A DNA stretch of 64,000 nucleotides from an uncultured Hyphomicrobiales bacterium (GTDB lineage Bacteria; Pseudomonadota; Alphaproteobacteria; Rhizobiales; Beijerinckiaceae): the NCBI GenBank assembly GCA_903825465.1, contig CAIKAR010000030.1, forward strand, positions 186,001 through 250,000, written 5' to 3'. A program made the position numbers and the translations under genes. Under the pieces are notes generated by a model. It was not told where the DNA came from and did not search any database. It saw only the letters and a list, made by a program, of their open reading frames with translations. Positions 1 through 64,000 of this stretch are shown here, in pieces; position 1 is the stretch's first letter; each line of letters starts with the position of its first letter.

Positions 1-112
1 CGTCGATGAAAAGTATCAGGCCACCGAGAAAAACCACCCACCACTGGTAGGGGCTCATGCCGTTCGAATCGATATGTTCCTGGACGTTGAAAGTATCGAC
101 GGTGCTCGCCAT
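1..112 (-). CDS. MFS transporter, N-terminal fragment (aromatic acid:H+ symporter type)
   Basis: Only the first 37 codons are inside the window; the gene runs off the left edge. The start is the ATG at 112. The visible residues are a polar head followed by SPYQWWVVFLGGLILFIDG, the beginning of transmembrane helix 1. A Trp-rich entry into helix 1 ending in Asp-Gly is typical of the AAHS family of major facilitator transporters (PcaK, BenK), which import benzoate or hydroxybenzoate with protons. The divergently placed alcohol dehydrogenase and Rieske oxygenase agree with an aromatic substrate. Family assignment rests on this short stretch only. Confidence 0.6.
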   Translation of the reverse strand, partial: MASTVDTFNVQEHIDSNGMSPYQWWVVFLGGLILFID

Positions 113-308
113 GGATCCCTCCGCCGGCCACGGGGCCGATATTTTGAGGGAATGAAGATCGCGGCGACGCCGCCTGTCAACCAAAACTTGCGCAATTTGG
201 CGTGAATTGAGTCGCCGCCGCCCCTTTTCCCGGCGCCGGGCTCTTTCCGATCGCCCGCGAATCTGCCTACATTCGGTTTGTCGTCAACAACCGAAAGGAG
301 GTGATCTA

Positions 309-386
309 GTGTCTCATTGTCCAATGCTGCGGTCGTCGGATCAAGGGACCTGGACCCACGCTCTTGTGGGAGTCAGCCCCGCGTGA
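309..386 (+). CDS. 25-residue leader peptide (upstream reading frame)
   Basis: A GTG codon lies 7 bases after GGAGG (297-301), giving a near-ideal initiation site. The predicted peptide begins MSHCPMLRSSDQ, contains a Thr-Trp-Thr-His segment and ends Val-Ser-Pro-Ala before TGA at 384. It has no signal peptide or domain. The coding stretch contains the 5' halves of the leader hairpins, so translation would decide which hairpin can form; this is the arrangement of transcription-attenuation leader peptides. There is no run of one amino acid that would name an inducing substrate. Function is inferred from layout only. Confidence 0.5.
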   Translation: MSHCPMLRSSDQGTWTHALVGVSPA

Positions 387-429
387 GCGGCGCCTCGTGG
401 TCCCGCCGGACCGCGGTCAATGACAATGG

Positions 430-461
430 AAGGGCCGCTTTCGGGCGGCCCTTCTTTTATT
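430..461 (+). terminator. intrinsic terminator of the leader RNA
   Basis: AAGGGCCGC (430-438), a six-base loop and GCGGCCCTT (445-453) form a perfect 9-bp stem, followed by CTTTTATT. GCGGC at 387-391, just after the leader-peptide stop codon, could pair with GCCGC at 434-438 and act as an antiterminator; this is inference. Confidence 0.75.
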
Positions 462-546
462 CGCCGCGCTTATTTTATTCACAACGCTTGGCCTTGTTGC
501 TTCCGCCGCCCAAACCGTGCGAATTCGCGTTTACAGGGAGGCTTCG

Positions 547-1647
547 ATGAACATGCGCGCCGCGGTTTGCGGAGATCACACGCTGGCGATGCCGATCAAG
601 CCGGCCACGCTCGACGATCCCCGCGTCGACGAGGTGCTCGTGCGCATCGTCGCCACAGGCATCTGCCACACCGACATCAAGATCGCGACGACGCCCGGAT
701 TGTCGCCGCGGCCGATCGTGCTCGGCCACGAGGGCGCGGGCGTTGTCGAGAAGGTCGGCGCCGGCGTGCGCAAGCTGGCGCCGGGCGACCACGTTGTGCT
801 GACCTTCGATTCCTGCGGGCGCTGCCCGACGTGCGCGATGGGCAAGCCCTCCTATTGTCACGAAGTCGCGGCGGTGTGTTTTTCCGGCAAGCGCCTCGAC
901 GGATCGACGACGATCCGCTGCGAGGACGCTTCGACGCACGGCAATTTCTTTGGCCAATCCTCTTTCGCCACCCATGCGCTCGCCAACGAGCGCAACGCGA
1001 TCAAGGTGCGGAAGGACGCGCCGCTCGAACTGCTCGGACCGCTTGGCTGCGGACTTCAAACAGGCGCCGGCGCCGTGCTGAACTCGCTCGGCCTGCGCGC
1101 CGGCCAATCCATCGCGGTCTTCGGCGTTGGCGCGGTGGGGCTGGCGGCTGTGATGGCCGCCCGCGTCGCGGGCGCGTCGCGGATTTTCGCCGTCGACGTG
1201 GTCGAGGAACGGCTCGCGCTGGCGAAGGAGCTCGGCGCCACCACGGCCATCAACGGCGCGAAAACAGACGCGCTGAAGGAAATTCTCGCGGCGACCAAGA
1301 CCGGCGTTGATTTCGCGCTCGACACCACGGCGAACGACAAGGCCATCGAACAGGCGGTGGATTGCGTGGGGCCGTTGGGCGCGTGCGGCCTGATCGCCAA
1401 CAAAAATCCCGCGCAGGCGGCGCAGGTGAAAATTCTCGGCTCGATGCTGCGCGGCCGAACCATCCGCGGCATCGTGCAGGGCGACAGCGTCCCGGATATC
1501 TTCATTCCGCGCCTCGTCGATTTCTTCATGGACGGACGCTTTCCCTTCGACAAGCTGGTGAAGTTCTATCCTTTCGACAATATCGCCGAAGCCATGGCGG
1601 ACGCCGACAGCGGCGCGACGATCAAGCCCATCCTACGCATGGGTTGA
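547..1647 (+). CDS. zinc-dependent alcohol dehydrogenase (aryl-alcohol type)
   Basis: This 366-residue protein belongs to the medium-chain zinc alcohol dehydrogenases and should oxidise an alcohol to an aldehyde with NAD(P)+. Cys40 (in TGICHTD) and His61 (GHEGAG) are catalytic-zinc ligands. Cys90, Cys93, Cys96 and Cys104 form the structural-zinc lobe. A Rossmann motif (GVGAVGLAAV) lies near residue 190. The ATG at 547 is preferred over an upstream in-frame ATG at 517 because GGGAGG stands just before it. Similarity to benzyl/aryl-alcohol dehydrogenases, together with the transporter and the Rieske oxygenase on either side, suggests an aromatic alcohol substrate. The exact substrate is unknown. 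The leader RNA ends 85 bases upstream and may control it. Confidence 0.85.
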   Translation: MNMRAAVCGDHTLAMPIKPATLDDPRVDEVLVRIVATGICHTDIKIATTPGLSPRPIVLGHEGAGVVEKVGAGVRKLAPGDHVVLTFDSCGRCPTCAMGKPSYCHEVAAVCFSGKRLDGSTTIRCEDASTHGNFFGQSSFATHALANERNAIKVRKDAPLELLGPLGCGLQTGAGAVLNSLGLRAGQSIAVFGVGAVGLAAVMAARVAGASRIFAVDVVEERLALAKELGATTAINGAKTDALKEILAATKTGVDFALDTTANDKAIEQAVDCVGPLGACGLIANKNPAQAAQVKILGSMLRGRTIRGIVQGDSVPDIFIPRLVDFFMDGRFPFDKLVKFYPFDNIAEAMADADSGATIKPILRMG

Positions 1648-1702
1648 CAGGGCGAAGGCGGGATTTACCCTCGCCGCCTCAATGGACGCGGGAGGAAGCG
1701 CG

Positions 1703-2725
1703 ATGGCGGAGAAGCCGTTCCTATACGACCAATGGTACGTTTGCGCGCGCTCGCCGGAAATTGTCCACGACGTCATGGCGCGCCGGATCTGCGGCGTTCC
1801 GCTGGTGTTTTACCGCAAGGCGGATGGCGCGATCGCGGCGCTCGACGACCGCTGTCCACACCGCAAATATCCCCTCTCGCAAGGCGTCCTGCGCGGCGAC
1901 GACATTGAATGCGGCTATCACGGCATCCGCTTTCGCCCTGATGGACGCTGCGCGTCGATCCCGGCGCAGGAGGACATTCCGGGCGGATTTTCAGCCCGCG
2001 CTTTTCCCGTCGTCGAGAAAAACCAGCTCGTTTATGTCTGGATGGGCGACGCGGCGAAGGCGGATCAAACCCTCGTCCCCGACTTTTTCGAGAATAGCGA
2101 CGCGGATTGGGCGCCGGCGCGCGACTATCTTCGCATCGAGGCGAACTGGCAGATCATCCTGGACAATCTGCTCGACCTCACCCACCTGACCTTCGTGCAC
2201 AAGTCCACGCTGGCCTCGCCGGGCATCCAGGAAAACCCGCTTGTGGTGACGGTCGAAGGAGATACCGTCCGCGCGCGGCGCGAGATGCTGAACGTCCCGC
2301 CAGCGCCTATTTTCAAAACGATCCGCGCGTTCAACGGCAACATCGACCGTTACCAGAACATCACGTTCACGCCGCCGAACCACGTTCACATCAAAGTGGA
2401 GGCGAAGCCGGCCGGCCTCGCCGACGATCCCGACCGCGTGCATCACGTCGTCATGAATCACCTGACGCCCGAGACGGCGCGAACAACGCATTATTTCTGG
2501 TCGATTTCACGCCGCATGCGGATCGACGAGCCCGCGATGACCGAATTGCTGGGCCGCCTCAACCGCATGGCTTTCGAAGAGGACGCGGTGATTCTGCGCC
2601 GCCAGCAGGAAATGATCGACGCCGACACCGAGGGCTCGCCGCTGGTCAACCTCGCCGCCGACAAGCAGGTCAACGAGGCGCGCCGCATACTGCGGCGGAA
2701 GTTCGCGGCGGAAGCGGGCGCTTGA
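1703..2725 (+). CDS. Rieske non-heme iron oxygenase, VanA-like
   Basis: This 340-residue protein is the oxygenase component of an aromatic ring-hydroxylating or O-demethylating system, closest in layout to vanillate O-demethylase subunit A. The N-terminal Rieske [2Fe-2S] site is Cys51-Pro-His53 and Cys70-x2-His73 (CGYH). The mononuclear iron site follows in NLLDLTHLTFVH with His161 and His166. The start at 1703 is chosen because GGAGG precedes it; an ATG at 1682 is also in frame. It follows the alcohol dehydrogenase by about 55 bases and is probably cotranscribed. No ferredoxin or reductase partner (VanB type) lies next to it, so electrons must come from a distant gene product. Confidence 0.85.
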   Translation: MAEKPFLYDQWYVCARSPEIVHDVMARRICGVPLVFYRKADGAIAALDDRCPHRKYPLSQGVLRGDDIECGYHGIRFRPDGRCASIPAQEDIPGGFSARAFPVVEKNQLVYVWMGDAAKADQTLVPDFFENSDADWAPARDYLRIEANWQIILDNLLDLTHLTFVHKSTLASPGIQENPLVVTVEGDTVRARREMLNVPPAPIFKTIRAFNGNIDRYQNITFTPPNHVHIKVEAKPAGLADDPDRVHHVVMNHLTPETARTTHYFWSISRRMRIDEPAMTELLGRLNRMAFEEDAVILRRQQEMIDADTEGSPLVNLAADKQVNEARRILRRKFAAEAGA

Positions 2726-2740
2726 CGCGCCCGCGGCTTT

Positions 2741-3271
2741 TCAGAGCTTCTCGACCTGTGTGAATTCCAGCTCCACGGGCGTGGCGCGGCCGAAGATCGA
2801 CACCGCGACTTTGACGCGCGAGCGGCCTTCGTCGATTTCCTCGACCAGGCCTTCGAACGAGGCGAACGGCCCGTCGTTGACGCGCACTTTTTCGCCGATT
2901 TCGAACGTGATCGACGCCTTGGGATGCTCGACGCCCTCTTTAACCTGGCCCTTGATGCGGTTGGCCTCGGCGTCCGAGATGGGCATCGGCTTGTTGTCGG
3001 CGCCGAGGAAGCCCGTCACCTTCGGCGTGTTTTTGATGAGATGGTACACATCGTCGGTCAGGTCGCATTTCACCAGCACATAGCCGGGGAAAAACTTTCG
3101 TTCCGTGTTGAACTTGCGCCCGCGCCGGACCTCGACGACCTGTTCGGTCGGCACGAGGATTTCCTCGAAGCGGTCGGCGAGCCCGCGCTGCGCGGCCTGC
3201 TCACGCAAGGCCTCGGCGACCTTCTTTTCGAAGTTGGAATAGGCGTGGACGATATACCAGCGGATGGCCAT
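2741..3271 (-). CDS. nusG: transcription termination/antitermination protein NusG
   Basis: NusG binds RNA polymerase and links it to Rho or the ribosome. The protein is 176 residues, the normal length. The N-terminal NGN domain starts MAIRWYIVHAYSNFEKK and contains ERKFFPGYVLV. The C-terminal KOW domain contains NDGPFASFEG and ends in FTQVEKL. The ATG at 3271 fits the family start; further upstream codons would add a non-conserved tail. It lies 16 bases after secE in the same operon, the universal order. Downstream, however, it meets the Rieske gene tail to tail instead of running into rplK. Confidence 0.97.
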   Translation of the reverse strand: MAIRWYIVHAYSNFEKKVAEALREQAAQRGLADRFEEILVPTEQVVEVRRGRKFNTERKFFPGYVLVKCDLTDDVYHLIKNTPKVTGFLGADNKPMPISDAEANRIKGQVKEGVEHPKASITFEIGEKVRVNDGPFASFEGLVEEIDEGRSRVKVAVSIFGRATPVELEFTQVEKL

Positions 3272-3287
3272 GGCTTTGCCCCGGTCC

Positions 3288-3485
3288 TCAGTTCGCGTGC
3301 GTAAAGTCGAGGATGAAGCGGACAATCAGGCGCAGGGCCTGATCGACCGCCGTGAAGAAGACGCTGGCGAGGATCACCATGCACAGCACGAGCGCCGTCG
3401 TGATCAGCGTTTCGCGCCGCGTGGGCCAGGTCACCTTGTTGGCTTCCGCGCGCACCTGCGTCAGAAATTCGATTGGATTGGCCAT
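3288..3485 (-). CDS. secE: preprotein translocase subunit SecE
   Basis: A 65-residue single-span SecE of the short alphaproteobacterial type. The amphipathic segment with EANKVTWPTRRET is the conserved cytoplasmic motif that contacts SecY, and one transmembrane helix follows (TALVLCMVILASVFFTAVD). SecE stabilises SecY in the SecYEG channel of the inner membrane. The start MANPIEFL at 3485 gives the family length. It is the first gene of the secE-nusG pair. No tRNA or tuf gene is visible upstream in this window. Confidence 0.95.
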   Translation of the reverse strand: MANPIEFLTQVRAEANKVTWPTRRETLITTALVLCMVILASVFFTAVDQALRLIVRFILDFTHAN

Positions 3486-3719
3486 CGAAGCGCCTCGTCT
3501 TGACCGCGCGTCCCGCCCGCCCCGCGAAATCCGGAGCCGCGAAACCGCCGCCGAAAAATAATCATGGCGCGGGACCGGTGGGTCGCGCGCCATGGACCGG
3601 GCTTATAGCGCCTCGAAAACGAAACGCCAAGCGCTTATTTCGCGCGGGTTTGGTTGCGACATTGCCAGCGCCTGTTCCCGGGTCTAGGTCACAGGAGCTC
3701 AATTCGAAGGGGTTCCGCG

Positions 3720-4715
3720 ATGACCGACTTGCCCGCCACGATGACCGCGATCGCCATCCAGGGCGCCGGAGGGGGTCCGGAAGTGTTGCAGCCGGAAACA
3801 AGGCCCATGCCTGTGCCCGGCCCCGGCGAAATTCTGATCAAAGTCGCCGCCGCGGGCGTCAACCGCCCCGACATCTCCCAGCGGCAGGGCAGGTATCCGC
3901 CACCGCCCGGCGCCTCGGACCTGCCGGGCCTCGAAGTCGCCGGAACCGTTGTCTCGCTCGGCGAGGGAGCCAAAGCCTACAAGATCGGCGATCAGGTTTG
4001 CGCGCTCGTCCACGGCGGCGGCTACGCGGAATACTGCAAGGCGCACGAGAGTCACGCGCTGCCGGTCCCCAAGGGGCTGAGCATGATCGAGGCCGCGGCG
4101 CTGCCGGAAACGTTTTTCACGGTCTGGGTCAATGTCCACGAACGCGCCGGGCTCAAGGCGGGGGAATGGCTGCTCGTGCACGGGGGATCCTCGGGCATCG
4201 GCACGACGGCGATCATGCTGGCGAAGAATTTCGGCTGCAAGGTCGTCGTCACCGCCGGCACGGACGAAAAATGCGACGCCTGCAAGAAGCTCGGCGCGGA
4301 CGTGGCCATCAACTACAAGACCACCGACTTCGTGCCGGCCGTCATGGAAGCCACCGGCAAACACGGCGCGGATGTCATTCTCGACATGGTCGGCGGCGAC
4401 TATGTGGACCGCAACTACAAATGCGCGGCGATGGACGCGCGCGTCGCGCAGATCGCGACCCTCAACGGCTCAAAGGTCGATATCCGGCTGATGAGCGCCA
4501 AGCGCATCACGCATTCGGGCTCCGGCTTGCGTCCGCGCACAGTGCCGGAAAAGGCCGCCATCGCCTCGGCCTTGCGCGAAAAAGTCTGGCCGCTGATCGA
4601 GGCCGGCAAGATCCGTCCGGTGATGGATTCGACTTTTCCGCTGCGGGACGCCTCAAAGGCGCACGAAAGGCTTGAGACTTCGGCTCACATCGGCAAGGTC
4701 GTGCTGGTGGTTTGA
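3720..4715 (+). CDS. NAD(P)H-quinone oxidoreductase (QOR, zeta-crystallin-like)
   Basis: A 331-residue zinc-free medium-chain oxidoreductase of the quinone oxidoreductase/PIG3 type. It lacks the structural-zinc cysteine lobe of the alcohol dehydrogenase at 547. The nucleotide-binding segment [16 protein letters not shown] is near residue 145 and the N-terminal GroES-like fold contains [14 protein letters not shown]. The enzyme should pass hydride from NADPH to a quinone or an alkenal. The ATG at 3720 matches the family start ([11 protein letters not shown]). It stands alone between divergent secE and convergent modA-like genes. Confidence 0.88.
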
Positions 4716-4717
4716 CC

Positions 4718-5476
4718 CTATTTGGCCGCTTGAACCTGATCTATCCCCGCCGCGTCCCACAATTTCCGCGCTTCGGGCGCGGCGAGGAAGTCCAGCAATC
4801 TGGCGGCGGGCGCGGGGTCGGGGTTCAAGGTTGGTATGCCCGCGTCGTAGTCGAGGTAGGCTTGAACGGCCGCAGGCGCCGCGCCCGCGAGGATCACGCC
4901 CTTGGCGCGGGGAATTTCGCTGACGTTGAACAGGCCAAAATCGACCTCGCCCGTCGCTATCAATTCCTGCCCTTGCGGCTTGGTCACCGCCTTCGCCTTG
5001 ACCTCGTCGGCGACACCCATGTTTTGCAGCATCTTTTGCACCGACAGCGCGCTCAATCCGCCGGTGTCGGCGTCGCTGTAGGCGATCGCTTTCGCCTCCA
5101 GGAGCATTTTGCGAAACGCCTCCGGCGTCGAGAAGTCGTATTTGGGGCCGTTTTCGCGGACCGCGACGCCAACGCCGACGCGAGCGAGGGGCCGCGAAAA
5201 CGCGGCGCGCAATTTTCCCGCTTTTCCAGCCGCCGCCAGGAAGGCCGACGGGATCACATAGAGTTCGAATGGTTCGTCCGCGTCGATCTTTTTCTGAATG
5301 ATCGACGGGTTCGTGAAGAAAAACGAAACGTGGTCGCCTGTCTTGGCGGAATAATCCTGGCCGGCGGCCTTTTGCGGCGCCTGCACCGCGTTGCCGCTGA
5401 GAACACGAATGTCCGCCGCGCCGCCGAGAGAAGGCGCGCCCAACGCCGCCGCCAAAACCAGACCGAAAACCCGCAT
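4718..5476 (-). CDS. ModA-like periplasmic substrate-binding protein (orphan)
   Basis: A 252-residue exported protein with an N-terminal signal peptide ([20 protein letters not shown], cleavage near residue 21) and a type-2 periplasmic-binding fold resembling molybdate-binding protein ModA. The segment [12 protein letters not shown] sits where ModA has its oxyanion-binding serines; here Asn and Pro occupy this region, so molybdate binding is doubtful. No ModB/ModC permease or ATPase gene is adjacent. It ends two bases from the stop of the quinone oxidoreductase, tail to tail. The ligand is unknown. Confidence 0.75.
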
Positions 5477-5575
5477 CGCCGCCGCCCCCGTCGCCCGCGC
5501 AATGTTTCGGCAAATCGCGTGTTCGTCAAACCGAGCGCGCTTGCCTTCGCCATAAGGGGGGGCCAAAACCGCGAC

Positions 5576-6286
5576 ATGTTCCACGCCACCGTTTTCACGC
5601 TTTATCCCGCCATGTTTCCCGGCCCGCTCGGCCAATCGCTGTCCGGCGACGGATTGGCGCGGGGATTGTGGGCGCTGGAAACCGTCGACATCCGCGATCA
5701 CGGACACGGACGACACCGCGCCGTTGACGACACGCCGGCGGGCGGCGGACCCGGCATGGTGTTGCGCGCCGATGTGCTCGCGGCGAGCATCGACGCGGGC
5801 GTTCGGAGCGAAGATACCCGGCCGAAATTGCTGATGTCGCCGCGTGGAAAACCTTTGACGCAGGCGCGCGCGCGGGAATTGTCGGCGGGGCCGGGCGTCG
5901 TCGTGGTCTGTGGCCGCTTCGAAGGAGTCGACGAGCGCGTCATCGAAGCGCGGGGCCTCCAGGAGATTTCGGTTGGCGACTACGTGCTCTCGGGCGGCGA
6001 GATCGCCGCGATGGTTTTGCTCGACGCCTGCGTGCGTTTGATTCCTGGAATCATGGGCAGGATCGAATCCGGCGGCGACGAGAGTTTCGAGAACGGCTTG
6101 CTGGAATATCCGCAATACACGCGCCCGCGCGACTTCGAAGGCCGGGCGATTCCCGACATTCTGCTCGGCGGCGACCACGCCAGGATCGCCCGCTGGCGAC
6201 GCGAGCGGTCGGAATCGCTGACGCGCGAAAGGCGCCCCGACCTCCAGCCCTCTATTTCAAAAACCGATCCAAAACCGGCGCGCTGA
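5576..6286 (+). CDS. trmD: tRNA (guanine-N1-)-methyltransferase TrmD
   Basis: TrmD methylates G37 of tRNAs using S-adenosylmethionine and so prevents +1 frameshifting. The 236-residue protein has the trefoil-knot signatures [19 protein letters not shown] and [10 protein letters not shown], followed by the C-terminal helical part. The ATG at 5576 ([11 protein letters not shown]) is the conserved family start; the frame is open further upstream but that part is not conserved. The 3' end overlaps the convergent TauE/SafE gene by 35 bases. It is not flanked by rimM or rplS, its usual partners. Confidence 0.96.
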
Positions 6287-7046
6287 GCACGGCGGCGACG
6301 GCGATCAGCGCGTAGGCGGACACGCGAAACATCCGGTCGCTGGAGCGGTGGAACAACTTCGCGCCGCCCCACAGGCCCAGGGCGTAGGCCGGCCAGATGA
6401 TGACCGCGTAGAGGAACACCTGCCAGGTGAAGAAGCCCTTGACGAAAAATACGACGTCCATCGCCGTCGACGACAGGGCGTAATAGGCCATGATGTTGGT
6501 CCGAATGACTTGGGAATTGTCCTTCTGACCGAGCCAATAAGCGATGATCGGCGGCCCGGAAATGCCGGCCACCGCGCCCATCAGGCCCGCGACGGCGCCG
6601 ACAACCACCGAAAGCGGCGGATTGGGCCGGCCCGTGTAGCGCCAACCCGACAAAAGCAGGGCCAGCATCAAGACGACCGTGCCTTCCATGCCCCACCGGA
6701 TCGAAATGGGGTCGAGGTTGGCGAGCAGCCACACGCCCAGCGGCAACATGACGAGATGGCCCGCCAGCATCGGCAGGATTTGCGGCCATTTGCATCCCGG
6801 CAGCGCGCGATAGCCGTAGGGCGTCGCCGAGCCCAGGTCGAACAGGTAGAACATCGGCACGGCGATCTTCGGCCCCATCGCCATGGCCGCGAGCGGGATG
6901 ACGATCAAGGCGCCGCCAAACCCGGAAAAGCCGCGCACAACGCCGCCAATCAGCGAGATGGCCAGGACAAACCAGAGGCGCGGTTCCATCGCAGCGGATG
7001 AGAGGCCGGCCGCGAGATCGGCGGGCAGAGAGGACAAATAGGACAA
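6252..7046 (-). CDS. TauE/SafE family membrane permease
   Basis: A 264-residue integral membrane protein with about eight hydrophobic spans. The first span carries [18 protein letters not shown], a repeat motif of the TauE/SafE (DUF81) permeases, which export sulfite, sulfoacetate or other small organic anions. A second copy of the repeat begins near [18 protein letters not shown]. The substrate cannot be told from sequence and there is no sulfur-metabolism gene nearby. The gene overlaps trmD by 35 bases at the 3' ends and is divergent from ruvC with a gap of about 55 bases. Confidence 0.87.
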
Positions 7047-7102
7047 GCCGGCTCCAGCGCGGAGGATTTTGGAAGCGCCGCCAGGCCTGATAGACGCGCG
7101 GC

Positions 7103-7624
7103 ATGAACGTTTCCCCGATTCGCATCATCGGCATTGACCCGGGTTTGCGCAACCTGGGCTGGGGAATTGTCGACAGCGAGGGAACACGCCTGTCGTTTGT
7201 CGCCTGCGGCGCGATTCATTCGACAGCGGGCGAGCCGTTGTCGGAGCGGCTGCGTCAACTGCACGACGGCCTCGCGGCGGTGCTGCGGGAACATCTGCCG
7301 ATGGAGGCCGCCGTCGAGGAAACCTTCGTCAACCGCGATCCGCAATCGGCGCTCAAACTCGGCCAAGCGCGCGGCGTGGCTTTGCTGACGCCGGCGCTCG
7401 CCGGCCTTCCCGTCGCTGAATACGCGGCCAATCTGATCAAGAAAACGGTTGTCGGCTCCGGTCACGCGCAAAAGGACCAGATCGCCGCGATGGTGAGAAT
7501 ATTGCTGCCGCGCAACGACGCCAAATCAGCCGACGCGGCCGACGCGCTCGCGGTGGCGATCACCCACGCGCAACACCGCGCGTCGCGCGACCTCGCGGCG
7601 CGTGTCGCTAACGGGAAACGGTGA
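7103..7624 (+). CDS. ruvC: crossover junction endodeoxyribonuclease RuvC
   Basis: RuvC cleaves Holliday junctions in recombination repair. The 173-residue protein has the RNase H-like fold with the acidic catalytic residues in [12 protein letters not shown] (Asp near residue 11), in [12 protein letters not shown] (Glu pair), and in the C-terminal [12 protein letters not shown] (Asp). Length and order match the family. ruvA and ruvB are not next to it here, although they usually are in alphaproteobacteria. The last 17 bases overlap the convergent protease gene. Confidence 0.95.
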
Positions 7625-8261
7625 GTGGCGCGGGCGTCGGCGCGCCGATCTGGTCCCACACGTTGGCGTCGGTTTGGGACTGGCGCTTGACGAACGTGTA
7701 GGGGACGGAATCCCACGCCACCACCTGCTCGCGCATATTGTCGAGGATGAAATCGCCGTGGTCGGTCTTGACGGTCAGGATCGCGTGTCCCTCGCCGTTC
7801 TCGTCCTTCACAACCGTCATCAGCAGCGCTTGCCTGGGAAAGCCGAGCGAGATCAGGAAATGACGCTTGTAAAGAGCGTAGTCCTCGCAGTCGCCGTAGC
7901 CGTCGAGCGGCAGGTCCCACTGATCGACAACGCCCCAATGGTCCATGTCGGACATCGGGCGAACCGTGTGATTGACGCGCTCGTTGACCTGTTTGATCAA
8001 AGCCCAGTTTTTCGCCGTCAGGTCGATGTCGACGGGGGTGGTTTGCGCCGCCGCACACTCGTCGGCGTAACGCTCGCAAAAATCGACCCATCCCCAGGGA
8101 GTGGAAGTCCGCCCCGTTGTCGGCTCCACGCCGCCGACAGGCGCGGTCGCCACGCTGGCAATCTTCTCATGGGCCGATCGAGGAGACGCTCCCACGGGTG
8201 AAGCGAACGCGAAAACCGCCAGAAACACGGACGCCGCCGCTCTCGTCAGGATACACATCAC
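7608..8261 (-). CDS. transglutaminase-like cysteine protease (BTLCP, DUF920 family)
   Basis: A 217-residue exported protein with an N-terminal hydrophobic signal segment (residues about 5-25, ending VGASP). The catalytic triad of bacterial transglutaminase-like cysteine proteases is present: Cys in [13 protein letters not shown], His in GEGHAILTV and Asp in ILDNM. Family members act in the periplasm, and some (LapG type) release surface adhesins, but many alphaproteobacterial copies have no known target. No LapD- or LapA-like gene is adjacent. The upstream region holds a perfect TTAA-N7-TTAA site, suggesting cell-cycle control by CtrA. Confidence 0.87.
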
Positions 8262-8389
8262 GCACGCAACCCCACGCCCACGCCCGCTTTCGAGGACCGT
8301 CGCGGACGAAACGTCGGCAAGCCGCGTTCCAACCGTTAATGAATTGTAAATTAACGGGCGGCCGGAGTCACTCCGCGCGGGGTCGAATC

Positions 8390-8405
8390 TTAACGAGTGG
8401 TTAAC
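8390..8405. promoter_or_regulatory. perfect CtrA-type binding site
   Basis: TTAAC-GAGTGG-TTAAC matches the alphaproteobacterial CtrA consensus TTAA-N7-TTAA exactly. A looser pair of TTAA elements with an 11-base spacer lies at 8336-8354. Both are in the 159-base gap upstream of the protease gene (start 8261) and just after the ubiG stop. The protease is the likely target because ubiG points away. Confidence 0.55.
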
Positions 8406-8420
8406 GCGGCGCGGACTTTG

Positions 8421-9155
8421 TCAGTCCTCCCGCACCCCGGCCATCATGTAATTAACCGCCAAATCGGGGGAAAGCTTCCAGCGGTCGCCGAGCGGGGAGT
8501 ACACGAGGCCGGTCCGTTCAACGACGCGGAGCCCCGCGTTTTCCATGTGGTTCTCGAATTCATCGGGCGTGACGAACTTTTCCCACTGATGTGTCCCCTT
8601 CGGCACCCAACCCAAGACATATTCCGCGCCCAGGATGGCCAGTCCAAAACTCTTCAAAGTTCGATTGAGCGTCGCGCCCAAAAGTTGGCCGCCCGGCCGC
8701 AGCAGCGAACCGGACACCGCGACAAAGGCGGCGGGATCGACCACATGCTCGATCACCTCCATGGCGCAGACAACGTCGAACGAGATTCCGCTAGCCGCGA
8801 GAGCTTCCGCCGTCGTGGCTTGGTAGTCGATATCAAGTCCCGACCCGCGCGCGTGCGACCTGGCGATGTCGATAAGTTCGGGATTGGGATCTATGGCGGT
8901 GACCCGCGCGCCGAGCCGAGCGAGAGGTTCGGAGAGCAGCCCGCCGCCGCATCCAATGTCTAGGATGGTCAACTTGCCGGCGACTGCCGGATGTTGGAGG
9001 AGTTGCTTTGCCAAGCGGGCGCGAATCCAGTCGATCCGGGTTGGATTTAGATTGTGAAGGGGCCGCATCGGGCCATCGCGATCCCACCACCGCGAACCCA
9101 TATCGCGAAATCTTTCGAGTTCCCGAGGGTCCGTGGACTCTCCTAAAAGACGCAT
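8421..9155 (-). CDS. ubiG: ubiquinone biosynthesis O-methyltransferase UbiG
   Basis: UbiG performs both O-methylations of the ubiquinone ring with S-adenosylmethionine. The 244-residue protein has the hallmark N-terminus RFRDMGSRWWDRDGPMRPLH, the SAM motif I ILDIGCGGGLLSEPLARLGA near residue 65, and the post-motif CAMEVIEHV. It is divergent from the AT-hook gene. In relatives ubiG and lysC are neighbours in opposite orientation, as here except for the AT-hook gene placed between them. Confidence 0.96.
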   Translation of the reverse strand: MRLLGESTDPRELERFRDMGSRWWDRDGPMRPLHNLNPTRIDWIRARLAKQLLQHPAVAGKLTILDIGCGGGLLSEPLARLGARVTAIDPNPELIDIARSHARGSGLDIDYQATTAEALAASGISFDVVCAMEVIEHVVDPAAFVAVSGSLLRPGGQLLGATLNRTLKSFGLAILGAEYVLGWVPKGTHQWEKFVTPDEFENHMENAGLRVVERTGLVYSPLGDRWKLSPDLAVNYMMAGVRED

Positions 9156-9176
9156 GCCGTAATTGCTCCAAAAAGA

Positions 9177-9204
9177 TTGACACGCTCAGGGACGTGACTT
9201 ATCT
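9177..9204 (+). promoter_or_regulatory. possible sigma-70-type promoter upstream of the AT-hook gene
   Basis: TTGACA at 9177-9182 is a perfect -35 hexamer; TTATCT at 9199-9204 is a poor -10 after 16 bases. The following 9235-9310 is strikingly AT-rich compared with the rest of the window. This is a weak call because only one hexamer is convincing and the start codon is about 185 bases downstream. Confidence 0.25.
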
Positions 9205-9390
9205 GTGATGTAGGTCAAGGTCGAATCGGCGCTAAAATTCGCTTGTTGTTTATCATGTTTTCATTTAATTCTATTATATCTACCAAGTGAATTTATTCGT
9301 TGATATAAATTGTACGGCTTTTGAGCCAGTTTTGACGCTCTTTACCCAGGATTTGCTTCCCGGGCTAATTTCGTAACGGGATGGTGCCAA

Positions 9391-10197
9391 ATGCGTCGTG
9401 AAAAACGACCTTTCACAGTCGAAGTCAAGCGAGGCGGCAAACGCGCCAATCAACCTTCCGAGTTCAGCACAGTAACGCAAGACGATACGTTTCAGCGCGC
9501 CGAAAACGCGTTGTTTGGATCGCCTGCAACGGCATCACCAATGGACGCCATCTCCGCCGAAGCGCCCATCGCCCGGCGCATGGCGGACGACGCGCCTGGA
9601 CGACGTATTCTGGAGGCGGTGGAGGCCCCCGAACCGGAACCAAATATTTCCGAGGACGTTCCAAAACGGCGAGGACGCAAGCCGGGCTCGAAAAACAAGC
9701 CGGCGATTGCCGAAGTGGCGACACCCAAACGGCGTGGTCGTCCCCGTAAATCGGGCGGGAGCGAAGTGAGATCGATTTTCGCGAGCGTCGATATCGTCAA
9801 CGACGCTCTGGGTAAAATTTCGCGGGCCGCGCCCCTGGCTCCCACAGGAGTTACAACGATGTTCGTTGCCGACGTCCCCGGTGAACAACCCATCAAGCGT
9901 GGCCGCGGCCGTCCGCGGAAAATCGTCCCTCCGGGCGGGTTTCCTCCCAAAGTTCCATCTTGGATCGCCTGGGCGGAATCGCCTGATGAGCCCGAAGCGC
10001 AGGCGCGCGAGCCAGCGCCAGTCGTTGAGGCTCGTCGACCCCGAGCGGTTGAAATCGACGCCGACGCCGGCCCCGTCGCCCCGATTGTTCGCGCATTGGA
10101 GCGGATGGCGCGCCCGACTGGATTGCGCGCGGGAACACGGTGGTCCCGCCGCTTGCGGGGATACGCGCTGGCCCAGAAGCGCGCGCTGAATAGGTAG
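9391..10197 (+). CDS. AT-hook DNA-binding protein, function unknown
   Basis: A 268-residue, highly charged, probably disordered protein. It carries three AT-hook motifs: RRGRKPGSK (93-101), KRRGRPRK (113-120) and KRGRGRPRK (169-177). Between and around them are Pro/Glu/Ala-rich linkers. The C-terminal 30 residues (RPTGLRAGTRWSRRLRGYAL) are basic. AT-hooks bind the minor groove of AT-rich DNA, so a nucleoid-associated or xenogeneic-silencing role is possible. Start choice is the ATG at 9391; the nearby ATG at 9380 is in another frame and stops at once. The gene lies between ubiG and lysC, behind an unusually AT-rich upstream region that could itself be a binding target. Confidence 0.7.
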   Translation: MRREKRPFTVEVKRGGKRANQPSEFSTVTQDDTFQRAENALFGSPATASPMDAISAEAPIARRMADDAPGRRILEAVEAPEPEPNISEDVPKRRGRKPGSKNKPAIAEVATPKRRGRPRKSGGSEVRSIFASVDIVNDALGKISRAAPLAPTGVTTMFVADVPGEQPIKRGRGRPRKIVPPGGFPPKVPSWIAWAESPDEPEAQAREPAPVVEARRPRAVEIDADAGPVAPIVRALERMARPTGLRAGTRWSRRLRGYALAQKRALNR

Positions 10198-10339
10198 TCC
10201 GCGCGGCTTGAATCGACCGACATTGACACCACGGCTTCCCAAAGCGATATGAGCGCGCCCGGATTTGAACGCGCGGCCCGCGCGATTGAGGCGGGTCGTT
10301 CGCCTGATTTATTGGCCAAATTCTTGGACTGCGCCTCAA

Positions 10340-11575
10340 ATGGCTCGACTGGTAATGAAGTTTGGCGGCACCTCCGTCGCCAACGTCGATCGCATTCGCA
10401 ATGTCGCCAGACACGTCAAGCGGGAAATCGACTCCGGCTATGAGGTTGCCGTCGTTGTGTCGGCCATGTCCGGCAAAACCAATGAACTGGTCGCCTGGGT
10501 CAACGACGCCAGCAAGCTCTACGATCCCCGTGAATACGACTCGATCGTCGCGTCCGGCGAACAGGTGACCTCCGGCTTGCTGGCGCTGGCGCTCAACGAA
10601 ATCGGCGTCCGGGCGCGGTCATGGCAGGGCTGGCAAATTCCGGTGCGCACGGACGACGCGCACGGCTCCGCCCGCATCCAATCCATTGATCCAACGAGGC
10701 TGGCGGAAGGTTTCGCTCGCGGCGAGGTCGCCGTCATCGCGGGCTTTCAGGGCGTTCACGAGGCGACGGGCCGGATCACCACGCTTGGCCGGGGCGGCTC
10801 CGACACCAGCGCTGTCGCGGTGGCGGCGGCGATTTCGGCGGAACGGTGCGACATCTACACCGACGTCGACGGCGTCTACACGACCGACCCGCGCATCGTG
10901 CCGAAGGCGCGCCGGCTCGACCGGATCGCGTTCGAGGAAATGCTCGAAATGGCGTCGCTGGGCGCCAAGGTGCTGCAGGTCCGCTCGGTCGAAGTGGCGA
11001 TGGTGCACAGGGTCAAAACCTTCGTGCGCTCGTCATTCGACGATCCACTGGACCCGCGTCCAGGCACGCTCATCTGCGACGAGGAGGATATTGTGGAACA
11101 GCAGGTCGTCACTGGCATCGCCTTCTCGCGCGACGAGGCCCAGATCACCCTGCGGCGGGTGGCGGACAAGCCCGGCGTCGCGGCCAGCATCTTCGGGCCG
11201 CTGGCGGAAGCCAACATCAACGTCGACATGATCATCCAGGTGGTGAGCGACGACGCCATGACCACCGATCTCACGTTCACCGTCGGCAACGCCGATTTCG
11301 AGCGCGCCAAGGCGATCCTGGAAAAGAACTGGGCCGACATCGGCCTTCAGTCGCTGCACGGCGCCACGGATGTCGTGAAGGTATCGGCGATCGGCGTGGG
11401 CATGCGCAGCCACGCGGGCGTCGCGGCGCGGGCGTTCCGCGCGCTCGCCGACAAGGGCGTGAACATCCGCGCCATCACCACCAGCGAAATCAAGTTCTCG
11501 GTGCTGATCGACGCCGAATACACCGAACTCGCGGTGCGCACGCTGCATACGCTTTATGGTCTCGACAAGCCGTAA
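10340..11575 (+). CDS. lysC: aspartate kinase
   Basis: Aspartokinase phosphorylates aspartate, the first step to lysine, threonine and methionine. The 411-residue protein starts MARLVMKFGGTSV (nucleotide site), has the catalytic segment TLGRGGSDTSAVA and two C-terminal ACT domains (from about residue 265), typical of the lysine/threonine feedback-regulated monofunctional enzyme. Some family members also make the ACT part from an internal start; I cannot tell this here. The ATG at 10340 is the conserved start. It stands alone; lysA is 9 kb away. Confidence 0.96.
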   Translation: MARLVMKFGGTSVANVDRIRNVARHVKREIDSGYEVAVVVSAMSGKTNELVAWVNDASKLYDPREYDSIVASGEQVTSGLLALALNEIGVRARSWQGWQIPVRTDDAHGSARIQSIDPTRLAEGFARGEVAVIAGFQGVHEATGRITTLGRGGSDTSAVAVAAAISAERCDIYTDVDGVYTTDPRIVPKARRLDRIAFEEMLEMASLGAKVLQVRSVEVAMVHRVKTFVRSSFDDPLDPRPGTLICDEEDIVEQQVVTGIAFSRDEAQITLRRVADKPGVAASIFGPLAEANINVDMIIQVVSDDAMTTDLTFTVGNADFERAKAILEKNWADIGLQSLHGATDVVKVSAIGVGMRSHAGVAARAFRALADKGVNIRAITTSEIKFSVLIDAEYTELAVRTLHTLYGLDKP

Positions 11576-11713
11576 CGATCTGGACAAACGCGGGCCACGC
11601 CTGGCCGCGCGAAAACAACGCCCTTCCCGACGGCCCGAAAACAGGCCATTCTCCAAAAATCGGCGCCTGGCGATCGCGCGCGCCGGCGTGGAATTTGACG
11701 AGGGGTGCGGGCA

Positions 11714-12829
11714 ATGAAAACGATGGGATACACGGGCCTGGCTTTGGCGGCGGCGCTGGGTTGGGCGGCGACTGCCTCGGCGCAAGTGAAGATCGGCGTC
11801 GCCGGGCCGATTTCCGGCCCGAGCGCGTCGACCGGCGCGGCCATGAAAAACGGCGTTGAGCAAGCCATCGCCGACATCAACGCGGCTGGCGGCGTCCTTG
11901 GCCAGAAGATCGCGCTGAGCGTTGGCGACGACGCCTCCGACCCCAAACAGGGCGTTTCCGTCGCCAATAAGTTCGTCGGCGACAAGGTTAAATTCGTGGT
12001 CGGCGACTACAACTCCGGCGTGTCGATCCCCGCCTCGGAGGTCTATCAGGAAAACAGCGTTCTCCAGATCACTCCCGCCTCGACCAACCCGACCTTCACC
12101 GAGCGCAAGATGTGGAACGTCTTCCGCACCTGCGGCCGCGACGACCAGCAGGGCTCCGTGGCTTCGGCCTACATCGTCAGCAAGCTGAAGGGCAAGAAAA
12201 TCGCCATCGTCCACGACAAGACCACCTATGGCAAAGGCCTCGCCGACGAGACCAAGAAAGGCCTCAACACCGCTGGTGTGACCGAGGTTATCTACGAAGG
12301 CGTCAACACCGGCGAGAAGGACTATTCGGCGGTCGTCTCGAAGATCAAGGCTTCCGGCGCCGACCTCGTCTATTTCGGCGGCCTCTACACCGAGGGCGGC
12401 CTGATCGCCCGCCAGATGCGCGATCAGGGCGTCACAGCGCCTATGATGGGCGGCGATGGCTTGTTCGATTCGGAGTTCCTGTCGGTCGGTGGCCCGGGCG
12501 TCGAGGGATCTCTTGTCACCTTCGGCCCCAACCCGGTCAAAAACCCGGCGGCCGCCGCCGTGGTCAAGAGGCTTGTCGATAGGAAGATCAGCGCGGAATC
12601 CTACACGCTCTACAGCTACGCGGCCGTTCAGGTTTACAAGGAAGCCGCCGAGAAAGCCAAGTCGCTCGACCCCAAGAAGGTCGCCGAAGCCATGCATTCG
12701 GGCATGACCTTCAACACGGTGATCGGCGATTTCTCTTACAACGCCAAGGGCGACCGCAACGACGCGGACTACGTCGTTTACGAAATCAAGAAGGGCGCCG
12801 ACGGCAAGCTGACGTTTGAGCAGCTGTAA
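11714..12829 (+). CDS. branched-chain amino-acid ABC transporter substrate-binding protein
   Basis: A 371-residue LivJ/LivK-type periplasmic protein. It has a signal peptide ending in ASAQ near residue 24, then VKIGVAGPISGPSASTGAAM, the usual beginning of the mature type-1 periplasmic-binding fold. The ligand pocket segments GDYNSGVSIPA and ITPASTNP are typical. The ATG at 11714 is chosen because GAGGGG lies 9 bases upstream; a GTG at 11705 is also in frame. No LivH/M/G/F permease or ATPase genes are adjacent, so it must work with a permease encoded elsewhere. A strong terminator follows. Confidence 0.88.
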   Translation: MKTMGYTGLALAAALGWAATASAQVKIGVAGPISGPSASTGAAMKNGVEQAIADINAAGGVLGQKIALSVGDDASDPKQGVSVANKFVGDKVKFVVGDYNSGVSIPASEVYQENSVLQITPASTNPTFTERKMWNVFRTCGRDDQQGSVASAYIVSKLKGKKIAIVHDKTTYGKGLADETKKGLNTAGVTEVIYEGVNTGEKDYSAVVSKIKASGADLVYFGGLYTEGGLIARQMRDQGVTAPMMGGDGLFDSEFLSVGGPGVEGSLVTFGPNPVKNPAAAAVVKRLVDRKISAESYTLYSYAAVQVYKEAAEKAKSLDPKKVAEAMHSGMTFNTVIGDFSYNAKGDRNDADYVVYEIKKGADGKLTFEQL

Positions 12830-12858
12830 ACCGCGGCGGCCGTTTTAAAAAACAAAGA

Positions 12859-12892
12859 GGGCCTCCCGACATTGTCGCGGAGGCCCTTTTTT
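12859..12892. terminator. intrinsic terminator between the binding-protein gene and sdhB
   Basis: GGGCCTCC (12859-12866) and GGAGGCCC (12879-12886) form an 8-bp stem with a 12-base loop, followed by TTTTTT on the plus strand. It ends the binding-protein transcript; the facing AAA-rich side could partly serve the convergent sdhB transcript too. Confidence 0.8.
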
Positions 12893-12917
12893 CCGCGTGA
12901 CGACGCCGCCAGCGGCC

Positions 12918-13697
12918 TCACATCTGGCGCGCGACCATCATATTCTTGATGCTGGCGATGGCCTTGGCGGGATTCAGGTTCTTTGGGCACGCCTTGGCGC
13001 AATTCATGATGGTATGGCATCGATAGAGGCGGAACGGGTCTTCCAGATTGTCCAGCCGTTCGCCCGTCGCCTCGTCGCGCGTGTCGATCAGCCAACGATA
13101 GGCCTGCAGCAGCGCCGCGGGGCCGAGATAGCGGTCGCCGTTCCACCAGTAGCTCGGACACGAGGTCGAGCAGCACGCGCAAAGAATGCATTCGTAAAGG
13201 CCGTCGAGCTTGACGCGGTCCTCGTGCGATTGCAGCCATTCCTTCTCGGGCTTCGGCGACACGGTCTTGAGCCACGGCTCGATCGAGGCGTGCTGGGCGT
13301 AGAAGCGCGTCAGGTCGGGCACAAGATCCTTGACCACGGGCATGTGCGGCAGCGGATAAATCTTGACGACGCTTTTGATGGCGCCCATGTCCTTGGTGCA
13401 GGCGAGCGTGTTGGTGCCGTCGATATTCATGGCGCAGGAACCGCAGATGCCCTCGCGACAGGAACGGCGGAATGTCAGCGTTGGATCGATCTTGTTCTTG
13501 ATCCACAACAGCGCGTCGAGCACCATCGGCCCGCAATCGCCCATGTCGACGAAGTAGGTGTCGATGCGGGGATTGGCGTCGTCGTCCGGATTCCAGCGGT
13601 AGACGCGGAATTCGCGAACGCTCGACGCCTTGTCCGGACGCGGCCAGGTCTTGCCCACCGTCGGGCGGGAATTCTTGGGGAGAGCGAGTTCAACCAT
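12918..13697 (-). CDS. sdhB: succinate dehydrogenase iron-sulfur subunit
   Basis: SdhB carries electrons from the SdhA flavin to ubiquinone. The 259-residue protein has the [2Fe-2S] motif CREGICGSC, then the ferredoxin motifs [12 protein letters not shown] and [17 protein letters not shown] that bind the [4Fe-4S] and [3Fe-4S] clusters. Length is normal. In this operon it is separated from sdhA by the vapD gene, with only 3 bases between the vapD stop and the sdhB start codon, so it is almost certainly cotranscribed and translationally linked with vapD. Confidence 0.97.
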
Positions 13698-13700
13698 CGA

Positions 13701-14045
13701 CTAATCCTCGTCGTCGTCCAGGGCGATCATGAGATCGTTGTTCTCTTCGATCCTAAGCATTCGAATGTCTCGAACGGATGCCTTGAACCACGGAAACTTT
13801 TTCGCCATCCGCTGGGTGGCGCGCACGCACCGAACGGCGTCGATCGTCTCGTCGCCGAAATAGGTGCTGCCCTGCTTCCACTCGAATCCTCTTGCGCCGA
13901 GGAAGTTCCGAATGTCCGCGTAGGCGTTGTTCCACGAGGCGTTCGGATAGGCTTGCTGAAGCATCTGAGTGTCGAGGTCGAAGACAATCGCGTACATGGT
14001 TCGCCTTCCGAGCCTGTTGTGGCCGATATGCGCGGGAGCGTTCAT
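13701..14045 (-). CDS. vapD: VapD-family endoribonuclease homologue
   Basis: The 114-residue protein contains a full VapD-like domain from MYAIVFDLDTQMLQQAYPNA (residue 17 on) through FEWKQGSTYFG and ending FKASVRDIRMLRIEENND. VapD proteins have a Cas2-like ferredoxin fold; those of Haemophilus and Helicobacter are ribonucleases, paired with VapX in Haemophilus. GGAGG lies 6 bases before the ATG at 14045; a second ATG at 13997, also with an SD-like GGAAGG, would give the 98-residue length usual for the family. No VapX-like gene is visible. It is inserted between sdhA (30 bases away) and sdhB, an unusual place. Confidence 0.8.
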   Translation of the reverse strand: MNAPAHIGHNRLGRRTMYAIVFDLDTQMLQQAYPNASWNNAYADIRNFLGARGFEWKQGSTYFGDETIDAVRCVRATQRMAKKFPWFKASVRDIRMLRIEENNDLMIALDDDED

Positions 14046-14074
14046 GAAAACCTCCGCAAGAGCCGAGTCCTATC

Positions 14075-15916
14075 TCAATACACCCGCGCTTTCGGCTCGA
14101 TATAGCTGATCTCGTTCGACATCGTGTAGGTGTGCACCGGGCGAAAATCGATCGTCACCTTCTTCTTCGCGTCGTCGGCCCAAGCCAGCGTGTGCTTCAT
14201 CCATTCCTTGTCGTCGCGGTTGGGGTAGTCCTCGCGCGCGTGGGCCCCGCGGCTTTCCTTCCGCTCGACGGCGGAATCCATGGTCGTGACGGCCTGAATG
14301 ATGAGGTTGTCGAACTCGAGGGTTTCCATCAGGTCCGAATTCCAGATCAGCGAGCGGTCGGTGACGCCGATGTCGCCGACGCCGTTCCAGACGTCGTTGA
14401 TGAGTTTCGAGCCTTCTTCGAGAACCTCGCCGGTGCGGAACACCGCGCAATTGCTCTGCATGGTCGTCTGCATTTTGTTGCGCAGTTGCGCGGTCGGCGT
14501 GCCGCCCTTGGCCCAACGGAACCCGTCGAGCCGCGACAAGGCGAGGTCGGCCGAGTCCGCTGGAAGATCAGGTTGTTTTTCACCCGGCTTGACCAGCTCG
14601 GCGGCGCGCAGTCCCGCCGCGCGGCCAAACACCACCAGATCGATGAGAGAGTTCGAACCCAGCCGATTGGCGCCATGGATCGACACGCAGGCCGCTTCGC
14701 CCAGCGCCATCAGGCCAGGCACGATGTAGTCGTTGTCGCCATTCTTCTTGGTTAGCACTTCGCCGTGATAGTTCGTGGGGATGCCGCCCATGTTGTAATG
14801 AACCGTCGGCAACACGGGGATCGGCTCCTTCGTCACATCGACGCCGGCGAAAATCCGCGCGCTTTCCGAAATGCCGGGCAGGCGCTCGTGCAGGATTTTC
14901 GGATCAAGATGGTCGAGGTGCAGGTAAATATGATCCTTGTCCTTGCCGACGCCACGGCCCTCGCGGATTTCGATGGTCATGGCGCGGGAGACAACGTCTC
15001 GCGACGCGAGATCCTTGGCCGATGGCGCGTAGCGTTCCATGAAACGCTCGCCGAGGCCGTTGGTGACATAGCCGCCTTCGCCGCGCGCCCCCTCGGTGAT
15101 CAGGCAGCCCGAGCCGTAGATGCCGGTGGGGTGGAATTGCACGAATTCCATGTCTTCGAGCGGCAGGCCGGCGCGCAGCGCCATCGCGTTGCCGTCGCCT
15201 GTGCAGGTGTGGGCGGAGGTCGCCGAAAAATAGGCGCGGCCATAGCCGCCGGTCGCCAGAACAGTGAGGCCGCCACGGAAGCGGTGTATCGTGCCGTCGT
15301 CCATCTTGATGCAAACGACGCCGAGGCAGCGGCCTTCGGGGCTCATGATCAGATCGATGGCGAAATATTCGATGAAGAACTCGGTGTTGTTCTTCAACGC
15401 CTGCCCGTAGAGCGTGTGCAGAATGGCGTGGCCGGTGCGGTCGGCGGCGGCGCAGGTGCGCTGCGCTATGCCCTTGCCATAGTCGGTGGTCATGCCGCCG
15501 AACGGACGCTGGTAGATTTTGCCCTCTTCCGTGCGCGAAAAAGGGACGCCCCAATGTTCAAGCTCGTAAACGGCGGCCGGCGCGTTGCGGCAGAGATATT
15601 CAATCGAATCCTGGTCGCCGAGCCAGTCCGAGCCCTTGACGGTGTCGTACATGTGCCAGCGCCAGTCGTCGGGGCCCATGTTGCCAAGCGACGCGGATAT
15701 GCCGCCTTGCGCCGCGACCGTGTGCGAACGGGTCGGAAACACCTTCGAGATGCAAGCCGTGCGCAGGCCCGCCTGCGAGCAACCCACGGTGGCCCGCAAG
15801 CCGGCGCCGCCAGCGCCGACGACAATCACGTCGTACGTGTGATCGGTGATCGGATAGGCCTTGCCGTTGACCGCCGGCCCCTTGCCCGCGCTCGCTGATT
15901 CGGACGAATTCGCCAT
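14075..15916 (-). CDS. sdhA: succinate dehydrogenase flavoprotein subunit
   Basis: SdhA oxidises succinate to fumarate with covalently bound FAD. The 613-residue protein has the FAD motif [14 protein letters not shown] near residue 30, the FAD-attachment His in [10 protein letters not shown], and the active-site segment [20 protein letters not shown]. It ends [10 protein letters not shown], the conserved C-terminus. The ATG at 15916 (MANSSESAS) gives the family length. It is the third gene of sdhCDA-vapD-sdhB. Confidence 0.97.
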
Positions 15917-15971
15917 GATCGCGCCTCTTGATCCCGACTCTTGATTACACTCGGGGATTGGAAAACCGGAA

Positions 15972-16364
15972 TTAAACGAAGCCGATGCGCAGCGTCGCGT
16001 AAACGCAGGCCAAGCCGATCGCGTAGCAGAAGAATTCGTTGGCCAGGAGCGTCCACGCCTTCGCGTGCTCGCCATGCACGTAATCCTCGACGATGACCTT
16101 CATTCCGAGCTTCATGTGATACACGCCGGCGAGAATGAAAAGCAGGGTCACAACCGCCGGCGCGACGCCGCTCATGATGTCGCGCGTGGCCTTGTAGTCC
16201 TTGCCGACAACCGTCAGGAGCAGCCAGACGAAGCCGATTGTCAGCGGAACGAGCGCGGCCGAGGTCGCGCGCATCATCCAGACATCCCTCGTGCCGGAGC
16301 GGGCGGAACCGAGATAGCGCACCTTGGACAGCGGCGTGCGGATGGAATTGGCGTCGTTGGACAT
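15972..16364 (-). CDS. sdhD: succinate dehydrogenase membrane anchor subunit SdhD
   Basis: A 130-residue protein with three hydrophobic helices (about 38-58, 65-88, 105-125). The segment [19 protein letters not shown] carries the conserved His for heme b and residues near the quinone site. It starts [12 protein letters not shown] at 16364, 26 bases after sdhC. Together with SdhC it anchors SdhAB and forms the ubiquinone pocket in the inner membrane. Confidence 0.94.
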
Positions 16365-16390
16365 GCGTTCAACCTCGATAATTCGCCGTG

Positions 16391-16804
16391 TCAGCGCGTC
16401 GCGTAGGCGATGGCCCAAACAACCAGGGTCAGGATCGCGCCGCCGCCAAGCGTCGCTTGCGCCAGATATTCCCGTTCCGGATGGTCCATGCCGCGGCCGG
16501 ATTCCCAGATGAAGTGCCTGAGGCCGCCGAGCAGATGGTGAAAAAGCGCCCAGGTGAAGCCGAACAGGATCAGCCGGCCGATGATCGACGCCAGAAAGCC
16601 GTTGACGATCGCGAACGAACCGGCGTTCGACGCCAGGGCGATCAGCCACCAGGCCAACAAAAGCGTCCCGACATAAAGCGCGCCACCCGTGATGCGGTGG
16701 GCGATCGACATCATCATCGTCAGCATTGGGCGGTAGATGCCCAGATGCGGCGACAGCGGCCGGCGCGCCTCGGGGTTGCTGCTGACGGTTTTCGCCTCGG
16801 CCAT
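16391..16804 (-). CDS. sdhC: succinate dehydrogenase cytochrome b556 subunit SdhC
   Basis: A 137-residue membrane protein with three helices. The N-terminal RPLSPHLGIYRP and the SIAHRITG motif are signatures of SdhC, and HHLLGGLRHFIWE contains the heme-ligand His. It is the first gene of the operon, so the sdh promoter should lie in 16805-16880, where no clear hexamers can be assigned. The upstream TlpA-like gene is on the same strand and ends 76 bases before it. Confidence 0.95.
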   Translation of the reverse strand: MAEAKTVSSNPEARRPLSPHLGIYRPMLTMMMSIAHRITGGALYVGTLLLAWWLIALASNAGSFAIVNGFLASIIGRLILFGFTWALFHHLLGGLRHFIWESGRGMDHPEREYLAQATLGGGAILTLVVWAIAYATR

Positions 16805-16880
16805 CGAATGGACCTCATGGGGGATTTGCGAGGTCTAACTAATGCAAGTGGGAGCGGCGCGCAACGCTCGCGCTCGCGGC

Positions 16881-17534
16881 TTAGGTTCCCCTCGCGGCGC
16901 GGACGAGATTGAGGGCGTCGTCGGAAGCCCAGTCGGCCGGCCCCGCCATGATTCCGAGCTCGCAACCCTGTTGATCGACGAGAATGCTTGTCGGCAACCC
17001 AACACCCTTGCCGGCTTTCTTGAGGGTTTGGAACACATCCGCGCCGGGGTCCGCGTAGAAGGCCAACGACTTCACCCCAATCCCGTCGAGGAATGGCTTG
17101 CGGCGCTCCAGCCTCGTCGTGTCGAGATCGACCGTCACCACTTCGAAGTCGTCCCCGCCAAGTTTCGCCTGAAGGTGGTCAAGCGCCGGCATTTCCTCGC
17201 GACAGGGGACGCACCAGGTCGCCCAAAGGTTCAGCAAAAGCGTTTTGCCGTGAAAATCGCTCAGGTGGAGCTCTTTGCCATCAGGTCCCTGAAACGACAC
17301 ATCGGCCAAGGGCGCGGGCCGTTTCGAGACCATCAACGCGGCCACTTCTCCATGCGCGAGAGGCACGAGACGGGCGATTGTTTCCGCCGCCGGCGCGCAT
17401 TCCACGTTCGGCGCTTCCTTGCCGCCCCGCGTGAACCCGTATACGACCGCGACGCCCACGATCGTCGCCGCCACAAAGACCATCGCGGCGCGGCGAGCGG
17501 CGGCGGGACGAATGGGATCGGGATTGTCTGTCAT
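16881..17534 (-). CDS. TlpA-like membrane-anchored thiol-disulfide oxidoreductase
   Basis: A 217-residue thioredoxin-fold protein with an N-terminal membrane anchor ([16 protein letters not shown], about residues 18-33) and a periplasmic domain. The active site is [15 protein letters not shown], and the cis-Pro lies in [11 protein letters not shown]. TlpA/ResE-type proteins reduce disulfides in the periplasm, often for cytochrome oxidase copper-site or cytochrome c assembly. The start [10 protein letters not shown] at 17534 is 27 bases from the argH start on the other strand, so the two genes share a very short divergent promoter region. Confidence 0.9.
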
Positions 17535-17561
17535 CCGTGGATAGCGCCTCGGGAAAAGCCA

Positions 17562-18968
17562 ATGAGCAACAAGATGTGGGGCGGCCGATTCGCGACCAGC
17601 CCCGACGCGATCATGACCGAAATCAACGCCTCCATCGGCTTTGATCACCGATTGGCGGCGCAGGACATCCGGGGATCGCTGGCCCATGTCGCCATGCTCG
17701 CCGAGGCGGGCGTCGTGACACGCGAAACAGCCGACGCGATCTCGCGTGGTCTAAACCAGGTCCAGGCGGAAATCGAGAGTGGCGTGTTCACGTTCTCGCG
17801 CGCGCTCGAGGACATTCATATGAACGTCGAATCGCGCCTCGCCGAAATCATCGGCCCCGAGGCGGGACGACTGCACACCGCGCGCTCGCGCAACGACCAG
17901 GTGGCGGTGGATTTCCGCCTCTGGGTGCGCGACACCATCGACCATCTCGACGCTCAGTTGCGCGGGCTTCAGAGCGCGCTGGTCGACCGGGCGCTTGAAC
18001 ACGCCGGCGACACGATGCCTGGCTTCACCCATCTGCAATCGGCCCAGCCGGTCACGTTCGGCCACCATCTGCTCGCCTATGTCGAAATGCTGGCGCGCGA
18101 CCGCGGCCGCTTCGCCGACGCCCGTCGCCGGCTGAACGAATGCCCGCTCGGCGCCGCGGCTCTGGCCGGCACGTCGTTTCCCATCGATCGGGAACAAACG
18201 GCGCGAGCGCTTGGATTCGACCGCCCGACGGCGAATTCGCTCGACAGCGTGTCGGACCGCGACTTCGTGCTGGAAGCCATGTCCGCCGCCGCGGTTTGCG
18301 CCACCCATCTCTCGCGTTTCGGCGAGGAAATCGTGCTGTGGGCGACGCCGCAATTCGGTTTCGTCAACCTGTCGGACGCCTTCACGACGGGCTCGTCGAT
18401 CATGCCGCAGAAGCGCAATCCCGACGCGGCGGAACTTGTGCGCGGCAAGTCGGGCCGGGTCATCGGCGCGCTGACCGGGCTTTTAGTCGTGATGAAGGGG
18501 CTGCCTCTCGCCTATTCCAAAGACATGCAGGAAGACAAGGAGGGCGCGTTCGACGCGCTGCACACGCTGTCCCTGTGTGTCGAGGCCATGACCGGCATGG
18601 TCAAGGACCTGAAACCGGACACCAAGCGCATGAAGGCCGCCGCCGGCGCCGGCTATTCGACCGCGACCGATCTGGCGGATTGGCTGGTGCGGACGCTGAA
18701 TTTGCCTTTCCGGCAGGCGCACCACATCACGGGTTCGTTGGTGCGAATGGCTTCCGAGCGTAAAACGGGCCTCGAAAAGCTTTCGCTGTCCGACATGCGC
18801 GCGGTCGAACCCAAAATCGACGAGACTGTGTTCGCCGTTTTGGGCGTTGAAAAGTCGGTCAAGTCGAGAAAATCCTATGGCGGGACCGCGCCGTCGAATG
18901 TCCGCGCGCAGGCCCGCCGCTGGCGCGCGCGGCTTGACAAGGAATTGAAGGCGTTGGGTTCGCATTGA
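17562..18968 (+). CDS. argH: argininosuccinate lyase
   Basis: ArgH splits argininosuccinate to arginine and fumarate. The 468-residue protein begins [15 protein letters not shown] and has the fumarase-superfamily signature [12 protein letters not shown] (about residue 280) with the mobile catalytic loop. Other conserved parts are [21 protein letters not shown] and [11 protein letters not shown]. It is followed closely by the LptM-like lipoprotein gene and lysA, an arrangement seen across the order. Confidence 0.97.
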
Positions 18969-19004
18969 TCCGGCATCGGCTATATTAAGGCTCGAAGGAG
19001 CACC

Positions 19005-19235
19005 GTGGTGCGACGCAAAAACCGAAACTTCGCCGCAGCGACACTAGCGGCCTGCGTCGTGGCGCTGGCTTTGTCCGGCTGCGGCCGGCGGGGCGACCTT
19101 GAGACGCCGATTGACGCGGCGGCGGCCAAGGCCCCGCCGGACAAAGGGCTTTTGGACGAGGGGGCGGCGCCCGCGCCCAAGCGGTTCAAGCCGGTTCCGC
19201 CAAATCAGCCCTTCCTGCTCGACCCCCTGCTATAA
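19005..19235 (+). CDS. small lipoprotein, LptM/YifL family
   Basis: A 76-residue lipoprotein. The signal peptide ends in the lipobox LSGC with Cys26, followed by GRRGDLETP, the hallmark CGxxGxLxxP of LptM/YifL. In Escherichia coli LptM helps the LPS translocon LptD mature. The remainder is Pro/Ala-rich. The GTG at 19005 follows AAGGAG at an acceptable distance. Position between argH and lysA is the usual one. Confidence 0.85.
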   Translation: MVRRKNRNFAAATLAACVVALALSGCGRRGDLETPIDAAAAKAPPDKGLLDEGAAPAPKRFKPVPPNQPFLLDPLL

Positions 19236-19249
19236 GCGTCGACGGCGCC

Positions 19250-20521
19250 ATGCATCACTTCCATTATGTAGATGGCGCCATGCGCGCCGAAGGGGTCGAT
19301 CTCGCGCGGCTCGCGCGGGACGTCGGCACGCCCTTCTATTGCTATTCGAGCGCGACGCTGATCCGGCATTTCCAGGTGTTTAGCGACGCTTTCGCCGACA
19401 CGCCGTCGCTGGTCTGCTACGCGCTCAAGGCGAATTCGAATCAGGCCGTGCTCAAAACCCTGGCGCGGCTCGGCGCGGGAATGGATGTCGTCTCTGAAGG
19501 CGAATTGCGCCGCGCCCGCGCCGCTGGCGTGCCGGGTTCGCGCATAACCTTTTCCGGCGTCGGCAAGACGGCGCGGGAAATCTCGCTGGCCCTCGACGAA
19601 AACATTCTGTGTTTCAACGTGGAGTCGGAACCCGAACTCGAGGCGATTTCGCGAATCGCGGCGGCGAAGGGCGCGACGGCGCCCGTGTCGCTGCGCGTCA
19701 ACCCCGACATCGACGCGAAGACCCACGCCAAGATTTCGACTGGCAAGGCCGAAAACAAATTCGGCGTGCCCATTTCACGCGCCCGCGACGTCTACCGGCG
19801 CGCCGCCGCGTTGCCCGGCGTCCGCGTCGTCGGCGTCGATATGCACATCGGTTCGCAAATCGTCGATCTCCAGCCCTTCGACCAGGCTTTCGCGCTGCTG
19901 GCGGATTTCGTGCGCGAACTGCGCGCCGACGGGCATGTCATCGAGCATGTCGATCTCGGCGGCGGCCTCGGCATTCCCTACCACGAGGATGAAAATCCGG
20001 ACTCCTACCATCCCGAGCGCTACGCGGCGGTCGTGAAGAAGCGCGCCAACAGCCTGGGGTGCAAGCTGCTTTTCGAACCCGGCCGGCTCATTGTCGGGAA
20101 CGCCGGCATACTTGTGACAAGCGTGATCTATGTGAAGAAGGGCGAAGCGAAGAATTTCGTCATTGTCGACGCGGCCATGAACGATCTGATTCGCCCGACG
20201 CTGTACGACGCCCATCACGACATCAAGCCTGTGGCGGAACCCGCCGCCGGCTCGGCGCGGCTCGTCGCCGACGTCGTTGGTCCGGTTTGCGAAACAGGCG
20301 ATTATCTCGCGCTCGCGCGCGACATGGCCGAGCCCGCCGCCGGAGACCTTCTCGCTGTGATGTCGGCGGGCGCCTATGGCGCGACGCAGGCGGGCACCTA
20401 CAATTCGCGGCTGCTCGCGCCGGAAGTGCTTGTCGATGGCGAACGCTGGGCCGTGATCAGGCCCAGGCCAAGCTATGACGAGTTGATCGGCCTTGACCGG
20501 CTGCCCGAATGGCTCGCTTAA
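19250..20521 (+). CDS. lysA: diaminopimelate decarboxylase
   Basis: LysA makes lysine from meso-diaminopimelate with pyridoxal phosphate. The 423-residue protein has the PLP lysine in VCYALKANSNQAVLK (near residue 61), the glycine-rich phosphate loop HVDLGGGLGIPY, EPGRLIVGNAG, and the substrate cysteine region GPVCETGDYLA. It starts MHHFHYVDGAM, 14 bases after the lipoprotein gene, so the two are probably cotranscribed. Confidence 0.97.
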   Translation: MHHFHYVDGAMRAEGVDLARLARDVGTPFYCYSSATLIRHFQVFSDAFADTPSLVCYALKANSNQAVLKTLARLGAGMDVVSEGELRRARAAGVPGSRITFSGVGKTAREISLALDENILCFNVESEPELEAISRIAAAKGATAPVSLRVNPDIDAKTHAKISTGKAENKFGVPISRARDVYRRAAALPGVRVVGVDMHIGSQIVDLQPFDQAFALLADFVRELRADGHVIEHVDLGGGLGIPYHEDENPDSYHPERYAAVVKKRANSLGCKLLFEPGRLIVGNAGILVTSVIYVKKGEAKNFVIVDAAMNDLIRPTLYDAHHDIKPVAEPAAGSARLVADVVGPVCETGDYLALARDMAEPAAGDLLAVMSAGAYGATQAGTYNSRLLAPEVLVDGERWAVIRPRPSYDELIGLDRLPEWLA

Positions 20522-20609
20522 AGTCGAGAAACCCTCGTTTCCTCGCAAAATCGCGACTGGCAAGCCACGATTGCCGTGATAATCTCCTGTGCGAAAACAG
20601 GAGTTCCGA

Positions 20610-23270
20610 TTGACGGAGCGGAAAAACCAGGCCGCCGACACGAGCGGCCGACTCGAAGCCCTGGCGCGCCGGGCCGGCCTCGTCCTTGGCTGGGAGCAAG
20701 TGTGGCCAACCCTCGCCGCGGGGCTGGCCCTTTGCGGCGTGTTCATCGCCATTTCGTTTCTTGGCGTCTGGCTGGAACTGCCCCTCTGGGGCCGCGTCGG
20801 CGGCGTCGTTTTATTCGCGCTTGGCCTCGCCTGGATCTTGGCGCGGCTGGCGGCTTTCGCAATTCCGTCGCGGGCCGCGCGCCTTGGACGTCTCGACCGT
20901 GATTCCGGCCTGGCCCACCGTCCGGCCACGGCTCTGGACGACCAACTCGCCAACAATAGCGGCGACCCCGCGACTTCGGCGCTCTGGGACCTGCATCTCA
21001 AGCGCGCGGAAACCGCCGCCTCGAATTTGAGGCTCGCCACGCCATCGCCCGGCATGCCCCGGCGCGACGTTTTCGCCCTGCGCGCGCTGGCGCTGATCGC
21101 GCTGGTCGCCGCCGGTTTCATCGCCGGACCGGAAAAATACGCGCGTGTGCTCGCCGCGTTCGACTGGCGCACGCCGGGCGCTTTGTCGGTGGGATACCGG
21201 CTCGACGCGTGGATCGACCCGCCGGGCTACACCGGTCGCCCGCCCATCGTACTGAAACTGCGCGACGACGGCGACAACGCCGGCGGTCGCGACTTGACGG
21301 CGCCGGTAGGCTCGACTGTCGTTGTGCGCGCGTCCGAAGGGGCGAATGTGACGGCGGAAGGCGAAGGCGGTCTCGCGCTCGTGAAACCCGACGCCGAAGA
21401 TTCGGGCAAACCGCCGGCGGCGAAGGCCAAATCCGAGGATCAGGAGATTCGGTTCTCGCTGATGAGCGATGGCCAGCTGGTCCTCAAGCGGTTTGGCTCG
21501 ACGATCGCCGCCTTCAAGATCGCTTCAATTCCCGATTTGCCGCCGACAATCGAAATCAGGGGAACGCCAACGGCGAACGCGCGGGGCTCGTTCACCGTTC
21601 AGTACAAGATCGACGACGATTACGGTGTCGTTGGCGCGGAAGCGGAATTCACCGCGCCTGTCGTCAACGGACGCCCAGTGACGGGGCGAACGCTGGCCGA
21701 GGCCCCTAAAATGCCTCTGGCGCTGCCCGCGGACCGGGGCGGCCTCGGCGACGGCGAAACAACGGCGGATTTGTCGGAGCATCCTTGGGCCGGCGCGCGC
21801 GTGACGATGACTTTGTCCGCCAAGGACGAAGGCGGCAACGAAGGGCGCGGCAAGCCGGTTGAAGTCACCTTGCCGCAGCGCGTATTCACCAAGCCGCTGG
21901 CGCGCGCGCTGGTTGAACAGCGCCGCAACCTGATCCTCGCGCCGGACGATCGCAAAGGGATAAGCGCCTCGATCGACGCGCTGATGATCGCGCCCGACAA
22001 GTTCGGGACGACGAGCGCGATATTTCTGGGCCTCTCCACGATCGCCACGCGCCTCGCCTCGGCCAAAAGCGATCCCGACCTGCTCGATGTCGCCGATTTC
22101 ATGTGGGAAATGGCGCTGCGCATCGAGGGCGGAAACCTGTCGGAAGCCGAGCGCGATCTGCGCTCCGCCGAACAGCAGCTTCGCGACGCCTTGCAGCGCG
22201 GCGCGCCGGACGAGGAAATCAAGCGGCTGATGGACCAACTGCGCGCCGCGATGGACAAGTTCCTCAACGAAATGGCCCGCAACGCCGAAAAAAATCAGGA
22301 CGCGCAAAACGACAACCAGCGCATGGTGACGCCAGACCAGCTCAAATCCATGGTCGACCGCATGCAGGAGATGATGAAAAACGGCGACACGGCGAGCGCG
22401 CAACAATTGCTCGACCAGTTGCAACACCTGATGGAAAATCTGCAGACCGCGCGGCGGCCGAGCCGGCCGGATCCGCGGTCCCGCGAAATGAACCGCGCCA
22501 TCGACGAGCTGGATCAGTTGAGCCGCGAAGAGCAGGAGCTGCGCGACAAGACCTTCCGCAACGATCAAAAAAAGCAGGCCCAGCGAAACCAGCGCCAGAA
22601 AGACGGGCAGAAACAATCGGGCCCCCAAAATGGCCAGCAAGGTCAGCAACAACAGAGCCAACGCGGCGAGCAGGGCCAGCAGGGTCAACAACCCGGCGAC
22701 CAGGCCGATTCCGGCGACGACGATGGCGATCAGCAGGCGGAAAACGGCGACGGCGGCGGTGATCAGGAATCGCTCGCCGAGCGCCAGCAATCGCTGCGCC
22801 AGCGCCTCGAAAACCTGAAGAAGCGCATGCAGCAGTTCGGCATGGATGGCAAAGACGGCATGGACGACGCCGAAACCGCCATGCGCGAAGCCGAAGGCCA
22901 GCTTGGCCAGGGCGAGCAGGGCCGCGGCAAGGCCGTCGACGCCGAGGGCCGCGCCATCGAGGCCCTGCGCAAACAATCGCAGCAGATGGCGCAGCAGATG
23001 CAACAGAACGGCCAGCAAGCCGGCCAAGGCCGCGGCCCTGGCGACCCCAACGGCCCCATGCGCGAAGGAAACGAAAGCGGCGCCGCGGACCCGCTCGGCC
23101 GCGAATCCCACGACAAGCGGGACGCCAACAACCAACGCTACGACCCTCTCGGGACGCCGCTGGCGCAGCGAGCGCAACGCGTGCTCGAGGAATTGCGCAA
23201 GCGACTGTCGGACCCCGCCCGCCCGCAGGTTGAACTCGACTATCTCGAACGCCTGATGAAGCGTTATTGA
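20610..23270 (+). CDS. TIGR02302 (DUF4175) family membrane protein
   Basis: A very large (886-residue) protein restricted to alphaproteobacteria. Two N-terminal hydrophobic helices (about residues 40-85) and a third near residue 165 precede a long periplasmic or cytoplasmic part. A helical region of Glu/Arg/Gln-rich repeats follows, then a low-complexity Gln/Gly/Asp stretch (about 22590-22770) and a coiled-coil-like Met/Gln-rich end. AGGAG at 20598-20602 supports initiation at the TTG at 20610; a GTG at 20589 is in frame but has no ribosome site. The function of the family is unknown. It follows lysA. Confidence 0.8.
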   Translation: MTERKNQAADTSGRLEALARRAGLVLGWEQVWPTLAAGLALCGVFIAISFLGVWLELPLWGRVGGVVLFALGLAWILARLAAFAIPSRAARLGRLDRDSGLAHRPATALDDQLANNSGDPATSALWDLHLKRAETAASNLRLATPSPGMPRRDVFALRALALIALVAAGFIAGPEKYARVLAAFDWRTPGALSVGYRLDAWIDPPGYTGRPPIVLKLRDDGDNAGGRDLTAPVGSTVVVRASEGANVTAEGEGGLALVKPDAEDSGKPPAAKAKSEDQEIRFSLMSDGQLVLKRFGSTIAAFKIASIPDLPPTIEIRGTPTANARGSFTVQYKIDDDYGVVGAEAEFTAPVVNGRPVTGRTLAEAPKMPLALPADRGGLGDGETTADLSEHPWAGARVTMTLSAKDEGGNEGRGKPVEVTLPQRVFTKPLARALVEQRRNLILAPDDRKGISASIDALMIAPDKFGTTSAIFLGLSTIATRLASAKSDPDLLDVADFMWEMALRIEGGNLSEAERDLRSAEQQLRDALQRGAPDEEIKRLMDQLRAAMDKFLNEMARNAEKNQDAQNDNQRMVTPDQLKSMVDRMQEMMKNGDTASAQQLLDQLQHLMENLQTARRPSRPDPRSREMNRAIDELDQLSREEQELRDKTFRNDQKKQAQRNQRQKDGQKQSGPQNGQQGQQQQSQRGEQGQQGQQPGDQADSGDDDGDQQAENGDGGGDQESLAERQQSLRQRLENLKKRMQQFGMDGKDGMDDAETAMREAEGQLGQGEQGRGKAVDAEGRAIEALRKQSQQMAQQMQQNGQQAGQGRGPGDPNGPMREGNESGAADPLGRESHDKRDANNQRYDPLGTPLAQRAQRVLEELRKRLSDPARPQVELDYLERLMKRY

Positions 23271-23303
23271 AATTTGTCGCGGCGCGAAACTCCGCTGTTG
23301 GAA

Positions 23304-23498
23304 ATGCCCATGCCTTTTTCATCGAATGTTCTGGTGGGCGTCGCCGTCGGCGCGGTGTTCATCGTTCTGCTGCTCGGGCTTGGCAACATGCTTCGCGGCG
23401 GCAACCCGAACCTCTCGCAAAAACTCATGCGCTGGCGCGTCGGGTTGCAGTTCGTGGCCATTCTCTTGATTATTGGCGTGCTCTGGTTCCGGAAATAG
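23304..23498 (+). CDS. HIG1-domain twin-transmembrane protein
   Basis: A 64-residue protein with two hydrophobic helices joined by a short polar loop rich in Gly, Asn and Arg (RGGNPNLSQKLMRWRV), the layout of the hypoxia-induced gene 1 domain. Mitochondrial relatives assist cytochrome oxidase and supercomplexes; the bacterial role is not established. The start is uncertain between ATG 23304 and ATG 23310. It ends 7 bases before the adenosyltransferase gene, so the two are likely in one transcript. Confidence 0.8.
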   Translation: MPMPFSSNVLVGVAVGAVFIVLLLGLGNMLRGGNPNLSQKLMRWRVGLQFVAILLIIGVLWFRK

Positions 23499-23505
23499 CT
23501 CCCCG

Positions 23506-24087
23506 ATGGTTCTTCTCAACCGCATCTACACGCGCGGCGGCGACGCCGGCGACACCTCGCTCGGCGACGGCCAGCGCCGCGCGAAATTCGATTTGCGGGT
23601 CGAGGCTTTTGGCACAATTGACGAGGCCAACAGCGCGATCGGCCTCGCCCGGGCGAACCTCGCGCGGACCTCGCGGGAGATCGACGATATTCTGGCGCGG
23701 ATTCAGAACGACCTGTTCGATCTCGGCGCCGACCTTTGCTCGCCCGACACGGGCAAGAAAAGCGGCCCTGCGCCGCTTCGGATCATTCCTTCGCAAGTCG
23801 ACCGGCTGGAAGGCGAAATCGACGCGCTGAACGGGCGGCTTTCCCCGCTTCGATCCTTCGTCCTGCCGGGCGGTTCCCCCGCCGCCGCCGCGCTCCATCT
23901 CGCCCGCACCATCGTGCGGCGGGCCGAAAGGTTGATGGTTGAGCTGTCGCGCCGGCCCGACGAGCAAGTTGGCGACCCAGCGCTTCGCTACGTCAACCGG
24001 CTATCGGATTTGCTGTTTGTCGCCGCGCGGGCGGCCAACCGCGATGGCGCCGACGATGTGCTGTGGAAGCCCGGCGAAAACCGCTGA
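23506..24087 (+). CDS. cob(I)alamin adenosyltransferase, PduO type
   Basis: A 193-residue enzyme that transfers the adenosyl group of ATP to cob(I)alamin, giving coenzyme B12. The N-terminal ATP loop is RIYTRGGDAGDTSLGDG; the helical bundle carries VEAFGTIDEANSAIGLAR, and the C-terminal RYVNRLSDLLFVAARA is the family signature. The start MVLLNRIYTRGG at 23506 is the conserved one. In alphaproteobacteria this gene usually precedes etfB-etfA-hbd, as it does here with a rhomboid gene in between. Confidence 0.94.
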   Translation: MVLLNRIYTRGGDAGDTSLGDGQRRAKFDLRVEAFGTIDEANSAIGLARANLARTSREIDDILARIQNDLFDLGADLCSPDTGKKSGPAPLRIIPSQVDRLEGEIDALNGRLSPLRSFVLPGGSPAAAALHLARTIVRRAERLMVELSRRPDEQVGDPALRYVNRLSDLLFVAARAANRDGADDVLWKPGENR

Positions 24088-24157
24088 CCACGGATTGTTG
24101 ACCAGCGACAACCGGCGCGCGATGGTTGGAGCCCAGCGCTCTGGCCAGTGACCCCCA

Positions 24158-24847
24158 ATGTTCATGCCGCTCTATGACGGCGCGCCGATGGTTTTTCTGC
24201 GTCAGCCAATCGTCAACTATTCGCTGATCGCGCTCAACATCGCGGTCTTTCTGGCGATGAACGCGGGCCTTTTCGGCGATGTGGAGCGGCTCGATCTGGC
24301 GCTCGGCGCGATTCCGGCCGTCGTCGTCGGACATTCGAGCCTCGCCAAGGGGCTGGGGCTGGTGCCCGAGCCGCTGACGCTGCTCACTGGCCTGTTCATC
24401 CACGCGGGCTGGGCACACCTGATCGGCAACATGCTGTTTCTCTGGGTGTTTGGCGACAATGTCGAGGACGCCATGGGCTCGGCGCGCTATCTGGCGTTTT
24501 ATCTGGCGTGCGGGATCGCCGGCTGCCTGTCTTATTGCGTCGTCGATTCCACGTCGGAAGCGCCGCTCATTGGCGCGTCCGGCGCGATATCAGGCGTCGT
24601 GGTCGCCTACATGATCCTTTATCCGAGAATCCGCGTTCTCGGCCTCGTCCTCAACATCCTGCCCTTGCGCCTTCCCGCGCTCTGGTGCCTTGGCGCGTGG
24701 ATCGCCACGCAACTCATGTCGGCCCTGGTCGCCCCGCGCGGCGACGTGGGTTTTTGGGCGCATGTCGGCGGCATCGCCTGCGGCGCGGCCTTGACGCCTC
24801 TGCTGCGTCGCGCCGCCGCGCCCCTGTTCAGTTCCCGCCGGGCGTAA
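24158..24847 (+). CDS. rhomboid family intramembrane serine protease
   Basis: A 229-residue membrane protein with six or more helices. The catalytic Ser is in GASGAISG and the catalytic His in GFWAHVGGIACG; the HAGWAHLIGNMLFLWVFGDN segment with its His-Asn pair forms the oxyanion region. The active site appears intact. Bacterial rhomboids cut transmembrane substrates; the substrate here is unknown. It sits between the adenosyltransferase and etfB. Confidence 0.92.
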   Translation: MFMPLYDGAPMVFLRQPIVNYSLIALNIAVFLAMNAGLFGDVERLDLALGAIPAVVVGHSSLAKGLGLVPEPLTLLTGLFIHAGWAHLIGNMLFLWVFGDNVEDAMGSARYLAFYLACGIAGCLSYCVVDSTSEAPLIGASGAISGVVVAYMILYPRIRVLGLVLNILPLRLPALWCLGAWIATQLMSALVAPRGDVGFWAHVGGIACGAALTPLLRRAAAPLFSSRRA

Positions 24848-24940
24848 AGGGGCCTTCGTAGAAGGCTTTGGCCGCGTTGACTTGCCGCGAAGCGGGAACT
24901 ACCAAAATCTATCCATCCCGGCCGCCTCAGGAACGCCGCA

Positions 24941-25690
24941 ATGAAAATTCTCGTGCCCGTGAAACGGGTCGTCGACTACAACGTCAAGGTGCGCGTCAAG
25001 GCGGACGGATCGGGCGTCGATCTCGCCAACGTCAAGATGTCGATGAATCCTTTCGACGAAATCGCGATCGAAGAGGCGCTGCGTCTCAAGGAAGCTGGCG
25101 CGGCCACTGAAGTGGTCGTTGTCTCGATTGGCCCGGCGCAAGCCGCCGAGACCATCCGCACGGGCCTCGCAATGGGCGCCGACCGCGGAATTCTGGTGAA
25201 GGTCGACGCGCCCGTCGAGCCTCTCGCCGTCGCCAAATTGCTTTGCGCGATCGCCAAGTCCGAGGAGCCCGGGCTGATCATATTGGGGAAGCAGGCGATC
25301 GACGACGACTGCAATCAAACCGGCCAGATGCTCGCGGCGCTGCTTGGCTGGAGCCAGGCCACGTTCGCGTCGAAAATCGCGATGTCCGAGGGCTCCGCCG
25401 ACGTGACGCGCGAGGTGGACGGCGGTCTGCAAACGATCACAGTGAAAACGCCGGCTGTTGTCACCACCGACTTGCGCCTCAACGAGCCACGCTACGCCTC
25501 GCTGCCCAACATCATGAAGGCGAAGAAAAAACCGATCGACGAGAAAACGCCGGGCGATTTCGGCGTCGATGTGTCGCCGCGGCTGACGACGCTCCACACC
25601 AGCGAGCCGCCGCCGCGCAAGGGCGGGGCGAAAGTGAAATCGGTCGCCGAACTTGTCGATAAACTCAGGAACGAGGCGGGAGTCATCTGA
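24941..25690 (+). CDS. etfB: electron transfer flavoprotein subunit beta
   Basis: EtfB binds AMP and forms with EtfA the carrier that takes electrons from acyl-CoA and other dehydrogenases. The 249-residue protein begins [20 protein letters not shown] and contains [16 protein letters not shown] and [21 protein letters not shown], the latter the recognition loop for partner dehydrogenases. Its TGA shares a base with the etfA ATG (ATGA overlap), meaning coupled translation. Confidence 0.97.
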
Positions 25691-26637
25691 TGTCAACGCT
25701 GCTCTTCGCCGATGTCGCCAAGGGCGGCCTTGGCGATTCCGTCGCCAAGGCGCTGACCGCCGCCCGCGCGCTTGGCGCGCCGGTCGATATTTTGGTGGCG
25801 GGGTCCGGTGTCTCCGCCGCCGCCGCCGCGGCTTCGAAACTGGAAGGCGCCGCCAGGGTTCTGGTGGCGGATTCGGATATCTACGCGCATCAACTGGCCG
25901 AACCGATGGCGGCGCTCATTGTCGCGCTCGCTCCGAAATACGCGGCGATCGTGTCCAGCGCGACCTCGTCGGCCAAAAACATCATGCCCCGCGTCGCCGC
26001 GCTGCTGGACGTCATGCAAATTTCGGAGATCACGAAGGTGGTCTCGCCCGACACGTTCGAGCGGCCGATCTACGCTGGAAACGCGATCCAGACGGTGAAA
26101 TCGAACGATCCGACGAAAGTCGTGACGGTGCGCGTCACGGCGTTCGCCGCGTCGCCCGCGACCGGATCGGCGCCGATCGAAAACGTCCTGGCCGCCGCCG
26201 ACCCCGGCCTGTCGTCGTTCAAGGAAGAAGCGCTCTCCCGCAGCGACCGGCCGGAATTGACGGCGGCGAAGATCATTATCTCGGGCGGCAGGGCGCTGCA
26301 GAATTCCGATAATTTCAAGACTTACATCGAGCCCGTCGCGGACAAACTGGGCGCCGCAATGGGCGCTTCCCGCGCGGCGGTCGACGCTGGCTACGCGCCG
26401 AACGACTGGCAGGTTGGGCAAACCGGGAAGGTCGTCGCGCCGGAACTCTACATCGCGGTCGGCATTTCGGGAGCCATCCAGCACCTGGCGGGCATGAAGG
26501 ACTCCAAAGTCATCGTCGCCATCAACAAGGACGAGGAAGCGCCGATTTTCCAGGTGGCGGACTATGGGCTTGTCGCCGATCTGTACAAGGCGATGCCGGA
26601 ACTGAACGACGAGCTGGCCAAGCTGAAAACGCGCTAA
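25690..26637 (+). CDS. etfA: electron transfer flavoprotein subunit alpha
   Basis: EtfA holds the FAD of the heterodimer. The 315-residue protein has the FAD domain in the C-terminal half: [33 protein letters not shown] and [19 protein letters not shown]. Electrons go on to ETF-ubiquinone oxidoreductase, which is not in this window. It is followed by the hydroxyacyl-CoA dehydrogenase gene, the usual etfB-etfA-hbd order. Confidence 0.97.
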
Positions 26638-26704
26638 TTCGCTGGACGCGGGCGGCGCTTGCCCTATGATCGCGCCGGGCGCGCGCAGCGGAGGCGTATC
26701 GGGA

Positions 26705-27586
26705 ATGGCCGTCGGAATCCAGAAAATTGGAATTATCGGCGCCGGACAAATGGGAACCGGGATCGCCCGGGTTTGCGCGCTCGCCGGCCTGGATGTGGTG
26801 CTCGCCGACGTCTCGGAAGATCGCCTGAAAGCCGCGATCGATCTTGTCGACGTCTCGCTCCAACGCCGTGTCGCCGACGGCGACCTTCCGGAATCCGAGC
26901 GAAAGTCCGCGGTCGCGCGCATCCACTCAACCATTGATTTCGCCGGTTTCGCGGCGTGCGACCTTGTGCTCGAGGCCGCGACGGAAAACGAAGCGGTCAA
27001 ACGCGGGATTTTCGAGCGGCTTTGCCCGGCCCTCAAGCCGGAAGCGCTGATCGGAACCAACACGTCTTCGATTTCGATCACCCGCCTGGCGTCGGCGACG
27101 GACCGCCCGGAGAAATTCATCGGAATTCATTTTATGAATCCGGTGCCGCGCATGCAGCTCGTGGAGCTGATTCGAGGCATAGCGACCGAGGAAGCGACCT
27201 TCGAAACAGCCAAGGCCTTCATCGATCGTCTCGGCAAGACGTCCACCGTTTCCGAGGACTTCCCCGCGTTCATCGTCAATCGGATTTTGCTGCCGATGAT
27301 CAACGAGGCGATCTACACGCTTTATGAAGGCGTGGGCAATGTCGAGGCGATAGACACCGCGATGCGGCTCGGGGCCAATCATCCCATGGGACCGCTGCAA
27401 CTCGCCGACTTCATCGGGCTCGACACCTGTCTGTCGGTCATGCAGGTCCTGCACGAGGGGCTGGCGGATTCGAAATACCGACCCTGTCCCTTGCTCGTTA
27501 AATATGTCGAAGCGGGATGGCTTGGCCGCAAGACCCACCGTGGTTTTTACGATTACCGCGGCGGCTCGCCGGTGCCGACCCGGTAG
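26705..27586 (+). CDS. 3-hydroxybutyryl-CoA dehydrogenase
   Basis: A 293-residue NAD(P)-dependent 3-hydroxyacyl-CoA dehydrogenase that interconverts acetoacetyl-CoA and 3-hydroxybutyryl-CoA in fat oxidation or polyhydroxybutyrate turnover. The Rossmann motif is IGIIGAGQMGTGIA near the start, the catalytic His is in IGIHFMNPVP, and GFPAFIVNR is replaced by the equivalent DFPAFIVNRILLPM. The C-terminal domain has HPMGPLQLADFIGLDTC. The ATG at 26705 follows GGAGGCG. A GC-rich palindrome follows the stop. Confidence 0.94.
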   Translation: MAVGIQKIGIIGAGQMGTGIARVCALAGLDVVLADVSEDRLKAAIDLVDVSLQRRVADGDLPESERKSAVARIHSTIDFAGFAACDLVLEAATENEAVKRGIFERLCPALKPEALIGTNTSSISITRLASATDRPEKFIGIHFMNPVPRMQLVELIRGIATEEATFETAKAFIDRLGKTSTVSEDFPAFIVNRILLPMINEAIYTLYEGVGNVEAIDTAMRLGANHPMGPLQLADFIGLDTCLSVMQVLHEGLADSKYRPCPLLVKYVEAGWLGRKTHRGFYDYRGGSPVPTR

Positions 27587-27602
27587 CGCCGCTTTGGGCC
27601 GA

Positions 27603-27627
27603 CGGCGCCGGCCGGCGCCGGAATTTT
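27603..27627 (+). terminator. possible terminator after the hbd gene
   Basis: CGGCGCCGGCCGGCGCCG (27603-27620) is a perfect 18-base palindrome that can fold into a GC hairpin, followed by GAATTTTG. The T run is short, so termination efficiency is uncertain. Confidence 0.4.
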
Positions 27628-27722
27628 GCCGCGCCCCCTTCACAAAGTTGTCGTCGCGCATATAGATTATGGGGGCGTTCCCCGGAATTGGTCGGGGATA
27701 TTGACGAAAGAGGTGTCGCGAT

Positions 27723-28292
27723 TTGACCCTTCACGTCCAGCCGCCGGTGTCGCCGGAAGCCTGTCCCGCGCTTGTGCTCAACGCCGACTTCAGGCCCCTG
27801 AGCTATTATCCTCTCTCGCTGTGGTCGTGGCAGGATACGATCAAGGCTGTTTTCCTCGACCGGGTGAACATCGTTTCGCACTACGACAAGTGCATCAGAA
27901 GCCCGAGCTTCGAGATGCGGCTGCCCTCTGTCGTGTCGTTGAAAACCTATATCAAGCCATCGCGGCAACCAGCCTTCACGCGATTCAATGTCTTTCTCCG
28001 CGACCGTTTTTCCTGCCAATATTGCGGGTCGCGCGACGAACTCACGTTCGACCACGTCGTTCCGAGGTCCAAGGGCGGCATGACCACATGGGAAAACGTC
28101 GTGGCCGCCTGTTCGCCCTGCAATCTACGCAAGGGCGACCAATTGCCGCGCGCGATCAAGATGTTTCCCGCCAACAAGCCATTTCAACCATCGGTGGCCG
28201 ATCTGCACCGCAATGGAAGACTGTTTCCGCCGAACTATCTGCACGACAGCTGGCTTGACTATCTTTACTGGGATTCGCCGCTCGATCCGTGA
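27723..28292 (+). CDS. HNH endonuclease family protein
   Basis: A 189-residue protein conserved in many bacteria. The HNH nuclease core is CQYCGSRDELTFDHVVPRSKGG, with Cys-x2-Cys, the catalytic DHV, then NVVAACSPCNLRKGD with the second Cys-x2-Cys zinc pair. The N-terminal part (ADFRPLSYYPLSLWSWQD) is conserved in this subfamily but without known role. A TTG at 27723 is the apparent start, with GAGGTG upstream. There is no restriction-modification or phage gene near it. The last 28 bases overlap the convergent alkB gene. Confidence 0.85.
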   Translation: MTLHVQPPVSPEACPALVLNADFRPLSYYPLSLWSWQDTIKAVFLDRVNIVSHYDKCIRSPSFEMRLPSVVSLKTYIKPSRQPAFTRFNVFLRDRFSCQYCGSRDELTFDHVVPRSKGGMTTWENVVAACSPCNLRKGDQLPRAIKMFPANKPFQPSVADLHRNGRLFPPNYLHDSWLDYLYWDSPLDP

Positions 28293-28915
28293 TCGGACGC
28301 GGCCGATACGCGTCGGAGCGTCAGGTTGATTCGCCCCCCGCTCGGCAACAGGCTCGACGAGCCCGCGAAAATCCGATCGACGCCGTGATACATCCGCCGC
28401 GCCGCGCCGCCAAAAACCAGAACATCGCCGGATTCGAGCCTCAGCGACCGGGTGGCGCCGCCGCGGATGGTTCCGCCCATCCGAAATTTACAGCCGTCGC
28501 CAAGAGAGATCGAGACAATGGGGGCGTTGAAATCGAACTCGTCCCTGTCCTGATGCAAGCCCATGCGCGCCGTCGAATCGTAGAAATTCACCAGACAGGC
28601 CTCGGGCGGACACGGGTAGGCCGCGGTTTCGTCCCATATCGCCAGAACGGATCGCGGCATCGGCGGCCAAGCCTTCCCCGAAACCGGATGCGTCCTTTGA
28701 TAGCGATAGCCCGCGACATCGGAAATCCAACCCAAATCGCCGCAATTCGTCATGCGAACCGACATTGGATCCGCCGTGCGGGGCATTCGGGGCATAAACA
28801 GCGGGGCGGCGGCGAGCACCCCCATCACATCGCCGAGAACCGCTTCCTGCGCTGCGCGGTCGAGCCAGCCCTTCCAGAGCAGGACGCCCGGCGCGAGTGG
28901 CAGCGGCGCGGGCAA
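28265..28915 (-). CDS. alkB: alkylated DNA repair dioxygenase AlkB
   Basis: AlkB uses Fe(II) and 2-oxoglutarate to remove N1-methyladenine and N3-methylcytosine damage. The iron ligands are His and Asp in MGLHQDRDE and the distal His in MYHGVDRI; the 2-oxoglutarate Arg is in RINLTLRRV. The substrate-side segment WDETAAYPCPPEACLVNFY is well conserved. A TTG at 28915, three bases after the grpE stop, is the preferred start (216 residues); another TTG at 28969 would overlap grpE. Both are rare codons, so the start is uncertain. Confidence 0.9.
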   Translation of the reverse strand: MPAPLPLAPGVLLWKGWLDRAAQEAVLGDVMGVLAAAPLFMPRMPRTADPMSVRMTNCGDLGWISDVAGYRYQRTHPVSGKAWPPMPRSVLAIWDETAAYPCPPEACLVNFYDSTARMGLHQDRDEFDFNAPIVSISLGDGCKFRMGGTIRGGATRSLRLESGDVLVFGGAARRMYHGVDRIFAGSSSLLPSGGRINLTLRRVSAASDHGSSGESQ

Positions 28916-28917
28916 TA

Positions 28918-29478
28918 TCAGGCTTTTTGGCCGCCGCGCGCGACGCCGACCTTCGCGGGCCGCAGGCAACGCTCGCCAATTGAGTAGCCGTCTTCCACCA
29001 CTTCCAGAACTGTCCCGTTGGGCACGGTCGCGTCGGGAATTTCAAACAGGGCTTCGTGCATGTTGGGGTCGAATTTATTGCCCTTCGGCTCCAATTTCTT
29101 CACACCGTGGCGGGCCAGTCGGGATTGAAAATCACGCTCGGTGAGTTCGATCCCTTCGATAAACGCCTTCACCGGAGGCGAGGCTTCAGCGCGCGCGTCT
29201 TCGCCAAGGCTCGCCAGGGCCCGGCGCAGATTGTCGGCGAAACCCAGCATGTCGCGAGCAAGCGATGTAACGCCATACAGCTTCGCGTCGGCGACCTCCC
29301 TTTCGGTGCGGCGACGCAGGTTTTCCATGTCGGCGAGAGTCCGAAGCGACTTGTCCTTGAGCGCGGCGTTTTCGGCGTTCAGCGCTTCGAGCACCGCGAA
29401 AGGATCGGGCTCTGCGGACGGGGCGTCCGTTGCGACCTCGTCGAAAGGAGGCTCGTCTTGCTTGGCTTCGTTCGTCAT
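28918..29478 (-). CDS. grpE: nucleotide exchange factor GrpE
   Basis: GrpE releases ADP from DnaK. The 186-residue protein has an acidic disordered head, a long coiled-coil (LNAENAALKDKSLRTLADME, then NLRRRTEREVADAK) and the C-terminal beta-wing domain (DPNMHEALFEIPD, VLEVVEDGYSIGERCLRPAKV). The ATG at 29478 (MTNEAKQDEPP) fits. hrcA, a common neighbour, is not here; glnD lies upstream and alkB downstream on the same strand. Confidence 0.96.
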   Translation of the reverse strand: MTNEAKQDEPPFDEVATDAPSAEPDPFAVLEALNAENAALKDKSLRTLADMENLRRRTEREVADAKLYGVTSLARDMLGFADNLRRALASLGEDARAEASPPVKAFIEGIELTERDFQSRLARHGVKKLEPKGNKFDPNMHEALFEIPDATVPNGTVLEVVEDGYSIGERCLRPAKVGVARGGQKA

Positions 29479-29497
29479 GGCTCGTCCGTTGTGGTGT

Positions 29498-29534
29498 CGC
29501 ACGGGATATCGTGCGCTAATTTACAAAAATCAAG
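29498..29534 (-). promoter_or_regulatory. possible heat-shock promoter and small hairpin upstream of grpE
   Basis: On the minus strand CTTG (29534-29531) followed after about 17 bases by CACGATAT resembles the alphaproteobacterial RpoH promoter (CTTG, spacer, C-rich then TAT). CGCACG (29498-29503) and CGTGCG (29510-29515) also form a 6-bp hairpin with loop GGATAT that overlaps the -10 side. The match is partial and no transcript start is known. Confidence 0.25.
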
Positions 29535-29562
29535 CGCCCGCCGGATCGGGACAACCCAGCAG

Positions 29563-32397
29563 CTAGCTGGCCTTGACCCTCTTTGCCTTCGCGCTTTGAA
29601 CGGAATGGCCCTTGCCAAACACATCAAGCATGCGAAGACGAACCGCGTCATGGCGCGCGGGAGACGTTATTTTGGCCCCCGTCAGATCGACCACGTAAAA
29701 AACGTCGACGGCTTTTTCGCCGAAAGTGGCGATATGAGCCGACGCTATATTGAGGTTCAGGTCCGAAAGCGCCTGGGTAAGGTCGAACAACAGGCCGGGC
29801 CGGTCGAGGCCCGAAACCTGAAGAACGGTGGATCGGACCGACAGGGTGTTGTCGATCAACGCTTCGGGCGCGATGGTGAAAGCGCTCGTCGCGGCCACTC
29901 CCGTCCTTGATCTCGCCGCCACCGCGTCGTCAAGACGCAACTCGCCGCGCAGGGTTTTTTCAATGGTGTCGGCGATTCGGCCCGCCCTGCGCAGCTCGTC
30001 CTCGTCCTGATCGAAGCCGCGCTTGATCGATATCGTGTCCAAAGCCAGTCCATCGGTCGTGGTGAAGATTTGCGCGTCCATGATGTTGGCGCCGGCCGTC
30101 GCGCAAGCGCCCGCGACGATCGACAAAAGCCTCGGGTGGTCCTGAGCGACGACCGTCAACTCGGTGATCGCCTGGAAGGAATCGGTGGCGACTTCCGTCG
30201 TCAGCGGTTCCCCGCCAGCGTCCAGCCCCCGCAACAGGCGGGCGTGCGCGGCTTTGTGCGGCAAATCCACACGCAGCCAGTAGGCGGGATAATGGCGCGC
30301 GGCGTAGGCGTCGAACTCGGCGTCCGTCCAGGCCGTCAGAGCCCCGCGCAGTTCGCGTTTCGAGGCCGCCACGCGCGCGTCGCGATTGATCGTTGAATGA
30401 CCGCCGGCGAGCATCACTTCGGTTTCGAAATACAGCGTTCGCAGCAACTGGCCCTTCCAGCCGTTCCAAACGCCCGGGCCGACGGCCCTGATGTCGCACG
30501 CGGTCAACACCAGCAGCAGGCGAAGCCGCTCCAGGGTCTGCACCTTCGACGCGAAGGCCTGAATGGTGCGGGGATCGGCCAAATCGCGGCTTTGCGCCGT
30601 GTCCGACATCACGAGATGATATTCGATCAGCCAGGCGACGGTTTCCGTCTCCGCTTCGCTCAAACCAAGCCTTGGGCAAATCGCGCGCGCGTCGCGGGCT
30701 CCCGCGATCGAGTGGTCTTCCTTGCGGCCCTTCGCCACGTCGTGCAGGAACATCGCCACATAAAGGCACCGGCGGCCGGCGATCGAGGCCAGAAGCTCGA
30801 AACACAGCGGGTGCTCGTCCTTCAATCGGCCGCTTTCAATATCCGACAGGATCCCGACCGCGCAGAGCAGATGCTCGTCGACGGTGTATTGGTGATACAT
30901 GTTGAATTGCATCATCCCGACGATCTTGCCGAAAACGGGGATGAATTTCGCGAGAACGCCGGCTTCGTTCATGCACCGCAACACCACCTCGGGCTGCTGG
31001 CGCGACGTCAAAATGTCGAGAAACAGCAGGTTCGCCAACGGGTCGGCGCGCGCGGCGGCGTCGATTTTCTTCAGCGACCGCGTCACAAGCCGCGTCGCGT
31101 CGGGATGAATCGCCAACTGACGCTCGCTGGCCAGCCAAAACAGCCGCAACAGGTTGACCGGATCCCTGTCGAAGACGCCGTCGTCGACGACCGTGACCCG
31201 GCCGAACTCCTCGGCGAAACCCGGCTCCATGATCACCGGCTTCTTCCGGCGCAGTTTGCCGATAAACCTGTTGAGGGTCGCCTGCGGCTTGGTTTGGTTT
31301 TCCTCGAGCGCCGCGCAAACGATCGCTGTGAGATTGCCGACGTTTTTCGCCATCAGGAAATAATGCTTCATGAACCGCTCGACATCGCTCATGCCGTCGC
31401 GCGCGACATAGCCGAGGCGCGCGGAGATCGCGCGCTGCACGTCGAATGAAAGCCGGTCCTCGGCGCGCCCCGTCGCGAAATGAAGATGGCACCGCACGCG
31501 CCACAGGAACTCCTCGCACCGATGGAATAATTGCAGTTCGCGTGGTGTGAAGAGGCCCGCTTCCACAAGTTCCGAAATCTCGCGCACGCGGTAAACGTAT
31601 TTCGCGATCCAGAAGAGCGTGTTCAGATCGCGGAGCCCACCCTTGCTTTCCTTGACGTTGGGTTCGACCAGATATCGGGAATTGCCGGCTTTTTGTATGC
31701 GCACGTCGCGCTCGGCGAGCTTCGCTATGACGAATTCCCGCGCGGTGAAGCGAACGATCTCCTTGTCGAACCGGCTTCTCAGCAAATCGAACAGCTTTTC
31801 GTCGCCGAGGATCAGCCGCGCTTCCAGCACCGAGGTCCGGATCGTGATGTCCTGCTTCGCCTGGCGAAGGCATTCATCGATCGAGCGGGTGGCGTGTCCG
31901 ATCTTCTGCTTCAAATCCCAAAGCACGTAGAGCATGGCCTCGACGACACTCTCGCCCCACGCGGTTTGCTTGTAGGGAAGCAGAAAAAGCAGGTCTATGT
32001 CGGACCCCGGCGCCAATGTCGCCCGGCCATAACCGCCGACGGCCAACACGGCCAACCGTTCCGCCGACGATGGGTTTTCCGCCGGATACACATGGCTCGT
32101 GACATATCGGTAAATCGCGCGGATGATGTCGTCTTCAAGCCGCGACAACCGCGCCGCGCAGTCGAGGCCCTTGCCACCCGCCTCCAGCGAAGCCCGCGCT
32201 TTGTCCCGGCCGGTTTCAAGCGCGCTTCGCAGCCGCTCGACCACCGCCTTGCGTTGATTGCCAGCCGCTCCCTTGTGCGCCCGGCACAACAGGTCGATGT
32301 CGTCGTTCAACAATCCGATATCGATGGTTTCCTCCGCTCCCGCGGCGGGAGCCGGGATTCGATCGGAGAGTGGCGTTCCAAACGGCAGCACATCCAT
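29563..32397 (-). CDS. glnD: [protein-PII] uridylyltransferase GlnD
   Basis: GlnD adds UMP to PII proteins when glutamine is low and removes it when glutamine is high, thereby setting glutamine synthetase activity and nitrogen gene expression. The 944-residue protein has the nucleotidyltransferase motif GGYGRATLAPGSDIDLLF (121-138), a middle PII-uridylyltransferase domain, an HD uridylyl-removing domain with VAMFLHDVAKGRKEDHS, and two C-terminal ACT domains that sense glutamine (VVAQDHPRLLSIVAG and VSGLDRPGLLFDLTQ). All four parts look intact. Confidence 0.97.
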   Translation of the reverse strand: MDVLPFGTPLSDRIPAPAAGAEETIDIGLLNDDIDLLCRAHKGAAGNQRKAVVERLRSALETGRDKARASLEAGGKGLDCAARLSRLEDDIIRAIYRYVTSHVYPAENPSSAERLAVLAVGGYGRATLAPGSDIDLLFLLPYKQTAWGESVVEAMLYVLWDLKQKIGHATRSIDECLRQAKQDITIRTSVLEARLILGDEKLFDLLRSRFDKEIVRFTAREFVIAKLAERDVRIQKAGNSRYLVEPNVKESKGGLRDLNTLFWIAKYVYRVREISELVEAGLFTPRELQLFHRCEEFLWRVRCHLHFATGRAEDRLSFDVQRAISARLGYVARDGMSDVERFMKHYFLMAKNVGNLTAIVCAALEENQTKPQATLNRFIGKLRRKKPVIMEPGFAEEFGRVTVVDDGVFDRDPVNLLRLFWLASERQLAIHPDATRLVTRSLKKIDAAARADPLANLLFLDILTSRQQPEVVLRCMNEAGVLAKFIPVFGKIVGMMQFNMYHQYTVDEHLLCAVGILSDIESGRLKDEHPLCFELLASIAGRRCLYVAMFLHDVAKGRKEDHSIAGARDARAICPRLGLSEAETETVAWLIEYHLVMSDTAQSRDLADPRTIQAFASKVQTLERLRLLLVLTACDIRAVGPGVWNGWKGQLLRTLYFETEVMLAGGHSTINRDARVAASKRELRGALTAWTDAEFDAYAARHYPAYWLRVDLPHKAAHARLLRGLDAGGEPLTTEVATDSFQAITELTVVAQDHPRLLSIVAGACATAGANIMDAQIFTTTDGLALDTISIKRGFDQDEDELRRAGRIADTIEKTLRGELRLDDAVAARSRTGVAATSAFTIAPEALIDNTLSVRSTVLQVSGLDRPGLLFDLTQALSDLNLNIASAHIATFGEKAVDVFYVVDLTGAKITSPARHDAVRLRMLDVFGKGHSVQSAKAKRVKAS

Positions 32398-32468
32398 CGA
32401 AACATTCCCGCCGTTGTTTGAGTCGCGCGTGGCGATGGAACGCTTGCGCCAATCGATCGAAAACGCGC

Positions 32469-32789
32469 CTAGCCGGCGGCGATCTCGGCGGCGCTTTTGG
32501 CGAGCATCTCATCCATGGTTCGGCGAATCTGATGGTCGGACCGCGCGACGCCGGCGGCGTCGAAATCGGCGCGCACGCGCGTGAAAACACCATCTTCGCC
32601 GCCGCCCGCCACTTCAATGGCGAGGATTTCGCCCACATAGGCGTCCTCGTCCGCGCCGCTTTTTCCAAGCAGCCCCGCGGCCCAGTGGGCGAACATCTTG
32701 TCCCGGCGGGCGCGGGCCTTGAAAAAGGCCGCCTCGTCATGCGCGAATTTCTTTTCGAAATTGTCCTCGCGCTTGTCGAACGTGCTCAT
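32469..32789 (-). CDS. F1F0-ATPase inhibitor subunit zeta (DUF1476)
   Basis: A 106-residue protein beginning MSTFDKREDNFEKKFAHDEA, the inhibitory N-terminus of the zeta subunit, which in Paracoccus and other alphaproteobacteria inserts into F1-ATPase and blocks ATP hydrolysis. The four-helix remainder includes RRDKMFAHWAAGLLG. GGAGAG stands before the ATG. It lies divergent to purC with a 275-base gap; the same neighbourhood is found in many members of the class. Confidence 0.93.
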   Translation of the reverse strand: MSTFDKREDNFEKKFAHDEAAFFKARARRDKMFAHWAAGLLGKSGADEDAYVGEILAIEVAGGGEDGVFTRVRADFDAAGVARSDHQIRRTMDEMLAKSAAEIAAG

Positions 32790-33064
32790 AAATCACTCTC
32801 CAGGGAGGAGCGAAGGACCGCCTGTCAAGGCGCTCCCCGCGAAGCTTTGTCAGCAGCGATATAGACGGCTGACGGCGGCTTTTCCAGCGGCGAATTCGAC
32901 TTGGCGCGCGGCGCGATCGGAAATTGCAAGAGGATTGGGGACTTTTCAACCGTTTACATTGTGCCGTCATCGTCAATGGGATAGGTTGCCCGTGAGCGCT
33001 GAGCCGCCCGGCGACGCCGGCCACGGACCCACATGAGTTTTTCTCGAAACACGGTTGACCCCCA

Positions 33065-33832
33065 ATGAACCGCCGCCGCCGCATCTATGAAGGCAAAGCC
33101 AAGGTCCTTTACGAAGGGCCGGAGCCGGGCACCCTCATCCAGCATTTCAAAGACGACGCGACGGCGTTCAACGCCAAGAAGCACGAGGTCATCGACGGCA
33201 AGGGCGTGCTGAACAACCGCATCTCCGAATATGTTTTCCAGCACCTCAACGAAATCGGCGTGCCCACGCATTTCATCCGTCGCCTCAACATGCGCGAGCA
33301 GTTGATTCGCGAGGTCGAGATCGTGCCGCTGGAAGTCGTGGTGCGCAATGTCGCCGCGGGCTCGCTGTCGACCAAGCTCGGCATCGAGGAAGGGACGCAG
33401 CTCCCCCGGTCGATCATTGAATTCTATTACAAAAACGACGCGCTCAACGACCCGATGGTGTCTGAAGAGCATATCACCGCCTTCGGCTGGGCGACCCCTC
33501 AGGAAATCGACGACATCATGGCGCTGGCCATTCGGGTCAACGACTTCCTGTGCGGCGTGTTCCTCGGCGTCGGCATCCGCCTGGTGGATTTCAAAATGGA
33601 ATGCGGGCGCCTTTGGGAAGGCGATATGATGCGCATCGTCGTCGCCGACGAAATATCCCCCGATTCCTGCCGGCTGTGGGACATGAAGTCCAACGACAAG
33701 CTCGACAAGGACCGCTTCCGCCGCGATATGGGTGGTCTCGTCGAGGCCTATTCCGAAGTCGCGCGGCGGCTCGGCATCATGCAGGAGAACGAGCCAGCGA
33801 CGCGGGCCAGCGGGCCCAAGCTGGTGCAGTAA
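33065..33832 (+). CDS. purC: phosphoribosylaminoimidazole-succinocarboxamide synthase
   Basis: PurC joins aspartate to CAIR in purine synthesis (SAICAR synthetase). The 255-residue protein has the ATP-binding start [32 protein letters not shown], the signature [10 protein letters not shown] and a second one [10 protein letters not shown]. It overlaps purS by one base (TAATG), so translation is coupled. The region upstream (32790-33064) shows no clear riboswitch. Confidence 0.97.
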
Positions 33833-34071
33833 TGAAGGCCCGCGTCACCGTAACGCTGAAAAACGGCGTTCTCGACCCTCAGGGCAAGGCGATCGAAGGC
33901 GCGCTGAAATCGCTCGGGGTTGTAGGCGTTGCCGGCGTGCGCCAGGGCAAGGTCTTCGACATCGAGGTCGAAGGCGACGACCGCGGCAAAGCCGAGGCGG
34001 CGCTCAAGCAGGCCGCCGAGAAGCTGCTGGCCAATTTGGTCGTCGAAAACTATCGAGTCGATATCGTCTAG
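33832..34071 (+). CDS. purS: phosphoribosylformylglycinamidine synthase subunit PurS
   Basis: PurS is the 79-residue structural subunit that bridges PurL and PurQ in the FGAM synthase complex. It starts [20 protein letters not shown] and has GVAGVRQGKVFDIEVEGDD, the canonical small ferredoxin-like fold. The start codon overlaps the purC stop by one base. Next gene is purQ after 25 bases. Confidence 0.95.
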   Translation: MKARVTVTLKNGVLDPQGKAIEGALKSLGVVGVAGVRQGKVFDIEVEGDDRGKAEAALKQAAEKLLANLVVENYRVDIV

Positions 34072-34096
34072 CGCCACACGCTCTGGATTGACCGCC

Positions 34097-34783
34097 GTGA
34101 AATCAGCCATCATCCTCTTCCCCGGGTCGAACCGCGAGGGCGACGTATTCCGCGCGCTCCGGCAGGCGAGCGGACGCGAGCCGGCGATCGTCTGGCACGC
34201 GGACACCGACCTGCCTTCGGGAACCGACCTCGTCGTGCTCCCGGGTGGGTTCTCCTACGGCGATTATCTACGCTGCGGCGCCATCGCCGGCCGCGCCAAC
34301 ATCATGGACGCGGTGCGAGCCCACGCCGCGCGCGGCGGGCTGACGCTGGGGATTTGCAACGGCTTTCAAATATTGTGCGAGAGCGGCCTTTTGCCCGGGG
34401 TGCTCATGCGCAATCGCGATCTGCGCTTTGTCTGCAAAATGCAGCGGCTCAAGGTCGAACGGGCCGACACAGCCTTCACGCGCGCATACGGGTCGGGCCA
34501 AATCGTGAAGGTCGCCATCGCCCATGGCGAGGGCAACTACACCGCCGATGACGAGACCCTAAGACGGATAGAGGGCGAAGGGCGCGTGGCGTTCCGATAC
34601 TGCGACGCCGCGGGCCAGGTTGGCGGGGCCGCCAATCCGAACGGCTCGATGAACGACATCGCCGGCATCTACTCGGACAAGCTCAACGTCCTCGGCTTGA
34701 TGCCGCATCCCGAAAATCTGATCGACCCGCTAGTGGGCGGGATCGACGGAACCGGCATGTTCGCGAGTCTCGCCGCTGCCTGA
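34097..34783 (+). CDS. purQ: phosphoribosylformylglycinamidine synthase subunit PurQ
   Basis: PurQ is the glutaminase subunit that supplies ammonia to PurL. The 228-residue protein has the class-I glutamine amidotransferase Cys in LGICNGFQ and the His/Glu pair in LMPHPENL; FPGSNREGD is the start motif. A GTG at 34097 gives the family N-terminus (MKSAIILFPGSN). The separate small PurL type (PurS/Q/L) agrees with this organisation. Confidence 0.96.
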   Translation: MKSAIILFPGSNREGDVFRALRQASGREPAIVWHADTDLPSGTDLVVLPGGFSYGDYLRCGAIAGRANIMDAVRAHAARGGLTLGICNGFQILCESGLLPGVLMRNRDLRFVCKMQRLKVERADTAFTRAYGSGQIVKVAIAHGEGNYTADDETLRRIEGEGRVAFRYCDAAGQVGGAANPNGSMNDIAGIYSDKLNVLGLMPHPENLIDPLVGGIDGTGMFASLAAA

Positions 34784-34785
34784 TA

Positions 34786-35019
34786 TCACGCCGGCGCGCG
34801 CGTCGTCAGCGCCAACGCGTGCAATTGGCCGCCAAGCACGTCTTTCAGGGCGGCGTTGACGAGCATCTGCTGCTGCACGCGTGTCTTGCCCTTGAAGGCC
34901 GCCGATACAACGGTCGCCGACCAGTGGTCGCCGTCGTCAACGAGGGCCGTCAGTTCGACCTGCGCGTCCGGCAGCGCGGCCTTGATCATTTTTTCGATGT
35001 CGTCCGCGCGCATAGGCAT
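34786..35019 (-). CDS. BolA family transcriptional/iron-sulfur regulator
   Basis: A 77-residue BolA/IbaG-type protein: ADDIEKMIKAALPDAQVEL, then DHWSATVVSAAFKGKTRVQQ and a C-terminal His in QLHALAL that can share an Fe-S cluster with a monothiol glutaredoxin. It ends two bases from the purQ stop, tail to tail. In this order the grxD gene often follows; here purQ intervenes because of the convergent layout. Confidence 0.93.
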   Translation of the reverse strand: MPMRADDIEKMIKAALPDAQVELTALVDDGDHWSATVVSAAFKGKTRVQQQMLVNAALKDVLGGQLHALALTTRAPA

Positions 35020-35022
35020 GGG

Positions 35023-35253
35023 TTATTCCTTCTCCGCGATGGCGGCTGGCGCTTCGGCGGAAACGGCCACGCCGCCGGCGGACGCCGCTTCGATTTTCGC
35101 GGCGACCGTGGAGGCCGGCTCCATGCAGGCGAGGGTGACGCCGCCCACCATGACGACGCTGCAGCGGTTTGGGTCGGAATATTGCACGGCGAGCACGTCG
35201 CCCGCCTTGATGAAATTGGTCCCGGCGAGAGATTTGACTTCGATGAAAACCAT
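35023..35253 (-). CDS. small conserved protein between purL and bolA
   Basis: A 76-residue protein starting MVFIEVKSLAGTNFIKAGDV with a compact beta-rich core (LAVQYSDPNRCSVVMVGGVT) and an Ala-rich tail. The same gene sits between purL and bolA in many Hyphomicrobiales. The layout (short, LxG-x-FI-x-A start, then a negative turn and VVMxGG) recalls FlbD-like proteins, but the match is too weak to assign. No function can be named. Confidence 0.7.
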   Translation of the reverse strand: MVFIEVKSLAGTNFIKAGDVLAVQYSDPNRCSVVMVGGVTLACMEPASTVAAKIEAASAGGVAVSAEAPAAIAEKE

Positions 35254-35264
35254 TGTCGATCCGT

Positions 35265-37559
35265 TCAGCGAGCGGAGCCCATGAATTTTGGAAACCAATC
35301 CTCGTGCGCGGCGACGAGGTCGGAAATCAGGATGGGCGCTTCCCGGGGCAGGGTCAACGCGTTGCCGCCGGTTTCACCAATAACGCGCGCCACGCAACGC
35401 GTTTGCGCCGCCAAAACCTTGATTTTCTCCGCCCCGGCCGGTTTCGTGGTCACGATGTATCGCGCCTGATCCTCGCCGAATAGCTCCGCGACGCCTTCGA
35501 CCGCCTCGATCCGCGCGCCAATTCCACCAGCCATCGCCATTTCCGCCAGCGCCACGGCGAGGCCACCGTCGCTTAGATCGTGAACCGCGGTCACCAAGCC
35601 GTCCCGGATCAACGCGCGGACAAAATCGCCGTTGCGCTTTTCAAGATCCAGATCGACCGGCGGCGGCGCGCCTTCTTCGCGTCCGCAGATTTCGGACAAG
35701 TAGGAACTTTGGCCAAGCCACCCTTTGGTGTCCCCGATCAACAGAACAACCTCGCCCGCCGCCTTGAACGCCAGCGTCGCGGTTTTTGTCACATCGTCGA
35801 CGAGGCCGACCCCGCCAATCGCGGGCGTCGGGGGAATGCCCCGACCCTGCGTTTCATTGTAGAGCGAGACATTGCCCGACACGATGGGGAAATCGAGCGC
35901 CAGCGAGGCCTCGCCGATGCCCTTGATGCAGCCGACAAGCTGGCCCATGGCGTCCGGCTTTTCTGGATTGCCAAAATTCAAATTGTCGGTCAGCGCCAGC
36001 GGCCGCGCGCCCACCGCGGTCAAATTGCGCCACGCCTCCGCGACCGCTTGCCTGCCGCCTTCCACCGGATCGGCGTCGCAATAACGCTGCGTCACGTCGG
36101 TGCAGAGCGCGAGACCCTTCGGCCCGTCGCCCAGGCGGATCAGCGCCGCGTCGCCGCCGGGCTGTTGAACGGAATTGCCGAGAATGAGGTGGTCGTATTG
36201 CTCCCAGACCCAGCGCTTCGAGCAGAGGTCGGGCGAGCCTAAAAGCTTCAGCAAAGCGTCGCGATGGCTCATCGGCGCGACAATCGACGCGGCGTCGATC
36301 ATGGGTTTTTTCGCCGTGGGAACCCAAGGCCGATCGTAAAGCGGGGCCTGGTCGCCGAGTTCCTTGATCGGCAGGTCGGCCTTCGTTTCGCCCTGGTGCT
36401 TGACCACAAAGCGCAGCGTGTCGGTGGTTTTGCCCACGACGGCGAAGTCGAGCCCCCATTTGCGGAAAATCGCCTCGGCCTCGGCCTCGTGGGCGGGGTC
36501 CAGCACCATGAGCATGCGCTCCTGGCTTTCCGACAGCATCATTTCGTAGGCCGTCATGCCGGGCTCGCGGCAGGGAACGGCGTCGAGGTCGAGCTCAACG
36601 CCAAGATTGCCCTTCGCGCCCATTTCAACCGCCGAACTGGTGAGACCCGCCGCGCCCATGTCCTGAATGGCGACGACGCAGCCCTTGCCCATGATCTCAA
36701 GGCAGGCCTCAAGCAGCAGTTTTTCGGAGAAGGGATCGCCGACCTGAACAGTGGGGCGCTTTTCCTCGCTGTCAGCGTCGAATGCGGCGGACGCCATCGT
36801 CGCCCCGTGGATCCCGTCGCGGCCGGTTTTCGAACCGAGATAAACGATGGGAAGACCCACGCCGGACGCCGCGGAATAAAAAATCGAATCGGCGCGGGCG
36901 ACGCCCACCGCCATCGCGTTGACAAGAATATTGCCGTCATAGCGGGTGTGGAAGCCGACCGAGCCACCCACCGTCGGCACGCCGAAGGAATTGCCATAAC
37001 CGCCGACGCCGGCGACCACGCCCGCCACCAGATGCCGCGTGCGCGGATGGTCGGGCGCGCCAAAGCGCAGCAAATTCAAACAGGCGACCGGGCGGGCGCC
37101 CATGGTGAAAACATCGCGCAAAATGCCGCCAACGCCCGTCGTGGCGCCCTGATAGGGCTCGATGAAGGAGGGATGGTTGTGGCTCTCCATCTTGAAGACG
37201 CAGGCCATGCCGTCGCCGATATCGATGACGCCAGCGTTCTCGCCCGGCCCCTGAATGACCCATGGCGCCTTGGTGGGCAGGCCTTTCAGGTGCAGACGCG
37301 AGGACTTGTAGGAACAATGCTCGTTCCACATCGCCGAGAAGATGCCGAGCTCTGTGAACGTGGGCTCGCGGCCGATCAGCTTCAAAATCCGCTGGTACTC
37401 GTCGGGCTTGAGTCCGTGTTCGGCGATCAGCGCCGGCGTAATGGCGGGTTCGTTGCGCGACACGTGTTTCGCCTGGTTGGAGCGGGCCGGAAAAGGCATG
37501 TCCCGAATAAGGCCAGCGGCGGGCGAAGGCAACAAACCCGTGCTGTTTTGACGCGTCAC
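35265..37559 (-). CDS. purL: phosphoribosylformylglycinamidine synthase subunit PurL
   Basis: PurL converts FGAR to FGAM with ATP and ammonia from PurQ. This is the small form (about 744-764 residues). It contains [14 protein letters not shown] (conserved His), [20 protein letters not shown] and [19 protein letters not shown] at 37559 has GGAGG 7 bases upstream; an ATG at 37499 is in frame and would give the more usual shorter N-terminus, so the start is uncertain. purL faces away from purQ and is separated from it by two small genes. Confidence 0.96.
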
Positions 37560-37587
37560 CGAGCCGCCTCCGGCCCCGGCGGCGTGG

Positions 37588-37603
37588 TAAACCGACCGTT
37601 AAC
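37588..37603. promoter_or_regulatory. near-consensus CtrA-type site
   Basis: TAAAC-CGACCG-TTAAC differs by one base from TTAA-N7-TTAA. It lies about 55 bases before the TadG-like gene (start 37657) and 29 bases upstream of purL on the other side. A half-site only would be expected by chance fairly often, so this is tentative. Confidence 0.35.
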
Positions 37604-37656
37604 GCGATTTAGGGGTTTGGCGCGCGGTTTGAAGGACTTCCGCAACGGAGGTCCCC

Positions 37657-38091
37657 ATGTCCCATTTCGGCCACGCGGCGCCCGGTTCCCGCGCAGCGTT
37701 CCACGCCGGCAAATACGCTGTGTTCATGGCGGCCTTCGGCGCTTTTTTCATTCTCGGTGGAGGCGGAGTCGATCTCGCGCGCGCCTATCTCGCCGAAGAC
37801 CAGCTTCGGAGGGCCGTTGGGCAAACGGCCCGCGACCTCGTCCCGACGGTTCGCCTGATGTCGGCTCTTGATCTTCAAGAGGCGGGTGAACGCCGGATGG
37901 AAGAGGCGCTTGAAGGGTTTGACGATCCGGACGCCTTTGTTTCAGTGTCGTCGTTTGATCAGGAAGTGCGTGTCAGCGCCGCGATCGGGCTGCCAACAGC
38001 GTTCCTTTGGCTCTTCAACCGCTATCGCCTGCCCGTCGAGGCGACAGCAACCGCAAGGGCGAGGCCCCGAAGGGCGAATGTTTTGACGTGA
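37657..38091 (+). CDS. small membrane protein, TadE/TadG-like, unknown function
   Basis: A 144-residue protein with a short polar N-terminus, a hydrophobic helix (YAVFMAAFGAFFILGGGGVD, residues about 20-39) followed by LARAYLAEDQLRRAVGQTA. An N-terminal helix followed by D-x-A/x-R-x-Y and a helical stretch is the pattern of TadE/TadG pseudopilin-like proteins, where the helix is the assembly anchor. The rest has no recognisable domain. No tad genes are adjacent, so this family link is an inference. The gene stands alone between purL and the cyclodeaminase. Confidence 0.55.
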   Translation: MSHFGHAAPGSRAAFHAGKYAVFMAAFGAFFILGGGGVDLARAYLAEDQLRRAVGQTARDLVPTVRLMSALDLQEAGERRMEEALEGFDDPDAFVSVSSFDQEVRVSAAIGLPTAFLWLFNRYRLPVEATATARARPRRANVLT

Positions 38092-38126
38092 TCCCGTCTC
38101 CGCCATTGCGCGCGGCGCTCCATGCG

Positions 38127-39233
38127 TCAGTTTCTAATGTCCTGCAAAAACAATTCGGTCGGGATTTCGTGCCCGAGCCCGCGCGCGCGGACAAGTTCGT
38201 ATACCTTCCCCGCCACGGCGTAGAATTGCGCGCCTTGAAGATTGCCGCGCTCCGACCAGGTGATCTGTTGAGCGGATGTCCGGCCCTTCGACTGTCCCGT
38301 GACAAGATCGGCGAAGGTCACACGCCTGTCGGGCAACACGCTGCGATGCGCCTTGCGGTCCTTGCGGCCATCGCCGAATTTTGGCGCGTCCGGACGCGCT
38401 TCCCAGCCAATGTGCTCGTCCTCCAGCGCCAGTTCCGGATGGCCGACCGGGGCGGGCGCGTCGCCAAATCGAAAATAAATATCGACTCGCTTCAAAGTTT
38501 CGCCGTCGGGCAGGCCGGAGCCGCCAATGTTGACGATGTGCGTTCCAGGTTCGATCAGCGTTCCATCGACGACCGCAACCGCGGAATCCGTCAGCCCCGC
38601 CAAAATATGCGCGCCGCGATAAACCTGTTCCGGCGAGTCGCAGGCGATGGCCTCGATGCCGTGGAGATCGGCCATCTCGCGCGCGAAAGCCTCGCGGTTC
38701 TCCCGCGTCGGACTGAAGACCTGGAGCTTCTTGATTTTCCGCGCGAGCGTGAACGCCTGCATGTGCGAGCGCGCCATGCCGCCGGAGCCTAGCATGCCGA
38801 CAACCTCCGCGTCGGGGTTCGCCATGTATTTGACGCCGATGCCGCCGTCGGCGCCGACGCGCATATGTTGCAGCACGCCATCGTTGATGAAGGCGAGCGG
38901 CTCGCCGTTTTCGATCGACGTGAGGAAAATCAACCCGCAATAGAGGCCCGGCCGCACGCAGTATTTTTCCTGCGTGACGACGCCGTTGTATTCGGCCTCG
39001 TAAATGATGTCGGATTTCATGCGCGTGGCGAAATAGCCGCCCGTGGAACCGCCCTCCATCGAGCCGAACTGGTAGTTGCGCGTGGGATCGCTGGTGGGAA
39101 TGCGGATGTCGATGCGTGGCCGGCAGACGGCCTCGCCCTTCGCCAGGTTGAAATAGGACTCCTCCAGCGCCGCGACGACCACGTCCATCGTCAGCACTTC
39201 CTCGACGTCCCTGTTGTTGATGATAAGCGTCAT
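38127..39233 (-). CDS. ornithine cyclodeaminase/mu-crystallin family protein
   Basis: A 368-residue NAD(P)-binding protein of the ornithine cyclodeaminase/mu-crystallin family. The Rossmann motif is EVVGMLGSGGMARSHMQAF (near residue 145), preceded by the substrate-side segment PRIDIRIP and KYMANP. Members act as ornithine cyclodeaminase, alanine dehydrogenase, lysine cyclodeaminase or ketimine reductase, and the sequence alone does not choose. The ATG at 39233 (MTLIINNRDVEEVL) is the typical start. It is divergent from the L2HGDH-like gene with an 88-base gap, in an accessory patch with TctC binding proteins. Confidence 0.85.
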   Translation of the reverse strand: MTLIINNRDVEEVLTMDVVVAALEESYFNLAKGEAVCRPRIDIRIPTSDPTRNYQFGSMEGGSTGGYFATRMKSDIIYEAEYNGVVTQEKYCVRPGLYCGLIFLTSIENGEPLAFINDGVLQHMRVGADGGIGVKYMANPDAEVVGMLGSGGMARSHMQAFTLARKIKKLQVFSPTRENREAFAREMADLHGIEAIACDSPEQVYRGAHILAGLTDSAVAVVDGTLIEPGTHIVNIGGSGLPDGETLKRVDIYFRFGDAPAPVGHPELALEDEHIGWEARPDAPKFGDGRKDRKAHRSVLPDRRVTFADLVTGQSKGRTSAQQITWSERGNLQGAQFYAVAGKVYELVRARGLGHEIPTELFLQDIRN

Positions 39234-39321
39234 GGCGGCGGCGTTTCCTCGATGGGTTTGGGCCACAGGCGGCGGCGGGCTAATCTCTCACGGAGCATAG
39301 GCCGCCGAACGGAAAGCCGCC

Positions 39322-40419
39322 ATGGAAGAGGTTGAGTGCGTCGTCGCCGGAGCGGGTGTCGTCGGCCTCGCGGTGGCCCGGGCGCTGGCGCTTGAGGGCC
39401 GCGAGGTTCTGATTCTTGAAAAAAACGCGACGTTCGGCGCGGAAACGTCCTCGCGCAACAGCGAAGTGATTCACGCGGGAATATATTATCCGAAGGGCAG
39501 CCTGATGGCGCGCCTCTGTGTCGCTGGCCGCGAGGCGCTTTACGCTTTTTCGCGCGATCACGGCGTTCAACACCGCAAAATCGGCAAATTGATCGTGGCC
39601 ACCACCGCCGGGGAGGCCGCGCAACTCGAAAGCATCCGCGGCCGCGCCGCGGCCAACGGCGTCGATGATCTGCGCGCGATGTCGGCGGAGGAAGCGCGGG
39701 CGCTGGAACCCGAATTGCGTTGTGAAGGCGCGCTGCTGTCGCCATCGACCGGCATCATCGACAGCCATGGCTATATGCTGGCGCTGCTTGGCGACGCCGA
39801 GCGCGCCGGCGCAATCCTGGTTTGCCGCGCGCCGGTGGATTCAGCCGGGATTGTCGACGGCGGCTTCGACCTGGATGTCGGCGGGTCGGACCCCATGAAG
39901 CTTCGCTGCCGCCTGCTGGTGAACTCGGCGGGGCTTGACGCGCCCGCGCTGGCGCGCGCGATCAAGGGAATGCCGCCCGAAAAAATCCCGCGCGAATATT
40001 TCGCCCGCGGGCATTATTTCACGCTCGCGGGCAAGTCGCCGTTCCAAAGGTTGATCTATCCCGTGCCCACGCCGGGCGGGCTTGGCACCCACCTGACGCT
40101 CGACCTCGGCGGTCAGGCGAAATTCGGCCCCGATGTCGAATGGATCGACGCGATTGAATACAAGGTCGATCCGGCCCGTGGAGACTCGTTTTACGCCGCG
40201 ATCCGCCGATACTGGCCGACCCTTCCCGATGGCGCTCTGCAGCCCGGATACAGCGGAATTCGGCCGAAAATCGTTCCTCCCGGCGCGGCCGGGCAGGATT
40301 TTATGGTGCAAGGCCCGCGCGATCACGGGATCGATGGATTGATCAACTTGTTTGGAATCGAGTCGCCGGGGCTGACAGCGTCTCTGGCGTTGGCGGATTT
40401 TGTCGCGGCGCTTGTTTGA
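39322..40419 (+). CDS. FAD-dependent oxidoreductase, L-2-hydroxyglutarate oxidase-like
   Basis: A 365-residue DAO-family flavoprotein. The FAD motif is [20 protein letters not shown], with [15 protein letters not shown] close behind, a signature of the LhgO/L2HGDH group. The C-terminal substrate cap has [13 protein letters not shown] and the end [19 protein letters not shown]. Members oxidise L-2-hydroxyglutarate or related 2-hydroxy acids and pass electrons to quinone or oxygen. The neighbouring TctC proteins could import such a carboxylate; this link is inference. Confidence 0.86.
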
Positions 40420-40558
40420 TCGACAGCCTCCGCCCATCGCGCCCGCGGTCCACGGCGGGCGGAGGCGCTTGGGTCATCGGACTTGCCGCGCCCGCGGCGG
40501 CGGAACAGACTGGCCCAGGTTCTGCTTCGTCCTGAAAGCGTTTGAAATGGAGGCGCGC

Positions 40559-41584
40559 GTGAAGGCCCTTTTAAAATTGGCGCCGTTGATTTTGACGCTC
40601 GCCTGCGCGGCGCCGCCGACGCGCGCCGAAGATTTCTACAAGGACAAATCGATCCGCCTGATCATCAGTTCGTCGGTCGGCGGCGGCTACGACGTTTACG
40701 CGCGCGTCTTGGCCCGCCACCTTTCCCGCCACATTCCTGGCGAGCCAGTGGTCGAGCCGCAGAACATGCCGGCCGCCGGCGGCATCGCGGCGGCCAATTA
40801 TCTATACAACGTCGCCCCAAAGGACGGCACCGTCATCGAAGCGCTGCAAAACACGGTGCCTTTCGAGCCCTTCTTCGACAACAAGCTGGCGCTTTTCGAC
40901 GCCTCGAAATTGGCGTGGCTGGGCACGCCCACCTCCGAAGTCGCGATGTACATGGTCTGGCATGGCTCGAAAGTGAAAACGCTCGCGGACGCGCGGTCGA
41001 TGCCGATGGTGGTAGGCGCGGCCGGCGCGGCCTCGACGCCGGCGTTCTACGGACGCCTGTTCAACGAGCTCTTCCATTTCAAGGGGCGCTTCATCACCGG
41101 CTATCCCGGCCAGAATGAAATCCTGCTGGCGATGGAAGCCGGCGAGGTCGAGGCCATGTCGTCGCCGTTCTGGTCGAGTCTGAAGACATCGCGGCCCGAT
41201 TGGTGGCCGCAGAAGAAGGTGAGCTTTCTATTTCAGTACGGGTTGCATCCCCATCCCGAACTTGGCGACACGCCCTTCGCCCCCGATCTCCTCGCAAACG
41301 AGGCGGACAAGACCTTGCTGATGGCGGCTTCCGCGCCCTTGGGAATCGGACGTCCCTACGCCGCCCCTCCCGGCGTCGCCCCGGAGCGCCTGGCGATTTT
41401 GCGCGACGCGTTTTGGCAAACATTCCACGATCCAGCCTTCCTCGCCGACTGCGCCCAACAGCGCGTCGAATGCGGCGATTCCCACAGCGGCGACGAATTG
41501 GCGGCGTTGATCAAACAAGCCTACGGCACGCCGGAGGCTCTTCGCCAACGGCTGATAGCGATTCAAATGGCGGACGGGCGCTGA
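40559..41584 (+). CDS. TctC/Bug-family tricarboxylate-type solute-binding protein (copy 1)
   Basis: A 341-residue exported protein. The signal peptide is MKALLKLAPLILTLACAAPP with cleavage near TRAED. The mature part has IRLIISSSVGGGYDVYARVL, then EPQNMPAAGGIAAANYLYNV, the pattern of the Bug (TctC) family. GGAGG (40549-40553) supports the GTG at 40559; an ATG at 40547 would overlap that ribosome site. Of the four copies in this patch it is most similar in style to the copy at 45858 (GGGGSYD motif and M-P-G-A-G/M-P-A-A-G-G). No TctA/TctB is nearby. Confidence 0.86.
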   Translation: MKALLKLAPLILTLACAAPPTRAEDFYKDKSIRLIISSSVGGGYDVYARVLARHLSRHIPGEPVVEPQNMPAAGGIAAANYLYNVAPKDGTVIEALQNTVPFEPFFDNKLALFDASKLAWLGTPTSEVAMYMVWHGSKVKTLADARSMPMVVGAAGAASTPAFYGRLFNELFHFKGRFITGYPGQNEILLAMEAGEVEAMSSPFWSSLKTSRPDWWPQKKVSFLFQYGLHPHPELGDTPFAPDLLANEADKTLLMAASAPLGIGRPYAAPPGVAPERLAILRDAFWQTFHDPAFLADCAQQRVECGDSHSGDELAALIKQAYGTPEALRQRLIAIQMADGR

Positions 41585-41652
41585 GGCGCGGATGGCTTTT
41601 GCGTCAAGCCTGAAATAGCATCGCCTGGAAAATGGAAGTCTGGGAGGGATTC

Positions 41653-42621
41653 ATGGGCCGCGCCCTTACGCGTCTTCTTGGCGTCGCCGCTTGCGCGTTT
41701 TTATTCGCGGCGGCGGCGAGCGCGCAGACCTGGCCAACGCGGCCGATCACGATGGTCGTGCCCTTCGCGCCGGGCGGCCCCGCCGACGTGCTGGCGCGCG
41801 TTGTCGCGCAAAAGCTCGGCGACGACCTCGGTCAGCAGGTGATTGTCGACAACCGGCCGGGGGCCAACACCATTCTCGGCGCCCAGATCGTCGCCAAGGC
41901 GAAACCGGATGGCTACACGATATTGATGGCGATCGACGGCACGCTGGTGATGAACCAGTTTCTCTACAGCAAACTCCCCTACGATCCCTTGAAGGATTTC
42001 GCGCCCGTCGCGCTGATCGCGCTCGTGCCCTCGGCCATTGTCGCCAACAACAACGTGCCGGCCAACACCCTCAAGGAGGTCGTCGATATCGAAAAGGCCA
42101 AGCCCGGCACATTTCAGATTGGCGTCAGCACGCCGACATCGCAGGTCGCCGCCGGCTTGATGAACATGCTCGCCGGCGTCAACATGGACATGGTCCCCTA
42201 CGCGGGAGGCACCACGCAGATAACGGCGGAAATGGCCGGCGACGTGGCGATTGGCCATGAAAGCCTCAACGTCGCGCTGCCCCTCTACAAGGACCATCGA
42301 ATCAAGATCCTGGCTCTGACAACGAACACCAGGTCCGCCCTCGCTCCGGAAATTCCGCTCGTCGTCGAGACGTTTCCCGGCTTCGACCTCGGTATCTGGC
42401 AAAGCGTTGTCGCGCCGGCTGGCACGCCAAAACCTGTGATCGACAAGCTTTTCGCCGCCCTCGCCAAGACAATGGGCTCCGCCGATGTGCGGGACAAGCT
42501 TGTGGCCGCCGGCATCGAGCCGACAATCAGCAAAAGTCCGGAGGAATTCAGGGGCTTTATCCACGCTCAGGCCGAAACGCGCGAGAAAGTCATACGCGCG
42601 CTGGGCATGAAGCTCGATTGA
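41653..42621 (+). CDS. TctC/Bug-family solute-binding protein (copy 2)
   Basis: A 322-residue exported protein with signal peptide ending ASAQ (near residue 25) and the Bug motifs WPTRPITMVVPFAPGGPADV, VDNRPGANTILGA and KPDGYTILMA, with PVIDKLFAALAKTM near the C-terminus. GGGAGGG precedes the ATG at 41653. The stop is 27 bases before copy 3, so the two are cotranscribed. Ligands of this family are carboxylates, but a single sequence does not tell which. Confidence 0.9.
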   Translation: MGRALTRLLGVAACAFLFAAAASAQTWPTRPITMVVPFAPGGPADVLARVVAQKLGDDLGQQVIVDNRPGANTILGAQIVAKAKPDGYTILMAIDGTLVMNQFLYSKLPYDPLKDFAPVALIALVPSAIVANNNVPANTLKEVVDIEKAKPGTFQIGVSTPTSQVAAGLMNMLAGVNMDMVPYAGGTTQITAEMAGDVAIGHESLNVALPLYKDHRIKILALTTNTRSALAPEIPLVVETFPGFDLGIWQSVVAPAGTPKPVIDKLFAALAKTMGSADVRDKLVAAGIEPTISKSPEEFRGFIHAQAETREKVIRALGMKLD

Positions 42622-42647
42622 GCGTCGCCGGCGGGAGGAAACCGGCC

Positions 42648-43607
42648 ATGAGGAAACGCGCGCTCGCGCTGGCCGCCCTATGTGTGGGAATTCAGACCTG
42701 CCGCGCGCAGAACGTGGACGAACCGCCGTCGACCATCCGCGTCGTCGTGCCCAATCCGCCCGGCGGCGCGATGGACTCCCTCGTTCGCGTGCTCGGCGAG
42801 CGCGTCAAGGCGGCTCACGGCGCAACCGTCGTGGTGGACAACCGGCCCGGAGCCTCCACGATCATCGGCAGCGATATCGTCGCGCGCGCGCCGCCCGATG
42901 GCGGCACCCTGCTTATGGCGGCCAGTTCGTTTCTGGTGAATTCACACATCCGGACCCTCCCATACGATCCGCTGACAAGTTTCGCGGGCGTCTGCGAACT
43001 CGTCGAAATCCCGCAAGTGATCGCGGTCAACGCGCGATCGCCGTGGAACACTCTCGCCGATCTTGTGGACGCGGCGAAGAAAAACCCTGGCAAAATGACG
43101 ATCGGCAGCAATGGGCCCGCGACCGCGCAACACATCGTGACGGAGGTGTTCCGGCGAACCGCCGGCATCGACATGGTTTACGTGCCCTATCACGGCGGCG
43201 TGCCGGCGGTGAACGCGCTGATGGGCCAGCAGATCGATTCCATGACGACGGCTTTTTCCGACTTGCACGCGCAGTGGGAGACCGGCGCGCTGCGCGTGCT
43301 CGCCATGTCGCTCGCCCAACGCAGCCCGCTCGCGCCGGATGTGCCGACTTTCCACGAATCTGGTTTCGCGTTCGATTTGCCAAGCTGGCTTGGCCTTCAC
43401 GCCCCCGCCAAAACACCGGCTTCCGTGCGCGCGAAACTCGAACAATGGTTTTCGGAAGCTCTCGCCGCGCCCGAAGTGAAGCCACTGCTCGCCAACATGC
43501 AGATGGCCGGAGTAGGTCTTTGCGGCGCGCCTTTCGACGCTTTGCTGCGCCAGCAGTACGACGCGCTCGGCAAAATCGTGCGGGAGGCGGGCATCAAGGC
43601 GGAGTAG
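42648..43607 (+). CDS. TctC/Bug-family solute-binding protein (copy 3)
   Basis: A 319-residue protein with a Cys-containing signal region (LALAALCVGIQTCRAQ) and the Bug motifs VVVPNPPGGAMDSLVRVLG, VDNRPGASTIIGSDIVA and YHGGVPAVNALMG. GGGAGG before the ATG at 42648 supports the start. It ends inside the convergent tapT gene (14-base overlap). It directly follows copy 2, making a tandem pair. Confidence 0.9.
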   Translation: MRKRALALAALCVGIQTCRAQNVDEPPSTIRVVVPNPPGGAMDSLVRVLGERVKAAHGATVVVDNRPGASTIIGSDIVARAPPDGGTLLMAASSFLVNSHIRTLPYDPLTSFAGVCELVEIPQVIAVNARSPWNTLADLVDAAKKNPGKMTIGSNGPATAQHIVTEVFRRTAGIDMVYVPYHGGVPAVNALMGQQIDSMTTAFSDLHAQWETGALRVLAMSLAQRSPLAPDVPTFHESGFAFDLPSWLGLHAPAKTPASVRAKLEQWFSEALAAPEVKPLLANMQMAGVGLCGAPFDALLRQQYDALGKIVREAGIKAE

Positions 43608-44325
43608 GTTTTTCCCGCGGTCTCGCCGCCGTTTGCCTCCGTCGCCCCGGTTTCGTCGGCGCGGCCGCCTTTTCCGCGCGCAAAACCCCGTGGTAGGCGT
43701 GCAGCAGGCGCGCGAAGGATTTGATCATCGAGGTTTCGATATCCTCGCGCCGCTCCAGCCTCGACATCAACAATCCAACGGACTCAAGCGTTGACAGCGC
43801 TTCCGCGCGCGGCTCGCGCCGGAGCTTTCCGTAAAGCGAGGCGCGCTTGGGATTCAGCGCCACCCGCTTGCAGCGGAGCATCCAGGCGTTGCGCCACCAC
43901 AGCGTCTTCGCCTGGCTCCACGACCCGTCGAGCACGACAACACCGTTGATTTCGGCGAGTTCCCGGTCCTGATTGGGCAGCGCGGCGCCATTCTTGTCGA
44001 GCACGACAACCTCGCGCCCTTCCGGGAATGTGTCTGGCTTCGCCGAGCCCAAATAGAGGATCGCCCAGCGGTTGGGATCGACGGGGCGCCCCAACGCCTT
44101 CGCGAAACTCGGCCATGACAGGCCAATCTTGAAAACCGCGTCCTTGAGATGAAGCGCCAGAAGCCGCGCGGTGCCGAGGTCCTTGTCTTGCTCCTGCGGA
44201 TGCTGGAGAATCAGCAATCCGAGTTTATGTGCCGCTGGCTCGATCGACGCGCAAACGCACAGGGCCAACCGCTTGTGGCAACGCGGACAGGTTTCTTCGG
44301 GTTCGGCTTGCGGGACTCGCGGCAT
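43594..44325 (-). CDS. DTW-domain tRNA-uridine aminocarboxypropyltransferase
   Basis: A 243-residue DTW-domain (TapT family) protein, which in Escherichia coli adds the acp group to uridine 47 of tRNA. The N-terminal Cys cluster is CPRCHKRLALCVC (Cys13, 16, 23, 25); the SAM-side segment is ILQHPQEQDKDLGTARLL; the domain signature here reads LDGSWSQAKTLWWRNAW, with Ser where many members have Thr. The C-terminal tail is Arg/Pro/Ala-rich. The ATG at 44325 is chosen because the cysteine cluster follows; longer starts up to 44553 have no ribosome site. Confidence 0.82.
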   Translation of the reverse strand: MPRVPQAEPEETCPRCHKRLALCVCASIEPAAHKLGLLILQHPQEQDKDLGTARLLALHLKDAVFKIGLSWPSFAKALGRPVDPNRWAILYLGSAKPDTFPEGREVVVLDKNGAALPNQDRELAEINGVVVLDGSWSQAKTLWWRNAWMLRCKRVALNPKRASLYGKLRREPRAEALSTLESVGLLMSRLERREDIETSMIKSFARLLHAYHGVLRAEKAAAPTKPGRRRQTAARPREKPTPP

Positions 44326-44467
44326 GAAGGCTTTCGAGCGCGGCTGTTCGCGCGGCGCGGCGACCATGGCGGAGAAACGCGCGCGGGTAAACCAGCGCCG
44401 CGCTTTCGCGACGGCCCGCGGGCCGCTAGACAGGCTCTCCGAGCAGCAATTGTCATGAAGAGCGCCC

Positions 44468-44962
44468 ATGTCCGCGACGCCCGAATCGCTTTTCACCTGT
44501 CTTGACCGGCTCGGAATTGTCCATTCCACCGTCGAACATCCCCCGCTGTTCACGGTGGAAGAGGGGCGGGAATGGCGCGATCGCGTTCCGGGGCTTCATT
44601 GCAAAAACCTGTTTCTCAAGGCGCGCGACGGAAAGTTCTTTCTCGCGCTCATGCCCGGCGACAAACGCGCGACGCTGGGGCTCGTCGAAAAGCGGTTGGG
44701 ATGCGCGAGGCTCTCCTTCGGCAAGCCCGGCATGCTGATGGACATCATGGGGTTGACGCCGGGCTCCGTGACGCCCTTCGGCCTGTTGAACGACACGGCG
44801 CGACGGCTGACGGTGCTGGTCGACACCGACCTCGCGGCGGCGGAGATGGTGAATTTCCATCCGCTCCACAATTCCGCCTCGACAACCCTGCGGACCGCCG
44901 ATTTGACGAAGTTCATCCGCTCGCTCGGCTACGAGCCGGTGATCGTGAATTGCGGCGAGTGA
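44468..44962 (+). CDS. prolyl-tRNA editing protein, YbaK/ProX (ProXp-ala) family
   Basis: A 164-residue editing domain that deacylates mischarged Ala-tRNA(Pro). The signature segment is GLHCKNLFLKARDGKFFLA (Lys near the active site), then TLGLVEKRLG and SVTPFGLLND, both conserved, and the C-terminal LHNSASTTLRTADLTKFI. It stands as an independent protein, not as an insertion in ProRS. It is divergent from tapT and runs toward the metallo-hydrolase gene. Confidence 0.92.
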   Translation: MSATPESLFTCLDRLGIVHSTVEHPPLFTVEEGREWRDRVPGLHCKNLFLKARDGKFFLALMPGDKRATLGLVEKRLGCARLSFGKPGMLMDIMGLTPGSVTPFGLLNDTARRLTVLVDTDLAAAEMVNFHPLHNSASTTLRTADLTKFIRSLGYEPVIVNCGE

Positions 44963-44970
44963 CGCCGCGA

Positions 44971-45804
44971 TCAGTCCGGATCGATAAACCACCTGTTGTC
45001 GCGGTGGCCCACAAATCCATATCCCGGAAAATCGAGATGCATCCCCGCGACCCGCGCGTGGTCGGCGCGCGCGCGGTCCAGCAGCTTCATCCGGGACGCC
45101 ACCGCCATCGCCGGATCGGTGTCGAAGACGAACGCGACCTCCGGCCGAAGCAACTGCAAGAAAGCCATGTGAATGGTGTCGCCCCAGATGATCAGGCTTT
45201 GTCCGCCGCTTTCGATGGTCCAGGTGTTGTGGCCGGGCGTGTGGCCGGGCGACATCATGGCGTGGATTCCCGGCAGAAACTCGCCATCGTTGATCCGCGT
45301 TGTGCGCTTCGCATAGGGCGCGAGGGATTTTTTCGCGTTGACCATGTTGGCGCGCTGGCGCGCGTGCGCCGCTTGCGAGATGTCGCGGTCGAACCAGAAT
45401 TTGATTTCGGTTTCCTGCAAAACGAGTTCGGCGTTGGGGAACCAGGGGTCGCCAGCGCCATCGATCAGCCCATTGGAATGGTCGGGGTGGAGATGCGTCA
45501 ACAGAACATGGCTGATGGAGTCGAGCGCCACGCCCGCCGCGCGGAGGTTCTCCGGCAACTTGCCAAGCGCCGGACCCATGGTCTCGCCCGAGCCAGCGTC
45601 CACCAGCGCGCGCACGCCGCGGCCTTCAACAAGGAACGCGTTGACGTCGATATAGACCGGCTCGGTCAGCGACTTGCCGGCGACGCGCTGGGTCATCTCC
45701 TTGTCGACGCCGACAGTGACATCGAGGTTGGTTTGAAACACGCCATCTGAAAAGGCCGTGACCGTGTAGTCGCCAATTGTCAGTTTGTGCCCATTCGCCG
45801 CCAT
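44971..45804 (-). CDS. metallo-beta-lactamase-fold hydrolase
   Basis: A 277-residue MBL-fold protein. The di-metal motif is VLLTHLHPDHSNGL (H-x-H-x-D-H), the third His is in MSPGHTPGHNTW and the Asp in IIWGDTIHMAF, so both metal sites look complete. The N-terminal part (YTVTAFSDGVFQ) matches the quorum-quenching/lactonase and SDSA-like group. There is no signal peptide. It lies 53 bases downstream of the TctC copy on the same strand and may be cotranscribed with it. The substrate is unknown. Confidence 0.85.
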   Translation of the reverse strand: MAANGHKLTIGDYTVTAFSDGVFQTNLDVTVGVDKEMTQRVAGKSLTEPVYIDVNAFLVEGRGVRALVDAGSGETMGPALGKLPENLRAAGVALDSISHVLLTHLHPDHSNGLIDGAGDPWFPNAELVLQETEIKFWFDRDISQAAHARQRANMVNAKKSLAPYAKRTTRINDGEFLPGIHAMMSPGHTPGHNTWTIESGGQSLIIWGDTIHMAFLQLLRPEVAFVFDTDPAMAVASRMKLLDRARADHARVAGMHLDFPGYGFVGHRDNRWFIDPD

Positions 45805-45857
45805 ATCCCACTCCCCTCGATGCCTTCCGACACAACGCCGCCACCCGCTGGAAACCG

Positions 45858-46880
45858 TCAATCCGGCCGCAGCAGCCTTTTCATGCGTTCGACAACGGCG
45901 GCAGGCGGCGCGGCGTTCTTCGCGACGATCGCCTGAATCTCCGCGCCATTGGCCGGATGGAATTCGGCGCGCGCCATGTCCACCTCGGCCCGGAATTCCG
46001 GGTCGCTCATGGTCGCCGAAAAAGCGGCGCGCAGCATGGCGACGCGCTCTCGCGCGATTCCCGGCGGCGCCGCGAAGGAGCGGCCGATGTCGGCTGTCGA
46101 TGAGTAAAGTTGCAACATCGCGCGGTCCTCCGGCGTGTTTCCCAATTCGCCAACCGCGGGCACGTCGGGCAACTCCTCCGTGCGCGCGACCGCGCCCTGC
46201 GCGAGGAAATGCGCCGACTTCGCTTGCAGCCAGTCGGAATGGTAGGCCTGAATGGTGCCCCACGAGGTGAAGGCCGCGTCGACCTCGCCTTTTTCCATCG
46301 CCAGCAGCACATCGGCCGAGGCGGGATAACCCGCGATGACTTTGAACTTCGTTCCCGCGCCGGCATTCAAGAGCTTGGGATAGCCCTCGGACGGCGAACC
46401 CGGCCCCGTGCCGCCGATCAAGACTTCGCGCGACATCGCGTCCTGAATGGTTTTAGCGCGCGCTTCCTTGTAGGTCATCATGATCTCGATGACCGAGGTG
46501 GCCCGGCCAATCCAGTTGAATTCCGCCGCGTGGTACTGGATGCCCGGCGAGCCCATCGCCTCTTCGAGCGCGACCGCTTGCGAGACGATGCCCATCGCCG
46601 TGCCGTCCCTCGGCGCGACCGATGTCAGCCAATTCGCCAGCTTGAAGCTGCCCGCGCCCGGCATGGATTGCGCGACGACATTCGGATTGCCGGGAATATG
46701 TTTGCCCATGTGGCGGGCGACGAGGTGGCCATAGAAATCATAAGATCCACCGCCGCCAAAGCCAATGTAGATCGACACCGTCTTGCCACGGAAATAAGGA
46801 TCCGCCGACTGAGCGACCGCGGCCCCATCCACCGCGTAAAACAGGGCCAACGACGCGGCGACACCGGCGTATTTGGACAT
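45858..46880 (-). CDS. TctC/Bug-family solute-binding protein (copy 4)
   Basis: A 340-residue exported protein with signal peptide MSKYAGVAASLALFYAVDGA and cleavage near AVAQS. The mature part has VSIYIGFGGGGSYDFYGHLV and NVVAQSMPGAGSFKLANWL, the Bug pocket motifs, and is closest to copy 1. GGGAGGG precedes the ATG at 46880. It is transcribed toward the MBL hydrolase. As with the other copies, no TctA or TctB is adjacent. Confidence 0.86.
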   Translation of the reverse strand: MSKYAGVAASLALFYAVDGAAVAQSADPYFRGKTVSIYIGFGGGGSYDFYGHLVARHMGKHIPGNPNVVAQSMPGAGSFKLANWLTSVAPRDGTAMGIVSQAVALEEAMGSPGIQYHAAEFNWIGRATSVIEIMMTYKEARAKTIQDAMSREVLIGGTGPGSPSEGYPKLLNAGAGTKFKVIAGYPASADVLLAMEKGEVDAAFTSWGTIQAYHSDWLQAKSAHFLAQGAVARTEELPDVPAVGELGNTPEDRAMLQLYSSTADIGRSFAAPPGIARERVAMLRAAFSATMSDPEFRAEVDMARAEFHPANGAEIQAIVAKNAAPPAAVVERMKRLLRPD

Positions 46881-47021
46881 TTCCACAATCCCTCCCGATA
46901 AATCTTGTCTAACGCGCGCAACGTGTTCTCGGCAACCCAACCGATTGTTCGCCGTGCCATGGACAGCCGGCCTCCGGATCGCCACAATGGACGCGGTTTC
47001 GCCGCCGTCCGAAAGACCCAC

Positions 47022-47123
47022 ATGAACCCGTTCACCCGCCGCCAAACCATCTCCGTTGGCCTCGCCCTGCCTTTGGCCGCCGTGCGCGCAGTGGCGCGCG
47101 ACAACGGGATACGCGCGGATTGA
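47022..47123 (+). pseudogene. orphan twin-arginine signal peptide (gene remnant)
   Basis: A 33-codon frame starting ATG encodes MNPFTRRQTISVGLALPLAA, a nearly perfect Tat signal peptide (TRRQTI, then a hydrophobic core ending in Ala-x-Ala-like VRAVARD). It stops after a few more codons. It looks like the beginning of an exported enzyme gene whose body was lost, joined directly to tlyA. Alternatively it is a chance frame or a leader; the Arg pair plus hydrophobic core makes chance less likely. Confidence 0.45.
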
Positions 47124-47863
47124 ACCCCAGGGGTCGCCGGGCCGATGTCGTCCTCGTCGAACGGGGCCTATTCGAAAGCCGCAACAAGGCGCGCGCCGCG
47201 ATAGAAGCCGGCGGGGTCAGCGTCAACGGAATACGTGTCGGCAAACCCGCCGATCCGGTCGATCCAGATGGCGTCATCGAAGCGAAAGCCGCGTTTCCCT
47301 GGGTCTCGCGCGCCGGACTGAAACTCGAACGCGGACTCGATTTGTTCGAGACCGACGCCTTCGGAAAGACATGCCTCGACATCGGCGCTTCCACGGGGGG
47401 ATTCACGCAAGTTCTTCTATCGCGGGGGGCCGCTCGTGTTTACGCCGTCGATGTCGGCCATGGTCAACTGCACGCGAGTTTGCGCGAAGATGGTCGCGTG
47501 GTCGCGATGGAAGGCGTCGACGCCCGCGCGCTTTCGACTGACCTTATCGATAGCCCTCCTGAATTGATCGTCTGCGACGCGAGTTTCATTTCTCTTAAAC
47601 GGGTTCTTCCCACCGCTCTATCTATGGCCGCGCCCGGCGCGACACTGATTGCGTTGATCAAGCCGCAATTCGAGGCGGGCCGGGCCAACATCGGCAAAGG
47701 CGGCATCGTGCGGGATGAGCGGATCCATCGCGATGTGCGGGCGGATATCGCGGATTTCATAAAGGCGAACGGTTGGATCACGTTTGGCGAGGCGCCTTCG
47801 CCAATCGCTGGCGGCGATGGCAACAAGGAATTTCTCATTGCCGCGAAAAAGGCTTCGATATGA
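47120..47863 (+). CDS. tlyA: TlyA family rRNA 2'-O-methyltransferase
   Basis: A 247-residue protein with an N-terminal S4 RNA-binding domain (RADVVLVERGLFESRNKARA) and a FtsJ-like methyltransferase domain with SAM motif CLDIGASTGGFTQVLLSRGA and the catalytic D in CDASFISLKRVLP. TlyA methylates the 2'-OH of C1409 in 16S and, for some members, C1920 in 23S rRNA. It begins at an unusual TTG, overlapping the remnant frame. Its stop overlaps the next methyltransferase start by 4 bases (ATGA), indicating an operon of two rRNA modification genes. Confidence 0.92.
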   Translation: MNPRGRRADVVLVERGLFESRNKARAAIEAGGVSVNGIRVGKPADPVDPDGVIEAKAAFPWVSRAGLKLERGLDLFETDAFGKTCLDIGASTGGFTQVLLSRGAARVYAVDVGHGQLHASLREDGRVVAMEGVDARALSTDLIDSPPELIVCDASFISLKRVLPTALSMAAPGATLIALIKPQFEAGRANIGKGGIVRDERIHRDVRADIADFIKANGWITFGEAPSPIAGGDGNKEFLIAAKKASI

Positions 47864-49149
47864 TCGCGACGCGCGTTGAATTGACAATCGACCGACTGGG
47901 TCAGCGCGGCGAGGGAATCGCGCGCGGACCGCACGGCCAAGTTTTTGTCGCGCACGCCCTGCCCGGGGAACTAATCCTTGCGGAAGTCGATGGAGAGCGC
48001 GGGCTTCTCGTCGACGTGTTGAAACCAAGCCCTGATCGAGTCGCGCCGTTCTGCGTCTATTATGGTGTCTGTGGCGGCTGCGCCATTCAGACCCTCGCTT
48101 TGCCAGCTTACAACGATTGGAAGCGTGGCCTGCTGACGGAAGCGCTGGCGCGCGCCGGCCTGACGACCAATGTGGCGCCATTGATCGAGGCCCATGGCAA
48201 GGGTCGGCGTCGCGCGACATTTCACGCCCGGTTCGAGAAGGATCCTGTTGAACGGTTGCGCATGACCGTGGGCTTCATGCGTGCTCGCGCGCACGACATC
48301 GTCGATATTGAAGCCTGTCCGATTCTCGAGCCTGAAATGGCTGGTGCGCCCAGCCTCGCGCGGGCCTTCGCCAGAACGCTGTCGCCATTGATGAAACCGC
48401 TCGATATTGTCGTAACGGCGACGACAGGAGGGTTTGACGTCGATATCCGCGGCGTCGGCGCCCTCAACGCCGAGCAAAGAGCGGCCCTCGTCGCGCAAGC
48501 CGAACGCTTGGATATCGCCCGCGTGTCGAACCACGGCGACGTGGTCATTGAACGGCGCGCTCCAACGCTGAAAATGGGGCGTGCGTTCGTCGCTATGCCG
48601 CCGGGCGGCTTTCTGCAAGCGACGTTGGCCGGGGAGAATGCGCTGTGCGAACTCGTGCTCACGGCGACGAAGAAGGCGAAAAGGGTGGCCGACCTCTTTT
48701 GCGGCGTTGGGACTTTCGCCTTTCGCCTTGCGGAACGATCCGAGGTCTTGGCTGTTGAAAGCGACGCGGCCTCGTTGCTGGCGCTCGAGCGGGCGGCGAA
48801 TTTCATGGCGGGGTCGCATGGGGTGTCGGTTGAGCGTCGCGACCTCCATCGACGGCCTTTGTCGCGAGCCGAATTGGAAAACTTTGACGCGGTTGTTTTC
48901 GATCCTCCAAGGGCGGGCGCATTGGAGCAAGCGAAGTTGCTGGCGGTGTCGGACGTTCCGGTCGTAGTGGCGGTCTCTTGCAATATCCAGACGTTCGTTC
49001 GCGATGCGGCGGCGCTCGTTGAGGGTGGGTACGAATTCTCCCATGTCTGGCCCATCGATCAGTTCAAATATTCGCCGCATTTGGAAATGGTTGGCGAGTT
49101 TCGCCGGCGAAAAGCGGTCTCGCGTCGTCGCGTGAGTCTTCTCGGTTAG
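47860..49149 (+). CDS. class I SAM-dependent RNA methyltransferase, TrmA/RlmD type
   Basis: A 429-residue RNA m5U methyltransferase-like enzyme. It has an N-terminal TRAM-like domain (VELTIDRLGQRGEGIARGPH), an Fe-S cluster motif with Cys in PFCVYYGVCGGC, motif I VADLFCGVGTFAFRLA, and the catalytic Cys in AVSCNIQTFVRDA. The end of the cluster sequence (CPIL) gives the fourth Cys. Substrate base (23S U1939 or U747) cannot be chosen. Coupled to tlyA by the ATGA overlap. It is the last gene before the gene-free candidate origin. Confidence 0.9.
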   Translation: MIATRVELTIDRLGQRGEGIARGPHGQVFVAHALPGELILAEVDGERGLLVDVLKPSPDRVAPFCVYYGVCGGCAIQTLALPAYNDWKRGLLTEALARAGLTTNVAPLIEAHGKGRRRATFHARFEKDPVERLRMTVGFMRARAHDIVDIEACPILEPEMAGAPSLARAFARTLSPLMKPLDIVVTATTGGFDVDIRGVGALNAEQRAALVAQAERLDIARVSNHGDVVIERRAPTLKMGRAFVAMPPGGFLQATLAGENALCELVLTATKKAKRVADLFCGVGTFAFRLAERSEVLAVESDAASLLALERAANFMAGSHGVSVERRDLHRRPLSRAELENFDAVVFDPPRAGALEQAKLLAVSDVPVVVAVSCNIQTFVRDAAALVEGGYEFSHVWPIDQFKYSPHLEMVGEFRRRKAVSRRRVSLLG

Positions 49150-49512
49150 GCGAGTTGGTTATGGGCTTGCGGTGCCGGCTTTCAAATAAGAATGTTTGGT
49201 AAGACTCTTGTTTTTTCTTCTTGTCGCGCCTGAAAGAGCGGGCGCGATCCCTCCACCGGTTTTCCCCCGATGACGCTGGTGGATTCAATCGACGTGGAAT
49301 TTGGTGAAAATCCAGGGAATAAGAAATAACGATTTTCAATCAATTGGTTGTTGCCGATTCATTCGGACATTGGGGCGGGTTCGGCGAACTTGCGGCGGGA
49401 ACCTCGACGGCATCCTGGAATCATCGTCAACATTTCGCGTGGGGAATGAATCGGCTATTATCCACCGGGCCCGGCGGCGAATTCATGCTTTTCCACGCCC
49501 GGAGATGATTAC
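49150..49512. other. candidate chromosomal replication origin (oriC), gene-free region
   Basis: A 363-base stretch without genes, directly before ppsR. In Caulobacter and other alphaproteobacteria oriC lies between hemE and this gene (RP001). The stretch contains a near-perfect DnaA box TTATCCACC (49458-49466), a weak one TTTTCCACG (49489-49497), and a W-box-like TCCCCA on the minus strand (49445-49440). AT-rich runs lie at 49181-49225 and 49317-49352, unlike the surrounding DNA. hemE itself is not the left neighbour here; a methyltransferase is. No CtrA site is evident. The call is an inference from position and box content. Confidence 0.45.
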
Positions 49513-50346
49513 GTGAGCCGGAGCTATTTTCATCTTCACCTGGTGTCGGACGCGACGGGAGAGACGTTGATCGCGGTCAGCAGGGCGGTCGCGGCGCAAT
49601 ACCAGGGCGTCGCGTCGATCGAACACGTCTACCCGTTTGTGAGGTCGCTCGCGCAGCTTGATCGCGCCATAAGCGAAATCGAAACCGCGCCCGGCGTGGT
49701 GCTTTTCACGCTGGTCGACACGGAATTGATTGGCCGGCTCGAGGCTGTTTGCCGCGATATCGGCAGTCCTTGCCTGTCTGTCCTTCAGCCCATTTTCAGC
49801 TTGTTTCAAGCTTATCTGGGCACGGCGTCGACGTCGCGGCCCGGCGCGCAGCACATGCTGAACGCCGACTATTTCAAACGCATCGACGCGCTGAACTTCA
49901 CGATGTTGCACGACGACGGCCAATTGCCCGAAAATCTCGAGCAAGCCGACGTGGTTTTGCTGGGCATCAGCCGCACGTCGAAAACGCCAACCTCGATCTA
50001 TCTGGCGAATCGCGGAATAAAAACCGCGAATGTGCCGCTTGTTCCGGGCGTGCCTTTGCCGGGGGGCGTGGAGGAGATCAAGGGGCCGCTTGTTGTCGGC
50101 CTTGTGGCGTCGGCCGAGCGGATTGTTCAAATTCGCCAAAACAGGCTTCTCGCGCTGAACGCGGACCAGGAGACCTCCTATGTCGATCGAATGTCGGTCG
50201 CGGAGGAGGTCGCGCATTCGCGGCGGCTCTTCGCGCAGCACGGATGGCCGGTGATCGATGTGACCCGTCGGTCTATCGAGGAGACGGCCGCCGCGATCAT
50301 CGATTTGTACAAGGAACACCGCATCAAGTTCATCGCGCAGTCATGA
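49513..50346 (+). CDS. ppsR: PPDK regulatory kinase/pyrophosphorylase (PpsR, DUF299 family)
   Basis: A 277-residue protein of the kinase/phosphatase family that regulates pyruvate phosphate dikinase or PEP synthase by threonine phosphorylation. The P-loop-like motif is [20 protein letters not shown]; the N-terminal [13 protein letters not shown] and the C-terminal [14 protein letters not shown] are signatures. A GTG at 49513 is the start. It overlaps maf by the ATGA pattern. This gene (RP001 in Rickettsia) is the conserved right-hand boundary of the origin in alphaproteobacteria. Confidence 0.93.
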
Positions 50347-50972
50347 GAATGGCGGCGGTGGATTTGTGGCGGCGCGCCGATCCCCCGCTGCTGGCCTCCA
50401 CCAGCTCTACACGTGTTAAACTGTTGGAATCGGCCGGGATTCCGTCCGTGGCGCGCGATCCTGGGCTCGACGAGCGCGCGTTCGAGCATAGCGCGATCGC
50501 TCCCGGCGCGGGGCCCGGCGCGGTGGCGGAGGCTTTGGCGATCGCAAAAGCCATGGGCGTGGCGCGCCGGTTTCCCGGACGGATCGTCGTTGGCGCGGAC
50601 CAGACCCTGGCGCTTGAAGGCGTTCGCTTTTCCAAACCCGCCTCCCGCGAACAGGCGGCGCGTCATCTTGGCCGGCTCTCCGGAAAAACGCACTTTCTTT
50701 ATTCCGCCGTCGCGGTTGTGATCGACGAGGCGGTGGCGTTCTCCACTGTCGCGGTCGCCGCCATGACCATGCGCGCGCTCACGCGGGAATTCATAGACGC
50801 CTATCTGGAGCGCGCCGGCGCGTCGGTTTTAAGTTCAGTCGGCGCTTACCAAGTCGAGGGACTTGGCGTCCAGCTCTTCGAAAAGATCGACGGGGATCAC
50901 TCCACAATTCTCGGTCTGCCGCTCCTGCCTCTGCTGGCGTTTTTTCGGGAGCGCGGTTATCTGGCGGCCTAG
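50343..50972 (+). CDS. Maf-family nucleotide pyrophosphatase
   Basis: A 209-residue septum-formation (Maf) family protein. It starts near [19 protein letters not shown], and has the nucleotide site [12 protein letters not shown] and [20 protein letters not shown]. Maf proteins hydrolyse non-canonical or modified NTPs (dTTP/UTP or m7GTP/pseudouridine triphosphate). The C-terminal segment [20 protein letters not shown] is the family signature. It overlaps ppsR by 4 bases. aroE, usually next in this block, is absent. Confidence 0.94.
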
Positions 50973-50987
50973 CGCCCGGCAAAAGGA

Positions 50988-51611
50988 ATGCGGCTGGCGA
51001 TGATCGTGATTGGCCTGACGGGCTCGATTGGGATGGGGAAATCGACCACGGCGTCGCTGTTCGCCGAGACGGGCGCGCGCGTCCACGATTCCGACGCCGC
51101 GGTGCACGAATTGTACAACGGCGCCGGCGCGGCGATCATCGAAGCGGAATTCCCCGGCGTGACGAGCGGCGGGAAAGTCGACCGGCGGAAGTTGGCGGAC
51201 CTCGTTCTGGGCGATCCCGCGGCGCTCGGCAGGCTGGAGAAAATCGTCCATCCCCACGTGGGCAAGGCGCGGTCGGACTTCGTCGCGGAATCGCGGCGCG
51301 AGGGTTGCCGGATGGTTGTGCTGGACATCCCCCTGCTTTTTGAAATCGGCGGGGGGTCGGAGGTCGATGTGATCGTCGTCGCCAGCGCGCCAGCGGATGT
51401 CCAAAGGGCCAGAGTGCTGGCGCGGCCGGGAATGACGGAAGAAAAGTTCGAGGCAATCGTCCAGAAACAAACGCCCGACGCGGAGAAGCGCGGCCGGGCC
51501 CATTTCGTTGTCGAAACCCACAGGGGAATCGAGTTCGCCAGACGGCGGGTCGAATCGATTGTCCGCTGCCTTGGCAATTTTCAAATCGAGGAATTCGGAG
51601 AATCGCGGTGA
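50988..51611 (+). CDS. coaE: dephospho-CoA kinase
   Basis: CoaE performs the last step of coenzyme A synthesis. The 207-residue protein has the P-loop IGLTGSIGMGKSTTAS, the Asp in HDSDAAVHELY and the lid segment VQRARVLARPGMTEEKF. ATG 50988 and ATG 51000 are both in frame; the former is kept because AAAGGA stands beside it. The stop overlaps the dnaQ GTG start by 4 bases. Confidence 0.95.
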   Translation: MRLAMIVIGLTGSIGMGKSTTASLFAETGARVHDSDAAVHELYNGAGAAIIEAEFPGVTSGGKVDRRKLADLVLGDPAALGRLEKIVHPHVGKARSDFVAESRREGCRMVVLDIPLLFEIGGGSEVDVIVVASAPADVQRARVLARPGMTEEKFEAIVQKQTPDAEKRGRAHFVVETHRGIEFARRRVESIVRCLGNFQIEEFGESR

Positions 51612-52297
51612 GGGAAATCGTCCTCGATACGGAGACAACCGGCCTCGATCCCGCGACCGGCGACCGTCTGGTTGAAATCGCCTGTGTTGAAATCGTCAAT
51701 CTGGTCCCAACCGGCGCGTCGTTTCATTCCTACATCGATCCGCAAAGAAGCGTGCCCGCCGAAGCGTTCCGGATTCACGGGCTGTCGACCGAATTCCTGA
51801 AGGGAAAGCCGCTGTTCGAGTCGGTCCACCAGGAATTTCTTGAATTCATAGGCGAGTCCCGGCTGATCATTCACAACGCCGAATTCGACATGAAATTCAT
51901 CAACGCCGAGCTGGCGCGCGCTGGCGCCCCCGCGCTTTCCTTCGACAGGGTGTTCGACACGCTGCTCTTCGCCCGCAAAAAACATCCCGGGGCGTCAAAC
52001 TCGCTGGACGCCTTGTGCGCGAGATATCGGATCGACAATTCCAAGCGCTCGAAACACGGGGCTCTGCTTGATTCCGAGATTTTGGCGGAACTCTACACCG
52101 AGTTGATGGGCGGGCGGCAGACAACGTTGACGCTGGCCGAAACGCCGAAAATACGGGCCGCGGCGATGTCGAAAAAGGCCGCGCCGCGAACCGCGCCGCT
52201 ACGCGGCGACCTCTCGCCCGCCGAGTATGAACGGCACCGCGAATTCGTGACGTCGATTGGCGAGAAAGCGCTTTGGAGCAAATACCTCGCCGGATAA
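51608..52297 (+). CDS. dnaQ: DNA polymerase III subunit epsilon
   Basis: DnaQ is the proofreading 3'-5' exonuclease of the replicase. The 229-residue protein has ExoI LDTETTGLDPATGDR, ExoII HNAEFDMKFIN and ExoIII in HGALLDSEILAELY. The C-terminal YERHREFV and WSKYL segment probably binds the alpha subunit. A GTG start overlaps coaE. It is convergent with secB, ending 5 bases from it. Confidence 0.96.
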   Translation: MREIVLDTETTGLDPATGDRLVEIACVEIVNLVPTGASFHSYIDPQRSVPAEAFRIHGLSTEFLKGKPLFESVHQEFLEFIGESRLIIHNAEFDMKFINAELARAGAPALSFDRVFDTLLFARKKHPGASNSLDALCARYRIDNSKRSKHGALLDSEILAELYTELMGGRQTTLTLAETPKIRAAAMSKKAAPRTAPLRGDLSPAEYERHREFVTSIGEKALWSKYLAG

Positions 52298-52302
52298 CCG
52301 CC

Positions 52303-52779
52303 TCAAGAGGGAATCGAGCTCGCCGGCTGCATTTCAGCGAGCCGTTGCCGGTACAGCGCCATGAAATCGATGGGATCGATGAAAAGCGGCGGGAAGCCAC
52401 CGTTCCGCACCGCGTCGGCGACAACTTGCCGGGCGAACGGAAACAACAGGCGCGGGCATTCGATCATCACGACCGGCTGCAATTCCTGGGCGGGAATGTT
52501 CCGCAGCCTGAAGATACCGGCGTAGCGCAGCTCGAACTTGAACAAGGTCGTTTCCTTGGCGAGCGCGGAGCCCTCCAGCACAAGCTCGACCTCGAATTCG
52601 ATTTCGGTCACCTGCCGCGCGTTGACATTGACCTGAATGCCGATGTTCGGACCCTGTTCCTGTGGCCCAATCGATTGCGGAGCGTTCGGGTTCTCGAACG
52701 AGAAATCCTTGATGTACTGCGCCAGGACGTTCAATTGCGGGGACTGATCCTCGCTCGCGCCGTTGCCCTGCTCAGCCAT
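52303..52779 (-). CDS. secB: protein-export chaperone SecB
   Basis: SecB keeps preproteins unfolded and delivers them to SecA. The 158-residue protein starts with [19 protein letters not shown] and has [10 protein letters not shown] and [15 protein letters not shown], then [16 protein letters not shown] and [15 protein letters not shown], all typical. Its position after dnaQ is the conserved order of this class. The 166-base gap to the ABC1 kinase gene contains nothing recognised. Confidence 0.96.
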
Positions 52780-52945
52780 TGTCGATCTCCTTCTCGCGCG
52801 AAACGACGTTCGATCCGGAGGTCCAAAAAATGGGCCGGTGCTTCGCCTGCTTCTCCAAAAACGCGATTTCCGCTAACACGGTGGCACAGCCAATTCAAGA
52901 TCGTGAAAATCCGTGGAAGTCCCGCGGCGAGATGGTGGAGCGACG

Positions 52946-54283
52946 ATGGATGACGAGGCCAATCGCCTCAGCGCGCGGGTTGTTCGACACGCGCGCGTTG
53001 GAGCGGGCCTGGCGGGCGTGGCGGCGCGTGTCGCGACGTCGCGGTTTCAAGGCGGAAGGCCGTCCAACGCGGACGCTTTCACGGCGGCGCTGGGAAACCT
53101 GAAGGGGCCGCTGATGAAGGTCGCGCAGATGCTGTCGACCGTGCCGGATCTCCTGCCCCCCGAATTCGCCGACAAGCTCCAAACGTTGCAGGCGAACGCG
53201 CCGCCCATGGGCGGGGGTTTTGTCGCGCGTCGAATGCGGGCGGAACTCGGCGAAGGCTGGCGCGCGCGTTTCGGCGATTTCGACGTCCACCCAGCGGCGG
53301 CGGCTTCCCTGGGGCAGGTGCATAGAGCGGCTTCACTGGAGGGAGAGCCCCTCGCGTGCAAACTGCAATATCCCGATATGGATTCGACTGTGGAGGCGGA
53401 TCTCTCCGGGCTTCGCGTGTTGCTGTCGCTGCATCGCCGAATGGACCCGGCCTTCGACACCAGCGAAGTTCTCGCCGAGATAGGCGACCGCGTTCGCGAA
53501 GAACTCGATTATGAAAGGGAGGCGAAACACGCCGCGCTCTATCGCTCGATGCTGGCGGAGGCGCGCGACATCCGCGTGCCGGGGACGCGTCCCGCGCTGT
53601 CGACGCGGCGGTTGCTCACCATGGATTGGCTGGACGGCGACAACCTGCGCGCGCATCAATCCGCTCCCCTCGAAACACGCAACGCGATCGGCCAATCGAT
53701 TCACAAGGCCTGGTGGCATCCATTCGCCAAATTCGGCGTCATTCACGGCGACCCCCATCTCGGCAACTACAGTGTTTTCGGAGGCGGCGAGGGCGTCAAT
53801 TTGTTGGACTACGGCTGCGTGAGGGTTTTTCCGCCCAGCTTTGTCGGCGGCGTTGTCGATCTTTACCGGGGTCTCTTGCACAACGAGCCCGACCGCGTCG
53901 CGCACGCCTATGAAACCTGGGGTTTTCGCGGACTCAGCAAGGACTTGATCGAGATTTTGAACATCTGGGCCCGGTTCATCTACGGGCCCGTGCTCGACGA
54001 CCGGGTCAGAACGATCGCCGATGGCGTCGAGCCCGCCCGTTATGGGCGCCGCGAGGCCTACACGCTGCACATGGGCTTGCGTGAAAAAGGTCCAATCAAG
54101 ATCCCGCGCGAATTTGTCTTCATGGATCGCGCCGCGATCGGCCTGGGCGCGGCCTTCCTGCGTTTGGGCGCGGAACTGAATTTCCACAGGATGTTCGAGG
54201 AAATGATAGGCGAGGACTTCCAGGTGAACGCCGTCGAAAACCGCCAGCGCGGGGCGCTTCAACAGGCGGGATTGGCGCGATAA
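52946..54283 (+). CDS. ABC1/UbiB-family protein kinase
   Basis: A 445-residue ABC1 (UbiB-like) atypical kinase. Early part carries GNLKGPLMKVAQMLSTVPD, the KxGQ-type motif in the KVAQ form common in alphaproteobacterial members; the nucleotide loop is AAASLGQVHRA; the ExD-like DYEREAKHAALYRSM, catalytic HGDPHLGNY and the DFG-like LLDYGCVRVFP follow. Such kinases or ATPases act in ubiquinone biosynthesis and lipid homeostasis. GATGGTGGAGCGACG around 52931-52946 leads the ATG 52946. Confidence 0.9.
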   Translation: MDDEANRLSARVVRHARVGAGLAGVAARVATSRFQGGRPSNADAFTAALGNLKGPLMKVAQMLSTVPDLLPPEFADKLQTLQANAPPMGGGFVARRMRAELGEGWRARFGDFDVHPAAAASLGQVHRAASLEGEPLACKLQYPDMDSTVEADLSGLRVLLSLHRRMDPAFDTSEVLAEIGDRVREELDYEREAKHAALYRSMLAEARDIRVPGTRPALSTRRLLTMDWLDGDNLRAHQSAPLETRNAIGQSIHKAWWHPFAKFGVIHGDPHLGNYSVFGGGEGVNLLDYGCVRVFPPSFVGGVVDLYRGLLHNEPDRVAHAYETWGFRGLSKDLIEILNIWARFIYGPVLDDRVRTIADGVEPARYGRREAYTLHMGLREKGPIKIPREFVFMDRAAIGLGAAFLRLGAELNFHRMFEEMIGEDFQVNAVENRQRGALQQAGLAR

Positions 54284-54389
54284 CCACGCGATCCATCGCG
54301 TGGAGAGCGTTCGGCGGGGCTCCCGGGCGTGATTGCCGAGCTTTCGCCTTTGAGCTAGTACAGGGTGAAGATATCTTAACGAGGCTTCT

Positions 54390-54539
54390 ATGACAGGCGA
54401 TCAAGCGGTTTCCACCGGCCCATCGGACATGGACTACCCCGAGCACGAGCGCACTTACGCGGGCTTCGTAAAGCTCACGAAATACGGCGTGATTTTTCTC
54501 GTGATTCTGCTGGTGGGCATGGCGAAGTTCCTGCTTTGA
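54390..54539 (+). CDS. aa3-type cytochrome c oxidase subunit IV
   Basis: A 49-residue protein, MTGDQAVSTGPSDMDYPEHE at the start, then ERTYAGFVKLTKYG and a single transmembrane helix (VIFLVILLVGMAKFLL). This is the bacterial aa3 oxidase subunit IV (COX4_pro_2), a single-helix subunit seen in Paracoccus and Rhodobacter complexes. GAGG lies close before the ATG at 54390. It lies directly upstream of pntAA, an arrangement repeated across the order, though the main oxidase genes are elsewhere. Confidence 0.88.
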   Translation: MTGDQAVSTGPSDMDYPEHERTYAGFVKLTKYGVIFLVILLVGMAKFLL

Positions 54540-54618
54540 AGCGGCCGCGCCGGGGCATCCGCGAGCGAGGCCGTCCCGGATCTCATTGACCCGCTGTTTC
54601 CCGACGGAGTTGTTTGCA

Positions 54619-55764
54619 ATGCGCATTTCCGTGCCAAACGAAACCGCGAGCGGCGAAACGCGGGTCGCCGCGACGCCCGAGACCGTCCGGAAGCTGGCGG
54701 CGCTGGGTGGCCGCGTGGTGGTTCAGGCCGGCGCCGGGGTGAAGTCGGGAATTCCCGATAGCGAGTTCGCGGCGGCCGGCGCTGAAATCGAGCCAAGCCT
54801 CGCGGCGACAATGGCTGGCGCGGACCTGGTTCTCGGCGTTCGCCGACCAGACGCCGGATCGCTTCAGGGTGTCGCCAGGGGAGCGGGCGTCCTCGCGATC
54901 ATGGACCCCTATGGGGCGGACGCCGCGCTGAAGGGCCTGGCCGACGCGGGCGTCAGCGCCTTCGCGATGGAGTTGATGCCGCGCATCACCCGCGCCCAAT
55001 CGATGGACGTGCTGTCATCGCAGGCGAATTTGGCGGGCTACCGCGCGGTCGTCGATGGCGCGGGCGAATATGGCCGGGCTCTGCCGATGATGATGACGGC
55101 GGCGGGCACCGTGCCGGCGGCGAGGATATTCATCATGGGCGTTGGCGTCGCCGGATTGCAGGCGATCGCGACGGCGCGACGCATGGGCGCGATCGTCACC
55201 GCCACGGATGTTCGGCCGGCGACCAAGGAACAAGTTGAATCGCTGGGCGCGAAATTCCTCGCCGTCGAAGACGAGGAATTCGCCCAGGCGCAAACCGCCG
55301 GCGGCTACGCCAAGGAAATGTCCAAGGAATATCAGGCCAAGCAAGCCGCCCTGACCGCCTCCCACATCGCCAAGCAGGATATCGTCGTCACCACGGCCTT
55401 GATCCCGGGGCGGCCGGCGCCGAAGCTGATTTCCACCGAGATGGTCAACTCGATGCGGCCCGGATCGGTGATTGTCGATCTCGCCGTCGAACGCGGCGGC
55501 AATTGCGAATTGGCGAAGCCCGATCAGATCGTCGTCACCGAAAACGGCGTGCGGATCATCGGCTATCCCAATCTCGCGGGCCGGATTCCCGCGACCGCGT
55601 CCAGCCTGTACGCGAGAAACCTGTTGGCCTTCGCCGAAACCCTGATCGACAAGGAAAGCAAGACTTTCGCGCCGAATTGGGACGACGAGCTGGTCAAGGC
55701 GACTTTGCTGACCCGGGACGGCGCGGTGACGCATCCGAATTTCGTTCCCAAAACGCAATCCTAG
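54619..55764 (+). CDS. pntAA: Re/Si-specific NAD(P)+ transhydrogenase subunit alpha, part 1 (dI)
   Basis: The NAD(H)-binding domain I of proton-translocating transhydrogenase, which drives hydride from NADH to NADP+ by the proton gradient. The 381-residue protein begins MRISVPNETASGETRVAATP; the nucleotide motif is GVGVAGLQAIATARRMGA, and RPAPKLISTEMVNSMRPGS follows. GGAG precedes the ATG at 54619. In this class the alpha subunit is split in two genes. It is followed by the small membrane part at 55813. Confidence 0.96.
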   Translation: MRISVPNETASGETRVAATPETVRKLAALGGRVVVQAGAGVKSGIPDSEFAAAGAEIEPSLAATMAGADLVLGVRRPDAGSLQGVARGAGVLAIMDPYGADAALKGLADAGVSAFAMELMPRITRAQSMDVLSSQANLAGYRAVVDGAGEYGRALPMMMTAAGTVPAARIFIMGVGVAGLQAIATARRMGAIVTATDVRPATKEQVESLGAKFLAVEDEEFAQAQTAGGYAKEMSKEYQAKQAALTASHIAKQDIVVTTALIPGRPAPKLISTEMVNSMRPGSVIVDLAVERGGNCELAKPDQIVVTENGVRIIGYPNLAGRIPATASSLYARNLLAFAETLIDKESKTFAPNWDDELVKATLLTRDGAVTHPNFVPKTQS

Positions 55765-55812
55765 GGATCGCGCGGACCGAAGGTTTGATAAACGGGATTG
55801 GAGAGCGCGGCG

Positions 55813-56232
55813 ATGGCCAACGAAGCGACGCAGCAGTTCATCGACACGGTGCGCAAGGCCGCTGAAAACTATTCCGACCAGGTCGCGGGCGCCGCTGGCG
55901 ACGCGGCCCACGCCGCATCGGGCGGCGCGATCGACCCCTTTGTCTTTCGCCTCGCCATTTTCGCCCTGGCGATCTTCGTCGGCTACTACGTGGTGTGGTC
56001 CGTCACGCCGGCGTTGCACACGCCGCTGATGTCGGTGACGAACGCCATTTCCTCGGTGATCGTGGTCGGCGCGCTTCTGTCGGTCGGCGTCGACGCCGGC
56101 GCGGACGCCGGCGATGGCGCCCTGTGGGCGCGCCTGTTCGGCTTTTTCGCCCTCATTCTGGCGTCGGTGAATATTTTCGGCGGCTTCCTCGTCACCGAGC
56201 GGATGTTGTCCATGTACAAGAAGAAGGGCTGA
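55813..56232 (+). CDS. pntAB: transhydrogenase subunit alpha, part 2 (membrane, dIIa)
   Basis: A 139-residue protein with three to four transmembrane helices ([52 protein letters not shown]). It forms part of the proton channel. The start [12 protein letters not shown] at 55813 has GGAGAG upstream. It ends MLSMYKKKG, the conserved end, five bases before pntB. Confidence 0.93.
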
Positions 56233-56236
56233 GGCG

Positions 56237-57667
56237 ATGAACGCGGATTTCGCAGCTCTCCTCTATCTCGTCTCCGGCGTCTTGTTCATCCTCGCGCTGC
56301 GGGGATTGTCGCATCCCTCGTCGTCGCGCCAGGGCAACATGTTCGGCATGATCGGCATGGCGATCGCGATCGCGACGACCGTGCTCTATCGGCCGCCGGC
56401 GGGTTTTTCCGGTTGGCTTCTGGCCATCGGCGGCGTCGCCATCGGCGGCGGAATCGGCGCGTGGCGGGCGCGCACCGTGCAGATGACGGCGATGCCGCAG
56501 CTGGTCGCCATGTTCCATTCGCTGGTCGGCCTGGCCGCTGTTCTTGTCGCCGCGGGAGCGCTTTACGCGCCGCAGGCTTTCGGCATTGGGCTTCCGGGCG
56601 CCATTCACAGCGCCAGCCTGGTGGAGATGTCGCTCGGCCTCGCCATTGGCGCGATCACCTTCACCGGTTCGATCATCGCCTTCCTGAAGCTGGACGCGCG
56701 CAAATGGGGCGTCGCGTTCATTGACCGGGTCGCCTCCGGCCGGCCGCTCATGCTGCCGCAACGCCATGTCATCAACATCGGTTTGGCCGTGGCGCTCGTG
56801 GTCCTGATCGGAGCCTTCATGGGCACCGAGAGCCATGTCGCGTTTTGGCTGATCGCCCTGGTTTCGATGGCTCTCGGCGTTTTGCTCATCGTCCCGATCG
56901 GCGGCGCCGACATGCCGGTTGTCGTGTCGATGCTCAACTCATACTCGGGTTGGGCCGCGGCGGGCATCGGCTTCACACTCGGCAATCTCGCGTTGATCAT
57001 CACCGGCGCGCTGGTGGGCTCCTCGGGCGCGATCCTCAGCTACATCATGTGCAAGGGGATGAACCGGTCTTTTATTTCAGTCATTCTCGGTGGCTTTGGC
57101 GGCGAGACAACGGCGGTCGCCGGCGCCGTCGAAACCCGCCCGGTGAAGCAGGGCTCCGCCGACGACGCGGCCTACATCATGAAGAACGCGGCGAAGGTGA
57201 TTATCGTGCCGGGCTACGGCATGGCCGTAGCGCAGGCCCAGCACGCGCTTCGCGAAATGGCCGACATGCTCAAAAAGGAAGGCGTGGAAATCAAATACGC
57301 GATCCATCCTGTCGCGGGCCGCATGCCGGGCCACATGAACGTGTTGTTGGCCGAGGCGAATGTGCCCTACGACGAGGTCTTCGAACTTGAGGACATCAAC
57401 TCGGAATTCGCCCAGGCCGATGTCGCCTTTGTCATTGGCGCGAACGACGTCACCAACCCGGCGGCGAAGACCGATTCAAAATCGGCGATTTACGGCATGC
57501 CGATTCTCGATGTTGAAAAAGCGAAAACCGTGCTGTTCATCAAGCGCGGCATGGGCTCGGGCTACGCCGGCGTCGAGAATGAATTGTTCTTCAAAGACAA
57601 CACGATGATGCTTTTCGCCGACGCGAAGAAAATGGTCGAGAACATCGTCAAGGCGCTCGGCCACTAA
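56237..57667 (+). CDS. pntB: Re/Si-specific NAD(P)+ transhydrogenase subunit beta
   Basis: PntB has the membrane helices of domain II (nine spans) followed by the NADP(H)-binding domain III. The 476-residue protein contains the conserved GFTLGNLALIITGALVG, GYGMAVAQAQHALREMADML, HPVAGRMPGHMNVLLAEA and DVAFVIGANDVTNPAAKTD. It completes the pntAA-pntAB-pntB operon and supplies NADPH. Confidence 0.97.
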   Translation: MNADFAALLYLVSGVLFILALRGLSHPSSSRQGNMFGMIGMAIAIATTVLYRPPAGFSGWLLAIGGVAIGGGIGAWRARTVQMTAMPQLVAMFHSLVGLAAVLVAAGALYAPQAFGIGLPGAIHSASLVEMSLGLAIGAITFTGSIIAFLKLDARKWGVAFIDRVASGRPLMLPQRHVINIGLAVALVVLIGAFMGTESHVAFWLIALVSMALGVLLIVPIGGADMPVVVSMLNSYSGWAAAGIGFTLGNLALIITGALVGSSGAILSYIMCKGMNRSFISVILGGFGGETTAVAGAVETRPVKQGSADDAAYIMKNAAKVIIVPGYGMAVAQAQHALREMADMLKKEGVEIKYAIHPVAGRMPGHMNVLLAEANVPYDEVFELEDINSEFAQADVAFVIGANDVTNPAAKTDSKSAIYGMPILDVEKAKTVLFIKRGMGSGYAGVENELFFKDNTMMLFADAKKMVENIVKALGH

Positions 57668-57721
57668 TCGGAGCGTCCGCTTTTCCACGGACAGCGAACG
57701 ACCGCGAGGGAGAGGCCGTCC

Positions 57722-58450
57722 ATGCCCATCGTTCTTGTTCATGGGGCCTGGAGCGGCGGCTGGAGCTGGAAGGATGTGGCGCGCCGGCTGCGCGGGTTCG
57801 GCCACGACGTTTACGCGCCAACGCTGACAGGCCTCGCCGAACGGTCGCATGTCGCGCCGGAGCGCGTCGATCTCGGCAGCCACATCGCGGATATCGCCGG
57901 CCTCTTGCGCTATGAGGATTTGCGCGATGCGCTGATCGTCGGCCATTCCTATGGCGGCATGGTGATCACCGGCGCCGTCGACCGCGCGCGACCGCGGGTG
58001 AAGGCCATGATCTATCTCGACGCCTTTGTGCCCGAGAGCGGCCAATCTCTCTGGGATATTTCCGGCCCGGAGCGCGCGGCCGACATGCGCGCCGCGGCCG
58101 AGAAACACGACGGCGGGAAATCCGTTCCGCGGCCAGTCACGCCTGGAAACACTGGTCCGGGCGCGGCGGAAAAGTTTGGCCCCTTGTTCACCGCGCAGCC
58201 CTTGGGGTGCATGAGTGAAAAATACGTGGCGACGCGCGATAATCCCGACGATTGGCCGCCGCGCCACTACGTTCTCTGCAAGGCCTGCAATCCCAGCCCG
58301 TTTCACGCGATCGCCGCCCGCGTGAAATCCGCGCCAGGATGGACGTGCGGGGAAATCGACGCCTTCCACGACGCGCCACGCACGCATCCCGATGAGATCG
58401 CCGGAATCATCGCCGCGACAGCGGCCAGATGGGATATCCCCAAGCCCTAG
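57722..58450 (+). CDS. alpha/beta hydrolase, hydroxynitrile-lyase/methylesterase-like
   Basis: A 242-residue alpha/beta hydrolase. The oxyanion loop is VHGAWSGGWSWKDV (His7-Gly-Ala-Trp) and the nucleophile Ser76 is in VGHSYGGMV; the catalytic Asp and His are likely in the C-terminal region near DAFHDAPRTHPDE. The overall pattern fits the EstC/hydroxynitrile lyase/salicylate-methylesterase group. Substrate is not known. It follows pntB after 54 bases and may be read from the same transcript. Confidence 0.85.
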   Translation: MPIVLVHGAWSGGWSWKDVARRLRGFGHDVYAPTLTGLAERSHVAPERVDLGSHIADIAGLLRYEDLRDALIVGHSYGGMVITGAVDRARPRVKAMIYLDAFVPESGQSLWDISGPERAADMRAAAEKHDGGKSVPRPVTPGNTGPGAAEKFGPLFTAQPLGCMSEKYVATRDNPDDWPPRHYVLCKACNPSPFHAIAARVKSAPGWTCGEIDAFHDAPRTHPDEIAGIIAATAARWDIPKP

Positions 58451-58525
58451 GTTAACGGGAAACGAATTTTCAACCTGGCTGGCCCATGGTGATGGAAACG
58501 TCCGTCACCAGCATGATTGCGCCAA

Positions 58526-60286
58526 ATGAGCTTTTTTTCCGGAGGCGCCTCGAGTGTCGCGTTCGCCGCCGCGTGCGGCGGAATTCTGTTGGCTTTGGCG
58601 CTCTGGCGACGCGAATGGCGGGAAGCCAAGCGGCGCGAGACGGGATTCGCCGCGCGTATCGAGACGTTGCGGGATGAAATCTGGGAATTGAAGGAAGCCG
58701 CGGAGGCGCGCGCGCGAGCCGAGGCGGCCAGCGAGGCTAAATCGCGTTTTCTGGCGACGGTGAGCCACGAAATCCGCACACCTCTGAATGGCATCGTCGG
58801 CATGGCGGGGCTTTTGTCGGAAACCGGTCTGGACGGCGAGCAGCGGTCCTATGTCGAAGCGATCAAAACATCCGGCGGCGCCCTCGCGTCGCTGATCGAC
58901 GAAATCCTGGATTTTTCACGCATCGAGGCTGGCAAGCTTGAACTGGTCGGCGAACCCTTCGATTTGACCGCCGTTGTCGAGGGCGTCGTCGAGCTTTTGG
59001 CGCCGCGCGCGCAGGGCAAGGGGCTGGAGATCGCCACATCGGTCGCGCCCGAGGTGCCGCGGAAATTGACCGGCGACGCCCCGCGGCTTCGGCAGGTGTT
59101 GCTCAATTTGGCCGGCAACGCCGTCAAATTCACGGACGCGGGCGGGATTGGCGTGCGCGTGACCGCGGCCGGCGGGGATGTCGTGCACTTCGCGGTCGCG
59201 GATACCGGGCCGGGCGTGCCGGACGAGCGCCGCGCGGCGATTTTTCAGGATTTCGAGCAGGGCGATGGTTCGGCGTCGCGCAAACACGAAGGCACGGGTC
59301 TGGGGCTCGCGATTTCCAAGCGGATCGTCGAGCGCATGGGCGGCAAACTCACGCTTGAACACACGAGCGCGCGGGGTTCGGTGTTCGCCTTCACCGCGGT
59401 CCTGCCCGCCGCCGAGCCGCCGCGATCGGCGGCGAATCCAACGCTCGCGGGTCGGCGCGCGCTCATTGTGGGGCAGTCGCCGTTCGAGGCACCTTATCTT
59501 GGCGAAAGACTTGCGGCGGCGGGCGCGTTTTCCCAGCGCGCCGAAGGCGTCGACGAGGCGTTGGCGATTCTGGAACAAAAGCCGACGCCCGATATCGTGA
59601 TCGTCGATTGCGCGCTGGGAGAAGAGGCCACCCGGCGGCTGTCCAGCGCCGCCCGAGCCGCCGGCGTCGCGCGCAGCCTTGTCCTGTTTTCGCCTTTCGA
59701 GCGCCGCGCCTTCGGTCAGAATTCGCTCGAAGGCTACGATGGCTGGCTGGTGAAGCCCGTGCGATCGGGCTCTCTGTTCGCCCGCCTGACGGGAGACACG
59801 CGGACCGCTCCCGACGAAAACGGCTCCGCGGTGGTCACCCGCCTGCCGTTGCCGCGGCGGGGCCTGCGCGTGCTGGTGGCGGAAGACAATGAAATCAACG
59901 CCCTTCTGGCGCGCAAGCATCTTGAAAGGCTTGGCGCGGCGCCAACGCGGGCGCGGGATGGCGTCGAGGCGGTCCAACTCGCTCATATGGCCTTGATCGG
60001 CGAGCGGGAGCCTTTTGACGCGATCTTGATGGACATAAGAATGCCGGGCCTCGATGGTCTCGAAGCGGCTCGGCAAATCAGGCAGGCCGAAGCGGAGGCC
60101 GGTTCGACGCGCGTGCGCATCGTCGCGTTGACCGCCAACGCGTTCGAGGAGGACCGGCGCGCGGCCAACGCCGCCGGAATAGACGAATTTCTCACCAAGC
60201 CCGTCGATGTCGTGGCGCTCGCCCGCGCGTTGTCGATCGAGGACGGCCGACGCGAGGACCCGTCGGGGGCCGATGGCGCGCTTTGA
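58526..60286 (+). CDS. hybrid histidine kinase with one pseudo-receiver and one receiver
   Basis: A 586-residue membrane-associated sensor kinase. One N-terminal helix ([19 protein letters not shown]) is followed by a coiled coil, then HisKA with His81 in [15 protein letters not shown], then HATPase ([33 protein letters not shown]). Two receivers follow: the first (about 315-430) lacks the acidic pocket residues (LIVGQSP instead of a DD pair) though VDCALG keeps the Asp; the second (about 450-570) is canonical ([25 protein letters not shown]). No sensory domain is seen. The preceding hydrolase is on the same strand. Confidence 0.9.
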
Positions 60287-60372
60287 CTTGTCCGCCGCGC
60301 TGTCATCGTATTGTTGGCGCGGCGTGGTTCAAGTATCCGGATCGGCCCGAATCATCAGGTCCGGAGGTATCG

Positions 60373-61296
60373 ATGTGGCGTCAGGAAACCGATGGACCGT
60401 CCGTCCAACGCCATGGCTTTCACGCGTTGATGTCGTTTCCCGCTTTGCCGGGATCGCGCTTGATCCGGCGAACCGAGGGCTTGCCGGCGAGCCTTGGCCG
60501 GATGGGTTCGCTCGAGGTTCGGCTCGCGACGACGAAAAAGGATATCCGCAAGGCGCAAAAATTGCGGTTCAAGGTTTTTTTCAAGGACGGCGGCGCCAAG
60601 CCCGATCCGCGGTCGCTTCTGTCGCGCCGGGATATCGATCATTACGACAGGGTTTGCGACCATCTGCTGGTCGTTGATCACGCCGCCACGAACCGGTTCG
60701 GCCGCGTCAAACCAAAGGTGGTGGGCGTCTACAGGCTGCTGCGCCAGGAACAGGCCGCCGTCGTCGATGGGTTTTATTCCGCCCGCGAATTCGACCTGCA
60801 ACCCTTGCTCGACCGCCACCCCGGCAAGCGGTTTCTCGAACTTGGGCGCTCCTGCGTTCACCCGGATTGGCGATCCAAGCGGGTTGTCGAGCTTTTATGG
60901 CGCGGCATCTGGACCTATGCGCGCCATCACCGCGTGGATGTCCTGCTTGGCTGCGCCAGCCTGCCCGGCGTGAATATCGGGGATCACGCCCCCGCTCTGG
61001 ATTTTATTTCCAAGACCGCGCGGGCGGACGGCGTCTGGGCCGCCAGCGCGCGCGTCGAACGCCGCGCGCCGGATTGTCTTTCACGCCCCCTCGTCGGCGG
61101 GCGCGACGCGCTGCGGCTTCTGCCGCCGTTGGTGAAGGGCTATTTGCGCGTCGGCGCGAAATTCGGCGACGGCGCCGTGGTGGATCTTCGGTTCGGGGTC
61201 GTCGATGTTTTGGTGATCATGCCGGTCGCCGAAATCGACCCGCGTTACATCTCCTATTTCGGCGGCGAATCCTCGACCATTCGATCCGCCGCGTAG
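60373..61296 (+). CDS. GNAT-family acyltransferase, OlsB-like
   Basis: A 307-residue N-acyltransferase of the OlsB/hemolysin-like group (PF13444), which forms lyso-ornithine lipid by linking a 3-hydroxyacyl chain to ornithine. Signatures are IRKAQKLRFKVFFKDGGA, LGRSCVHPDWRSKRVVELLW and CASLPGVNIGD. GGAGG 6 bases upstream supports the ATG at 60373. OlsA is not adjacent. A role in ornithine-lipid membrane synthesis is likely but the lipid cannot be confirmed from sequence. Confidence 0.8.
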   Translation: MWRQETDGPSVQRHGFHALMSFPALPGSRLIRRTEGLPASLGRMGSLEVRLATTKKDIRKAQKLRFKVFFKDGGAKPDPRSLLSRRDIDHYDRVCDHLLVVDHAATNRFGRVKPKVVGVYRLLRQEQAAVVDGFYSAREFDLQPLLDRHPGKRFLELGRSCVHPDWRSKRVVELLWRGIWTYARHHRVDVLLGCASLPGVNIGDHAPALDFISKTARADGVWAASARVERRAPDCLSRPLVGGRDALRLLPPLVKGYLRVGAKFGDGAVVDLRFGVVDVLVIMPVAEIDPRYISYFGGESSTIRSAA

Positions 61297-61561
61297 CGCG
61301 CCGGTCGTCGCGTCGCTTGCCATGGCCCCCGCCGCTGATACATATAGCCGCGACATGGGGCTGGACCACGCAAACGTCCACGCCTCACGCGCTCGCTGAA
61401 CTTTGGCCGGCCCTTCGCGACGTGATTGCGCATGGGTTGGCGGGGAAGAAACGACAAGGCGCCGGGCTGGCTATCGCGATGGCCGAATGCCCGCCGGGGC
61501 CGCGTCGAGCTTTTTCCGATGTACCAGGCAATCACTGCGGCGAGGCCGCGAAAGGTCGAAC

Positions 61562-63331
61562 ATGTTTTATGACAAGCCGGAAGGGGCTCCCGACGAAAAG
61601 GTCGCCTGGGGCAGCGATGTCGCCGCGCAGATGCTGCGGCGCATAGGTTTTCCCTACATCAGTCTGAATCCGGGCGCGAGCTATCGCGGCTTTCACGATT
61701 CGATCGTCAACCACCTCGGCAACCAGACGCCCTCGATGGTGCTGTGCCAGCACGAGGACCATTCCGTCGCCATAGCCCACGGCTACGCCAAGGCGACCGG
61801 CGAGCCGATGGCCTGCGTTCTGCACTCGAACGTCGGGCTCTTTCACGGCATGATGTCGCTGTACAACGCGTGGTGCGACCGCGCGCCGATGTTCGTGCTT
61901 GGCGCGACCGGCCCGCTCGACGCCCCGCAACGCCGCCCCTGGATCGACTGGATTCACTCGTCGACGGATCAAGCCAGCCATATCCGCGACTTCATCAAGT
62001 GGGACAACCAGCCGACCTCGCCCGAGTCTCTCGTCGAGGCCATGTGTCGCGCGAACATGCTGACACGGGCCGAACCCACCGCGCCGGTTTATATCGTGTT
62101 GGACGCCGGGCTTCAGGAAGCCTCGCTCGAACAACCGATCGAATGGCCCGATCTCGCCCGCTACCAGCCGCCAACGCCGGCGCGTCCGGCGAAGGACGCG
62201 ATCGCGAAGGCCGCGGCTCTGTTGAAAGACGCGAAGCGTCCGGTGGTGCTGATGGGCCGCTGCGGCTTGTCGAAAGACGCGTGGAACAAGCGCGTGCGGC
62301 TGGTCGAACGCCTTGGCGCCATCGTGATGACCGATCTCAAGCTGCGCGCCTGCTTCCCGACCGATCATCCCGCGCATGTGGCCGAGCCGTTCAATCAGTT
62401 CGAGCCCGAGACGCGGGCCGTTGTTGGCGAGGCGGATGTCATTCTGTCGCTGGATTGGGTCGATCTCGGCGGCGCGGTGCGCGCGACGAAGGGCCTGCCG
62501 GAAGCGCCGGCGCGCATCGTCGCGAATTCGCTCGATCACACGCTGCACAACGGCGCGCACATGAATTACATGGCGCTGGCGCAAATGGATGTGTTCATGG
62601 CGGCCGGCAATGATTCCGTCGTCGACGATTTGCTCGAAGCGCTCGGTCCCGGCGCGGCCAAGGCGCCTTGGCGGGGCAAGCTCGAGGGCAAAAAGCGGAC
62701 GGAGGATCCCAATCGCATCACGATGCGCACGGTCGGCCGCGTGCTGCGCGCCGCCTTCGCCAATCCGGACAAGGTGACGCTGGCGTCGGTTTGTCGCGGC
62801 TGGGCCTGCGATATCTGGCCCTTCCACGATCCCCAGGCCTATCTCGGCAAGGATGGCGGCGGCGGACTTGGCTCCGGCCCCGGCATCTCCACCGGCGCCG
62901 CGCTGGCCATGTCGACGCGCGACCGCCACACGGTGGCGGTGCTCGGCGACGGCGATTTCCTCATGGGCGCGAGCGCCGTGTGGAGCGCGGTCCGCGCGCA
63001 GGTGCCGCTGTTGGTGTTGATCAACAACAATCGTTCGTATTTCAACGACGAACTGCATCAGGAAACAGTGGCCCGGCGCCGCAACCGGCCGGTGTCCAAC
63101 CGCTGGATCGGTCAAAGCATCGCCTCGCCCGAGGTCGATATCGCGGCCTTGTCCACGTCCTACGGCGCGGTCGGCATCGGCCCGGTGAAGAGCCCCGCCG
63201 AGCTCGAAGCGGCGATCCAAAAGGGCGTCGAGGCGATGATGGCGGGCAAGGTCGCGATCATCGACATTCACATCAATCCCGGCCAGGAGCGCACGGCGCG
63301 CTCCACGATCGAAGACCGCAAGACCGAGTAG
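61562..63331 (+). CDS. thiamine-diphosphate-dependent decarboxylase/acetolactate-synthase-like protein
   Basis: A 589-residue ThDP enzyme. The catalytic Glu is in LCQHEDHSVAIAHGYAKATG, and the ThDP-binding motif is VLGDGDFLMGASAVWSA, ending with INNNRSY (GDG then NN). The middle domain is the decarboxylase type. Substrate is unknown; the closest recognised groups are acetolactate synthase-like and benzoylformate/oxalyl-CoA-type decarboxylases. The ATG at 61562 follows AAAGG. A strong terminator follows the stop. A 265-base gap separates it from the OlsB-like gene. Confidence 0.85.
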   Translation: MFYDKPEGAPDEKVAWGSDVAAQMLRRIGFPYISLNPGASYRGFHDSIVNHLGNQTPSMVLCQHEDHSVAIAHGYAKATGEPMACVLHSNVGLFHGMMSLYNAWCDRAPMFVLGATGPLDAPQRRPWIDWIHSSTDQASHIRDFIKWDNQPTSPESLVEAMCRANMLTRAEPTAPVYIVLDAGLQEASLEQPIEWPDLARYQPPTPARPAKDAIAKAAALLKDAKRPVVLMGRCGLSKDAWNKRVRLVERLGAIVMTDLKLRACFPTDHPAHVAEPFNQFEPETRAVVGEADVILSLDWVDLGGAVRATKGLPEAPARIVANSLDHTLHNGAHMNYMALAQMDVFMAAGNDSVVDDLLEALGPGAAKAPWRGKLEGKKRTEDPNRITMRTVGRVLRAAFANPDKVTLASVCRGWACDIWPFHDPQAYLGKDGGGGLGSGPGISTGAALAMSTRDRHTVAVLGDGDFLMGASAVWSAVRAQVPLLVLINNNRSYFNDELHQETVARRRNRPVSNRWIGQSIASPEVDIAALSTSYGAVGIGPVKSPAELEAAIQKGVEAMMAGKVAIIDIHINPGQERTARSTIEDRKTE

Positions 63332-63360
63332 CGTCAAAGAACTCGATGTCGTCGAAACAA

Positions 63361-63395
63361 CCCCTCCGCGGCCGCCGCGGAGGGGTCTTCTGTTT
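63361..63395 (+). terminator. intrinsic terminator after the ThDP enzyme gene
   Basis: CCCCTCCGCGG (63361-63371) and CCGCGGAGGGG (63375-63385) form a perfect 11-bp stem with a 3-base loop CCG, followed by TCTTCTGTTT. Confidence 0.75.
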
Positions 63396-63452
63396 CCGGG
63401 CGGGCCGGCTGCTGTTAAGATCGCGGGACTTTCAAACCAGCGGGATTGGCCG

Positions 63453-63920
63453 ATGCAACGCTTGACCATCAGTCTCGACGACTCCATGGCCGAGGCCATT
63501 GACGCTTTCATGGCGCGCAGCGGCTATTCGAACCGCTCGGAGGCCATGCGCGATCTCATCCGCGACGCGCTGTCGCCATCGACGCAAGCGGGAGTCGCGA
63601 CGCCGGAATGCGTCGCGGCGATTTCCTATGTCTACGACTACGACGGCCGCGATCTCGCGCTGCGGCTGGAGCGCGCCCAGCACGCGCGCCACGACATCAC
63701 GATTTCATCGATGCGCACGCGCCTGGATCACCGCCATTGCATGGAGGTGACGCTGCTGCGCGGGCCAACCGTCGAAGTGCGCGCGCTTGGCCAGACGATA
63801 CTCGCCGAAAAAGGCGTTCGATTTGGTCAGATGAACCTCGTGCCGATGCGTTCCGAGGCCTCTGGCCACAGTCATGGTCAAGGCGGCGCCTACCACCGGC
63901 ACGACACGCCGGCGCTGTAG
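63453..63920 (+). CDS. NikR-like ribbon-helix-helix regulator with altered nickel site
   Basis: A 155-residue protein with an N-terminal ribbon-helix-helix DNA-binding domain (MQRLTISLDDSMAEAIDAFM, SNRSEAMRDLIRDAL) and a C-terminal ACT-like metal domain. In Escherichia coli NikR nickel binds His76', His87, His89 and Cys95. Here His77 and Cys96 are kept, but residues 88 and 90 are Arg (MRTRLDHRHC), so the two histidine ligands are gone; new histidines are next to the Cys. The protein may bind another metal or none. No nikABCDE or operator of the known GTATGA-type was seen in the window. Confidence 0.88.
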   Translation: MQRLTISLDDSMAEAIDAFMARSGYSNRSEAMRDLIRDALSPSTQAGVATPECVAAISYVYDYDGRDLALRLERAQHARHDITISSMRTRLDHRHCMEVTLLRGPTVEVRALGQTILAEKGVRFGQMNLVPMRSEASGHSHGQGGAYHRHDTPAL

Positions 63921-64000
63921 GATATGGTGAAAACGAAGGTGTCGATTAACCCGAAATTCGGACTCTTAAGACACAAGACATCACGCTGGGGGTGGCGGTA

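Follow-up and report, generated by a model that had tools for sequence, protein, structure and literature searches.

The window, the whole 64,000-nt stretch of DNA analysed here, carries on its forward strand a compact element (285..452) that is followed by two co-oriented genes. The first gene (547-1644) encodes a zinc-type alcohol dehydrogenase, with NDMA-dependent alcohol dehydrogenase as its best NCBIfam match, and the second (1703-2722) encodes a Rieske oxygenase that is best matched by 4beta-methylsterol monooxygenase, in both cases below cut-off. An earlier note had described the element as a leader with an ideal ribosome site, a 25-codon peptide and mutually exclusive hairpins, and all of these parts were recovered in place. 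The complement to 16S rRNA, AAAGGAGGTGATC, lies at 294-306 and has a single occurrence in the 3.9-Mb assembly. The GTG-started frame comprises 25 codons and a TGA stop (309-386, stop at 384-386), and its peptide, VSHCPMLRSSDQGTWTHALVGVSPA, shows no run of control codons when read directly, in agreement with the statement that it has no amino-acid run. Both proposed folds can form, that is, GGGACC (345-350) with GGTCCC (399-404), and GGTCC (399-403) with GGACC (408-412). The intrinsic terminator (430..458) consists of a 9-bp stem (430-438/445-453) and a T-rich tail to 458, and the ATG of the dehydrogenase at 547 is situated 85 bases past position 461.

Positions 285-452 form an end-to-end match to RF01867 ("CC2171, caulobacter sRNA"; model positions 1-159), with 74.7 bits and an E-value of 5e-16. 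The score falls 0.3 bits below the gathering cut-off of this family (75 bits), and a default Rfam scan is therefore silent. The scan that the earlier note had named as a check thus returned nothing in its default form, and returned RF01867 when E-values were shown. The same note took a known Rfam family over exactly this part of the sequence as an argument against its proposal; RF01867 does cover it, at 0.3 bits under the cut-off. The conserved 5' block and the CAUUGUC:GACAAUG pairing before the terminator, both of which are features of RF01867, are present in the aligned window element, which is a clear homologue of this family, though it is not called a member at the cut-off.

BLAST searches with the element gave matches in 35 of 61 genomes, including its own, and the RF01867 model (E<=0.001) matched 161 of the 297 genomes of the order, again including its own. 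The element is easily overlooked: 129 of these 161 genomes matched below the Rfam cut-off and 32 above it, and none of the nine plasmid records found carried a listed feature under the match, in a gene table that is incomplete. Each matching genome of the order had one match, except for G155, which had two. Among 14 named control genomes, RF01867 matched Caulobacter vibrioides only. At the level of the class, a strict 5' pattern matched 9 of 289 genomes, and a looser one matched 58 of 289, with 0 for the reversed control. Sphingomonas, Azospirillum, Brevundimonas, Methylobacterium, Microvirga, Bosea, and Roseomonas were among the matches listed, as were two elements in Methylobacterium tarhaniae (L081 and L138). 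Two elements with different 5' patterns were observed in another genome (G344), and Skermanella plasmid records carried the element at two places.

The layout at this locus, with a peptide, hairpins, a terminator and, 85 bases further, co-oriented genes, had led the earlier note to propose a ribosome-controlled attenuator acting in cis on the dehydrogenase-oxygenase pair. However, this linkage is not found elsewhere. Across 268 loci of more than 1.2 kb, the dehydrogenase recurs in the window's own copies (L001, L002, and L068) and only once outside them, in L084, where it has 30% identity and runs in the opposite orientation to the element. Some elements have distant Rieske oxygenases nearby (27-42% identity), and in L041 a gene with Rieske and VanA_C domains is located upstream of the element on the other strand. 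Neighbours were defined for 173 distinct elements as the nearest mechanical open frame of at least 80 codons on each side, not as annotated genes; by this definition, the nearest downstream frame was on the opposite strand, and hence convergent, in 87 of 148 loci, and the 310 neighbours formed 216 similarity clusters with at most 10 members each. The element lacks conserved linkage to a downstream gene, a run of control codons, and an antiterminator that excludes the terminator, by all of which an attenuator can be recognized. Given the missing linkage, the convergent neighbours, pairings that are not conserved, and promoter-like boxes upstream, an attenuator for this gene pair is very improbable. 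Sensing of an aldehyde or another small molecule, which had been suggested together with it, loses its support along with the gene-pair linkage, and nothing else supports it.

As raw counts, the neighbour clusters included a glutamyl-type tRNA synthetase (10; upstream, other strand), RF3 (9; upstream, other strand), and an RNase R-like protein (7; downstream of the element), and a Skermanella plasmid carried RNase J and HflX just upstream of the element. Neighbours related to translation or RNA decay were observed at loci that include L004, L092, L073, and L291. Other clusters comprised NAD synthase, DUF188, Rieske/VanA_C proteins, and unknowns.

Upstream of the ribosome site, the column information of 186 distinct elements revealed two boxes, one T-rich (-49 to -47) and one TA-rich (-26 to -20), with little signal around them. 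The putative counterparts in the window (244..273) are TTT at 244-246 and TACATT at 268-273. These boxes are consistent with a promoter of the element's own and a predicted start about 10 nt before the ribosome site (near 280-283), and a scan of the window with a strict sigma-70 consensus found 0 promoters. The suggestion that the element may be an autonomous small RNA has held up. The element is most likely a free-standing small RNA gene that occurs across Alphaproteobacteria, rather than a switch of the dehydrogenase next to it.

The extended Shine-Dalgarno of this gene (293..309, GAAAGGAGGTGATCTAG) can pair over 17 nt with all of the free 3' tail of 16S rRNA, in a duplex made up of 14 consecutive Watson-Crick pairs, one G-U pair, and two further Watson-Crick pairs. 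The computed duplex with the 16S tail reached -30.7 kcal/mol, compared with -10.2 for a plain AGGAGG site. The 16S end used for this computation was that of one genome of the same genus (L231); this end had 0 matches in the assembly from which the window comes. When the window element was folded as a single sequence, part of the ribosome site was hidden; this occlusion was rejected as a candidate because positions 391-396, with which the site pairs in this fold, are variable among the aligned sequences.

The reading frame behind this site is conserved in length. Among 217 distinct elements (all later loci added, near-duplicates removed), frame 0 ended after 14-36 codons in every one, compared with 59 and 69 of the 217 in the other two frames. 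In an earlier set, 169 of the 171 elements that reached a stop did so after 20-28 codons, the exceptions being L109 (14) and L105 (33), and stops in this range were found for 11/153 in frame +1 and 17/152 in frame +2. No search selected for frame length and many selected for the 5' block; since the elements are related and were so chosen, these counts are not independent trials. The printed consensus of RF01867, translated from the same GTG, reads VSHCHQPRPPAWAWPPPKALSA followed by a stop, and the RF01867 model also finds 14-codon frames, VSFTKRCHLAGIAR and VSYLKRCHLAGIAR, in L191-L193 and L196. GTG and ATG starts interchange among elements. An involvement of the ribosome, which the earlier note had suspected, is likewise supported.

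The frame also bears on whether the RNA acts in trans as a base-pairing sRNA (Hfq-type or not), stays untranslated in normal growth, and carries the frame as a by-product of other constraints. RF01867 is filed by Rfam as an sRNA, the RNA has a stable fold and a terminator, and, according to one study, most Caulobacter ncRNAs originate in intergenic regions for which ribosome profiling indicated no translation, with CC2171 not necessarily among them (PMC4117421). However, a by-product would hardly show stops after 14-36 codons in 217/217 elements in one frame and in 59 and 69 in the others, GTG or ATG starts at an ideal distance, and length changes in whole codons. This makes an untranslated sRNA quite unlikely.

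If the frame is translated, its product could be what matters, that is, the element could be a functional micro-peptide gene (VSHC.../MSS...) in which the strong ribosome site only sets the rate of synthesis. The conservation of frame length and phase would agree with this, as would the common VSHC/MSHC start and a Trp within residues 10-18 in 106 of the 143 elements of this type. The Ser four places after this Trp uses four codons, and this, together with the recurring Trp, makes a weak constraint on the peptide possible. Furthermore, over 89 overlapping nearest pairs, synonymous changes in frame 0 numbered 160 vs 128.5 expected (z 3.3; frame +1, z 1.9; frame +2, z -1.7). However, with 57 disjoint pairs the synonymous excess was no larger in frame 0 (z 1.7) than in frame +1 (z 1.7), and from codon 12 onward it was z 0.9 in frame 0 and 1.8 in frame +1. 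The recurrent residues are mostly encoded by one codon, as in Thr before Trp (ACC in 55/55) and Glu (GAG in 41/41), which looks like a constraint on the RNA. A search pattern that allowed synonymous sites at codons 2-4 gave nine matches in the class, and all nine used TCTCATTG, which indicates no synonymous play at these codons; the VSHC codons coincide with an arm of the closing helix P1 described below. Peptides of different families (VSHC..., MSS...EQPS..., VSFTKRCHLAGIAR) differ widely and share little, and an NCBIfam search with two of the peptides returned nothing. In L220 (2500-2720), a base is inserted after the GTG and offset later, and 24 codons are kept with a different peptide; this single case, for which the kin L244 and L245 have no insertion, could be a sequencing error, but if real it would also argue against a functional peptide. 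The amino acids of the frame appear nearly free, as the substitutions show no clear selection on them, and a functional micro-peptide is considered unlikely.

The RNA at 290-470 folds better than shuffled sequences (z -3.6, 0/200), and the opposite strand does so as well, to a lesser extent (z -2.4, 3/200). The most conserved pairing, which the earlier note had missed, is formed by P1, between 314-321 (codons 2-5) and 422-429, and P1b, between 326-334 and 409-417. The 3' arm of P1 abuts the terminator stem; these helices join the first ten codons to the 3' end next to the terminator, and they show covariation. When the 3' strands were swapped among 186 distinct elements, the mean duplex energy changed from -22.4 to -17.7 kcal/mol. 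For P1b in the VSHC group (n=142), the own strands gave -18.0 vs -14.5 for swapped ones, and for P1 in the non-VSHC group (n=44), the values were -6.9 vs -4.7, with 0/200 swaps as good in either case. The control segment (codons 13-19) was not better than swaps, of which 165/200 were as good.

An alignment of 18 sequences, comprising 17 of the 27 same-genus loci and L147, gave a nested closed structure; L017, L018, L020, L022, and L026-L031, which have inserts or are shorter, were omitted from it. In this structure, 89% of cells were paired, compared with 34-52% when the alignment was slid, and 31 cells had a two-sided change vs 11.4 in shuffles (0/500). Further pair types did not exceed those in shuffles of the 18 sequences (93/500). 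P1 is invariant in this alignment and is uninformative there. P2, the GGGACC:GGTCCC pairing of the earlier note (345-350 with 399-404), had 81% of cells paired in the aligned sequences and two pairs with two-sided change, and the terminator stem was 100% paired, with two-sided changes. On the other hand, the local hairpin 399-403:408-412, which had been proposed as the alternative to P2, showed no covariation beyond shuffles in the 18 sequences (181/500 for paired percentage, 122/500 for score). A further candidate helix inside the frame, P4, was rejected as weak, with 62% of cells paired in the 18 sequences.

Compared with mononucleotide shuffles, the segment between stop and terminator folded somewhat better (mean z -1.1, n=119 from a sample of 120). 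GCGGC just after the stop, which had been suggested to pair with the terminator stem, is invariant in the 18 sequences. However, the terminator arm that it would face is variable, with GGCCAT in L008 and L010, and the GCGGC:terminator pairing is therefore not conserved. The invariance of GCGGC is explained by P3, a 4-bp hairpin at 379-390 with a GTGA or GTAA loop, which is invariant in the 18 sequences except for this loop difference. P3 (CCGC-GTGA-GCGG), which holds at the level of the genus only, has the stop codon within a GNRA-type tetraloop. L009 and L011 have a GTAA loop with TAA as the stop, and both loop type and stop are kept.

The reading we favour, with a probability of roughly 0.55, is that the element is a stand-alone small mRNA of the CC2171/rreB kind that captures 30S subunits and in which translation, and not the peptide, is used. 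Capture would occur at the extended Shine-Dalgarno, which can pair with the entire free 16S 3' tail. At rest, P1 and P1b would hold the first ten codons closed with the 3' end, adjacent to the terminator. The footprint of a 30S subunit extends from about -18 to +16, and a subunit on the GTG would have to open P1. In the model, the opening of P1 changes the fold from -86.2 to -72.1, a cost of 14 kcal/mol vs 31 from the 16S-tail duplex. An elongating ribosome would then open P1b and P2. The median distance from the stop codon to the terminator is 44 nt, from which it follows that a terminating ribosome would just miss the 3' arms, and these arms may be left free to refold once the ribosome ends at the stop. 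Selection would act on the length of the frame and on two states of the RNA (closed and ribosome-occupied), with the amino acids largely free. Most likely, the lifetime of the RNA, or its availability to a putative partner or downstream target, follows ribosome occupancy, and the RNA serves neither as a source of peptide nor as a cis leader. An extension of this reading, which we offer as a tentative possibility, is that the element is a class-wide, mostly single-copy gauge of ribosome availability in Alphaproteobacteria that reads the 30S supply through its occupancy, in which frame length alone sets the helices that can be opened and the peptide hardly matters. If true, a general sensor of ribosome availability is now filed as a non-coding sRNA.

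This kind of element is already known twice, namely as RF01867 and as rreB/rreR, and the present analysis adds the link between CC2171 and rreB, the evidence on frame length, the observation that the peptide is near-neutral, and a closing helix with covariation. A family that Rfam holds as non-coding and a small mRNA that was reported separately appear to be the same element, which is usually present once in a genome that has it. No text joining CC2171 with rreB was found in the literature searched; the 2017 study by Hahn et al. (RNA Biol 14:1353) was itself outside this search and may do so. If selection keeps the length of the frame and not the peptide, the element would be a clean natural case of translation itself as the signal. 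The purpose of RNAs with an oversized Shine-Dalgarno would then also become testable in Caulobacter, Bradyrhizobium or Methylobacterium.

Among known systems, attenuators of the peTrpL/rnTrpL type resemble the window element in having, on a small RNA, a short frame with a terminator behind it. In contrast to them, the window element has no control codons, no linked biosynthetic gene, and no antiterminator, and rnTrpL is leaderless whereas the window element has an oversized ribosome site (PMC10117765). RF01867 itself appears in an Rfam 15 table with one added covarying pair (PMC11701678), and a Mesorhizobium RNA, MH_s33, is assigned to it in a table of PMC5596092. The window element shares with RF01867 the 5' block, the position of the frame, the closing pairing, the terminator, and an end-to-end match to the model; the difference is that Rfam types the family as a non-coding sRNA, whereas the evidence presented here points to a frame that is probably translated.

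The architecture of the window element is also that reported for rreB (Bradyrhizobium) and rreR (Rhodobacter lineage), a "small mRNA with extended Shine-Dalgarno". These RNAs are said to be small mRNAs with a complement of about 17 nt to the 16S tail, a GTG start, and a very short frame. Of the features reported for them, at least 16 nt of complementarity to the 16S rRNA 3' end are found in the window as a 17-nt duplex that includes one G-U and has a strict Watson-Crick run of 14, and a short frame directly behind the site is likewise present. The window element, which is known here from sequence alone, differs by its 25 codons, its other peptide, and the G-U pair in the 17-nt duplex; the 14-codon elements (L191-L193 and L196) are presumably as long as rreB. 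Sites of this type were reportedly noted by Hahn and colleagues in Caulobacterales, Rhizobiales, Rhodobacterales, and Rhodospirillales, and the wide spread seen here is therefore only partly new. In the same work, rreB is said to encode 14 amino acids behind a 17-nt site, to co-sediment with 30S subunits, and to be weakly translated, and changing its start codon to a stop reportedly prolonged the lifetime of the RNA. These reported results on lifetime and 30S association would fit an RNA whose state is set by ribosome occupancy.
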